The translations under genes were made by a program, and so were the position numbers. A DNA stretch of 46,807 nt from Pseudomonadota bacterium (GTDB lineage: Bacteria; Pseudomonadota; Gammaproteobacteria; Acidiferrobacterales; UBA6901): positions 80,614 to 127,420 of the forward strand of contig DAHXOO010000003.1 in assembly GCA_027364845.1 (NCBI GenBank). The letters run 5' to 3'. This document shows, in pieces, positions 1 through 46,807 of the stretch (its first letter is position 1; every line of letters begins with the position of its first letter). The notes under the pieces were generated by a model that saw nothing but the letters and a program-made list of their open reading frames with translations, was not told the DNA's origin and did not search any database.

Positions 1-560
1 CCAGCGGCGCTTCGCAAGCGACCGGTTCCGGGCGCGATGAGACCTCCGCCTCTGGTCCGCACCCGAGACCCGCAGTAGCCGACCGAACTTAACCACACAT
101 TCTTTGATTGAATCAGGCCATCAGTCTGTTGCCGGCCGTGGCTTTGCTTGGGTGGGTCTATTCTGCATGAAATTACCGAAGGGTTCGCGCAACGGCATTG
201 GTCTGCGGTCTGGGAAGATAGCGCGCGGTGCTGCAGGCGGTTTATAATCCGCAACCATGTTTCCATGGATGGGACACGCCGGTTGGCAGCGGGTAGGTCG
301 CAATCCGCGAGTCAGCCGGGAACTAACCGAAGCGACACCGTGCGCTGAGCATTGTGTGGGGGTTCTGCAGATTTTGTGCGGGAGAAGAGGGTGTCAAATA
401 CATGATCGTAATGATAGGCTAGATGCTCTCTTTAATTAATATTACATCGGAAATCCCGCCTTGATTGCTTTGATGGCCCAGCAGTGGCCGGCGGAAAAAA
501 AATAATAATCGCCGATGCCTTGGGAGGGTTCGCTGTTCCAGGCGGTTGAAATCACAGGTT
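1..560. other. Left edge and upstream region of fba, no supported gene
   Basis: A frame is open from the window edge to a TAA at 90-92 (Ser/Gly/Pro-rich, not recognised), so the C-terminal end of an upstream gene may lie here, but nothing identifies it. Several overlapping short frames between 120 and 440 have no ribosome site and no recognisable protein. The part after about 430 is more AT-rich than its surroundings and is the likely promoter and leader region for fba. I see no RNA gene. Confidence 0.4.
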
Positions 561-597
561 CAGCGGCATCGTTAATTTTATTACGTAGGAGATTGTC

Positions 598-1662
598 ATG
601 GCATTAGTTTCTCTGCGCCAACTGCTGGACCACGCCGCTGAGCACACTTACGGCGTGCCGGCGTTTAATGTAAATAACCTCGAGCAGATGCGTGCCATCA
701 TGGAAGCCGCGGCCGAAACCGACAGCCCCGTGATCGTGCAGGCATCGGCCGGTGCCCGCAAGTATGCCGGGGCGTCATTCCTGCGCCACCTGATCCTGGC
801 CGCCATCGAAGAGTGGCCTCAGATACCGGTGGTGATGCATCAGGATCACGGTGCGAGTCCGGCCGTGTGTCAGCGCTCCATTCAACTCGGCTTCTCCTCG
901 GTGATGATGGACGGATCGCTCAAGGAGGACATGAAGACGCCGGCGACCTACGATTACAACGTGGACGTGACCAGGCGCGTGGTAGACATGGCCCATTCCT
1001 GCGGAGTGTCCGTGGAGGGCGAACTCGGTTGTCTCGGAAGTCTCGAAACTGGGATGGCAGGGGAGGAAGACGGTTCAGGCGCCGAGGGCAAGCTTGACCA
1101 CAGCCAGTTGCTGACCGACCCTGACCAGGCTGCGGACTTCGTTAAGAAAACGAAGGTGGACGCGCTTGCGATCGCCATCGGCACCAGTCATGGTGCTTAC
1201 AAGTTTACCCGTCCTCCGACTGGCGAAATCCTTGCCATCGAACGCATCAAGCAAATCCATAGTCGTATTCCTACTACTCACTTGGTGATGCATGGATCAA
1301 GCTCCGTGCCGCAGGACTGGCTCAAGATGATTAACAGCTACGGCGGCGATATGGGGCAGACCTACGGCGTCCCGGTCGAGGAGATACAGCAAGGCATCAA
1401 GCATGGCGTGCGCAAGGTCAATATCGATACGGATCTACGCATGGCGTCGACTGGTGCGGTGCGCAAGTTCCTGGCAGAGAACAAGAAGGAATTTGATCCG
1501 CGCAAGTGGCTTGCGGCGGCGACGAAGGGGATGAAGGAGATCTGTAAGCTTCGCTACGAGGCTTTTGGTTGTGCTGGCCAGGCTTCGAAGATTAAGGTGA
1601 TCAGCCTGGAAGCCATGACCAAGCGTTACGAGAAGGGCGAGCTTGATCCGCGTGTGAATTGA
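598..1662 (+). CDS. fba: Class II fructose-bisphosphate aldolase, Calvin-cycle type
   Basis: The enzyme condenses dihydroxyacetone phosphate with glyceraldehyde-3-phosphate (or erythrose-4-phosphate) in the Calvin cycle, and works in reverse in glycolysis. The 354-residue length fits the CbbA-type class II family. Visible zinc and active-site motifs are HQDHG at 81-85, GELG around 141-144, SHGAYKF with His198, the VMHGSSS segment with His232, and NIDTD at 275-279. The ATG at 598 follows a TAGGAGAT ribosome site at 586-593. It stands alone in its transcript: the next hairpins (1679-1759) look like a terminator, and it lies about 2 kb from cbbL, on the far side of cbbR. The function is secure; the aldolase and sedoheptulose-bisphosphate activities cannot be separated from sequence. 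Confidence 0.95.
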
Positions 1663-1678
1663 CATTAGTAGGGTTTGG

Positions 1679-1759
1679 GCCGGGCCACACAGGTTTGGCC
1701 CGGCTGTATATCCCGGAATCTAGACTCCGGAGAGGGGCGGCCAGTAGCCGCCTCTTTTT
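1679..1759 (+). terminator. Double-hairpin terminator after fba
   Basis: A perfect 9-bp stem pairs 1679-1687 with 1696-1704. It is followed by a second stem, 1732-1741 with 1747-1754 (two-base bulge), directly followed by TTTTT at 1755-1759. The second is a classic intrinsic terminator. Confidence 0.75.
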
Positions 1760-1935
1760 GTTTCTGGAACAAGCCACGACCCTGCCAGGACGTTTTCTCG
1801 GCCTGGAGGTGCTCAGACTCAGAGTCTTCTTGGATGCGGCTGTGAATGGGTTTGGGTGCTTTCAGGCCGATGCAGCGCAGCATTTTTTTCACCCCCTATT
1901 TGCATTGCACAGCCGGTAAGCTTATTTTTTGAGCC

Positions 1936-2328
1936 ATGAATCACCGGAAATATCCCTGCCCAGTTTGTGGCTACCAGGTTTTCCGCCAGCAGCCGGGCAA
2001 TCACGAAAAGTGTCCGATTTGCCTGTGGGAAGATGATCTCGCACAGCTGCGTTTTCCGCGCATGCCGGGCAGTGCCAACTGGGTTTCGCTCGAGCAGGCT
2101 CAGCATAATTACGAGTCGTTCGGCACTGCTGAGCGCCGCAATATTGGTAGTGCACACGGCCCACTGGAAGGCGACGAGCGCGATGAATACTGGCGCCCTC
2201 TTGATCCGTCGCGCGACAACGTGGAAGAACCCCAGTATGGTGTGGATTATGCGGATTCCTATCCGCTTGCGGATACGACGGTGTTGTATTACTGGCGTTC
2301 GACTTATTGGCGGCGCCTAGCGAGCTGA
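1936..2328 (+). CDS. Cysteine-rich CPCC-family protein, function unknown
   Basis: A 130-residue protein with two paired-cysteine knuckles, CPVC (Cys8, Cys11) and CPIC (Cys26, Cys29), followed by the WEDD segment that is typical of the CPCC family (a small bacterial family of unknown role, probably zinc-binding). The rest is aromatic and acidic with no membrane segment. The ATG at 1936 has only a weak ribosome site. It lies between the fba terminator and the 3' end of cbbR and appears to be monocistronic. The family assignment rests on the cysteine pattern; no function is claimed. Confidence 0.8.
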   Translation: MNHRKYPCPVCGYQVFRQQPGNHEKCPICLWEDDLAQLRFPRMPGSANWVSLEQAQHNYESFGTAERRNIGSAHGPLEGDERDEYWRPLDPSRDNVEEPQYGVDYADSYPLADTTVLYYWRSTYWRRLAS

Positions 2329-2553
2329 CGGCGCGGGCGGCATTTTGGAACGCATTGCGGCAACTGCGTCGTCCGCACGCATGGTACAGTGCCGGTGGGC
2401 ACCGATGCATCGTTTCCGGCTTCATGGAAGCGGCGGCGCTCTGCGGTGCCAACTGCCTTTTTCTACATGCTGAACGGCAAATGACCGCCTGGCCAGCTGT
2501 CGCGGCCAGGGGATGTTTCTGTGGCCAGTTCTTGTGTCCGATTGCCCAGCCGC

Positions 2554-3438
2554 TTACGCCTCGGATAACAAGAAGCGCTTGAAAGCCTCGGCCGCAGCCG
2601 GGAGCCGCTTGCCGTGGCGGTGCACGATATACCAGTGCCGCATGATGGGAAATTCGGCAACCCGCAGAATGATGAGCCGTTTCAGGGTCAGTTCCTGCTC
2701 GATGGTAGCGCGCGACAGCAGTCCGAGCCCGAGTCCGGCCTGAACGCTTTGTTTGATTGCCTCATTGCTGCCGACCTCCATTCCTGTCTTCAGATGAATC
2801 CCTCTTTCGGCGAAGAATCGCTCCATTGCGATTCGGGTCCCGGAGCCTGGCTCGCGTACAAGGAAGGTTTCCTCTTGCAGCCGCTTGAGCGGAACGCTTT
2901 TCTCGTGCGCAAGCGGATGATTCGGCGGTGCGACCACCACCAACGGGTTCTCCATGAACTCCTGCGCGTCGACATCGAGCGTGGCCGGCGGCTGGCCCAT
3001 GATTACCAGATCCACGGCGTTGTCATTGAGCTGCCCCAGCAGGGTTTCACGATTTGTCACGTCGAGGCTCACGGTTACACCCGGGAACCGTTGATGGAAC
3101 GTAGCGAGCAGGTTGGGTACGAAATAGTTGGCCGTCGAGGCAACCGATATCCGCAGTCTGCCACTGTTCAAACCCTTCAGGTCAGCGAGCAATGTTTCCA
3201 TTTCATCGAGCTGTTGGGCGATTGACCGGCTGTACTGATAGACCTCACGCCCAGCCTCGGTGAGATGAATGCGCTTGCCCAGACGCTCAAACAATGGTGC
3301 GCCGAGCTGTCGCTCGAGTTGCCGCACCTGCATGGAGACCGCTGGTTGGCTGAGAAACAACTCGGCGGCGGCACGGGTATAACTCAGATTGCGCGCAACC
3401 GATTCGAAAACCTTCATTTGGCGCAAAGTAATATTCAT
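2554..3438 (-). CDS. cbbR: LysR-type RubisCO operon regulator CbbR
   Basis: A 294-residue LysR-type regulator. The N-terminal winged helix-turn-helix is in residues 1-65 (LRQMKVFESVARNLSYTRAA start, SQPAVSMQVRQLE recognition helix); the effector domain runs from about 90 to 294. It is transcribed divergently from cbbL, the standard arrangement for CbbR, which activates cbb operons in response to Calvin-cycle metabolites. The ATG at 3438-3436 has an AAGG ribosome site about ten bases upstream on the minus strand. The left arm of the operator inverted repeat overlaps this start codon, which suggests that CbbR represses its own gene while activating cbbL. The identification rests on family and position. 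Confidence 0.93.
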   Translation of the reverse strand: MNITLRQMKVFESVARNLSYTRAAAELFLSQPAVSMQVRQLERQLGAPLFERLGKRIHLTEAGREVYQYSRSIAQQLDEMETLLADLKGLNSGRLRISVASTANYFVPNLLATFHQRFPGVTVSLDVTNRETLLGQLNDNAVDLVIMGQPPATLDVDAQEFMENPLVVVAPPNHPLAHEKSVPLKRLQEETFLVREPGSGTRIAMERFFAERGIHLKTGMEVGSNEAIKQSVQAGLGLGLLSRATIEQELTLKRLIILRVAEFPIMRHWYIVHRHGKRLPAAAEAFKRFLLSEA

Positions 3439-3516
3439 AAGTAATACCTTATGATTACGATCATAAATATTTAATATTACTTATGCAACTCATAATATAT
3501 CCTCACTTTGTATAGT
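3436..3516. promoter_or_regulatory. CbbR operator and cbbL promoter
   Basis: This AT-rich stretch holds nested palindromes: a perfect 10-bp inverted repeat (CATAAGTAAT at 3436-3445 with ATTACTTATG at 3476-3485); inside it TTATGAT-N4-ATCATAA at 3449-3466; and a third, TTATG-N5-CATAA, at 3481-3495. All share the TTATG/CATAA half-site with LysR-type T-N11-A spacing. A -10-like TATAGT lies at 3511-3516 with no good -35, as expected for an activated promoter. The placement between cbbR and cbbL supports CbbR binding; actual binding is inferred. Confidence 0.75.
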
Positions 3517-3673
3517 AGATTCACCCCCAACCGCAGAGCATAGACGGAGAGACCGCAGATATGGGTATCCTGCCGGACGCGGCGGTAAAATGGGTGCCAA
3601 ACCGGGCGGACTTGGTTGCACGGCGCCAGGCTGGATCCCGGACCCTAACCAGAGTCACAGGAGTAATGAGACG

Positions 3674-5101
3674 ATGTCAGGCAAAGTGAAAAGTTACAAA
3701 GCAGGAGTCAAGGAATACCGCGAAACGTATTGGATGCCGGAATACAAGCCGAACGAAACCGACCTGCTGGCTTGCTTCAAGATTACCCCGCAGGCGGGCG
3801 TGCCCCGTGAAGAGGCCGCCGCCGCAGTGGCCGCGGAGTCTTCCACTGGCACCTGGACTACGGTTTGGACGGATCTTCTGACGGATCTTGACTACTACAA
3901 GGGCCGCGCGTATCGCATCGAGGACGTTCCGGGCGACGATACCTGTTTTTATGCATTCGTTGCCTACCCCATCGACTTGTTCGAAGAAGGCTCAGTCGTC
4001 AATGTGTTCACCTCGCTGGTGGGGAATGTTTTCGGTTTCAAGGCGATCCGTGCGCTACGTCTCGAGGACGTCCGCTTCCCAATCGCCTATGTAAAGACCT
4101 GTGGCGGCCCGCCCCAAGGAATCCAGGTCGAGCGCGACATCATGAACAAGTACGGCCGTCCGCTGCTGGGTTGCACCATCAAGCCCAAGCTCGGCCTGTC
4201 GGCCAAGAATTATGGTCGTGCGGTGTACGAGTGTCTGCGCGGTGGTTTGGACTTTACCAAGGACGACGAGAATGTGAACAGCCAGCCATTCATGCGCTGG
4301 CGGCAACGCTTCGACTTCGTCATGGAGGCGATTCACAAAGCCGAGGGGGAAACCGGTGAGCGCAAAGGCCACTATCTGAACGTCACGGCTCCGACTCCAG
4401 AAGAAATGTACAAGCGGGCGGAACACGCTAAGCAGATCGGCGCGCCTATTATTATGCACGATTACATCACCGGCGGATTCTGTGCTAATACCGGTCTGGC
4501 CAACTGGTGCCGCGATAACGGCATGTTGCTGCACATCCATCGCGCCATGCACGCCGTACTCGATCGCAACCCCCACCATGGCATCCACTTCCGCGTGCTG
4601 ACCAAGATCCTGCGCCTGTCCGGAGGAGACCATCTGCACACCGGTACTGTGGTGGGCAAGCTCGAAGGCGATCGTGCTTCGACGCTCGGCTGGATCGACA
4701 TCCTACGTGAGAAGTTCATCAAGGAAGACCGCAGCCGCGGGATCTTTTTCGATCAGGACTGGGGTTCCATGCCTGGGGCCTTCGCTGTCGCCTCCGGCGG
4801 GATTCACGTTTGGCACATGCCTGCGCTGGTCACTATCTTCGGCGATGACGCAGTGCTTCAGTTCGGTGGTGGCACTCTCGGTCACCCATGGGGCAATGCT
4901 GCCGGGGCGGCGGCTAACCGCGTCGCTCTTGAGGCCTGTGTGGAAGCACGCAACCAGGGTATTGCCATCGAGAAGGAAGGCAAGGCGGTACTCATGAAGG
5001 CCGCGCAGTCAAGTCCCGAGCTCAAGGTCGCAATGGAAACATGGAAGGAAATCAAGTTCGAGTTTGACACCGTCGACAAGCTGGATGTCATGCACAAATG
5101 A
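3674..5101 (+). CDS. cbbL: RubisCO large subunit, form I
   Basis: Catalyses carboxylation of ribulose-1,5-bisphosphate, the CO2-fixing step of the Calvin cycle. The start chosen is ATG 3674, which has GGAG at 3660-3663 and gives the family N-terminus ([15 protein letters not shown]) and about 475 residues; the frame is open further upstream to 3590 but that extension is not family-like. Diagnostic segments are [14 protein letters not shown] (catalytic Lys), [10 protein letters not shown] (carbamylated Lys), HIHRAMHAV and loop 6 [12 protein letters not shown]. The sequence is closest to form IA. No carboxysome genes follow; cbbQ and cbbO do, which is typical of the non-carboxysomal IA type. 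It is first in the operon cbbL-cbbS-cbbQ-X-cbbO and divergent from cbbR. Confidence 0.97.
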
Positions 5102-5225
5102 GGTTCGCTGGCAGGGCAGGTCCAGAAAGCGGATTGATTCCGCGGCAATGGTCCCCGTTCGCCGGATTCTTGCATGCTGACTGTGGCTGTGAAACCTGAT
5201 TGAAAACTGAATTGGAGCAAGCAAT

Positions 5226-5585
5226 ATGAGTGAAATGCAAGACTACAAGTCGAGTCTGACGGATGTCTCAAGCCGCAAGTTTGAGACTTTCTCCTACCTG
5301 CCAGCGATGAATGCCGCAGAGATCCGCAAGCAGGTCGAATACGTTGTCAAACGCGGCTGGAATCCGGCTATCGAGCATACCGAGCCGGAAAACGCCTTCG
5401 GCCATTACTGGTACATGTGGAAGCTGCCAATGTTCGGCGAGACCGACGTTGATCGGATTCTGGCCGAAGCCGATGCCTGCCACAAAGCGCATCCTGGCAA
5501 TCATGTGCGGCTGGTGGGTTACGACAATTACAAGCAGTCGCAGGGCGCTGCGATGGTGATCTACCGCAGCAAGATCAAGGCCTGA
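5226..5585 (+). CDS. cbbS: RubisCO small subunit
   Basis: A 119-residue small subunit that caps the L8 core to form L8S8. Family markers are [12 protein letters not shown] near the N-terminus, the [16 protein letters not shown] segment, and the C-terminal [16 protein letters not shown]. The ATG at 5226 has a GGAGCAA ribosome site at 5214-5220. It lies 124 bp after cbbL in the same direction. A GC-rich hairpin follows before cbbQ and may set different transcript levels for structural and activase genes. Confidence 0.96.
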
Positions 5586-5612
5586 GCATTGGCCTGCGGG
5601 TGGTGGCCGCGG

Positions 5613-5634
5613 GCACCGGCCTCCTGCCGGGTGC
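5613..5634 (+). other. GC-rich stem-loop between cbbS and cbbQ
   Basis: Bases 5613-5620 pair with 5626-5634 (one bulged G) around a 5-base loop. No T-run follows, so this is not a simple terminator. In the 167-bp cbbS-cbbQ gap it could protect the cbbLS mRNA 3' end or reduce read-through. This is inference. Confidence 0.35.
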
Positions 5635-5752
5635 GGACGGTATGCATCTGTCCCGCCCTGCTCCGACAGTAGGCCTTTGGTCCGTGGTGCCCGGGTTCAA
5701 GAAGTCCTGCGGGGCGGGCTCCGACCAGTTCGAGGTTTTGAGGTAAGGAAAC

Positions 5753-6586
<834 letters not shown>

Positions 6587-6600
6587 GAGGTCCGGCGTAA

Positions 6601-6909
6601 ATGGGTGAGTCGAACAAGTACCCCGGCATCCATCGTGACCACTTTGGCGGCATGACCGACGTGGGTCGCATTATCCGTGACGCCTGGGTTTTCGGTCTTC
6701 TACCGGAGAGCGAAACCTGCGAAGGCTGGGCGCGCGCCCAGTTCGATGAACTGTATGCCCAGGTGCATGTGGCCTGGGGGCCTTACGGCCATCTAGTTAG
6801 CCACCTTCCGCCCGAACTGCGGGCGCGCCACGAGCGCATATATGCCGCGGCGATGCAGCACGCCCTTGATCTCGGTTGGTCGTCTGACCTGGACGACGAC
6901 GACGAATGA
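6601..6909 (+). CDS. Small acidic protein between cbbQ and cbbO, unknown
   Basis: A 102-residue protein that I do not recognise. It starts 14 bp after cbbQ with GAGAGG upstream and ends 28 bp before cbbO, so it is very probably co-translated with the activase genes. It is soluble, rich in aromatic and charged residues (a DVGRIIRDAWVFGLLPE segment and a Pro-rich YGHLVSHLPPELR segment), and ends in a short acidic tail (DLDDDDE). No catalytic motif or cysteine pair is evident. Codon use matches its neighbours and the frame is clean, so it is likely to be real. A role as adaptor or assembly factor for CbbQ-CbbO is a guess from position only. Confidence 0.8.
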   Translation: MGESNKYPGIHRDHFGGMTDVGRIIRDAWVFGLLPESETCEGWARAQFDELYAQVHVAWGPYGHLVSHLPPELRARHERIYAAAMQHALDLGWSSDLDDDDE

Positions 6910-6937
6910 CAGGCCAGGTCTCGACATTACATCGCTC

Positions 6938-9271
6938 ATGACCGTCAGTCTCGACGAATACAAGGAATATCTCGGCCACATCGAACCGCATGTCCGCGAC
7001 TCTCTCAGCGAGAGCTTCGCTGAGGCGGCACGTGTAATGTCGCCCCACGGCCTGCAACGATGGCTCGAAGGAGCGAAAAGCCTGACGCAGCTCGGGCGCG
7101 GCAGCGAACTCGTCGTAACCTATCTGCAGGCATTGCCGCTCGTGGTCAAGGAAGTGGGCGAGGACGTACTGGTGGACTGCATCACCAGTGCCATGAAGCT
7201 CGCGTCGATGGTCAGCGGCGAGGTGATTCAGCTGCTGTTTGATACGCTGCCGGTCGCTGCCGGACGCCTTGGCGATGCCGAGCTGCTGCGCGGTTATCTC
7301 AGCCTTGTTCATCAGCTTTCGGCACGGGTGCCGCGCGGCCTGCGCCCCATGCTTGCCCACCTTGATGAGCTTTTTGCCAAGCTCACGCTTGGAGGTCTGC
7401 GGCGCTGGGCGCTGTGGGGAGCGCAGGCGCATGCACGTGATTTCCAGGCGCAGCTCGCGTACTTCGATCTGAAGAGCGCTGACAGCCTTAGCGTGTTGCA
7501 AAAGGAAAGGCGCGGCACGCTCTTCATTGACAGTCAAAGAAAGATCAATTTCTACCTGCGGGCATTCTGGGGCCGCGACTTCTTTCTGCGCCCGACGTCA
7601 GGGGACTACGAAACGCGTGAGGGTTACAGGCCATTCATCGAAAAACGGGTTATCCACCTGCCTGATGCCTATGATGACTATGCCGGCATAGCGGGAAAGG
7701 AATTGTATCGCGCCGCCGCCGCGCATGCGGCAGCGCATCTGGTTTATACGCGCGAACCCATGTCAATGGAACAGCTGAGTCCGGTACAGATGTTCTTGAT
7801 CGGCGTTTTCGAGGATGCTCGCATCGAGCATCTCGCGTTACGTGAATTTCCCGGCATGAAGCAGCTCTGGTCCCAGTTCCATGCCAAGGTGCGCGAAGTA
7901 AGCTGTCCGACCGATGCGGTGGTCGGTTTTCTCGAACGTCTCGCTTATTCACTGCTCGACGAGAGCTACCACGACGATGACAGGCTGATCTTGGATATGA
8001 CTGTACGTTTTCGGGACGAGTGCAGGCTACGTGCCACCGACAACCGCCTGTCGTGGGAATTGGGGGTAAGACTTTACAATTCTTTCCGAGAATCTTCTGT
8101 CGTGCCTTCGCTGCGCGCGCTTGAAACGATGGCAATCCCGTACCGCGATGACAATCGCTACTGCTGGGCTTCTGATGAAATCGCCTGGCAAGAAGCCGAC
8201 TATGTGCCAGCGCCGAAGCAAGTGCGAAAGTACGTTTCGACCATGGACATGGTGAACGAACTCGACTGCGAGCTGGCCGGCGATGACGCCCAGGAGATCT
8301 GGGTGCTGAAGGAACCATTTTTTCTCGACCAGGAAGGATGTGCGATCAACGATCTGGAAGGCAAGGAGCCGGTGTCGGAGCCGTATCACTACCAAGAGTG
8401 GGACTACACCGTGCAGCTCCATCGGCCTAGCTGGGTAACCGTTCTGGAAAAGCGCCAGCAGAGAGGCGATCCGGCGGAAATCGACAGGATCCTGACGGAA
8501 AACAGACCGGTGGCTTCGCGCTTGCGGCGCATCATAGATGCTATGCAGCCGGAAGGTGTGCAGCGCATTCGCCGACAGGAAGACGGCGAGGAGATCGACC
8601 TCAATGCCGCAATCCGCGCACTGATTGACATCCGTATGGGGCATATGCCGGACCAGCGAATCAACATCCGCCTAGTGCGCAAGGTACGTGATCTTGCGGT
8701 CTTGGTCTTGCTCGATCTTTCGGAATCAACCAACGAGAAGTTGGGCGCATCCGTGAAGCCCGTGATTCAGCTGGCGCGCGAAGCGACTTCGCTACTGTCA
8801 TGGGCGATCGATCGCGTTGGCGATCCGTTTGCAATCCACGGTTTCGCGTCTGATGGTAGGCACGAGGTCAAGTATTACCGTTTCAAGGACTTCAGTGATT
8901 CGTACAGTGACGACGTCAAGTCGCGGCTTGCTGGCATGCACGGCGGCTTTTCAACACGCATGGGGGCGGCACTGCGGCATGCGGCGACTTTCCTGCTGAA
9001 GCAGCCCGAGCAGAAGAAGCTGATCCTGCTGCTGACCGATGGTGAACCGGCCGACATCGACGTGCGCGATCCGCAGTACCTACGGCACGACACGAAAAAA
9101 GCGGTTGAAGAGCTGGCCGCGCGGGGCGTACGCACCTTCTGTATGACACTCGATCCGAATGCTGACGACTATGTCGCGCGCATTTTTGGCCCAAAGAACT
9201 ACCTGGTGATAGACCAGGTCGACCAGCTGCCGGAACGGTTGCCGCGACTTTATGCCGGTCTGACTAGATAG
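6938..9271 (+). CDS. cbbO: RubisCO activase VWA subunit CbbO
   Basis: A protein of about 777 residues. The C-terminal von Willebrand factor A domain carries an intact MIDAS: DLSES (Asp593, Ser595, Ser597), Thr673 and Asp701 (TDGE). CbbO links the CbbQ ring to RubisCO through this domain. The start chosen is ATG 6938 (MTVSLDEYKEYL), because the open frame upstream to 6842 overlaps the preceding gene; the ribosome site is weak, so translation is probably coupled to the gene before. The stop at 9271 is followed by a 7-bp hairpin (9275-9281 with 9285-9291) without a T-run. It closes the cbb operon. Confidence 0.93.
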   Translation: MTVSLDEYKEYLGHIEPHVRDSLSESFAEAARVMSPHGLQRWLEGAKSLTQLGRGSELVVTYLQALPLVVKEVGEDVLVDCITSAMKLASMVSGEVIQLLFDTLPVAAGRLGDAELLRGYLSLVHQLSARVPRGLRPMLAHLDELFAKLTLGGLRRWALWGAQAHARDFQAQLAYFDLKSADSLSVLQKERRGTLFIDSQRKINFYLRAFWGRDFFLRPTSGDYETREGYRPFIEKRVIHLPDAYDDYAGIAGKELYRAAAAHAAAHLVYTREPMSMEQLSPVQMFLIGVFEDARIEHLALREFPGMKQLWSQFHAKVREVSCPTDAVVGFLERLAYSLLDESYHDDDRLILDMTVRFRDECRLRATDNRLSWELGVRLYNSFRESSVVPSLRALETMAIPYRDDNRYCWASDEIAWQEADYVPAPKQVRKYVSTMDMVNELDCELAGDDAQEIWVLKEPFFLDQEGCAINDLEGKEPVSEPYHYQEWDYTVQLHRPSWVTVLEKRQQRGDPAEIDRILTENRPVASRLRRIIDAMQPEGVQRIRRQEDGEEIDLNAAIRALIDIRMGHMPDQRINIRLVRKVRDLAVLVLLDLSESTNEKLGASVKPVIQLAREATSLLSWAIDRVGDPFAIHGFASDGRHEVKYYRFKDFSDSYSDDVKSRLAGMHGGFSTRMGAALRHAATFLLKQPEQKKLILLLTDGEPADIDVRDPQYLRHDTKKAVEELAARGVRTFCMTLDPNADDYVARIFGPKNYLVIDQVDQLPERLPRLYAGLTR

Positions 9272-9432
9272 GTTACCATCGTTACGATGGTCCCAGACGC
9301 GCCGCTCCGACTTGGCCGGTGCGCGCAGTGCGCTGATTGCCGCCGCGGGAGGTCCCGGCAGCACTAGAAACGGCCAAAGGCGTGGCTGTGTGCCGGCAGA
9401 CGGAAGGACAGACGGCTTTAACGGGAACGAAC

Positions 9433-10584
9433 ATGTTTTCAGAACGCATCCAGCGGCTCACCGGGTCATTGATACGCGAGATTCTGGCGCTGACCCAGCA
9501 GCAAGGCGTCATTTCCTTTGCCGGCGGCCTGCCGGCGATGGAAGCAATGCCTGTATTGGACTTGGCGCAAGCCCCACAGCAGCTGCGTCAGTACGGGACC
9601 ACTGAAGGTGAGCCGACACTGCGCGCGCGCATCGCCGCCGATCTGAGCCGGCTGGGGCGTACCTGCGATGCGGATCAGGTGCTGGTCACCGCCGGTTCAC
9701 AACAGGCAATTGATCTGGCGTCGAAGCTGTTCATAGATCCCGGTACGCCGGTATTGCTCGAGGCGCCGAGTTATCTCGCTGCCATCCAGTCGTTCCATCT
9801 GTTCGGCGCACGCCTTGTTGCATTGCCGCTGTCACCACAGGGCATAGATCCAGCAGCGCTGCGTGCTGAGATCGCGCGCCAGCGCCCGGCATTTGCCTAC
9901 CTGATTCCGACTTTCCAGAATCCGTCGGGCTACTGCTATTCGGAAACTACGCGAGCAGAGGTTGCCCGTGTGCTCGACGATACCCGTGTGCCGCTGATCG
10001 AGGACGAGCCGTATCGCGAACTCAGGTATGAATCGGCTGACCATGCTCCGATCTGCGCCTACCTGCGATCAGCTTCGTGGATGTATCTCGGCAGCCTGTC
10101 CAAAACCGGCATGCCAGGGATGCGTATCGGCTACGCAGCGGCATCGTCCGATTTATACCCGCTGCTGGTCCGCCTGAAGCAGTCGACTGATCTTCACAGC
10201 AGCCGACTAGGCCAGTGGTGGGCCGACAGTTTTCTTCGCAGTCCCGATTATCCGGCGCATCTGGAACGGCTGCGTGGCCGCTATCGTGCCCGGAGGGATG
10301 CAATGGCCACAGCCCTGGACCGCCACTTTCGCGACCTTGCCCATTGGGAGATACCGGCCGGCGGTCTGTTCTTCTGGGTGCGACTCAACCAGTTACTCGA
10401 CTCGCGCATGCTGCTTAAGAAGGCCCTGGACCATAATGTCGCGTTCATGCCGGGCGAGCCGTTTTTCCCGGATGGTGACCGGCCGCGTGGCTATCTGCGG
10501 CTCAATTTCAGCAATGCCGATGACGATGCAATCGAGCGCGGAATCGGAATACTTGCGCAGGTTGTACGCAGCTGCACAGAGTAG
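9433..10584 (+). CDS. PLP-dependent class I/II aminotransferase, LysN/KAT-like
   Basis: A 383-residue fold-type I aminotransferase. The PLP lysine is in the SLSKTGMPGMRIGY segment; other family marks are VTAGSQQAIDL, PTFQNPSGY and EDEPYRELRY. It resembles the 2-aminoadipate/kynurenine/aromatic group, whose substrate cannot be predicted from sequence. The start at ATG 9433 gives the family N-terminus (FSERIQRLTGSLIREIL); the frame is open upstream to 9337 but the extra residues are not family-like. It lies 161 bp after cbbO and 132 bp before the carbonic anhydrase; there is no clear terminator between, so co-expression with the cbb operon is possible but not shown. Confidence 0.88.
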   Translation: MFSERIQRLTGSLIREILALTQQQGVISFAGGLPAMEAMPVLDLAQAPQQLRQYGTTEGEPTLRARIAADLSRLGRTCDADQVLVTAGSQQAIDLASKLFIDPGTPVLLEAPSYLAAIQSFHLFGARLVALPLSPQGIDPAALRAEIARQRPAFAYLIPTFQNPSGYCYSETTRAEVARVLDDTRVPLIEDEPYRELRYESADHAPICAYLRSASWMYLGSLSKTGMPGMRIGYAAASSDLYPLLVRLKQSTDLHSSRLGQWWADSFLRSPDYPAHLERLRGRYRARRDAMATALDRHFRDLAHWEIPAGGLFFWVRLNQLLDSRMLLKKALDHNVAFMPGEPFFPDGDRPRGYLRLNFSNADDDAIERGIGILAQVVRSCTE

Positions 10585-10716
10585 CCGTGCTGGGATGGCC
10601 GCATTGTGGCGTAAGCCTCGGATTCGCCGCGCAGCTGGCGGGCGGCCGCTTTCCGAATCCGCCCTGAGATGTGTACTTGGTGTCAGCGATTGAACAACAT
10701 GTGAGTGAGTTTGCAC

Positions 10717-11364
10717 ATGAAAGATGTCAATGAACTGGTCGACGGTTTCCGGCGCTTTCAACAGCGCTATTTTTCGGAAGACCGTGGGCTTTATGAACGT
10801 CTCACCCGTCAGGGTCAGTCGCCCAAGGTCATGATCGTGGCATGCTGCGATTCGCGAGTAGACCCGGCAATCATTACCGACAGTGATCCCGGGGACCTGT
10901 TTGTGGTGCGTAACGTTGCGAACCTTGTGCCACCTTGCGAGGTAGGCGGGGGTTATCATGGCACGAGCGCAGCACTGGAGTTTGCCGTTAGCACGCTACA
11001 TGTCAGCCAGCTGATCGTGATGGGGCACACCCGCTGCGGCGGAATACGCGCGCTCCTTGGAGAAATCCCGGAACGATCCGTACCGTCCGGATTTATCGCG
11101 CCGTGGATGTCGATCGTCGCGGAAGCTCGGCACGAAGTGCAGGCGGCATTTCCCGAAACGGCGGGCGAGGCGCGTGAGCGCGCTTGCGAGCAGGCTGCGA
11201 TCCGGATCTCTCTGCGTAATCTCAAGGGTTTTCCATTTGTGCGAGAGGCGGTTATAGCCGGGCGGCTGACATTGCATGGATGGTATTTCGACCTGGAACG
11301 CGGAGAGCTGCTGTGTCATTCTGCAGCCACCGACGCGTTCGAAGTGGCAGTCGCACGTCTTTGA
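10717..11364 (+). CDS. Beta-class carbonic anhydrase
   Basis: A protein of about 215 residues that interconverts CO2 and bicarbonate with a zinc ion. Zinc ligands are visible: Cys44 in ACCDSR, with Asp45 and Arg47 as the catalytic dyad, and His104 and Cys107 in GHTRCGG. There is no signal peptide, so it is cytoplasmic. An in-frame GTG at 10705 is an alternative start four codons earlier; ATG 10717 is preferred for its fit to the family N-terminus. Its position downstream of cbb genes suggests CO2 supply for RubisCO in a cell without carboxysome genes here. A terminator-like hairpin follows. Confidence 0.93.
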   Translation: MKDVNELVDGFRRFQQRYFSEDRGLYERLTRQGQSPKVMIVACCDSRVDPAIITDSDPGDLFVVRNVANLVPPCEVGGGYHGTSAALEFAVSTLHVSQLIVMGHTRCGGIRALLGEIPERSVPSGFIAPWMSIVAEARHEVQAAFPETAGEARERACEQAAIRISLRNLKGFPFVREAVIAGRLTLHGWYFDLERGELLCHSAATDAFEVAVARL

Positions 11365-11516
11365 CGGCGGTGCCCTTATCTGGGTTTCGAGGTGATCTGC
11401 GGCTGGACCCGCGTCAAGACGACAACGACGGTGCCGATGTGGCGAGCGTGTGTGGTCTTTTCCCACATCGGCGCGGTCGCGTTAGGCAAGGGTTGCATCC
11501 CGCCACGAGGACTTTC

Positions 11517-11542
11517 CCGGGCGGCACGCCCGGAGCGTTTTT
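11517..11542 (+). terminator. Intrinsic terminator after carbonic anhydrase
   Basis: CCGGGCG (11517-11523) pairs with CGCCCGG (11527-11533) around a 3-base loop; AGCG and then TTTTT at 11538-11542 follow. It is oriented for plus-strand transcripts and lies about 150 bp after the carbonic anhydrase stop. Confidence 0.65.
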
Positions 11543-11632
11543 AGGCCGGCGCGTTGAATCCATGCGCGATATTGCCTTTGTGAAAACTCGGCACACAGGC
11601 CCATTCTAAATGTCCGATCAGCAGGCCCATTG

Positions 11633-12604
11633 TCATCCAGCCACGGCCCGTCCCGGTGGCGTCCTTCCGCCGACCCAGAAATGAAGGTCGCGGTCGAGGA
11701 ATTCCTCGACCGACATATAGTGAGAGCCATCGCAGGAGAAGGTCAGGCCCACCATGTCGTTCATGACATTGAGCGAACCGGAGCGCAGGTAAATCGTTTC
11801 ATCCAGGAAACGCAGTGCCTTGAATTGTTCCAAAACCCGGATAATGTCGACCTCCCGGGTCTTGGCGTTTTCGGCGTAGCGACGTGCAGGATAGACTAGA
11901 CGCAACTCCGGATCGATGATCTCCTCGACACTGTGCAGGCGATAGCAGTAGGGATCGTCCAACAGCCAAAAGGAGCAACGTCCGCTCGAAAAGTGAACCT
12001 TGCTGTGGAATACGCCGTATTCCCGCATTAGCACAACGATACCCTCGATTGCCTCGTTGACGTACTTGTCGAAAATGCTTGGCGTGCGTGTCTGAAGGAA
12101 AACCGTTCCACGTACTGAGGGGTCTCCCCGGAACTGCTGCGAGCCCACCTTGTGTTGCACGGAAAGCCGGGTGTTGCGCAGCAAATCGTTCACTGCGAAG
12201 TCTGCTGCGATGAAACCGAGAAGTCGATCGTCGCGGCGCACTGCCTGCAGTACCGTGAGACAGTACTCGAAAGTGTACTTGGAAAGGTAGACGGACGACA
12301 GCATCACACCCTTGAAAGGCAGATGATTCTTTAGATAAGGCCGCTCCGATAGGTCGCGGCCGCGCCACGACGGATCTGGGCCGGATGCACGCACCATGGA
12401 GGATAGTTCGATTCCGTTAATGTCCCAGGCATAGAGTAAATGGCAATTAGGCAAGGACGGCAGGCTATCGCGCAGTCGTTCGTCAATCGCATCGGCGTCG
12501 GGCCATATCTCGGCAACCCGTTCTGCCAAGTCCGCAAATGGTGCGCTGACGCTTTCCGCAAGCGCCGCCTTTTTTTCGAGAATAGTCTGTTGCAATGTCG
12601 TCAT
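11633..12604 (-). CDS. Soluble PDC (Cache)-sensor domain protein
   Basis: A 323-residue protein with a PDC/Cache-like ligand-sensing fold in its first half: the conserved run is SSMVRASGPDPSWRGRDLSERPYLKNHLPF followed by VMLSSVYLSKYTFEYCLTVLQAV, then LLGFIAADFAVNDLL. These domains normally sit outside the membrane in chemoreceptors and kinases, but here there is no signal peptide, membrane segment or output domain, so the protein is predicted to be cytoplasmic. The C-terminal half (about 180-323) is not recognised. It faces the carbonic anhydrase gene tail to tail. The ligand is unknown; the ribosome site at the ATG (12604) is poor. Confidence 0.75.
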   Translation of the reverse strand: MTTLQQTILEKKAALAESVSAPFADLAERVAEIWPDADAIDERLRDSLPSLPNCHLLYAWDINGIELSSMVRASGPDPSWRGRDLSERPYLKNHLPFKGVMLSSVYLSKYTFEYCLTVLQAVRRDDRLLGFIAADFAVNDLLRNTRLSVQHKVGSQQFRGDPSVRGTVFLQTRTPSIFDKYVNEAIEGIVVLMREYGVFHSKVHFSSGRCSFWLLDDPYCYRLHSVEEIIDPELRLVYPARRYAENAKTREVDIIRVLEQFKALRFLDETIYLRSGSLNVMNDMVGLTFSCDGSHYMSVEEFLDRDLHFWVGGRTPPGRAVAG

Positions 12605-13304
12605 ACCTGCTATCTGTGATTCTATTATTCCCGCTGAGTTCCGACTGCCGAAGAATATATCGCTAATGTGTCATGGGAATGAACGACACCAACGTTGAGT
12701 GGAACCATTTCGTGTCCTAGCCCCAGCTAGGCAACCTTGCCGACCATCGGCTCCCGGCAGCCGGCCGGAGGGCGAATCTAGTCCGATTCATACGTGGGAT
12801 ACGTTTCCATCGAAGATGTCTGCAATTACTGACTCACGCCACGGCTTACACGGCTGTGAAGCCATGCATACAAGGTTCCGTGTGTAGCGTAGCGCGAATA
12901 CGGCACTCGGCATAATGTCCTTCCTCGAAAACGCCAGCTTTGCTGGCCGGGTGTCTAGATGTAAGCCAGGCTTGCGTGTATGCAGTCCTTGAGCTAATAA
13001 AGACGAAGACTGTGCTTTTTCCACGGCCAGAGTATCAAGTGCTCCATGTTGGCGCGGCACTCGCGGCGGCGTGTTTGGCCTTGATCCCGCCGGGGTAACT
13101 GCTACGGGTGTGCAGATTATGCGCGCTAGAGGCACGCAAGTCTGCAAATTGCGCCATATCAGGTATGTACGGACTTGCCAACTGATCCACGGCTTGCACC
13201 AAGGGTTTGAATGATGATAGTTTACTGCGGCGGTAAGTCTTTCTCTTCAAGCAATATAAGCATCCGAACTCATCTACTTCTTCTTTCGAACAAGGAAAAA
13301 CCAC
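12605..13304. other. Intergenic region, with a possible promoter at 13194-13221
   Basis: About 700 bp without a supportable gene. Short frames on both strands lack ribosome sites and recognisable protein. Near the right end TTGCAC (13194-13199) and GATAGT (13216-13221), 16 bp apart, form a plausible sigma70 promoter for the secreted protein starting at 13305, giving a leader of roughly 75 bases. Confidence 0.4.
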
Positions 13305-13709
13305 ATGCGTACATTGATCGTAGGAGCCCTGGTTGCCGGGTTGATTGGGGCGCCGGCTGTGGCGTTCGGTGCCATGCATCGAGTAACTATCGCTCTGCGC
13401 GCACAGAATGGGTCAGGCGAAAGCGGCAAGGCGATTCTTACCTCCGAGGGTGCCAAGACCCGGGTGTTCATTGATGTTGAGCATGCGCCCAAAGGAGTTG
13501 CACAGCCCGCGCATATCCACGAAGGCACGTGCAGCAAGCTTAATCCCAAGCCGGCTTGGAAATTGAAGCCGGTTAAGGGTGGAAGATCCACCACGGTAGT
13601 TTCGGTCTCTCTGGACAAACTGCTGCACGGGACGTATGCCATCAATATCCACAAGAGCTTCAGCGAAATCAAACAATACGTTTCCTGTGGCAATATCACG
13701 GGGAAATAG
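13305..13709 (+). CDS. Secreted CHRD-like protein
   Basis: A 134-residue protein with a Sec signal peptide (hydrophobic core at residues 4-20, likely cut near the AFGAM region). The mature part resembles the CHRD / superoxide-dismutase-like beta fold: PAHIHEGTC (His70, His72, Cys76), then a spaced YAINIH (His116) and YVSCGNI (Cys128). The two cysteines could form a disulfide and the histidines could bind metal, but a full Cu-Zn dismutase set is not seen. The ribosome site AAGGAAAAA precedes the ATG. It is monocistronic, and a double-tier hairpin follows. The role is unknown. Confidence 0.75.
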   Translation: MRTLIVGALVAGLIGAPAVAFGAMHRVTIALRAQNGSGESGKAILTSEGAKTRVFIDVEHAPKGVAQPAHIHEGTCSKLNPKPAWKLKPVKGGRSTTVVSVSLDKLLHGTYAINIHKSFSEIKQYVSCGNITGK

Positions 13710-13721
13710 CAATTCTTTTCT

Positions 13722-13760
13722 GCCTCGAGGCCAAACGGCGCAAGCCGCCCGCCTCGAGGC
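13722..13760 (+). terminator. Two-tier hairpin after the CHRD-like gene
   Basis: GCCTCGAGGC at 13722-13731 is repeated at 13751-13760. The sequence is self-complementary, so the copies pair; inside, GGCG (13737-13740) pairs with CGCC (13746-13749). It starts 13 bp after the stop. No T-run follows, so it may be a Rho-type or mRNA-stabilising end. The rest of the gap to 14218 holds no gene that I can support. Confidence 0.45.
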
Positions 13761-14218
13761 GGAGGTGGCACTTGGGTTTACGGTTAGCCAGCCTGGATCC
13801 ACATGCCAGTTGACGGTGAGCGGCAACCAGGACCGTAGCCGGCGCTATCCAATCCGTATTGTCTTTAGAGTTCAATCCAATCATGTGTACGGTCCGGACC
13901 GATCGCCCATGAAAAAACTGATGTTACCGGATCAGGAGATTCCGGGCGGGTCGTAGGTATCGGCACGAGCCGATAGCGCGCCGGGCTGCGTATCTATCTG
14001 AATTCCAGGTCGCCGCCGATAACCAAGGGCCACCGAGTTCAGCGAGGTCGGGGATGGTGATCCAGATTACCCCGCTCTCAATGTATGCAACCCGTGATGC
14101 GCCGGCGCGTCATCTGCCAGGCGGATTGCGTGGGTTCGGTCGCCGATCGTGGTCGGCCTCTGTTACTGCTACGGTTTTCGGCGTATAAGGTTTTTACTTG
14201 CTGAATCAACGAAACACC

Positions 14219-14473
14219 ATGGATTCTATCAATATTTTCGGGAGTCTGGCTGGCATTCTGACCACCATCGCTTTCTTTCCGCAGGCAATCAAGACCTGGA
14301 AGTCGAAGTCTGCCGGGGACATATCGCTCAGCATGTTCACGCTTTTTTCCGTCGGCGTGTTTCTGTGGATTGTATACGGAATCGGAATCGGGTCCGTTCC
14401 TGTGGTCATCGCCAACACAATCACATTTGTCCTGGCGGTGACGATTCTCGTGTTTAAGATAAAATACAAGTAA
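14219..14473 (+). CDS. SemiSWEET sugar transporter (PQ-loop family)
   Basis: An 84-residue membrane protein with three predicted helices (about 5-25, 37-58, 62-82) and the PQ motif in the first (FFPQAIKTWKSKSAGDIS). This is the SemiSWEET pattern: a half-size MtN3/SWEET unit that dimerises to make a sugar uniporter. The ATG at 14219 is preferred over an upstream TTG at 14198. The stop codon shares one base with the murI start (TAATG), implying translational coupling. Substrate unknown. Confidence 0.9.
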   Translation: MDSINIFGSLAGILTTIAFFPQAIKTWKSKSAGDISLSMFTLFSVGVFLWIVYGIGIGSVPVVIANTITFVLAVTILVFKIKYK

Positions 14474-15303
14474 TGCCACAGAGCGCCAAGGTGCACGTGC
14501 CATCGTTGCCCGAATATCCTATCGGTGTTTTCGATTCCGGGGTAGGAGGCTTGACTGTCGTTCACGCGCTGCGGCGGCGACTGCCGCACGAGAACATTTA
14601 TTACTTCGGCGACACGGCGCGGGTTCCGTATGGGGTCAAATCGGCGGAAACCATCGCCCGGTTTTCCACCCAGATAGTCGAATTTCTGCTAGAAAAGCGG
14701 GTGAAGATCCTGATCATTGCCTGCAATACAATGGCGGCGGTCGCTTCCCAGGTTATCCGGGACCGGTCTTCAGTGCCGGTGCTGGATGTCATTGAGGCGG
14801 GCGCGCGCGGTGCTATGCAGGAAACGCGCAGCCGGCGCGTGGGCGTGATCGGCACATTGGCCACGGTGGCAAGTGGCGCCTATGACCGGGCGATCCAGCG
14901 CCACGACGCGTCAATCCAGGTCCGATCTCAGGCCTGTCCGCTATTCGTGCCGCTTGTGGAGGAGGGTTGGCTGGATCACGTTGTTACGCGCATTACCGCC
15001 GAGGAGTACCTCCGGCCGCTGTGCCGCGAAAACATCGATACGCTCGTCCTTGGCTGTACGCATTACCCACTGCTCAAGCCATTGCTGCGCGAGGTTGTGG
15101 GCGCGGACGTGCAGCTGGTGGATTCCGCCGATGCAATTGCGAATCAGACCGCTGCGTTGCTTGAAACAGAACAGCTCGCGAATCCGCAATCGGGGGCGCC
15201 AGATTACCGTTTCTTTGTCACCGATGTACCGCAGCGGTTTGAACAAGTCGGAGGACGTTTTCTGGGCCGAGCCCTGGAAAATGTGCACATCATACAGATG
15301 TGA
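14473..15303 (+). CDS. murI: Glutamate racemase
   Basis: A 276-residue enzyme that makes D-glutamate for peptidoglycan. The two catalytic cysteines are Cys84 (IIACNTMAAV) and Cys195 (LVLGCTHYPLL); the N-terminal FDSGVGGLTV and the GDTARVPYG segments are family hallmarks. The start overlaps the SemiSWEET stop by one base, and its own stop overlaps the GTG start of the next gene by four, so the three genes probably form an operon. Confidence 0.95.
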   Translation: MPQSAKVHVPSLPEYPIGVFDSGVGGLTVVHALRRRLPHENIYYFGDTARVPYGVKSAETIARFSTQIVEFLLEKRVKILIIACNTMAAVASQVIRDRSSVPVLDVIEAGARGAMQETRSRRVGVIGTLATVASGAYDRAIQRHDASIQVRSQACPLFVPLVEEGWLDHVVTRITAEEYLRPLCRENIDTLVLGCTHYPLLKPLLREVVGADVQLVDSADAIANQTAALLETEQLANPQSGAPDYRFFVTDVPQRFEQVGGRFLGRALENVHIIQM

Positions 15304-16190
15304 GCCGCGCAATACGCCGAGGTGTCAGTGTTGTGACAGGATACGATCATGTCTTCAGCGCCGCGCCGAATAATTTCGCCGCGCTGGTGCTCGAAAACTC
15401 CGCCAGGGGTCCGGTTATGGTGAATTACTGGTCGCCCCGGGCGGGTCCATGTATGGTACTGATGCCGCGGCTTATCCGTCTTGCCGCCGAGTACGGAGGC
15501 CGATTCCTGCTGGTCACCGTGAACACCGACGAGCATGCACTGCTTGCCCGCGGGCACGGTGTATACAGTGTGCCCACGGTTAAAATGTTTCACCATGGGA
15601 AGATCGTCGATACCGTGTATGGCGCGCTGGCGGATACGGAATTCCGTAGTCTGATTGACCGCTACATTGTGCGCGAATCCGCCTCCGTGCACGCCTTGGC
15701 AATTGCCGAGCATCGCGCAGGCAATGACGATCGCGCGCTGACCCTGCTTACCCAGGCGGTAGCGGCGGATCCGAGGAACGCGCGTATCGCAGTCGATCTT
15801 GCCAAACTTCTGATCCTCGGGCGCAAGCCGGTCCAGGCCGAGTCCGTGCTCGACGGGTTGTCGGAAGAGACCAGGAGCGATCCGCAGATTGCAACGTTGC
15901 GGGCGCATCTGGGTTTTCTGCGGGCCGCTGCCGCCGCGCCTGCGCAGGAGGAGCTGGAACAGGAGCTCCGTGCGCATCCGGAAAACATCGACGCACGGTA
16001 CGCGCTGAGCGCGCTCAAGCTTGTTGAAGACGACTATGCCGGAGCAATGGACGAGCTGATCGAGATCCTGCGGCGCGACCGCGGCTGCAACGCTGCACGT
16101 CTGGGATTGCTGGCAGTGTTCCAGATTCTTGGAAACGAAAGCGAGCTGCTAATCCGATACCGCACCTACGCGCTGGAGGTCATGGATTGA
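15300..16190 (+). CDS. Thioredoxin-fold/TPR chaperone, CnoX (YbbN)-like
   Basis: A protein of about 296 residues with an N-terminal thioredoxin fold (residues about 15-125) and a C-terminal TPR-type helical region (about 130-296) ending in the YRTYALEVMD tail. The active-site position reads WSPRAGPC: the first cysteine is replaced by alanine (Ala48) and only Cys51 remains, so it cannot act as a dithiol reductase. The E. coli homologue CnoX also lacks the first cysteine and works as a holdase. A GTG start at 15300 overlaps the murI stop (GTGA); a later start is possible. Operon with murI. Confidence 0.87.
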   Translation: MSRAIRRGVSVVTGYDHVFSAAPNNFAALVLENSARGPVMVNYWSPRAGPCMVLMPRLIRLAAEYGGRFLLVTVNTDEHALLARGHGVYSVPTVKMFHHGKIVDTVYGALADTEFRSLIDRYIVRESASVHALAIAEHRAGNDDRALTLLTQAVAADPRNARIAVDLAKLLILGRKPVQAESVLDGLSEETRSDPQIATLRAHLGFLRAAAAAPAQEELEQELRAHPENIDARYALSALKLVEDDYAGAMDELIEILRRDRGCNAARLGLLAVFQILGNESELLIRYRTYALEVMD

Positions 16191-16280
16191 TACGTGCAGT
16201 CGGCAAGGACGGCGCGTTTTGCTGACGTGTCCGGAAAATCGGCTGCAGGGTCGGAGTTCACTGCCGTGGAAGGAGGACGG

Positions 16281-16682
16281 ATGAGACATGCAGAAGGAAA
16301 ATTCGACAGGTCAGTAATGGGGGTCTTGCGCACCATTGAATGGGTTGGGCTTGCTCTCATAATAACCGGGACGCTGGTTGCGATCGGACATGAAACGGAG
16401 CAGATGGTGGGGCAGGGCGACGTGGCACTGAAAGACATTTTGCTCCTGTTCATTTACCTTGAGATCATCACTATGGTCGGTCTGTACTTCACCAGCGGCA
16501 AACTGCCGCTGCGCTACACCCTTTACATCGCCATGGTAGCCGTTGCGCGCTATATCATTCTCGGAATGAAGGAAATGACTGGTTGGACCATTGTCGCGCT
16601 CGCGGGCGCCATCCTGGTGCTGGCGTTAACTACGCTTGTAATTCGCTACGGCGATGCAAAGCTTCCAGATGATGAGGCTTAG
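16281..16682 (+). CDS. PsiE-like inner membrane protein
   Basis: A 133-residue protein with four predicted membrane helices and the PsiE family pattern: LKDILLLFIYLEIITMVGLYF, then LPLRYTLYIAMVAVARYIIL. The family takes its name from a phosphate-starvation-inducible E. coli protein and its biochemical role is unknown. The ATG at 16281 has a strong AAGGAGGA site at 16270-16277; a frame open upstream to 16194 is not used. It follows the CnoX-like gene by 90 bp. Confidence 0.85.
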   Translation: MRHAEGKFDRSVMGVLRTIEWVGLALIITGTLVAIGHETEQMVGQGDVALKDILLLFIYLEIITMVGLYFTSGKLPLRYTLYIAMVAVARYIILGMKEMTGWTIVALAGAILVLALTTLVIRYGDAKLPDDEA

Positions 16683-17030
16683 TCGAGCTGGGTTGGGGCA
16701 TTTCGCCCAGTTTTGATCCCCGGGTTTGAGGTGCACTGCGTACCCGAGCGGAGCCGCCGCCGGCCGCTTTTGGTGTAATGTGCAGGACCACATGCTACCG
16801 CCGAAACCGGTTGTGGCTGCGTTTCCCAGCCACGGATGCGACAGCTGCTGCCATAGTCGCATTGGCGACTGGCCTGGGACCGGACCCGGCCGGCATGTGC
16901 CATGATTCTAAACTGTCTGGGCGTGTCATCCGGAAATGCCGCAAGGCGAACGGCAGGTCGTGCAGGATAGGTTTTGGACGCGCCACCGTTTAAAATGGGC
17001 GGTGTCATGAGATCAATGGAAGCGTAGCCG
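16683..17030. other. Intergenic region with stem-loop, before purC
   Basis: About 350 bp with no gene. It contains a perfect 7-bp hairpin (GTGGCTG at 16813-16819 with CAGCCAC at 16827-16833) without a T-run. I see no riboswitch or clear PurR box. Confidence 0.4.
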
Positions 17031-17942
17031 ATGCCTGAAACCCTCTTCAATTCCGAGTTGAAAAGCCTGCCACTGCTGCATCGCGGCAAAGTGCGGGATA
17101 TTTATTCCGTAGATGACCACTACATGCTCATTGTCGCCACGGACCGCTTGTCTGCATTCGATGTGGTTCTGCCCACGCCGATACCAAACAAAGGTGCGGT
17201 ACTGACCACCATGTCGAATTTCTGGTTCGAGCGGCTGCGGCACGTTGTCCCCAATCATTTGGCGGATCAAACTTTGGATCAGGTACTGCCGGATGCAGCC
17301 GAACGCGAGCCGCTCGCTCGCCGGACAATGGTCGTGCGCAAGCTCAAAGCACTGCCGGTGGAGGCGATTGTTCGCGGGTACCTCGTGGGATCCGGATGGA
17401 AGGAATACCGAAAGGCGGGCACAGTATGCGGGATCTCCCTTCCCCAGGGTCTGCGCGAAGCCGAGCGCCTGCCGCAAACGTTGTTTACTCCGTCCACCAA
17501 GGCCGAGGCTGGCGCTCACGATGAGAACATTAGTTTCGACAAGATGGCTGCGATACTCGGTGTGGATCTCGCACGGCAGGTCAGGGATGTGAGCATCTCG
17601 CTGTACACGGAAGCCGCGACCTATGCTCGCACGCGCGGCATTATCATTGCCGACACCAAGTTCGAGTTCGGTCTGGATAATGCGGGGACGTTGACACTGA
17701 TTGACGAGGTGCTGACGCCTGATTCGTCGCGTTTCTGGCCGGCGGACCAATACACGCCCGGAACCAGCCCACCCAGTTTTGACAAACAGTATGTGCGTGA
17801 CTATCTGGAAACGATCAAGTGGAACAAACGGCCACCGGCCCCGGACCTGCCAGGGGAAGTGGTGGCGCGCACGGCCGAAAAATACCAGGAAGCTTTGCGC
17901 CGGCTTACAGCGCCGGATCGGACGGGTGACGCGCGGAGGTAA
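17031..17942 (+). CDS. purC: SAICAR synthase (phosphoribosylaminoimidazole-succinocarboxamide synthase)
   Basis: A 303-residue purine-biosynthesis enzyme that joins CAIR and aspartate using ATP. Family segments are LLHRGKVRDIYSVDD (nucleotide loop), ATDRLSAFDVVLP, VRGYLVGSGWKEY, IIIADTKFEFG and LIDEVLTPDSSRFWP. The length fits the longer, yeast-type class. The ATG at 17031 has GGAAGC about 10 bases upstream. It stands alone; the next gene starts 66 bp later. Confidence 0.96.
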   Translation: MPETLFNSELKSLPLLHRGKVRDIYSVDDHYMLIVATDRLSAFDVVLPTPIPNKGAVLTTMSNFWFERLRHVVPNHLADQTLDQVLPDAAEREPLARRTMVVRKLKALPVEAIVRGYLVGSGWKEYRKAGTVCGISLPQGLREAERLPQTLFTPSTKAEAGAHDENISFDKMAAILGVDLARQVRDVSISLYTEAATYARTRGIIIADTKFEFGLDNAGTLTLIDEVLTPDSSRFWPADQYTPGTSPPSFDKQYVRDYLETIKWNKRPPAPDLPGEVVARTAEKYQEALRRLTAPDRTGDARR

Positions 17943-18008
17943 CCCACCGGCTGAGTTCGCGTACCGGATCGGGCGGCCTGTTACATTGATATATTCCATG
18001 AGCTAAAA

Positions 18009-18488
18009 ATGAAGAAGGCGTGGATCATCATTCCTGCAGCTGCTTTGTTCGCGGTGGCATGCAAGCGCGAGGTTGCCCGGCCGGTATCGCGCCGGACCGA
18101 ATTGACCCGAGTTTCGACACAATCCGTTGGTTGCTCGCCGGAGCAGAGAGCTTTGGGCGGACGGCTTTTTCAGGCGGACTGCGCCTCATGCCATGGGGCG
18201 CAGGCTCAGGGTCATCCTGGTTGGCAGTTACTCGGTGGGTCGGTCACGGCAGCAACGCCCCCGCTGAACGGTACGGGGGGTGCCTGGAAACACAGTCGTC
18301 AACAATTCATTGACACCATCGAACGCGGAGCGAGCCTTAATGACGGCACACGTGTGATGCCTGCCTGGAAAGACCGGCTGAGCATGGCACAGATCCGTTA
18401 TATTGTGGCCTGGGTCCAGTCGTTGTGGCCTCCACAGGTCTATCAGAATTGGATCAGAACGCAAACCGGGAAGTCGCCGCGGGGCTGA
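18009..18488 (+). CDS. Class I cytochrome c, probable lipoprotein
   Basis: A 159-residue protein with a lipoprotein signal (positively charged N-terminus, hydrophobic core, lipobox FAVAC with Cys18), followed by a single c-type haem domain: CASCH at 58-62 and a likely methionine ligand at Met117 (VMPAW). It would be anchored in the periplasm, carrying one electron. Partner unknown; in this organism it could serve sulfur oxidation or terminal oxidases. The ribosome site is weak. An extra Cys42 is present. Confidence 0.88.
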   Translation: MKKAWIIIPAAALFAVACKREVARPVSRRTELTRVSTQSVGCSPEQRALGGRLFQADCASCHGAQAQGHPGWQLLGGSVTAATPPLNGTGGAWKHSRQQFIDTIERGASLNDGTRVMPAWKDRLSMAQIRYIVAWVQSLWPPQVYQNWIRTQTGKSPRG

Positions 18489-18620
18489 AGTGGTTACCAG
18501 CGGGGCAACGGTTAGTTGCAGTGTCGGAAGCAGGATAGTTGTAAAATGGCAGCGACGGCATTCCAAGGTCAATTCGACAGATGTCGTTCCAACAAGTACG
18601 CAGGCACTTTGCTGCGATTT

Positions 18621-18634
18621 TTGATTTGCGTCAA
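18621..18634. promoter_or_regulatory. FNR/ANR-type box upstream of the DUF302 gene
   Basis: TTGAT-TTGC-GTCAA, an ANR/FNR-type palindrome with one deviation from TTGAT-N4-ATCAA. A -10-like TAGCCT lies at about 18657-18662, which places the box near -41.5, the class II activation position. This suggests low-oxygen or NO-responsive expression of the DUF302 gene and perhaps those after it. Confidence 0.6.
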
Positions 18635-18760
18635 AGCACCACGTATTTTTTTTCTCTAGCCTGTGTTGCGTTTCTTCCTGACTGCCGGACCGCGATGTCT
18701 GGGCAGAAATATGTCATCTACGAATGCTTTTTATGCTGATCCCCTGAAGGAGAGCCCCGT

Positions 18761-19150
18761 ATGTACGGATTCAGCATCCAGGTAGAAGGTAGCTTTGATG
18801 CGGCCGTTGCGCGGGTTGTCGAAGCACTCAAAACTGAAGGCTTCGGTGTGCTGACGGACATTGACGTCAAGAAGACGATGAAGGAAAAACTCGGTGTGGA
18901 AGGTCGCCCGTATCGTATCCTAGGTGCCTGCAATCCCTCACTGGCACACCAGGCAATTACCGCCGACCCCGACATAGGCTTACTGCTCCCTTGCAATGTG
19001 ATCGTACGCCAAGAGTCCGACGACCGGGTGACGGTTGGTTTCATGGATCCGGTTTCCGTGCTGAGTCTCGTGGACAAACCCGGCATTGAAAAGCTGGCGA
19101 TGGAAGTCCGCGGCCGCTTGGAGCGGGTGCGGCATGCACTCGCGAGGTAG
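18761..19150 (+). CDS. DUF302 family protein
   Basis: A 129-residue protein of the DUF302 family, recognisable from [43 protein letters not shown] and [12 protein letters not shown]. The domain is small, soluble and common beside redox or sulfur genes; its function is unknown. A strong ribosome site (GAAGGAGAG) precedes the ATG. The conserved cysteine in GACNP is present. It begins a run of small stress-type genes and lies downstream of the ANR-type box. Confidence 0.9.
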
Positions 19151-19214
19151 CATTCCGGCGGTTTTACCGTGTTGCGAATTTGCAGTAGCCCTCATACGAC
19201 AAGGAGATTGACCG

Positions 19215-19784
19215 ATGAACAGGAAAGCACTCAGGAGATACTTGGCTGGAGTCGCCGTGCTGGGCGTATTAACTGCGGTTCCAGCACTGGCGCAGGACAA
19301 TGGATACGGTTACGGCATGATGCGCGGCTATGACGGCGGCTATGGGATGGGCCCCGGCATGATGCGCGGCTATGGTGGCTACGGCATGGGTCCCGGAATG
19401 ATGGGGGGATATGGTGGGCTCGGGCCGCTTTCGGCGCTGAATTTGTCAGATGTGCAGCGCGATCAAATCACCAAGATTTTTGAAGCCGAGCGTCGGCAAC
19501 ACTTGGCGGTGATGGACAAGATGATGGACGACGCGGACAAGTTCCGCGAGTTGTTGGCACAGGAGCGGCCGGATCCAAAGAAAGTCGGTGCCATCTACGG
19601 CGAGATCGCCAATCTGCGCCAGCAGATGATTGTGGTTCACGTGCAGGCCAGAAATGAGGTGCAAAACGTCCTCACCGCCAAGCAGCGCGAGGAGTTGCAG
19701 CGTTGGCGTCGCGGCGCATGGGCTCCCGGCTGGGGCCATCACCCTGGCTATTCGCATAATGGTCCGGGAGCAAACGGACAGTAA
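19215..19784 (+). CDS. Spy/CpxP-like periplasmic protein
   Basis: A 189-residue protein with a Sec signal peptide (cut near ALAQ), then a Gly/Tyr/Met-rich repeat stretch (three GYGMGPGMM-like units, residues about 30-75), then a helical Spy-type region with two LTxxQ-like motifs (LSDVQRDQ and LTAKQREE). Spy/CpxP proteins act as periplasmic chaperones and metal-stress sensors. The Met-rich repeats could bind Cu(I). The ribosome site is AAGGAGA. It lies between DUF302 and a SHOCT protein. Confidence 0.82.
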   Translation: MNRKALRRYLAGVAVLGVLTAVPALAQDNGYGYGMMRGYDGGYGMGPGMMRGYGGYGMGPGMMGGYGGLGPLSALNLSDVQRDQITKIFEAERRQHLAVMDKMMDDADKFRELLAQERPDPKKVGAIYGEIANLRQQMIVVHVQARNEVQNVLTAKQREELQRWRRGAWAPGWGHHPGYSHNGPGANGQ

Positions 19785-19893
19785 GCGAGGAGATATTTGC
19801 CGTCGGGTCGTCTCAGTTTCCGGGACTTGACGCGTCGCGCACTCTGTGGCGGAGGTACGCCGCGGCGTCGATGCATATAGAGGATGAAGCGTG

Positions 19894-20145
19894 ATGTATA
19901 AATGGGGCTGGGGCAATATGATGGGATATGGTGGCTGGTGGGGTATGGGCTGGCTGTTTATGATCCTGTTCTGGCTGGCGATTATCCTGGCGGTCGCGGC
20001 GCTGCTGAAATGGCTGGTTGGGGCTTCGCCTCGTATCGATGTACCACGGCAGAAAGATGCACTCGATATCCTGAAAGAGCGCTATGCCCGCGGCGAGATC
20101 GGACGCGACGAGTTTGATCAGAAAAAACGCGACCTCACCCAGTAA
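19894..20145 (+). CDS. Small membrane protein with SHOCT domain
   Basis: An 83-residue protein: a Trp/Gly/Met-rich N-terminus, one membrane helix (about 20-43), then a C-terminal SHOCT domain ([27 protein letters not shown]). SHOCT domains are thought to mediate oligomerisation; such proteins often sit next to copper-handling genes. ATG 19894 is chosen over GTG 19891; AGAGGA is upstream. Confidence 0.85.
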
Positions 20146-20227
20146 TGTTCCATCCATACTCCGCAGGGGTGGGCAGCGGTCAAGCCAGGCTGGTAATCTG
20201 CAGAAGGGAGCGAGAAATCTTTGAGAT

Positions 20228-20422
20228 ATGAGTGGTCGCGAAACACGTTTCGAAGTTAGAGGTATGAAGTGCGAAGGGTGCGTCGCCCCGGCCGCGGCGG
20301 CAATTCGCTGGGTCGCGGACGTGACGGATGCCAGAGTCGGTCTTTCCGGTAAATCGGCGGTGGTAGCGGGGAATGTTGACGCGGAAGCGGTCATCCAAGC
20401 GCGGAAGCAGGCGGGCTATTAG
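20228..20422 (+). CDS. HMA-domain metal-binding protein, CopZ-like
   Basis: A 64-residue single-domain protein with the metal site GMKCEGC (Cys15 and Cys18), followed by the usual ferredoxin-like fold ending in ARKQAGY. It is a likely cytoplasmic copper chaperone. The partner ATPase expected nearby is present only as an internally deleted form at 22445. The ribosome site is distant. The Ala-rich helix after the motif (APAAAAI) is unusual but keeps the fold. Confidence 0.85.
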   Translation: MSGRETRFEVRGMKCEGCVAPAAAAIRWVADVTDARVGLSGKSAVVAGNVDAEAVIQARKQAGY

Positions 20423-20446
20423 GCATTGGTCAGCAGGCCATAGTGT

Positions 20447-22042
20447 TCAACGCGTATGCGCCAGCTGTGTGATCCATGTGGCGAGATCCTCGGTTCCCGT
20501 CCAATGAAATATCGCGGCTTCGTCGCGCCGCGGTGGTTCAAAATCGCGTAGTTGTTGGAACAGCACCGCGTGTGTTGCGTCCGAGATGTCTTTCTGTGTG
20601 TGCCATCGCTGGTCCAGGCGCCGCTCCAACTCGGAGCGCGGCACATTGCAATATATGATCCCGAACGCAACCCCAAGAGATCGCGCGAGCGCCGCGGCCT
20701 GCAGACGATGTGCATGTCGCAGGTAGGTCGCATCCAGGACCGCCCAGCGTCCGGAGCCGATAATGGAGCGCGCATTCTGCAGCAGCGCTTGATAGGTTCG
20801 TTCGGTCATCTCGGTGTTGTATATCCCTTGTGCGTACGATGCGGCGTGGTGTTGTTCCAGTGGTAGCTCTGCCAGATGCTTGCGTACTGCGTCCGAGCGT
20901 ACGGTGACCCCCCTAAGGATTTCGGATGTCTGCTGCGCAACCGTGGTCTTTCCGCTGGCACTCGGGCCACAAGTAATGAGCAGGCCACCTGAGTGCCCGG
21001 CGATGTATTTCTGTGCTAGGTCAAAATAGTGTGCAGCCTCGCTTGTGGCCGCACGCCGCTGCGCTTCGCCGTCGTCGCCATCCAGAAGAAACGATGCTAC
21101 CTTTCCACGCACATAAGCCCGGTAAACCTGATAGAAGTCGAGCATCGTGAGACCGGCGTAGTCGCTCGTTCGTTGCAAATACTCGCTCAAGAAGCAGTTC
21201 CCGAGCTGCGGAAGGGTGCGCGCGTCGAGGTCCATCGTGAGAAATGCGATATCCCCGATGACGTCGCCAGCCCGGAACTGCTGATTGAACTCAATGCAGT
21301 CGAAGATGATAACCGTATCATGGTAAAGGCACATATTCCTGAGGTGCAGATCGCCATGACCGTCGACGATGCGGCCGGCGGAGATTCGCATGGAGAACTG
21401 TATCGCATTATCGCGCATGAAGTCCTCCGCGTAGGTTTTGATTTGGTCGAACTGTGCGCACGAAATGCTACGGCCTATGTACGCCTCGGTCTGTGCGAAG
21501 TTCTGCCGGACGTTATGATCGACGCATTCCAAGCTGCCGTAGCGGTCAAGCTCGGGTCCGCGTTTGGCCATCTCGTGGAAGCGGGCAATCTGGCGAGCAA
21601 TGTCGCGCATGTGTTCACGGCCAAGTCTGCCGTTGTCGGCAAGCTGATCGAGAAGACTCTCCTGAGGCATTCGGACCATCTTGACTGCATAGTCCACGAC
21701 TTTGGCGTCGCGGTCATCCGGTTCGCCGCCGACCCGGTAGTGTCCGCTGGCCCTGCGGATGGGTACCACACCCAGATAGATCTGCGGTGCAAGTCGCCTG
21801 TTCAAGCGCACCTCGTCTTCACATGCGCGCCGGCGTCTGGACAGTGTGGTGAAATCAAGAAATCCGAGGTTGATCGGTTTCTTGACCTTGTAAGCGTAAG
21901 AGCCCGCAAGGAATACGTCGGAAATATGAGTGCGCAGATGCACGAGACCTTCCGTCGGATGCGGATAGGCTCTGGCATCGCTCAAAGCGGCTAGCATATG
22001 CTCACGACTGTGAGTCTGCCGGTTCATGTGCGTGCCCTGCAT
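20447..22042 (-). CDS. Phosphotransferase/AAA kinase fusion protein
   Basis: A 531-residue protein with two domains. Residues about 20-330 are an aminoglycoside-phosphotransferase-like kinase fold with the catalytic segment VDGHGDLHLRNMCL and the metal-binding FDCIEF. Residues about 355-531 are a P-loop kinase with Walker A GPSASGKTT. This architecture is a common conserved bacterial family (annotated as bifunctional APH/ATP-binding protein) of unknown substrate; antibiotic resistance should not be assumed. ATG 22042 or 22027 may be the start. It is opposite to the flanking metal genes. Confidence 0.87.
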   Translation of the reverse strand: MQGTHMNRQTHSREHMLAALSDARAYPHPTEGLVHLRTHISDVFLAGSYAYKVKKPINLGFLDFTTLSRRRRACEDEVRLNRRLAPQIYLGVVPIRRASGHYRVGGEPDDRDAKVVDYAVKMVRMPQESLLDQLADNGRLGREHMRDIARQIARFHEMAKRGPELDRYGSLECVDHNVRQNFAQTEAYIGRSISCAQFDQIKTYAEDFMRDNAIQFSMRISAGRIVDGHGDLHLRNMCLYHDTVIIFDCIEFNQQFRAGDVIGDIAFLTMDLDARTLPQLGNCFLSEYLQRTSDYAGLTMLDFYQVYRAYVRGKVASFLLDGDDGEAQRRAATSEAAHYFDLAQKYIAGHSGGLLITCGPSASGKTTVAQQTSEILRGVTVRSDAVRKHLAELPLEQHHAASYAQGIYNTEMTERTYQALLQNARSIIGSGRWAVLDATYLRHAHRLQAAALARSLGVAFGIIYCNVPRSELERRLDQRWHTQKDISDATHAVLFQQLRDFEPPRRDEAAIFHWTGTEDLATWITQLAHTR

Positions 22043-22048
22043 TGTTTC

Positions 22049-22077
22049 CGGCCGTAGGCTGGAAAGCCTACCGGCCG
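22049..22077. other. Long stem-loop in the leader of the phosphotransferase gene
   Basis: GTAGGCT (22054-22060) pairs with AGCCTAC (22065-22071) around GGAA, extended by CGGCC/GGCCG with one bulged C. It lies a few bases upstream of the minus-strand gene start, so it may be a leader structure. The rest of 22078-22444 holds no gene that I can support. Confidence 0.4.
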
Positions 22078-22444
22078 TCGACTGGGTCTACCATGACGCG
22101 GGTCAATCCCGTAAACCGGAATGGCGGGGATGCTGGATGGCGCAGCAACCCGTGGGTGGGCCTTGGTTTTGCTGATGTGCGCCCCCAAGTTTCATGTCGA
22201 ATTTGACTGTGTTACAGCTCAAAAATGAGCGCGTGGCGGTGCATATTGGTCTTGCAACGATGGGAAAGCTTATCATGCTGACGGGCGTATCCGTGCCAGA
22301 TGAATGCCATCTTGGCGGAAGTACGCAGTGTGGCACGAGTCTATCACGCTGCGTGTTTGTCTTTGCTCCCGCTGTGCCGCCATAATTACCGCCAAGCGGC
22401 GCCAGTGGAGTTTTTGGGCCATCAGTGCGGTTCGGAGTTGATAT

Positions 22445-23059
22445 GTGAGTGAAACAGCGACGTCAGTGCGGCTGGCCATCGGTGGCATGAGCTGCGCAGG
22501 CCGTGTGGCCACGGTCGAAAATGCGCTGTGCGCGGTGCCTGGTGTGACTGATGCGATGGTGAATTTCGCTGAGCACACTGCTTCGGTAAAAGGTAGTGCG
22601 CTGGTGGAGACGCTGATTGCCGCAGTGACGCAGGCCGGTTACGAGGCGGCCGAGCTGCGTGGTGCCGACGATGAGGCGAAGAAGGAAGCGGCGGAAATGG
22701 CCCATTACCACCGTCTGTTGCGAAAGACAGTCGTGGCCGCCGTGGTCGGATTGCCGCTCATGGTGGCCGAGCCTCTGGGCTGGCTGCCAATGCTTGCGAC
22801 GCCGACGGGACGGGTGTTCTGGCTGCTCGTGGGTGGCGCGACACTGTTCGTCCTGGCCTATTCCGGCGGTCATTTTTTTAAGGGGGCGTGGAAGGCATTT
22901 TGGACGCACAACGCCAATATTGACACGCTCGTTATGGCCAGAGATCTGCCGCTGGACCAGTCCGTCGATCTGACCATCGTGCCAGATCAGCCCGGCGAGT
23001 GCGAGTTTACCTGTCAAATGAAAATGTACCGTGGCACGCTGGTCGTAAAGAACGCCTAG
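22445..23059 (+). pseudogene. Internally deleted copper P-type ATPase joined to a cupredoxin tail
   Basis: A 204-residue frame in three parts. Residues 1-70 are an HMA domain whose metal site reads GGMSCAGR: the second cysteine is Arg20 (codon CGT at 22502, one transition from Cys). Residues about 75-164 are the start of the membrane region of a copper ATPase, up to HNANIDTLVMA. Residues 165-204 are the end of a cupredoxin domain (GECEFTCQMKMYRGTLVVK). The A, P and N domains, the CPC helix and the DKTG site are absent, so it cannot transport metal. The joint near 22937 keeps the frame, and a GGAG site precedes the GTG start, so a small protein could still be made. It is most likely a deletion relic. 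Confidence 0.8.
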
Positions 23060-23117
23060 TTCGGTTGCGCCGTCTAGTGCTCGGATCGTGTCATCAAGCC
23101 TGATCGGATCGCAGACT

Positions 23118-24944
23118 ATGGATGCGGACTATTTCCAGATGCGCATTTCGCGTGGCATCTGGGACAGCAAGTATCGATATCGTGAGCGTGGAGACATCCG
23201 CGATGCCACGATTGAGGACAGCTGGCAGCGCATTGCGCGCGCCCTTTCGGTCATCGAGAAGAATGATACAGAGCTGTGGCGACAGAAATTCTATGACGTG
23301 CTCAGTGGTTTCCGCTTCCTGCCGGGAGGCAGGATTCAGGCCGGCGCCGGGACAGGACACCGTGTTACGCTGTTCAATTGCTTCGTTATGGGGACGATCG
23401 AGGATTCGCTTGACGGCATTTTTGATGCGCTCAAGGAAGGCGCCCTCACGATGCAGCAGGGCGGCGGCATAGGATGTGACTTCTCGACGTTGCGACCGCG
23501 CGGTGACCTCGCGCAAAGCGTGGGCATGATCGCATCCGGTCCGGTGTCGTTCATGCAGATATGGGACAGCATGTGCGGCACGATTCTGTCTACTGGTGCG
23601 CGCCGCGGCGCGATGATGGCGACGTTGCGATGTGATCACCCTGACATCGAGACGTTCGTTGCCGCTAAGCGTGATCCGACGCAGCTGCGCCATTTCAACC
23701 TCTCGGTTTTGGTCAGTGACGACTTCATGCGTGCTGTCCGGTCCGACGAGCCGTGGCCACTTGTATTTCCGGTTCGCCCGGGAGAGGCACTTGCCGGTGT
23801 TGAGACGCTCGAACGCCTGTGGTCCGGTGCGAGCGCCCCCCAACCCTGCCGTGTGCACCGCCGGATTTCCGCGCGCGAGCTGTGGAATCAGATCATGCGT
23901 GCTACCTATGGTTATGCCGAGCCAGGCGTGATTTTCATTGACCGCGTGAACCGATTGAACAACCTTTGGTATCGCGAGCGGATTAGCGCCACCAATCCGT
24001 GCGGTGAAATTCCCTTGCCTCCGTATGGTGCCTGCGACCTGGGGTCGATCAATCTCACACAGTTCGTTGTGGCTCCGTTTTCGAACCAGGCGGAGTTTGA
24101 CATGCGCGGCATTGGTGATACGGTCGAGGTGGCGACGCGCATGCTTGACAACGTTGCCGATATATCACGCTTTCCCCTGCAGAAGCAGGAGCTTACCGAG
24201 CGCAGCGAGCGGCGCGTGGGTCTCGGACTCACCGGACTTGCGGACGCGTTCATCATGTTGGATATACCCTATGGCAGCGCCCAGTCGCTGACAGTTGCCG
24301 CCGAGGTGATGCGCACTATCTGTCATCGGTCCTATCGCGCCTCGATCTCTCTTGCGCGTGAGAAGGGGCCGTTCCCGTGGTTCAAGCCTGACAGCTATTT
24401 GGAGGGGCCATTCATTCAGGCCCTCCCCGAGGACATCCGCGAGGGCATCCGGCGTCATGGTATCCGTAACAGCCATCTTACGGCGATCGCGCCGACCGGG
24501 ACCATCAGTCTGCTCGCGAACAACATATCGAGTGGGCTGGAGCCGGTGTACGCGCTCGAATACAGCCGCCGTCTGCGCGAGGCGGATGGTTCAGTGGCGG
24601 CCCATGCCGTCACAGATTATGCCTATCATCTTTTCCGCGAGCGCTTTGGCGACGCGCCGCTCCCCGCCGCCTTCATTACCGCCGAGCAGATCTCGCCGTA
24701 TGCGCACCTGGACATGCAGGCGGCGCTGCAGCCTTTCGTTGATAATGCGATATCCAAGACGATCAGCGTCCCCGAGATTTATAGTTTCGAGCATTTCCGT
24801 TCCCTCTACGACTACGCCTATGATAGCGGACTCAAAGGCTGCACCACGTTTCGCCCCAATCCTGTCACCGGCGCGGTGCTGGTCGAAAAGGAGGAGGGGA
24901 CCCCGGGAATGCATTGTTGCTCGGTTGAGCGGGAGGCGGACTGA
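23118..24944 (+). CDS. nrdJ: Adenosylcobalamin-dependent ribonucleotide reductase
   Basis: A protein of about 608 residues (618 if GTG 23088 is used) that reduces ribonucleotides to deoxyribonucleotides with a B12-derived radical, independent of oxygen. Family segments are LPGGRIQAGAG, LFNCFVMG (cysteine), ATNPCGEIPLPPYGACDLGSINL (active site), RRVGLGLTGLADAF, LTAIAPTGTISLLANNISSGLEP and the C-terminal HCCSVEREAD with redox cysteines. This is the short class II type. A 7-bp hairpin (24944-24950 with 24956-24962) overlaps the stop. It is convergent with rimO. Confidence 0.94.
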   Translation: MDADYFQMRISRGIWDSKYRYRERGDIRDATIEDSWQRIARALSVIEKNDTELWRQKFYDVLSGFRFLPGGRIQAGAGTGHRVTLFNCFVMGTIEDSLDGIFDALKEGALTMQQGGGIGCDFSTLRPRGDLAQSVGMIASGPVSFMQIWDSMCGTILSTGARRGAMMATLRCDHPDIETFVAAKRDPTQLRHFNLSVLVSDDFMRAVRSDEPWPLVFPVRPGEALAGVETLERLWSGASAPQPCRVHRRISARELWNQIMRATYGYAEPGVIFIDRVNRLNNLWYRERISATNPCGEIPLPPYGACDLGSINLTQFVVAPFSNQAEFDMRGIGDTVEVATRMLDNVADISRFPLQKQELTERSERRVGLGLTGLADAFIMLDIPYGSAQSLTVAAEVMRTICHRSYRASISLAREKGPFPWFKPDSYLEGPFIQALPEDIREGIRRHGIRNSHLTAIAPTGTISLLANNISSGLEPVYALEYSRRLREADGSVAAHAVTDYAYHLFRERFGDAPLPAAFITAEQISPYAHLDMQAALQPFVDNAISKTISVPEIYSFEHFRSLYDYAYDSGLKGCTTFRPNPVTGAVLVEKEEGTPGMHCCSVEREAD

Positions 24945-25072
24945 CAGATTTGTACAATCTGTGGAGTTGACAGGACAAAGGTCCGGATCGTCAGCGCTAT
25001 CGTTCTACGCCGGCGCGGGGCGGCTGGCGGCAGGTATCGGAAGTTCCAGCCGGGGTGCAACGACAGGTTGTA

Positions 25073-26392
25073 TCAGAGACTGTCTGCCCACAAGTCGTGC
25101 TCGCCTGCACCGGTGATGCGGACGCGGATGAAATCTCCGGCGGAGAGCTGTTCGCCGCCCTTGACCATCACAGCACCATCAATTTCCGGCGCATCGGCGG
25201 CTGATCGGGCAATGGCAGTACCGTCGCCGGCGATCTCATCAACCAGTACTGTCATTGTGCTCCCGATCTTCGCTTCGAGTTTGGCAGCACTAATACCGGC
25301 CTGCAGCGCCATGAGACGTGCGTAACGCTCCTGCTTCACCTCCTCGGCGACTGGATCCGGAAGCGCGTTGGCGGCTGCGCCGTCGACCGCGGAGTAGGTA
25401 AAGCAGCCGACGCGGTCGAGCTGTGCCTCTGACAGAAAATCCAGGAGTATCGTGAAGTCATCTTCCGTCTCCCCGGGAAAGCCCACGATGAAAGTTGAGC
25501 GCAGCGTTAAGTCGGGACAGATCTGACGCCAGGCGCGGATGCGCGCAAGATTGTCCTCACTGTCGGCTGGTCTTTTCATTGCCTTCAGGATGCGTGTGCT
25601 GGCATGCTGAAAAGGTACGTCAAGGTACGGCAGTATCTTTCCTTCTTGCATGAGAGGAATCGCGTTGTCCACGTGCGGATAGGGGTAGACATAATGCAGG
25701 CGTACCCATACATCGAGCCCACCGAGCGCGCGTGCCAGATCGCTCATACGGGTCCGCAGCGGGCGACCCTGCCAGAATCCGGTACGGTATTTCACGTCGA
25801 CGCCGTAGGCGCTTGTGTCCTGGGAGATTACGAGCAGCTCCTTGACGCCTGCCCGTACCAGGTTTTCTGCCTCGTCCATGACCTGCCCCACAGGTCGGCT
25901 CACGAGTCGACCGCGCATTGACGGAATTATGCAGAAGCTGCAATGGTGGTTGCAGCCCTCTGAAATTTTGAGGTACGCATAATGCCTTGGGGTGAGCTTT
26001 ATGCCCTGTTGCGGAACCAGATCCAGATACGGATCGTGCGGACGCGGAAGATAGCGGTGTACGGCCTCCATGACTGGTGCAAGTTCCTGTGGCCCGGTCA
26101 CGGCCAGTACCTGCGGGTAGGCCTGATTGATGACCTGTGCTCTCGCGCCCAGGCAGCCGGTGACGATCACACGGCCGTTTTCGGCCAGCGCCTCGCCGAT
26201 GGCGTCAAGTGACTCCTCCACGGCGGAATCGATGAAGCCGCAGGTGTTGACGAGCACCAGGTCTGCGTCATCGTAGCTGGGCGAGACTACGTAGCCCTCT
26301 GCCCGCAGCTGCGTGAGAATTCTCTCCGAATCAACCAGTGCCTTCGGACAGCCAAGACTGACGAAACCGACTTTTGGGGGATCTTTCGACAT
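25073..26392 (-). CDS. rimO: Ribosomal protein uS12 methylthiotransferase RimO
   Basis: A 439-residue radical-SAM enzyme that methylthiolates an aspartate of ribosomal protein S12. The N-terminal UPF0004 domain has Cys15 (SLGCPK), Cys51 (NTCGF) and Cys80 (TGCLG); the radical SAM cluster is C147-x3-C151-x2-C154 (GCNHHCSFC); a TRAM domain ends the protein. [12 protein letters not shown] is the RimO rather than MiaB signature. The start at 26392 ([10 protein letters not shown]) fits the family. Confidence 0.96.
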
Positions 26393-26456
26393 TACACTGC
26401 AGCCTGCTGCGGGGGTGCGAACTGTTACGGGCGCAAGAGTTTAAGGCAACTTGGCG

Positions 26457-27788
26457 CTATTGGCCAGCAAGCAGGTTATTGATCGAGACCAGATCGTTTT
26501 CGCTCAGGGTGCCGACGGCATCTTTGAGCTCGAGCCTGCTCATCAGGTAGCTGTACTTCGCCTGCGACAGGGCGCTTTCGACGCTGAACAGGTTCTGCTG
26601 CGCATTGAGCACGTCAAGGCCGGTGTTGACGCCAGTCCGGTAGCCGAGCTGGGTCGACTCAAGCGCATTCTTGCTCGCTGCCAGCGCCTGCTCTAACGCT
26701 TTCACCTGCGCGACCCCGCTCGTTACTGCCAGGTAGTACTGGCGTGTGCTCAGGACAGTCTGACGTTCAGTCTGCGTCAGCGTCTCACGTGCCTGGTCCA
26801 CACGCGCCAGCGATTGGCGCACCTCGGAGGAGACTACTCCGCCGGAGAAGATGGGCCACTGTAGCTCGACTCCAATCTGATTCGAGTGGTATACGATGGT
26901 GCCCGGGAAACCCGGGCTGATGCCGTTACTGTAGTTATGGGACGCCACGAGATCGAGCGACGGGTAGTGGCCGCCGCGGCTCTTCTGGACCTCCTCGCGG
27001 GTTATCGCGACGGCCTGCTGCTGCACCTTGATCCGCGGACTTTGATCTTCGGCCGCACGCGTCCAGGTGTCCATGTTTGCCGGTACCGGCATCTGCAGCG
27101 GCAATGTCTTAGTTACCGCGGAAAGCGTCCCGACTGGCTTGCCGATAAGCGTGTAGAGCACCTCCTCTTTTACCCGCAGGTCATTGTCCGCAACGACCGC
27201 GGCGGCGATGGCCGAATCGTACTGTGCCTGCGCTGCGTTCACATCGACGATAGTACTATTACCCACCTCGAAATTGCGTTTGGCGAGCGGAAGCTGCCCG
27301 TCGATGGCCTTTTCCTTGGACTTGGCGAACCTGAGCGTGTCCTGCGCCGCAAGCACATTGAAATATGCCTGTGCGGTGCGCACGATGAGATCCTGACGAG
27401 CGATGGCAAGCTGTGCCTGTGCCTGTGTCACCGCAAGTTTGCCTTCAGCATAGGCGGCAAAGCTTGATTTCTGGTAGAGCGGCTGGGTCAACTGCAGCGT
27501 GTAGCCGTGGTTTACGTAACTGCCGTTAAACGGACCGGGTTGCGCTTCATTCAGGCTGTTCTGGATAGCGTTGGCGGTGAATATCACTGCCGGCAACAGC
27601 AGTGCGCGGCCTTGGGGGCCTTTCTCAATGTTTGCCCGATAACTCGCCTGGGCAGCGGCCCAGGTCGGATCGTTCTCACGTGCAAGGCGGTAGATATCCA
27701 GAAGATTTTGTGTCCGTACCGGGATGTTCGCTGCCGCTACGCTCATGCACACGCCGGCGATCAACCTGACCAATGGGGTTTGCCTCAT
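26457..27788 (-). CDS. tolC: TolC-family outer membrane efflux channel
   Basis: A 443-residue TolC-type protein with a signal peptide (MRQTPLVRLIAGVCMSVAAA) and the two internal repeats of coiled-coil helices (for example AQAYFNVLAAQDTLRFAKSKEKA and the later GYRTGVNTGLDVLNAQQNLFSVESALSQAKYSYLMSRLELK). It would form the outer-membrane tunnel of type I secretion or RND/MFS efflux. The ATG at 27788 is chosen because AAGGAG lies about nine bases upstream; the frame is open further to 28004. The TetR gene is just upstream on the same strand. No pump genes are adjacent. Confidence 0.92.
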   Translation of the reverse strand: MRQTPLVRLIAGVCMSVAAANIPVRTQNLLDIYRLARENDPTWAAAQASYRANIEKGPQGRALLLPAVIFTANAIQNSLNEAQPGPFNGSYVNHGYTLQLTQPLYQKSSFAAYAEGKLAVTQAQAQLAIARQDLIVRTAQAYFNVLAAQDTLRFAKSKEKAIDGQLPLAKRNFEVGNSTIVDVNAAQAQYDSAIAAAVVADNDLRVKEEVLYTLIGKPVGTLSAVTKTLPLQMPVPANMDTWTRAAEDQSPRIKVQQQAVAITREEVQKSRGGHYPSLDLVASHNYSNGISPGFPGTIVYHSNQIGVELQWPIFSGGVVSSEVRQSLARVDQARETLTQTERQTVLSTRQYYLAVTSGVAQVKALEQALAASKNALESTQLGYRTGVNTGLDVLNAQQNLFSVESALSQAKYSYLMSRLELKDAVGTLSENDLVSINNLLAGQ

Positions 27789-27897
27789 TGTGGTACTCCT
27801 TCGTCGAATTCTGTTTCCGGCGCCAATCCTGCCGCGACGCTGCGCAGAGCGGTGCTCCTCCGGTAGTAGGCAGAAGCATGTGCCAGGACCATGCTGG

Positions 27898-28620
27898 TTA
27901 TTTCCGCTCCCGGTCGCGCCGGGATGCTGCGGTGGTGTTACGAGTCGTCCCGGATCCGCGGGGTGGTTGGCGGTGGCTATGACGCGGCGTGGGACGAATG
28001 CCATGAAGCAAGATGTCGATCAGCATGTCTGTGAACCGCTCAGCTGTTTCTACGAATCCGACGTCGCGGAAATGGCGCAGCAGGGTCTTTGCCTCGAAGA
28101 AGAACACGTTGGCGCCGAGCAGAATTGTGGCCACCACAGCTGGATCCAGGTCCCGGCGCAGCTCCCCTGATTCCTGACCGGCGCGCAGAATCAGGACAAA
28201 GCGCCTGAAATTCTCCTCGAAAACATGCTCCGCCAGCTGTTGGGCACGGCACGGCCCGATAGTCAGCAGTTCTCGTAAGATCAGACGCGACAGCTGCTCC
28301 TGCTCGAGCAGACGTGCCAGATGGTTCCCGGCAAAATCGGCAAGGCGCGTGGCGAAAGTGCCTTCGCCGCACTCCAGGCTGCGAAGGTGGGCATCCGCAT
28401 CGTGACGGGCCCGCAGCAGCACAGCCAGGTACAGCGCGATCTTGGTGTTGAAGTGATGAAAGACGTTGGCTTTGCTCACTCCGGCCCGCATGGCGATGGC
28501 ATTCACGGAAACAGCATCGAAGCCTTGCTCAGAAAAAAGCTGCTCGGCCGCCAGCAGAATGCGCCCGCCGGTGTCGCAGGTGCAACTGGCCGGGGTTCGG
28601 ATTGTTGCGGATCTGGGCAT
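27898..28620 (-). CDS. TetR-family transcriptional regulator
   Basis: A 240-residue regulator with an N-terminal TetR helix-turn-helix (ILLAAEQLFSEQGFDAVSVNAIAMRAGVSKANVFHHF, residues about 21-57) and a variable ligand domain with a TetR_C-like helix set. The C-terminal 25 residues are basic and low in complexity. It ends 109 bp before tolC on the same strand, so the two may be one transcript. The perfect palindrome 65 bp before its start is its probable operator. Ligand unknown. Confidence 0.88.
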   Translation of the reverse strand: MPRSATIRTPASCTCDTGGRILLAAEQLFSEQGFDAVSVNAIAMRAGVSKANVFHHFNTKIALYLAVLLRARHDADAHLRSLECGEGTFATRLADFAGNHLARLLEQEQLSRLILRELLTIGPCRAQQLAEHVFEENFRRFVLILRAGQESGELRRDLDPAVVATILLGANVFFFEAKTLLRHFRDVGFVETAERFTDMLIDILLHGIRPTPRHSHRQPPRGSGTTRNTTAASRRDRERK

Positions 28621-28683
28621 ATACCAATATCGCCCCGCCTCGATAGCGGATCGGGCGCGGCTTTGGTGGAAGTCTAAGCCTGG

Positions 28684-28699
28684 CTGACCGAGCGGTCAG
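28684..28699. promoter_or_regulatory. Probable TetR operator
   Basis: CTGACCG-AG-CGGTCAG is a perfect 7+7 palindrome with the GACCG/CGGTC core typical of many TetR-family sites. It lies upstream of the tetR-tolC pair and would allow autorepression. Confidence 0.7.
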
Positions 28700-29246
28700 A
28701 ATTTTGATCTTAACAGCCCCGCGAAAGCCGGACAAGCCATGTATCCGGATTGGCGTTTGCCGGCAAAGTAAAGCCATGGCTCGCACTCTCACCAATGAGC
28801 TTGGTATTGCGGGTACATCGCGTGCGGTCGGCTATGATAGGGACCCGCAGCGAGCGGTCTGGCGCTTCGCGATGGTCTTCGGCGTCTGGTCGAGCACAGC
28901 AACAAGGTGCGCTGTGCGGTGACGTCGGCAACGGTTGGCGCCACCGGCGTCACAGTCTACGGAGGGGACAACTCCAATGAGTCTTAATGTGGTTAGTGCA
29001 AAGCGAAGCCTCCGCCTCAGCCTCCGCCGAGGTGGTCGATGTACGGCTTGCTAGTCACTATGGTCATGGTTAACTTGTACTGCATGGCGCTTGCGTGGCT
29101 CGGCGTCGACAATGCATGCGACCTCGCATGCCGGACCGAAGCAGTTGCCCGGTCATGGCGTCGATGTTCACCAGCCAAGCTGACGATTCAAGCAAATTGG
29201 ATACCACGATCGGTGTATGGATTAATGCATCGAAATTGCCGATATA
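28700..29246. other. Intergenic region between TetR operator and FNR box
   Basis: About 550 bp with no assignable gene. One frame is open from 28844 to TAA at 28985-28987 and reads smoothly near its end (TSATVGATGVTVYGGDNSNES), but it has no convincing start. A GGAGGGG site (28961-28967) precedes an ATG at 28977 that opens only a 25-codon Arg-rich frame (28977-29054). Neither is recognised; they could be remains of a lost gene. Confidence 0.3.
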
Positions 29247-29260
29247 TTGATCTGGATCAA
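29247..29260. promoter_or_regulatory. Perfect FNR/ANR/DNR box before the sigma54 activator gene
   Basis: TTGAT-CTGG-ATCAA matches the FNR consensus without mismatch. A -10-like CATAGT lies at 29286-29291, consistent with the box centred near -41.5. Expression of the downstream activator gene (ATG 29333) is therefore likely to depend on an FNR/CRP-type oxygen or NO sensor that is not encoded in this window. Confidence 0.75.
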
Positions 29261-29332
29261 GGTGATGTCTGCCAGAATGGCATGACATAGTCTGCTCGAA
29301 TGTTTGTGCTGCAATAGAGATATGTTCCTAAC

Positions 29333-30682
29333 ATGACTGATCTTTCTGCAACTTTGCAGGCGCTGATCGACGCGCAGGAGAACCCATTTGTCCTTATCGA
29401 TCCGGAATACCGGATCGTGGCCGCCAACAACGCTTACCAGGCTGCATATGGGCTCGAGGCCATGCAGATAATGGGCCGGTACTGTTATGAGCTTTCCCAT
29501 CGGCGCACGGCCCCCTGTCATCAGCACGGCGAGGATTGTCCGCATCGGCAGGTACTGGCCTCCGGCAAGGAGTGCCATATGCTGCACACCCATTACGACC
29601 AGCAGGGATCGACCGAACATGTACAGATCAAGGGATTTGCAATTCCGCTTCCGGACGGCGGTTTTCTCGTTGCGGAATCCATTTTTCGGCTTGCCACCCA
29701 GCAAGAGCTGAACTGCGATGAGATGCGTCTTATCGGGCGTTCGCCGGCGTTCCTGCGCGCGGTGGAACAGCTGACACTGGCGGCGGCTAGCCACGCCAAC
29801 ATCCTGCTGTGCGGGGAGTCTGGCGTGGGCAAGGAGCTCGCGGCGCACTACATGCATCGCCATAGTCCGTTGCGTAACGGACCATTTCTGGCTGTTGACT
29901 GCGCTGCCATCAGCGAAGGCCTGTTCGAGAGCGAGATCTTTGGCCACGAGCGTGGCGCATTTACCGGTTGCGTGGGACGCAAGCGGGGTTTGTTCGAGCT
30001 TGCCGACGGCGGCACTCTTTTTCTCGATGAGGTGGGCGAGCTTTCTGCCGCTATGCAGGCTAAGCTCCTGCGTGTAATGGAGAGTGGCGAGTTCCGGCGC
30101 GTGGGTGGGCGTGAGGTCCTGCATGCCGACGTACGGGTCATTGGAGCGACCAATCGCAACCTTATGACCCTGGTCGAGTCGGGCAGCTTCCGCGAGGATC
30201 TTTATTACCGTCTGGCGTGCATCACGATAGAGTTGCCGCCGCTGCGTGCGCGGCGCAGTGACATTCCGGCGTTGGCCGAGGCGCTGCTTGTGCGTATCAA
30301 CCAGGCCAATGGCAGTCGGCTGTATCTTACCGGCGAGGCGCTTGACCGGCTGGTGAGCTACGATTTCCCGGGTAACGTGCGCGAGCTGCGCAATATCCTG
30401 CAGCGTGCCGCTGCGCTGAATGCCGGCTCCGGTAGTGGCTCCATTGGTGCTGCCGCCATCCGGTTGGAGGGCGTCCGTTCCGGCGCGCTGTATCAGCAGG
30501 GGCATAGGACCGGCGCCGACGTGCCCGCGGTCAGTGCTCCCACCAGCATGCGTGCAATGGAGAGCGGCCACATCGCCGAGTTACTGGAGCGTTTTAGCGG
30601 CCATCGCCGCGCAGTGGCGGATGCACTCGGCATCAGCGAGCGCACCTTGTACCGCAAGCTGCGCCGCTACGAACTCGGCTGA
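29333..30682 (+). CDS. Sigma54-dependent activator with Cys-rich PAS domain
   Basis: A 449-residue regulator. Residues 1-120 are a PAS domain with cysteines at 51, 62, 69 and 81 plus nearby histidines (CYELSHRRTAPCHQHGEDCPH), a likely metal or redox site. Residues 135-365 are the AAA+ domain: Walker A GESGVGKE at 161-168, Walker B TLFLDEVGEL at 228-237, and the arginine region REDLYYRL. Residues 408-449 are a Fis-type helix-turn-helix. The sigma54-contacting loop reads GAFTGC (208-213) instead of GAFTGA. There is no receiver domain, so the PAS domain senses the signal directly. It lies behind an FNR box and 2 kb before soeABC; its targets are unknown. Confidence 0.9.
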   Translation: MTDLSATLQALIDAQENPFVLIDPEYRIVAANNAYQAAYGLEAMQIMGRYCYELSHRRTAPCHQHGEDCPHRQVLASGKECHMLHTHYDQQGSTEHVQIKGFAIPLPDGGFLVAESIFRLATQQELNCDEMRLIGRSPAFLRAVEQLTLAAASHANILLCGESGVGKELAAHYMHRHSPLRNGPFLAVDCAAISEGLFESEIFGHERGAFTGCVGRKRGLFELADGGTLFLDEVGELSAAMQAKLLRVMESGEFRRVGGREVLHADVRVIGATNRNLMTLVESGSFREDLYYRLACITIELPPLRARRSDIPALAEALLVRINQANGSRLYLTGEALDRLVSYDFPGNVRELRNILQRAAALNAGSGSGSIGAAAIRLEGVRSGALYQQGHRTGADVPAVSAPTSMRAMESGHIAELLERFSGHRRAVADALGISERTLYRKLRRYELG

Positions 30683-30694
30683 CAGTCCAACAGA

Positions 30695-30712
30695 GGGCGA
30701 TTTGTTGCGCCC
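30695..30712. terminator. Stem-loop between convergent genes
   Basis: GGGCG (30695-30699) pairs with CGCCC (30708-30712) around an 8-base loop in the gap between the convergent sigma54 activator and CopD-like genes. The stem is short and there is no T-run. Confidence 0.3.
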
Positions 30713-30726
30713 CCGGGCATGACGGG

Positions 30727-31182
30727 TCAGCGCCAGTAACGTCCGGCGCCAGCTACCACGACTGTCGTTAGGCCTATGAGCAGGTTGATGCCTATGAGCC
30801 GCCGGATTTGGGCGAGCTGCTTGCCTGCAGCGGAGAAGTCGCCGGCCGCTACCGCGCGATTCAAGCGCCGGTAGGGGGCAAAGTACACATGCAAGTAGAT
30901 CATGATCATGATGATCGCCAGCGTTTGCATGATGTTGATGGACAGTCCGGCGTGGGCCATGCCGCCGAAGGCATGGAATATCATCCAGTAGCCGGTCGCT
31001 GGAAGCAGGATCACCGCCGCCCATACCCAGGGGAAAAAGCGCTCGAAGGTACGTGACCACAGTGGCAGGCGTAGCGCCGGTTCCATGGATGCTGCCGCCG
31101 GACGCAGGGCAATGTAGGCGAAGAACATTCCGCCAACCCAGATGACGGCGGCCACGAGGTGCAGGGCAAGAGCAACAGGCAT
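30727..31182 (-). CDS. CopD-family integral membrane protein
   Basis: A 151-residue protein with four predicted helices and a conserved N-terminal histidine region (LALHLVAAVIWVGGMFFAY) typical of the CopD family. CopD is linked to copper uptake in some operons, but stand-alone copies like this one are of unknown function and some may bind haem. ATG 31182 is chosen because GGAGG lies just upstream; a TTG at 31194 is less likely. It is convergent with the sigma54 activator gene. Confidence 0.85.
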   Translation of the reverse strand: MPVALALHLVAAVIWVGGMFFAYIALRPAAASMEPALRLPLWSRTFERFFPWVWAAVILLPATGYWMIFHAFGGMAHAGLSINIMQTLAIIMIMIYLHVYFAPYRRLNRAVAAGDFSAAGKQLAQIRRLIGINLLIGLTTVVVAGAGRYWR

Positions 31183-31350
31183 GACGACCTCCAATCGTTA
31201 TTTGGGCAGGGACCGCGGCGCAGCAATTGCGCGTGTGCGCACGCTAACACAAGCGGTGGTTGTGCGTCACGGTCAGGTTGGCCACGGTCCGGTGCCCCGG
31301 GTCCCGTGTCGAAGGAAGACCAGCAGCCGCCCGGATGTTCGGTTTAGGCG

Positions 31351-31998
31351 CTATGCTGTTAGGATCAGTCGGTGCTGAAAGCGGAAGAACGCGTTCGCAA
31401 CCGCCGTCGCTTGTGGCAGTGTCAAACATTCGCTGCCGTCCGGTGGCATGCACCGCTGGCAGAGGAAGATGAGGTCGCGGCATAGACCGTCGCTGCAGGA
31501 GTGGGTGTTGCGGACGCTGTTGCGCCACAGGACGCGTACCGCTCCGCATGCCTCATGTTGCAGGCTGCCGTCGGCCTGGACCTCACAGGTGACCGGATTC
31601 AGACAGTTTACGCAGCGCGCTTCGACCATGCTCACCGTGCGCGCCAGTCGTGCCATGGCAAGCGCGTCGATGGCACACATCGCGCTCACGCAGTGGTGCC
31701 CGAGGCGTACGCGAATGCCGCGATCGTCGATGCTGAACGGATAGCAGCCGATACCGCCCGCACCCGGCACAATGGCGTCCAGTTCGCTCAGCGATTGCAG
31801 TTCCGCGGGCGATAGAAGATCGAGCGCAGGTATCTTTCCCTCGATCCAGTGGATCAGCACGCGCCCATAGGCATTCCTCGTCGCTGCCGCCGCCTGTTCG
31901 ATGCGTTGCTCCAGCGGGAAGGCGGTGCGAAGCTTGTCGAGGAACAGCAGAGCGTCGTTCCTGAGTGCCGTCCGCGTTTGCGCTGGATCGTTCGTCAT
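31351..31998 (-). CDS. Organomercurial lyase (MerB)-like protein
   Basis: A 215-residue protein of the alkylmercury lyase fold. MerB cleaves carbon-mercury bonds with two cysteines and an aspartate. Here CAID provides Cys108 and Asp111 (MerB Cys96 and Asp99), and Cys173 in GLCRDLIFL (or Cys168) would supply the second thiol. The N-terminal winged-helix part is present. No merA, merR or other mer gene is near, and extra cysteines (Cys103, 129, 132, 138, 151, 180, 183) are scattered, so the substrate may not be mercury. It lies among CopD-like, PagL-like and soe genes on the opposite strand to soe. Confidence 0.75.
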   Translation of the reverse strand: MTNDPAQTRTALRNDALLFLDKLRTAFPLEQRIEQAAAATRNAYGRVLIHWIEGKIPALDLLSPAELQSLSELDAIVPGAGGIGCYPFSIDDRGIRVRLGHHCVSAMCAIDALAMARLARTVSMVEARCVNCLNPVTCEVQADGSLQHEACGAVRVLWRNSVRNTHSCSDGLCRDLIFLCQRCMPPDGSECLTLPQATAVANAFFRFQHRLILTA

Positions 31999-32038
31999 GC
32001 GATACGCTGCACGCTGCGCAGACGCCGGATTGTGGTAG

Positions 32039-32518
32039 CTAAGGGATGCATGTCTTTGGTGCTATGTCGTTCCGTGCATTGAACAGGTAGTCGATGCTCA
32101 AAAAATTCCAGCCACGGTTGGGGCCAGTACTCCAGTGGAATATGAAATCTGCGTTGGAAAAGTGCCGGTAGGTCAGGGCCCAGTGCTGTCCGAGTTGATA
32201 CGCGGCCTGGATAGCGAAGTTCCAGCGTGTGCCATTGATGTCATTCACACTGGTCAAATACGATGCGCCCAGCATAAGCGACAGCCTGCCGAACCCGCAA
32301 CGATATCCGGCGCCATAGACCTCATCGTCGTTCTCCCCGCGCCAGCCGCCCGCGAAATAAACCCAATGCTGTGTTGGTGGCCGGTAACTGAGGAACAGCG
32401 CCCGCGCTCTCGGCGCGAACAACAGGTCGTTTCCTACGCCGATCGATACTGCTGCCCAGGCTCCGTGCAACATGAAGAGCAGCAGCAACAGCCAGTTGGC
32501 GCGTGGCGTCTTGAACAT
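32039..32518 (-). CDS. PagL-like lipid A 3-O-deacylase
   Basis: A 159-residue outer-membrane beta-barrel protein with a signal peptide (MFKTPRANWLLLLLFMLHGAWA) and the PagL-type catalytic stretch YRHFSNADF followed by GPNRGWNFLSIDYLF. The His and Ser of the HFS segment match the family's catalytic pair. PagL removes an acyl chain from lipid A in the outer membrane. The frame is open to 32596, but ATG 32518 starts the signal peptide. It is divergent from soeA. Confidence 0.78.
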   Translation of the reverse strand: MFKTPRANWLLLLLFMLHGAWAAVSIGVGNDLLFAPRARALFLSYRPPTQHWVYFAGGWRGENDDEVYGAGYRCGFGRLSLMLGASYLTSVNDINGTRWNFAIQAAYQLGQHWALTYRHFSNADFIFHWSTGPNRGWNFLSIDYLFNARNDIAPKTCIP

Positions 32519-32709
32519 GCCTGCGTGCGAGCGCAGTTCGTCTGCGCTGTGGTCGATCCTGACCGGAATCGTCAGTTCGGTCGAAAAAACAGGCATGATT
32601 TTCGCAAGCTGTTTATGCGCCCGTTAATAATCCTGATTGGCGTGAATTCATGACGGCAAATATAGTCGAGAACAATCCCCGTGATCAATAACACGCATCA
32701 ACGCTTCCC

Positions 32710-35604
32710 ATGACTGTCGCAGACGATCCGTCTCATAAGCCCGGTGTGCGCGTGGAAGCCAAAAATACCACCTGCTACATGTGTGCCTGTCGGTGTGGCA
32801 TACGCGTGCATCTGCGCGATGGCCAGATCCGTTACATCGAGGGCAATCCGGATCATCCGCTCAACAAGGGGGTAATTTGCGCTAAAGGCGCGTCCGGGAT
32901 CATGAAGCAATACTCCCCGGCGCGCTTGACCCGGCCGCTGCGGCGCAAAGCGGGGGCGGAGCGCGGCGCCAATCAGTTCGAGGAGATCAGCTGGGAAGAG
33001 GCGTTCGCGCTGTTGGCCGAACGGCTCGCCCGGATCCGCGCCAGCGACCCGAAGAAGTTCGCCTTGTTTACCGGCCGTGACCAGATGCAGGCCCTGACCA
33101 GCCTGTTCGCCAGGCAGTTCGGCACCCCCAATTACGCGGCGCATGGCGGCTTTTGCTCGGTCAATATGGCTGCCGGCATGATCTACACTATCGGCGGCTC
33201 ATTCTGGGAGTTCGGCGGGCCCGATCTCGAGCGTGCCAAGCTGTTCATCATGATCGGTACCGCCGAGGATCATCATTCCAACCCGCTCAAGATCGCCATA
33301 TCGAAATTCAAGCGCAACGGCGGGCGGTTCGTATCGATCAATCCGGTGCGCACGGGTTACTCGGCGATTGCCGACGAGTGGGTTCCGATCAGGCCGGGCA
33401 CGGACGGCGCGTTGCTGCTGGCATTGACCCATGAAATAATCAGTCAGGGCCTGTATGACCGCGATTTCGTAGTGCGTTATACCAACGGGCCGCAGCTCGT
33501 GAACCTGAGTGCCGATGGCCCCGAGTCGGGTCTCATGTCGCGCACCGGCGAGCCGCATGAAGAGGGCTGCTTCGATCCCCAGGATCAACTCTGGTGGGAC
33601 AGGCTCAGCGGCCAGCCGGTGCAGACCCATACGGAAGGATCGGATCCATTTCTTCTCGGCGAATTCCGCCTGGCTGACGGCACTCCGGTCAAGCCTGCGT
33701 TCCAGCTGCTGGTGGACCGCGTCAAGGACTATACGCCCGAGTGGGCAGCCAGCATAACTGGAGTTCCGGCGGAAACGATCCGCCGTCTTGCCCAAGAGAT
33801 GGGTGTGACCGCGCGTGATCACAGGATCGAGTTGCCAATTGCCTGGACCGATGCTTGGGGTGTAGAGCATGAGACGGTTACCGGTAACCCGGTCGCGTTC
33901 CACGCGATGCGCGGTCTTGCTGCGCACTCAAATGGCTTTCATGCGATCCGCGCTCTCTCGGTCCTTATGAGTCTGCTCGGTACCATAGATCGGCCCGGAG
34001 GTTTCCGCCACAAGGCGCCGTTCCCGCGTCCGATTCCGCCGTGCGCCAAGACTCCGCGCGGACCCGAAGCTGTGCAGCCCAACTCAGTCATGGATGGCAT
34101 GGCGCTTGGCTGGCCGGCAGATCCGGATGATCTGTTCGTGGATCAGATGGGCGAGCCGGTGCGCATCGACAAGGCGTTCTCCTGGGAATACCCGCTGTCT
34201 GTGCATGGGCTCATGCACAATGTGATAACCAATGCCTGGCGCGGCGATCCCTATTCGATCGACACGCTGCTTATCTTCATGTCGAACATGGCCTGGAACT
34301 CGGCCATGAACACGGTTGAGGTCCGCAGGATGCTCAACGACCGACGTGAGGACGGTGAATACAAGATTCCGTTTCTGGTGGTATGCGACACCTTCCAGTC
34401 CGAGATGGTGGCATTTGCCGACCTGGTGCTTCCGGACACGACCTATCTCGAACGCCACGATGTTATGAGCATGCTGGACCGGCCGATCTCCGAATTTGAC
34501 GGGCCGGTTGACTCGGTGCGCATCCCGGTGGTGCCGCCAACCGGCCAGTGCCGCCCGTTCCAGGAGGTTCTGATCGAGCTTGCGTCGCGCCTGCATCTGC
34601 CGGCGTTCGTAAATTCCGACGGTACCCGAAAATTCCGCAATTACCCGGACTTCATCGTGAATTACGAGACTGAACCCGGGTCGGGCATCGGCTTTCTCGC
34701 AGGCTGGCGCGGAGCAGGAGGTGAGAAGTTCATGAAGGGCGAACCCAACCCGCGCCAGTGGGAGATGTACGAGAAGAACAACTGCGTGTATCAGTACAGG
34801 TTGCCGCGCTCGTACCAGTACCTGCGCAACTGGAACAAGGGCTACCTGGAGTGGGCGCAGCGTCATCGCCTCACGCGTTACTCCGAGCCGATACTCATAC
34901 AACTCTATTCCGAGGTGTTGCAGAAGTTCCGGCTGGCGGCCCTTGGCAAAAGGCCAGGTAAGCAACCGCCGGAACGCCTGCGGTCGCGCATTGCAACGTA
35001 CTTCGATCCGCTGCCGTTCTACTATGAGCCGTTGGAGTCCCAGCTCACCGATCACCGCAAGTATCCGCTTAATGCCATCACCCAGCGGCCGATGGCCATG
35101 TATCATTCCTGGGATTCGCAGAACGCGTGGCTGCGTCAGATACACACCCACAACTATCTGTACCTGAGCCCGCGGCTGGGTGCGCAGGAAGGATTTTGTG
35201 ACGGGGACTGGGTTTGGGTGGAGTCGATGTGGGGGCGCGTGCGCTGTATGTGCCGCTTCAGCGAAGCGGTGGACCCCGGCACCGTCTGGACCTGGAACGC
35301 CATCGGCAAGCAGGCCGGAGCGTGGAACCTCGAACCTACTGCAAATGAAGCGCAAAAGGGCTTCCTGCTGAATCATCTGATTTCGGAAGAGTTGCCGGTC
35401 TCCGCGGACGGGATGCACCTGTCCAATTCTGACCCGGTCACCGGCCAGGCAGGCTGGTATGACGTACGGGTGCGCGTGTACAAGGCCAGACCCTCGGAGC
35501 TGCAGCAGAGCTACCCGCAATTCGCCCCCATCGAACCTATGCCCGGACTCGCGCAGCGGCAGCCGTGGCTTGCCTATTTTGCCGGTAAGGGAAAACGGCC
35601 ATGA
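32710..35604 (+). CDS. soeA: Sulfite dehydrogenase molybdopterin subunit SoeA
   Basis: A 964-residue molybdopterin oxidoreductase of the DMSO-reductase family. The N-terminal [4Fe-4S] site is C22-x2-C25-x3-C29-x27-C57; a likely molybdenum ligand is Cys149 (GGFCSVN). There is no Tat signal, so it works in the cytoplasm, which fits SoeA (oxidation of sulfite to sulfate, electrons to quinone) rather than periplasmic tetrathionate or polysulfide reductases. The length fits SoeA. Its stop overlaps the soeB start by four bases (ATGA). With the RubisCO operon it points to sulfur lithoautotrophy. Confidence 0.9.
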   Translation: MTVADDPSHKPGVRVEAKNTTCYMCACRCGIRVHLRDGQIRYIEGNPDHPLNKGVICAKGASGIMKQYSPARLTRPLRRKAGAERGANQFEEISWEEAFALLAERLARIRASDPKKFALFTGRDQMQALTSLFARQFGTPNYAAHGGFCSVNMAAGMIYTIGGSFWEFGGPDLERAKLFIMIGTAEDHHSNPLKIAISKFKRNGGRFVSINPVRTGYSAIADEWVPIRPGTDGALLLALTHEIISQGLYDRDFVVRYTNGPQLVNLSADGPESGLMSRTGEPHEEGCFDPQDQLWWDRLSGQPVQTHTEGSDPFLLGEFRLADGTPVKPAFQLLVDRVKDYTPEWAASITGVPAETIRRLAQEMGVTARDHRIELPIAWTDAWGVEHETVTGNPVAFHAMRGLAAHSNGFHAIRALSVLMSLLGTIDRPGGFRHKAPFPRPIPPCAKTPRGPEAVQPNSVMDGMALGWPADPDDLFVDQMGEPVRIDKAFSWEYPLSVHGLMHNVITNAWRGDPYSIDTLLIFMSNMAWNSAMNTVEVRRMLNDRREDGEYKIPFLVVCDTFQSEMVAFADLVLPDTTYLERHDVMSMLDRPISEFDGPVDSVRIPVVPPTGQCRPFQEVLIELASRLHLPAFVNSDGTRKFRNYPDFIVNYETEPGSGIGFLAGWRGAGGEKFMKGEPNPRQWEMYEKNNCVYQYRLPRSYQYLRNWNKGYLEWAQRHRLTRYSEPILIQLYSEVLQKFRLAALGKRPGKQPPERLRSRIATYFDPLPFYYEPLESQLTDHRKYPLNAITQRPMAMYHSWDSQNAWLRQIHTHNYLYLSPRLGAQEGFCDGDWVWVESMWGRVRCMCRFSEAVDPGTVWTWNAIGKQAGAWNLEPTANEAQKGFLLNHLISEELPVSADGMHLSNSDPVTGQAGWYDVRVRVYKARPSELQQSYPQFAPIEPMPGLAQRQPWLAYFAGKGKRP

Positions 35605-36332
35605 CACAGCTGGCACTAGTTATCGATCTCAATGTGTGCGTGGGTTGCCACGCCTGCGTCACGAGTTGCAAGGAATGGAATACGTCCGGCGAGGCGGGTT
35701 TCATGTCCGACGACCGGCCCTATGGCGTCGATCCCACTGGTACGTTCTTCAACCGCGTGCAGACGTTCGAGGTGGGAGAATTTCCCCGCACTGAAACCGT
35801 CCATTTTCCAAAATCCTGCCTGCATTGCGAAGAGCCGCCGTGCGTGCCGGTATGTCCCACAGGAGCGAGCTACAAGCGCCCCGCGGACGGGATCGTGCTC
35901 GTGGATTACAACAAGTGTATCGGCTGCAAGTACTGTTCCTGGGCCTGCCCCTACGGCGCGCGTGAGATCGACGAGCATCAGAAGGTCATGAAGAAGTGCA
36001 CTTTGTGCGTCGATCGCATCTATGACCAGACACTGCCGGAGGCTGAGCGCAAGCCAGCCTGCGTGCTTGCTTGCCCTACCAGCGCGCGACTTTTCGGTGA
36101 TGTGTATGACCCGGACTCACAAGTCTCGGTCGCGATCCGCGAGTCCGGGGGTTATGCGTTGATGCCTGAGTGGGGCACGAAGCCGGCCAATCACTATCTT
36201 CCGAGGCGCAAGACACGCATGAAAATTCACGACGATGAACTGATGCGTGCTGCCAATCCGCTGAAAAAAGAAGGCAAGCTGCCCAAGCCGGCGCTTACCG
36301 ATCCGTCGCTGGACGATGTTACCAGTTGGTGA
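35601..36332 (+). CDS. soeB: Sulfite dehydrogenase iron-sulfur subunit SoeB
   Basis: A 243-residue electron-transfer subunit with four ferredoxin-type cysteine groups: CVGCHACVTSC near residue 12, CLHCEEPPCVPVCP, CIGCKYCSWACP, and CTLCVDR with a later CVLACP. It passes electrons from SoeA to the membrane subunit. The start overlaps the soeA stop; soeC follows after 83 bp. It has no Tat signal, like SoeA. Confidence 0.92.
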   Translation: MTQLALVIDLNVCVGCHACVTSCKEWNTSGEAGFMSDDRPYGVDPTGTFFNRVQTFEVGEFPRTETVHFPKSCLHCEEPPCVPVCPTGASYKRPADGIVLVDYNKCIGCKYCSWACPYGAREIDEHQKVMKKCTLCVDRIYDQTLPEAERKPACVLACPTSARLFGDVYDPDSQVSVAIRESGGYALMPEWGTKPANHYLPRRKTRMKIHDDELMRAANPLKKEGKLPKPALTDPSLDDVTSW

Positions 36333-36415
36333 AAGACTAAAAATCTGCGAGCAGCGGGCCCAGACCTGCAGCAGGCGGGCTCGCAGTATGTGTGCCATTT
36401 GCCATAGGAGTCGCT

Positions 36416-37393
36416 ATGCGTCCGGCATTTTCAGTGATCTTCCTGACAACCCTCATCGGAGTTGGCCAGGGCCTATTTCTCGCGCTGTTTACGATCGAGA
36501 CCTATGCCAGCGTCGGACTATTGCCGCCTCAGAGTGGAGCCTTTTTCGGCCGTGGTAGCGCCATTGCGGTCGGCTTCCTTTGCGCTGGGCTGGTGGCGTC
36601 GTTTTTCCACCTCGGTCATCCGGAGCGCGCCTGGCGCTCGGCCGCAATGTGGCGTACCTCGTGGCTGGCGCGCGAGGTGATAGCGCTGCCGGTCGCGACT
36701 GGGGCCATAATGCTCTACGGACTGGTGCATCAATTGCATTGGAACATCGTCGTACCCGGCATCGGCACTCAGCTTCCCGACGGATTGTCGCTCATCGTTG
36801 GCGCCGGGGCGGTTGCCGCTACCTTTGTGCTGTTTCTCTGTACCGGTATGATTTATGCCTGCATCCGTTTTCTTCAGGAATGGGCAACATGGCTTACGGT
36901 GGCGAACTACTTACTGTTCGGGACGGCTTCAGGATTTGTGTTGGCTAGTGCGTACAGCGCGTATCAGTCGCCGCAACTGGAGACATTTCTCGTGACCTGG
37001 GCGACCATCATCACGGCTGCGGCGCTTGTCACGCGTGTTACTTCACTCATCCGTAACGCTCGCATCCGCCATCGGTCCTCGCTGCAGACGGCGATCGGCG
37101 TACGTCATGCCAGGATCGCACAGACTGCACAGGGATTCATGGGCGGCTCGTTCAATACCCGCGAATTCTTTCACGGTGCCAGCCCGATGTTGCTGCGCTC
37201 GTTGAAGTGGGTGTTCCTGCTGCTGGTGTTTCCGGTTCCCGTGTTGCTGCTGTGGGCCGGGGTGCTGTCGCACAGCCCGGTGCCAGCGCTGGCTGCCTTT
37301 ATCGTGCAGTACTGTGGTTTGGTAGTGGAGCGTTGGTTCTTCTTCGCCCAGGCAAACCACCCGCAGAACCTGTACTACCAGGTCATCTCCTGA
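36416..37393 (+). CDS. soeC: Sulfite dehydrogenase membrane subunit SoeC (DmsC family)
   Basis: A 325-residue DmsC/NrfD-like membrane anchor with about eight helices, including SFFHLGHPERAWRS near residue 64 and the RWFFFAQANHPQNLYYQ end. It carries electrons from SoeB to the quinone pool. ATG 36416 is chosen for its TAGGAG site at 36405-36410; the frame is open upstream to 36392. It is the last gene of soeABC and is convergent with the GGDEF/EAL gene. Confidence 0.9.
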   Translation: MRPAFSVIFLTTLIGVGQGLFLALFTIETYASVGLLPPQSGAFFGRGSAIAVGFLCAGLVASFFHLGHPERAWRSAAMWRTSWLAREVIALPVATGAIMLYGLVHQLHWNIVVPGIGTQLPDGLSLIVGAGAVAATFVLFLCTGMIYACIRFLQEWATWLTVANYLLFGTASGFVLASAYSAYQSPQLETFLVTWATIITAAALVTRVTSLIRNARIRHRSSLQTAIGVRHARIAQTAQGFMGGSFNTREFFHGASPMLLRSLKWVFLLLVFPVPVLLLWAGVLSHSPVPALAAFIVQYCGLVVERWFFFAQANHPQNLYYQVIS

Positions 37394-37423
37394 TTCCGAT
37401 GGCTGGGCCTCCCGCCGCCGTGC

Positions 37424-39874
37424 TCAGGATGTGCCGATGTGCCGCACAGTGCTGTAGCTGATGCCGCCTGCCAGTATCTCTTCCACCGGGCAGGGATTGG
37501 CGATCGCATAACCCTGGGCATAGTCCACGCCGATGCGACGCAGGGTGGCAACGATGTTGTCACTCTCGACGAACTCCGCAATTGTGCGGATCCCGGCGGC
37601 GTGAACGATGTGGTTCGTCGCCTCGACCATGGAGCGGCCAAAGGCATCGTGCGCGATGTCCTTGACGAAATCCCGGTCGATCTTCAGGTAGTCCACTTTT
37701 AGGTTCCCGAGATATGCAAAAGCATTGAGGCCGCGGCCGAAGTTGTCCAAGGCAAAGTGGCAGCCCCGGCCCCGCAGTGCCGTGATCATGCGCATGACCT
37801 GGTCGTGATTGGCAATGGCCGCCGCTTCGCTTATTTCGAAGCATATGCAGCTAGGCGCAATTCCACTGTTTTGGAGCTCATCGATGACGAAATCGAGAAA
37901 GCTATCGTCGCACAACGACTGTGCGGAGACGTTGATAGCGAAAGTCCAGTCGGAGCTACTGGAATTTTGTGATCGTAGCGCATCGAACGTGGCGTGCACA
38001 ACCCAGCGGTCTATCTGCGGCATGAGGTTGTAGCGTTCGGCCGCCGGAACGAAGGCGACGGGCGGAATAAGGCCGCCATTTTCGTCCTCCAGGCGCAGCA
38101 TTATCTCGTAGTACTCAGCCGGGCCCGCATCATGTGCCACCGCGAAGACCGGCTGGCAGAACAGACGGAAGCGGTTCTGTTCCATGGCGCGCCGCAGTCG
38201 CGACACCCAGCGCATTTCCGAATGGCGCTGGCGCAGCGCATTGTCATCGGACCGGAATGCGTGGACCCGGTTGCGCCCGGCGTCTTTCGCCGCGTAGCAG
38301 GCGACGTCGGCGGCGCTTATGATCTCGGCAATAGTGGCGACATCCACCGATACCGGCACCACCCCGATGCTGACGCCCACATCGAAACTGTGGTCCTGCC
38401 AGGCGAAGCGCAGGCTACGCGCCTTATGCAGCAGGTCTTCCGCGATACGCAACGCAAGCTCCAGATCGCAGTCCTTGAGCAGTATTCCGAATTCATCTCC
38501 GCCCAGACGCGCAATTACATCGGAGTCGCGGGTGGTCTCGCTCAGTATTGAGCTGAACTTTCGTAACAGCTCATCGCCCGCGGCGTGTCCGCAGGTATCA
38601 TTGACAACCTTGAACTGGTCCATGTCAAGAAAGCACAGGGAGTGGCTTCGCCCTTCAAGGTTAACCTCGTCCATGGCCAGCTCCAGCAGCCGCTCGAATT
38701 CACGGCGGTTGTACAGCCCGGTCAGTGCATCGTGGGTGGCCTGGTAGGATAGCTGGCGTGCCATCCGGCGCACGTGCCCGACGTCGTGAAAAACCATGAT
38801 CGCGCCGACCCGGGTGCCGTTGCGGTCGTGGATCGGTGCGGCCGACGGTGCAATCTCCAACTCCCGCCCGTCCGGGCATAGCATGACCACGTGATCCATG
38901 CGGCCGACCACGGCGCCCTCGCGTAGGCATCGCTCCGCCGGGCTTTCAAGCGGGTGGCGCGTATCTTCATCGACCAGTTTGAGCACCTCGCTGAGCGGCT
39001 GCCCGATCGCATCCGACAGTCGCAGGCCGGTCAGGGATTCCGCCACCGGATTCATGTACTCCACCGCCGCATGTCCATCGGTCGTGACTACTGCATCGCC
39101 GATGGAGTGCAGTGTCACTTCGGCGCGCTCCTTCTCCGCGAAAAGCGCCGACTCGGACTGTTGGACATTTGTCAGCGCCTCGCGCAGCGCCTGCTGCTGG
39201 GTTGCACTGAAGTCGAGCGCCCGGTTAATGAATCTCGCCAGAAAACCAAACTCATCGTCGCGCGTCTCGTCGAAGCGTATCGAGGTTTCGCCACGACTGA
39301 CGGCGTGGGCGGTGGCGACCATGCGCTCGAACGGTTGTGACAGAAAGCGGCCCAGCACCCATTGCAGTATCAGCCCGAAAACCAGGATGATCGCCCCCAT
39401 GGATATCAGTACGCGCCGGCGCGCTGTGGCCACCGCGCTGGCGAGCGCAGGTTCGTAAACCGTAGCAAAAGCGCTGGCCGCCTGCTCCGTCGGCCCGCCG
39501 GCGGCGTACCGGATCACGCGCGGCAGTGTCGTCAGTCCGGTGCCGGTATTGCCCACATGCGCCGATTCGGGTCCGATGCGAATGTCGGCGCCGGCCACGC
39601 CGCTCGCACGCCGCAGTTCTTGCATCATGGCCCGCAGTTGTGCCGCGGTGGGATGGGGCTGGCGCACTAGGTATTGCTGCAGGGAATAGGCAAAGTGGTC
39701 TGCCTTCGCCTGGTTGCGAAAGTCGATGTTGTGGTCCTGGCCGTGCAGCAGTACCAGGGTGACCGCTATGCCCACCAGGATCATGCCCCAGAAGACGATG
39801 CCCGTGATCTTCATCGGCAGGGTGGATCGCTGGAGATCCTGAAAGAAGGCAGGCAGGCGCCCAAATTTCGTCAT
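37424..39874 (-). CDS. Membrane GGDEF/EAL protein with PAS domain
   Basis: An 816-residue c-di-GMP protein. Two membrane helices (about 22-43 and 155-175) flank a periplasmic loop; a HAMP-like segment (about 177-225), a PAS domain (about 250-370), GGDEF (residues 375-540) and EAL (about 555-805) follow. The cyclase signature GGDEF at 458-462 is intact. In the EAL domain Glu590, Asn648 and Glu680 are kept, but the usual DDFG reads DNFG (Asn711), and the loop EAL reads EIML. Phosphodiesterase activity may be reduced. The ATG at 39874 overlaps the stop of the DUF2892 gene by four bases, so the two are coupled; the open frame to 39970 is not used. Confidence 0.9.
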   Translation of the reverse strand: MTKFGRLPAFFQDLQRSTLPMKITGIVFWGMILVGIAVTLVLLHGQDHNIDFRNQAKADHFAYSLQQYLVRQPHPTAAQLRAMMQELRRASGVAGADIRIGPESAHVGNTGTGLTTLPRVIRYAAGGPTEQAASAFATVYEPALASAVATARRRVLISMGAIILVFGLILQWVLGRFLSQPFERMVATAHAVSRGETSIRFDETRDDEFGFLARFINRALDFSATQQQALREALTNVQQSESALFAEKERAEVTLHSIGDAVVTTDGHAAVEYMNPVAESLTGLRLSDAIGQPLSEVLKLVDEDTRHPLESPAERCLREGAVVGRMDHVVMLCPDGRELEIAPSAAPIHDRNGTRVGAIMVFHDVGHVRRMARQLSYQATHDALTGLYNRREFERLLELAMDEVNLEGRSHSLCFLDMDQFKVVNDTCGHAAGDELLRKFSSILSETTRDSDVIARLGGDEFGILLKDCDLELALRIAEDLLHKARSLRFAWQDHSFDVGVSIGVVPVSVDVATIAEIISAADVACYAAKDAGRNRVHAFRSDDNALRQRHSEMRWVSRLRRAMEQNRFRLFCQPVFAVAHDAGPAEYYEIMLRLEDENGGLIPPVAFVPAAERYNLMPQIDRWVVHATFDALRSQNSSSSDWTFAINVSAQSLCDDSFLDFVIDELQNSGIAPSCICFEISEAAAIANHDQVMRMITALRGRGCHFALDNFGRGLNAFAYLGNLKVDYLKIDRDFVKDIAHDAFGRSMVEATNHIVHAAGIRTIAEFVESDNIVATLRRIGVDYAQGYAIANPCPVEEILAGGISYSTVRHIGTS

Positions 39875-40254
39875 TTCAGGCCGATCCATCTCAGACCCAG
39901 GACCATGGGACAGATTCCGCTCAAGCCGGCACCGAAGAATGCGAAGCCCACGAACCATGGCAGGAACCATAGTTGCGCAGAAAACAGCACACAGCTCAAG
40001 ATAAGCGTCAACGCAGTCATCAGGGACAATGCCCGTTCAGCCTCGAAATCGATCTTGGCCGTGACTGCCGCGGCCTCGGGGCGCGAGCCGGCACTCTCGG
40101 GATGCAGCCGCATCGCCAGTCCGGCGATACGCCATGACGTCATGCCCTTGAACAGGGACAGTGCAATCAGGCCGATAATGATGTAGTGCAAGTCAAAATA
40201 AAGTGCAGCCAGCAAAGCTGACCCGAAAACCATACGAAACGTCCGTTCAGTCAT
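39871..40254 (-). CDS. DUF2892-family small membrane protein
   Basis: A 127-residue protein with two hydrophobic regions and the DUF2892 end motif (SGICPMVLGLRWIGLK). The family is an inner-membrane domain also found in YgaP-type rhodanese proteins; its role is unknown. It is upstream of and translationally coupled (ATGA) to the GGDEF/EAL gene, which suggests a shared function. The palindrome CCTACC-TT-GGTAGG at 40261-40274 lies just before its start, overlapping the ribosome site. Confidence 0.82.
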   Translation of the reverse strand: MTERTFRMVFGSALLAALYFDLHYIIIGLIALSLFKGMTSWRIAGLAMRLHPESAGSRPEAAAVTAKIDFEAERALSLMTALTLILSCVLFSAQLWFLPWFVGFAFFGAGLSGICPMVLGLRWIGLK

Positions 40255-40575
40255 GAAAGTCCTACCTTGGTAGGGCGCCCGTCTGTGTTGTCTTAGTGCC
40301 CAGGTCCGGCAGTACGGCGATTGCGCGAGGCGGTCGCCGATGCCTTGTTATCGGGCCCTGTTCGAGCACACTGTGGTTGTGGAATATCATGTTGCAATAA
40401 CCATGCCGGGCTTGCGGGAACGCCTGCCTTGACTTCGCGCGCAGCCAGACATTCACGGTGAGCGCAGCGTTGTCAACAGGCTGAAAACTTTCGCGCGATC
40501 CGGTAAAGTCGCCGTCTTTGGGCAGCGCGCGCGTCATTTGTGGTTGCCCATTTGCGGCACGACTGAGGAAAACCC
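40255..40575. other. Divergent intergenic region between DUF2892 and rpe
   Basis: About 320 bp without a gene. The only clear element is the palindrome at 40261-40274. Promoters for the leftward DUF2892-GGDEF/EAL pair and the rightward rpe-gph pair must lie here, but no strong -35/-10 pair is seen. Confidence 0.4.
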
Positions 40576-41247
40576 ATGCTTGATTACAAGATTGCCCCGT
40601 CGATCCTGTCGGCGGATTTCGCCCGGCTCGGCGAAGAAGTTACGGCGGTGCTGGCAGCTGGTGCCGATATTGTCCACTTCGACGTCATGGACAATCACTA
40701 CGTCCCCAATCTGACGATCGGCCCGCTCGTGTGCGAGGCGCTGCGCAAGCATGGTGTCAAGGCTGACATTGACGTGCACCTGATGGTTAAGCCTGTGGAT
40801 CGTATCATTCCGGATTTTGCCAAGGCGGGCGCCACCTACATCACCTTTCATCCGGAAGGAACCGAGCATATCGACCGCTCGCTTCAGTTGGTGCGGGATT
40901 CGGGCTGCAAGTCGGGTCTGGTGTTCAATCCGGCGACACCTCTTGATTATCTCAAGTACGTGATGGACAAGATTGATATGGTACTGCTGATGTCGGTGAA
41001 TCCAGGTTTCGGCGGCCAGAGCTTCATCCGTGCCAGCCTGGACAAGCTGCGCGAGGCGCGGCGCATCATCGACGAAAGTGGCCGCAACATCCGACTGGAA
41101 ATCGACGGCGGGGTGAAGGTCGACAACATCCGGGAAATCGCTGCGGCAGGCGCCGATACCTTTGTTGCCGGTTCGGCCATATTCAGCACGCCTGACTACA
41201 GAGCGACGATCGCCAAGATGCGCACGGAACTGGCCAAGGCGAAATGA
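40576..41247 (+). CDS. rpe: Ribulose-phosphate 3-epimerase
   Basis: A 223-residue TIM-barrel enzyme that interconverts ribulose-5-phosphate and xylulose-5-phosphate for the Calvin and pentose phosphate cycles. Family marks are [49 protein letters not shown] and EIDGGV with the metal-binding Asp and His residues. The ribosome site is GAGGAAA. It overlaps gph by four bases (ATGA), the usual rpe-gph-trpE order of many proteobacteria. Confidence 0.96.
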
Positions 41248-41957
41248 ACACGTCGTACGCGCCCCCCGGTAGTACGCATTTCCCGCTTGCAGTCAGGATG
41301 GTGATGATCGACCTAGACGGGACTCTGATTCATACCGCACCGGATCTGGCGACGGCGGCAAACCGCATGCTCGTCGACCTCGGCCGGCCGGTGCGTGCCA
41401 TGGCCACCGTGGAGGCCTGGATCGGAAACGGCGTGCCGCGCCTAGTGAAGCGAGCCCTGACGGGGGAAATGGAGGCTGAGCCAGATGCGGTTCTGTTTGA
41501 GCAGGCGTATGCGCTTTTCCGGAAGCATTACGCGGCCTGCGTCTCGCAGCAGAGTCGGCCATTTCCCGGCGTGATCGAAGGGCTCGATCAATTGAAGAAC
41601 CTGGGGTTCGATCTTGCCTGTATCACCAACAAGGCGCAGGTGTTCACCGATCCTTTGCTGAGCGACCTGCGGCTGCAGCAGTACTTCGGGTTGGTCCTGA
41701 GCGGGGACAGTCTGCCGCGGAAGAAGCCTGATCCCCTGCCCCTGCAGCATGCCTGTGCCCACTTCGGCATCGACCCGCAACACGGCGTTCTCGTCGGGGA
41801 TTCGCAAAGCGACGTGCAGGCGGCCCGCGCCGCGCAAATGCCTGTTATTTGCGTTACGTATGGGTATAATCATGGGCACGATATACGCGAGTCCGGGCCG
41901 GATGCGGTAATTGACTCGCTTGCCGATTTACCCCGTTATCTGAGGCGGTGCCCGTGA
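41244..41957 (+). CDS. gph: Phosphoglycolate phosphatase
   Basis: A 237-residue HAD-family hydrolase that removes phosphate from 2-phosphoglycolate, the product of RubisCO oxygenation. The nucleophile motif is DLDGTL (near residue 23-28), followed by ITNK (motif II), a KKPDPLPL lysine (motif III) and VGDSQSD (motif IV). It starts within the rpe stop (ATGA). In a RubisCO-bearing cell the role in photorespiratory salvage is direct. Confidence 0.94.
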
Positions 41958-42086
41958 AGCGCGCACAACCACCGGATTTGGCCATATCACGCATGACAAT
42001 GAAGTGGATGCAGCTGCCGGAACGATGGTACAGGCGTTCCGTCGTGGACGTGCGTCGTCTTTGTTTCTGCGATCCGGTGGTGAATC

Positions 42087-43607
42087 ATGCTGCTCAGCAA
42101 ATCCGAGTTTGACCGTTACGCGGTCCAGGGTGCAAATCGCATCCCTTTGATGCGTGAGGTCCTGGCGGACCTCGATACTCCTCTGAGTACCTATCTCAAG
42201 CTTGCCCGTGGCCGCTACAGTTACCTATTCGAGTCGGTCCATGGCGGCGAAAAATGGGGACGATATTCCATAATCGGACTGCCGTGCCGAACCGTTGTGC
42301 GCGCTTTCGGCAACGAAGTCAGTGTCGAAAGCAACGGCGAGATTGTCGAGCGCGAGACCGTCACCGACCCACTGGACTATATCCGCAGCTTGCGTACGCG
42401 CTACTCAGTGCCACAGCTGCCGGGTCTTCCCCGGTTCACCGGCGGTCTGGTCGGCTGCTTCGGTTACGACACCGTGCGCCTGATCGAACCGGTCCTGGGA
42501 GACAGCGGCAGGCCGGACGAAATCGGGGGTCCGGATATCTTTTTGATGGTCTCCGACGAGGTGGTCGTGTTCGATAACCTTGCCGGCAAGCTGTATGCCG
42601 TTATCCACGCCGATCCCGCGATCGAGCATGCATATGACAAGGGCGTGCGCCGGCTCGACGAGCTGGTAGGCCGTCTGCATGACGGTTTGCCGTTGCCGCG
42701 GCGTGATATTCCAACCGTGCTACTGCGGGAGGAAGACTTTGTTTCGGGTTTCACCCAGGCCGGTTTCGAGGCGGCGGTGGAAAAATCAAAAGAATACATC
42801 CGTGCCGGCGACATCATGCAGGTGGTTCTGTCCCAGCGGCTGTCGGTTCCGTTCGAACGCCCGCCACTGGACCTATACCGTGCGCTGCGCACCCTCAACC
42901 CTTCGCCGTACATGTACTACCTGGACTTGGGTGACATCCACGTGGTGGGCTCATCCCCGGAGATCCTGGTGCGGCTGGAGGACAACAGCGTGACGCTGCG
43001 GCCCATCGCCGGCACCCGGCCGCGCGGCCGCGACGAGCAGGAGGATCGGGCGCTTGAGCGCGAGTTGCTGTCCGATCCGAAGGAGCTTGCCGAGCACCTC
43101 ATGCTCATCGATCTCGGGCGCAATGACGTCGGGCGCGTGGCGAGCATCGGCAGCGTGAAAGTCACGGAAAAGATGGTGATCGAACGCTATTCGCATGTAA
43201 TGCACATTGTCTCGAACATTACCGGAGAACTCAGGCACGGCCTGGATGCTATCGATGTGCTGCGGGCGACGTTTCCCGCCGGCACTGTGAGCGGCGCCCC
43301 CAAGGTGCGCGCGATGGAGATCATTGATGAGCTCGAACCGGTGAAGCGTGGCATCTATTCGGGCGCCGTAGGTTATATTGGCTGGAACGGAGCCATGGAC
43401 ACCGCCATAGCGATCCGCACCGCCGTGATCGCCGGTGGCACACTCCATATCCAGGCCGGGGCCGGAATCGTTGCCGACTCGGTGGCGCGCAATGAATGGA
43501 ACGAGACCATGAACAAGGCACGTGCGGTTTTCCGGGCGGCTGCCCTGGCGGCGGCGGGGCTGGACGAGGGTGAAGCGCACAAAGGCGCCGATGTCCGCAG
43601 GGTTTGA
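42087..43607 (+). CDS. trpE: Anthranilate synthase component I
   Basis: A 506-residue chorismate-utilising enzyme; with TrpG it makes anthranilate for tryptophan. The N-terminal feedback region and the C-terminal catalytic domain are complete: [78 protein letters not shown] and [10 protein letters not shown]. It lies 129 bp after gph. The gene expected next, trpG, is cut off after seven codons by the integrative element. Confidence 0.96.
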
Positions 43608-43657
43608 AACGGACGCGTGACCGGATCTCTGACGCAGATTTCCGAGGGGTCTTGCAC

Positions 43658-43677
43658 ATGCTATTGATGATCGACAA
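43658..43677 (+). pseudogene. trpG: 5' end of trpG, truncated
   Basis: Fifty bp after trpE an ATG opens a frame reading MLLMID and then breaks (AAA TGT CAT TAA). MLLMIDN is the near-invariant N-terminus of TrpG/PabA, and trpG normally follows trpE. The match runs for 20 bases (43658-43677) and stops within the seventh codon, with AT-rich sequence after. I infer that the element beginning here was inserted in trpG; the rest of trpG should lie beyond its far end. Confidence 0.72.
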
Positions 43678-43791
43678 ATGTCATTAACGTTTCGCCACAT
43701 TTCAGGGCCTCTCTTAATCAATCATAATATATTGTAAATTAAAGCATTGTCGGCTCACCACGTCTCGTCGGTGTCACGGCCAGCCCAGAAA

Positions 43792-43863
43792 AAAGCGGGT
43801 ATCAAAGCGGGTATCATTTACGTATAATTACGATAGCCGTCACGTCTCATTACGATACCCGCT
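43792..43863. repeat. Repeat cluster upstream of the integrase
   Basis: AGCGGGTATC occurs twice directly (43794-43803 and 43806-43815, 12-bp period) and once inverted (GATACCCGCT at 43854-43863). Between them ATTACGATA occurs twice (43827-43835 and 43849-43857). Such short direct and inverted sites near an integrase gene are typical of arm-type integrase sites or of an integrase operator. Binding is inferred. Confidence 0.65.
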
Positions 43864-44089
43864 CCTCCTGGTACGGGTGATGAATCAGACGCACGGGACA
43901 TCCGTCCCCAATTTCGGTGGAGGTCGCTCGCGCAACCAACCGTGATTCTTGCTACGAGATTCACCGTCTCATTGCGGCTGTGTTCACCCGGAGTCTGATG
44001 ATCAAACCCGGGATCACGCCACCCACGATTCGATCGGATTGGATCCCCATCGGGGCGCAAGACAACGATATTGAACATGAGAGATTGTG

Positions 44090-45313
44090 ATGCCTTTAAC
44101 CGATGTCAAGATCAGGCAAGCCAAGGCCACCGACAAGCCGCTCAAGCTTACGGATAGCCACGGCCTCTACCTGGAGATCAAACCCAATGGCTCAAAGCTC
44201 TGGCGCTACCGCTACCGGATCGCCGGCAAAGAGAACCTCTTTGCCCTGGGGGAGTATCCCGCGGTGGGCCTGTCGGACGCACGCAAGGTCCGCGACGACG
44301 CGCGCGATTTCGTGAAGGAGGGACAGCACCCGTCCCACATCCGCCGGACTGAGCGTGCGCGCAACATCGTCGGAAACGCCAACACCTTCAAGGCCATCAC
44401 CCAGGAGTGGGTCGAGAAAAAGCGTACGACATGGTCGCCTTACTACCTGCGGCAGGTCGAGCGTTTCATGGAAAACGATGTCTATCCCCACGTCGGGCGG
44501 CTGCCGATCCGGTCCGTGACGGCCGCCAACATCCTCAACATTCTCAACCGCGTCTCCGACCGCGGTGCCGAGACCGTCGCCCTCAACCTGCGGCAGTGGT
44601 GTTCAGCCGTGTTTCGGTACGCCGTGGCCACGCTCCGGGCCGATATCGATCCGGCGGCTGCGCTGCGTGGTGCGGTTATCCGCCCACCGATCAACCACAG
44701 CAAGCCGATGACGCGCGAGGAAATCGGGGGGTTCGTGAAGAAGCTGCGCGGGTATGGCGGCAACCGCACCACGGCCATTGCCATGCGGTTACTGTTGCTG
44801 ACGTTCGTGCGGACAGTCGAAATGCGGAAGGCAGAATGGGCGGAGATCAATCTGGACAGGTCCGAGTGGCGAATCCCATCCGAGAAGATGAAGATGCGGC
44901 GTCCTCACATCGTGCCACTCTCGCGGCAAGCGGTCGTCTTGCTCCGTGAGCTGCAACGGATTACCGGTGCCGGGCGTTGGCTGTTTCCCAACAACCGCCG
45001 TCCGGACGACGTGATGAGCGCAACGACGATCAACCGGGCATTCGAACACATGGGATATGCTCCCGGGTCGGTGACGGGGCACGACTTCCGCGCCACGGCC
45101 TCGACCCGGTTGCACGAGATGGGCTTCCAGCCCGATGTGATCGAGCGGCAACTTGCCCACACCGAGCGGAACAAGGTGAAGGCAGCCTACAACCACGCCG
45201 AGTACCTCACGAAGCGGTGCGACATGATGCAGGCCTGGGCAGACTGGATTGACGCCATCGCCGAGGGGGTCACGGGTACGCAGGTTCACAGCGATCCTGC
45301 ATCCGCTCGTTGA
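44090..45313 (+). CDS. Tyrosine integrase, P4/DUF4102 type
   Basis: A 407-residue site-specific recombinase. Residues about 1-90 are the DUF4102 arm-binding domain (LTDVKIRQAKATDKPLKLTDSHGLYLEI); about 100-190 is the core-binding domain; the catalytic domain follows with Arg in LTFVRTVEMRKAEW, HIVPLS, HDFRATASTRLHE (His, Arg), LAHTERN (His) and the nucleophile Tyr in AAYNHAEY. All catalytic positions are present. ATG 44090 is chosen over GTG 44087. Its 3' end overlaps the convergent alpA gene by 44 bp. Confidence 0.95.
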   Translation: MPLTDVKIRQAKATDKPLKLTDSHGLYLEIKPNGSKLWRYRYRIAGKENLFALGEYPAVGLSDARKVRDDARDFVKEGQHPSHIRRTERARNIVGNANTFKAITQEWVEKKRTTWSPYYLRQVERFMENDVYPHVGRLPIRSVTAANILNILNRVSDRGAETVALNLRQWCSAVFRYAVATLRADIDPAAALRGAVIRPPINHSKPMTREEIGGFVKKLRGYGGNRTTAIAMRLLLLTFVRTVEMRKAEWAEINLDRSEWRIPSEKMKMRRPHIVPLSRQAVVLLRELQRITGAGRWLFPNNRRPDDVMSATTINRAFEHMGYAPGSVTGHDFRATASTRLHEMGFQPDVIERQLAHTERNKVKAAYNHAEYLTKRCDMMQAWADWIDAIAEGVTGTQVHSDPASAR

Positions 45314-45467
45314 TCCACGACTCGATTTCGGACTCGATCCATCCGGACTGCCGTCCGATTTTGATCTGCTTTGGGAATAGTCCCGCCCTGATGTAGCGGT
45401 AGATGGTCGGGCGGGCCAGCCCGACACGATCGATCACCTGTGGTAGCCGAATAATCCGCTGCGTCAT
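45270..45467 (-). CDS. alpA: AlpA-family excisionase/regulator
   Basis: A 65-residue MerR/Xis-like DNA-binding protein: IIRLPQVIDRVGLARPTIYRYIRAGLFPKQIKIG, then GWIESEIESWI. AlpA proteins activate integrase or excise P4-like elements. ATG 45467 has AGGAAGC upstream on the minus strand; the frame is open further to 45542 but the extra residues are not family-like. It is convergent with the integrase gene and overlaps it by 44 bp, so transcript interference is possible. Confidence 0.9.
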   Translation of the reverse strand: MTQRIIRLPQVIDRVGLARPTIYRYIRAGLFPKQIKIGRQSGWIESEIESWINERMQDRCEPAYP

Positions 45468-45599
45468 TGTCTTGCTTCCTCTACAAAAGAGTCTTCTCGT
45501 GCCTTTCCATGGCAGCCGTCTTGCCGTTCGGTATCTCCTCATCCATTTCAGCGGCGCGCAAGCGCGGTATCCCTAATCCGTAGCCCGGGAAATCAAGAT

Positions 45600-45850
45600 T
45601 CATCCGGCCCGCCCGCGCCCGTGGCCCAGCCATGCAAAGACCTTCATCCAATCGGTCAACCGGTTCGCGACCGGAACTTTCAGCCCGGTGGCTATCTTCT
45701 CCAGATCGTCGACTGAAATTGCCGCGAAGCCGCTCTATGTCGCCGATGTCGGTGGTGCACCCCACACACGTCGGCGAAGTGTTCCTGGGAGCTGTCTTTT
45801 TCAAGGTGAAGTTCCTTGATCCGCTTTGCCAGAATGCTGTCTGCCCGCAG
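45600..45850 (-). pseudogene. XRE-family regulator, broken by two frameshifts
   Basis: Three frames carry consecutive parts of one XRE helix-turn-helix protein: LRADSILAKRIKELHLEKDSSQEHFADVCGVH, then TDIGDIERLRGNF, then VDDLEKIATGLKVPVANRL. Shifts occur near 45757 and 45714. Read together they match a typical restriction-modification controller or element repressor of about 75 residues. No complete copy is present, and no start codon is clear. The coordinates are approximate. Confidence 0.75.
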
Positions 45851-45900
45851 TGCCCTGCGAGTAAGGAGAACTCCGCCTGCACCCTCCTGTAGCGTGGCGC

Positions 45901-46589
45901 CCGCAATATGCCGGGGTAGGCGGCGGTGCGGGGACGAAAGAATCCGGGGGTGGAGCACTCATCCGCGAATCAGCATACGGGCTCATGACCCCGCCGGCAG
46001 CAAGGCATCTCTTGAGGTTCTCAAAATAACGCATTGAATCAACATGGGTCGTATCCCGGTGCTGCCGCCTCCGGTTGCGCCCTGGGATTCCGTGGCCTAT
46101 AAACGTTTATATACAAAAGTTTATAACAAAAGCGTGACGCCCTCGGCGCCCGCGAGGCCTCCCCGGCCCGTGTGCGCGCTGAATGTAAGGCGCGTCGCGA
46201 CCAGAACAAGGGGGGTTCGATGGTTCATGGAAGGAATGCCCCGGGCATTTGCTCGGCCGCGGAACTGCTATTGTCGCTGAGCGTTCATTCACCACTCATC
46301 CCTGCCGCCGGTATTTCGTCAGCCCGATGCGTTGACGCCGCGCGTCAGACCGTGACCGAACGAGGCACTCGGGCGGGGCGTAATCCGCAGGAATATCGCG
46401 CCGTTCGGCCCGATATTGAACCCAATGGTGCCTGGCACGGTTCGTGCTGCGATGTACTCCCCATGCCAGCCCGGTTCGACGGGGCTTTCCCGATCCCGCG
46501 ACGCCCCCGTGCGGGCGCGCACCGTGCCGGATCCCGGAGCCATAGGCTTCGGACGCCTTGCATCATAATGAAAGAGGGAATCTTCAACG
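45901..46589. other. Element interior without a supported gene
   Basis: About 690 bp. A plus-strand frame from 46172 to 46612 is rich in Arg and Cys, has no ribosome site and is not recognised, so it is not annotated. The only structure is the AT-rich palindrome at 46098-46136 and the leader of the secretion gene. Confidence 0.4.
46098..46136. repeat. AT-rich palindrome with short repeats
   Basis: TATAAACGTTTATA (46098-46111) is a perfect 14-bp palindrome. GTTTATA recurs at 46119-46125 and ACAAAAG occurs twice (about 46113-46119 and 46127-46133). It stands out in GC-rich surroundings. It could be an operator, a replication or transfer site, or a site for an element-borne regulator. Confidence 0.5.
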
Positions 46590-46807
46590 ATGCACCCGGC
46601 TTCACAGTCTGACCAAACGAGCGCAAACGCTCCGCCCGCGCAGCCGACGGATGAGAGCGCGGGATCGCGCTCCGCCGCGGCCGGCAGCGCTGGCAGACTT
46701 GCCCCGGGAGATGTCGTCTGGGCGCTCGGCAGCTTCTGTGCGCTCAACCGCAAGCCGTTCGACGCCGAACTCCTCACCCGTCAGTTTCCCCCGCCCTATA
46801 CGGGCGC
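46590..46807 (+). CDS. Type I secretion ABC transporter, N-terminal part (cut by window end)
   Basis: A frame from ATG 46590 stays open to the window end (72 codons). After a low-complexity Ser/Ala-rich start, the segment VVWALGSFCALNRKPFDAELLTRQFPPPYT matches the N-terminal peptidase-C39-like domain of type I secretion permease/ATPases (HlyB/LapB type), which lacks catalytic Cys and docks the RTX-type substrate. The ribosome site is AGAGGGA. If correct, the element carries a secretion system, but only the first tenth of the protein is seen. Confidence 0.6.
   Translation, partial: MHPASQSDQTSANAPPAQPTDESAGSRSAAAGSAGRLAPGDVVWALGSFCALNRKPFDAELLTRQFPPPYTG

Follow-up and report, generated by a model that had tools for sequence, protein, structure and literature searches.

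Relation to described RubisCO accessory proteins

RbcX is a RubisCO chaperone of cyanobacteria: a small, helical protein encoded beside the RubisCO genes, which binds the C-terminal segment of RbcL and is dispensable in some hosts. RbcX chains are present in the PDB. The pterin dehydratase-like assembly factor of alpha-carboxysomes, acRAF, is described in the accessible part of its source as a pcd-like protein (pfam01329, PMC4633670). For the CbbQ-CbbO activase, the available parts of two reports describe CbbQO of A. ferrooxidans and H. neapolitanus as active in vitro as two proteins (PMC8718961, PMC4660213), and a C-terminal HK/R motif of RbcL is reported there as needed by CbbQO (PMC8718961).

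In the window, by which we mean the whole stretch of 46,807 nucleotides analysed here, a small gene termed X lies between cbbQ and cbbO of a form IA RubisCO operon (Table 1); it is present as a single copy in its genome. The preliminary description had pointed to the tight packing of this gene, and the gaps of 14 bp from the cbbQ stop codon to X and of 28 bp from X to the cbbO start codon were confirmed. The same holds for the good ribosome site of X and the weak one of cbbO: by eye, GAGAGG is located 10 nt before the start codon of X, and nothing comparable was seen upstream of cbbO in the window sequence. The product of the window's cbbL ends in ...KLDVMHK and thus contains the HK/R motif. 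The divergent LysR-type regulator is probably cbbR, a name given from its position.

Table 1. Features of the cbb locus and of related loci in the same genome. Positions are those of the window unless a stretch identifier (L253, L254) is given; numbers after Pfam families are E-values.
Feature	Position	Strand	Remarks
Cysteine-rich CPCC protein	1936-2328		Pfam 6e-26; between aldolase gene and LysR gene
LysR-type regulator, divergent to cbbL	2554..3438	-	Pfam LysR_substrate 1.3e-61, HTH_1 2.4e-23
cbbL, form IA RubisCO large subunit	3674..5101	+	Pfam RuBisCO_large 1.7e-137
cbbS, RubisCO small subunit	5226..5585	+	RuBisCO_small match G000:C118:85893-86180 inside ORF
cbbQ, AAA+ subunit of RubisCO activase	5753..6586	+	Pfam CbbQ_C 1.5e-33
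GAGAGG, likely ribosome-binding site of X	6585..6590	+	By eye; overlaps cbbQ stop codon
Gene X	6601..6909	+	102 aa, ATG start; unnamed family
cbbO, VWA subunit of RubisCO activase	6938..9271	+	Pfam VWA 7.7e-10; start agrees with aligned relatives
Beta-type carbonic anhydrase gene	10705-11364		Pfam Pro_CA 9e-47; downstream of cbbO, behind an aminotransferase gene
Larger Calvin-cycle cluster	L253:7001-16273, running on into window 598-1662		Upstream of the window
Y copy 1	L253:6643-7002		Own contig, ~7.6 kb before the window, near head of Calvin-cycle cluster
Y copy 2	L254:5282-5620
Second RubisCO	L254:7448-9241		Form IC-like, 54% identical to window RbcL; own LysR regulator and Y copy

The frames of the larger Calvin-cycle cluster were assigned by eye as phosphatase, transketolase, GAPDH, phosphoglycerate kinase and pyruvate kinase, followed by aldolase (Pfam) and the cbb operon.

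X resembles RbcX in the role proposed for it, in its small size, in the helical build of its model and in the location of its gene beside RubisCO genes. In contrast to RbcX, however, X goes with form IA RubisCO, no RbcX was among its PDB sequence matches (phmmer and profile searches, to E 10) and its all-helical model found no convincing match in the PDB. Like acRAF, X is linked to form IA RubisCO, but it has no Pfam match of the pterin-4a-carbinolamine dehydratase type expected of acRAF or Raf2 (E up to 1), and it also occurs in operons in which no carboxysome genes were seen alongside. A CP12 match was likewise not found in Pfam at E up to 1. X shares operons with CbbQ and CbbO but lacks an AAA+ or VWA match in Pfam, and in the available parts of the reports it is not a component of the reconstituted activase (PMC8718961, PMC4660213). 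Membership of X in RbcX, acRAF, CP12 or CbbQO is therefore not supported.

Three further genes can be set beside X from the accessible portions of their sources. The three-gene cbbLSQ operon of Methylococcus capsulatus is given four locus tags (MCA2743-46, with cbbL as 2743 and cbbQ as 2746; PMC13108547), so one unnamed gene should lie between cbbL and cbbQ, where X is usually located; the likeness is one of position alone. Also by position alone, a small hypothetical gene that adjoins the one for PII in the DAB cluster of H. neapolitanus (PMC4633670) is comparable to X in L033 and L044. The gene orf06 of Bohnke and Perner (2015), of unknown function and said to influence RubisCO (PMC5506194), is similar to X by description only.

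Gene X is conserved and belongs to an unnamed family

Scanning genome contigs, we found relatives of X encoded in 299 stretches, 80 of which were kept. The resulting alignment of 81 rows contains 14 invariant columns, including Y7, G9, R26-D-A-W-V-F31, W43, W59 and W93; C40 is nearly invariant and the only such cysteine. Between the window and four relatives dN was 0.21-0.25 and dS 1.2-3.1, the latter being near saturation. Judged from these sequences, X is genuine and has evolved under purifying selection.

The family is unnamed, as X was not recognised in searches of Pfam, NCBIfam, PHROGs or the PDB. The best Pfam matches were weak and fell far short of the cut-offs (COQ9_N 0.027, ARL17 0.1), NCBIfam gave no match, the best PHROGs match (0.29) was not significant, and neither was any PDB sequence match (best 1.1 with the single sequence, 0.067 with the profile). 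There was no match in the phage collection and a single one, on a Nitrobacter plasmid, in the plasmids searched. Some of the matches in our sample of 370 genomes lie within long open frames. The AlphaFold2 model of X consists of four helices and is all-helical (mean pLDDT 84.7), with a poorly predicted acidic tail. Fold searches returned nothing convincing (best Foldseek E 2.2, best VIA Z 2.6), which does not amount to proof of a new fold. A literature search that lay mostly outside subscription journals found no description of X, a protein without a name to search for, nor any paper treating cbbN together with cbbO; N. europaea cbbN may be a relative of X.

X co-occurs with form IA RubisCO

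We analysed the distribution of X in 370 gammaproteobacterial genomes with a completeness of at least 90% (class sample). X was found in 117 and a RuBisCO_small match in 154 of them: 112 genomes contain both, 5 X alone, 42 RubisCO alone and 211 neither. The form I small subunit is thus present in 112 of the 117 genomes with X versus 42 of the 253 without it (Fisher 5e-52, a value which ignores kinship). RubisCO forms were filed by hand from RbcL identity, assigning 146 of the 154 genomes to form IA (G286 and G362 without a whole RbcL) and 8 to form IC only; these classes, like those for CbbO below, were assigned by hand from tables, and draft genomes may hide genes. X is present in 112 of the 146 form IA genomes and in none of the 8 with form IC only, and was not seen in the remaining 34 form IA genomes. 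In a sample of 397 genomes from the phylum, X was detected in 11, four within the class and seven in one family outside it; all seven of the latter encode a form IA RbcL. The plasmid of Nitrobacter hamburgensis (L232) carries a diverged X with two signature residues changed. This copy adjoins DAB genes and is located 14 kb from the carboxysomal RubisCO genes cbbL, cbbS and csoS2. Neither CbbQ nor CbbO gave a match in the 40 kb around it.

Exceptions in the class sample are the five genomes with X and no small subunit, together with G362, which has a piece of one. G335 keeps a piece of a form IA rbcL, G146 and G205 have only a form II-like RbcL, and for G264, G312 and G362 no RbcL was found at E 1e-5. 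All six contain a gene of the phosphoribulokinase family, but other kinases match this family too, and matches also turned up in non-autotrophic controls. Overall X co-occurs closely, in sulfur oxidisers and related bacteria, with one particular form of RubisCO, whether carboxysomal or not, as an accessory protein of this enzyme would. Operon position and genome co-occurrence lend good support to its functional tie to RubisCO. In this respect the interpretation in the preliminary description is partly supported.

Operon position of X

Gene order was compared in 51 complete loci, pooled from the scan for related loci and the class sample, in which all five genes are whole (55 minus 4 with an identical CbbO). 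The commonest order is cbbL-cbbS-X-cbbQ-cbbO (30 loci), followed by cbbLSQO-X (10) and by cbbLSQO with X in reversed orientation (7). Homologs between cbbQ and cbbO, which the preliminary description had proposed to look for, do exist, but the window's order cbbLSQ-X-O is a minority variant found in 4 of 51 loci. In three relatives with this order the gap between X and cbbO is 2, 15 and 28 bp; in L141 and L146 it exceeds 100 bp. A dependence of cbbO translation on X, as suggested, is possible in the window but cannot account for the whole family.

Next to the complete loci we considered 120 places of X in the class sample, positioned by tblastn. The fetched stretch contained a cbb gene in 57 cases and none in 62, and gave no hit in one. 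When measured to the RubisCO, cbbQ or cbbO gene, form II genes included, the distance was up to 300 bp in 41 of the 57, up to 1.5 kb in 9, up to 6 kb in 3 and larger in 4. Among the 62 places without a cbb gene, 11 lie less than 3 kb from a contig end and 51 do not. A location of most homologs outside cbb operons had been named as an observation that would speak against an activase component, and with 57 of 120 places near a cbb gene about half of the homologs lie outside. Neighbour counts for the detached copies served as a guide only, because the crude ORF caller produced shadow ORFs. In L033, L044 and L164 the detached X immediately adjoins a DAB cluster, and in L197 and L202 an aldolase gene lies within ~2 kb. 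The DAB clusters adjoining X, including that of L232, comprise the carbon-uptake genes DabB-hypothetical-DabA-PII.

Furthermore, we noticed intact copies of X in decayed loci: beside pieces of rbcL (with a stop codon) or cbbO at L168:3013-3702 and L207:8650-9384, and beside pieces of cbbS and cbbQ at L125:7416-8343. No runs of N were found at these three loci. From these loci and from the genomes without CbbO described below it follows that X outlives the activase genes, and it seems to survive decay of the operon.

X in genomes without CbbO

The preliminary description had proposed that X is a third component of the RubisCO activase. CbbO was searched in the 159 genomes with X or RubisCO, counting as positive for the form-I-type protein those with a match of at least ~500 bits, or with a fragment at least 60% identical beside the pattern (G110, G318 and G341 are positive on fragments). 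X is present in 93 of 115 CbbO-positive versus 19 of 31 CbbO-negative form IA genomes (p 0.03). In these 19 genomes with X and form I RubisCO we found no form-I-type CbbO; one of them, G261, has a form II-type CbbQO. Reading rbcL in 20 stretches, from 18 of the 19 genomes (all except G362) and from G110 and G341, revealed csoS2 nearby in every case, i.e. the enzymes are carboxysomal, and all 20 RbcL tails are of a short form such as KLDVG that lacks the HK/R motif.

The X proteins of the 19 genomes retain the signature: 12 of the 14 residues are kept in all 19, V30 in 16 and V55 in 12. In a quickly built tree of X with 119 rows the CbbO-less state requires at least 13 changes, with every row other than the CbbO-less ones labelled positive. 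X is therefore not confined to genomes with a form-I-type CbbO, nor to those whose cognate RbcL has the HK/R tail, which is present in the window and absent from all 20 stretches read. A third CbbQO subunit as the general role of X was rejected as a requirement, since CbbO-less genomes keep the X signature. The published two-protein activity points in the same direction, while the hosts of those activases may carry X or not.

We also compared the distance matrix of X with those of its neighbours. Over the 51 loci the correlation (r) was 0.77 with RbcL, 0.72 with CbbQ, 0.68 with CbbO and 0.63 with CbbS, the comparison pairs RbcL-CbbS and CbbQ-CbbO giving 0.76 and 0.86. Bootstrap intervals for the X differences RbcL minus CbbQ and RbcL minus CbbO included zero. 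Within the 30 loci of the commonest order the values were 0.56 for CbbO, 0.43 for CbbQ and 0.30 for RbcL, and in the other 21 loci 0.55 for CbbQ, 0.52 for CbbO and 0.43 for RbcL. Because the lead of RbcL over all loci is reversed within the operon groups, we gave this comparison no weight.

A second unnamed family tracking RubisCO

A second unnamed family, Y, tracks RubisCO as well. It is present in 109 of the 370 class genomes, 102 of which contain form I RubisCO. Y proteins have ~120-155 aa in the family alignment (A2) and no Pfam or NCBIfam match; the model (pLDDT 90.7) is most similar to Atp11, a weak match (best VIA Z 5.8). The gene often follows cbbO and is found beside genes of form IA, of form IC and, judging from weak matches, of form II. 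By coordinates no more than a few kb separate it from form IC RubisCO in 13 genomes, including the genome of the window, and from form II in 3 genomes (weak matches, E ~1e-11 to 1e-13). A. ferrooxidans hyp3 was dropped as a candidate Y protein, being listed in the available part of the source as a methyltransferase-family protein (PMC6458275).

Possible role of X

Probably X assists RubisCO itself and is not an obligatory third member of CbbQO. A role as accessory protein to form IA RubisCO, independent of CbbQO, has in our estimate a probability of roughly 0.5. Such a protein would bind the RubisCO subunits or the L8S8 enzyme, probably via the conserved N-terminal segment IIRDAWVFG...E-TC-GW, and may help in the assembly, stability or placement/packaging of form IA RubisCO. 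Its target would be the enzyme and not the activase, and it would serve non-carboxysomal as well as carboxysomal form IA. Since X was not seen in 34 of the 146 form IA genomes, its help would not be obligatory. The location of about half of the X genes away from cbb genes, the somewhat greater frequency of X with form-I-type CbbO than without it, and the few X genomes in which form IA RubisCO went undetected speak against this reading. More tentatively, X could be specialised for free and carboxysomal form IA enzymes of proteobacteria, as their chaperone or as a factor in their stability or packaging, and be unrelated to RbcX, Raf1, acRAF and the activases, with the Y family as a second RubisCO-linked partner.

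The same uneven distribution of X with respect to CbbO would fit a protein that regulates the CbbQO activase or acts as its adaptor and that was kept for another use after loss of CbbO. In all 51 complete loci, which were selected for the presence of all five genes, X is in one operon with cbbQ and cbbO, and within operon groups its distances are closer to those of CbbO or CbbQ than to those of RbcL. The 19 form I genomes that keep X and its signature without a form-I-type CbbO, the missing tail in the 18 of them read and the in vitro activity of CbbQ and CbbO as two components nevertheless make this unlikely. We consider it doubtful, too, that X acts as a regulator of the Calvin cycle or of carbon uptake and leaves RubisCO untouched, e.g. 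via the LysR regulator, PII, DAB or other enzymes of the cycle. The copies directly beside DAB genes, on the Nitrobacter plasmid among others, the nearby aldolase genes and the retention of X with a phosphoribulokinase-family gene where form IA RubisCO went undetected would suit such a regulator; its absence from all eight form IC-only genomes and its commonest place in complete loci, between cbbS and cbbQ, would not. Finally, the tight gaps and the weak ribosome site of cbbO in the window could suggest that X is a hitchhiker, or that it serves cbbO as a translational leader, and has no function as a protein, which is very improbable given the strong conservation at the protein level, the low dN and the many genomes in which X is detached from cbbO.

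Form IA RubisCO drives much of chemosynthetic CO2 fixation, and accessory factors limit attempts at transferring RubisCO or carboxysomes to plants and E. coli. As a proposed accessory protein of this enzyme, X, which occurs in some three quarters of the form IA genomes sampled and often within the RubisCO operon, is a candidate for a missing factor, and what is called "cbbLSQO" is often not the complete operon.
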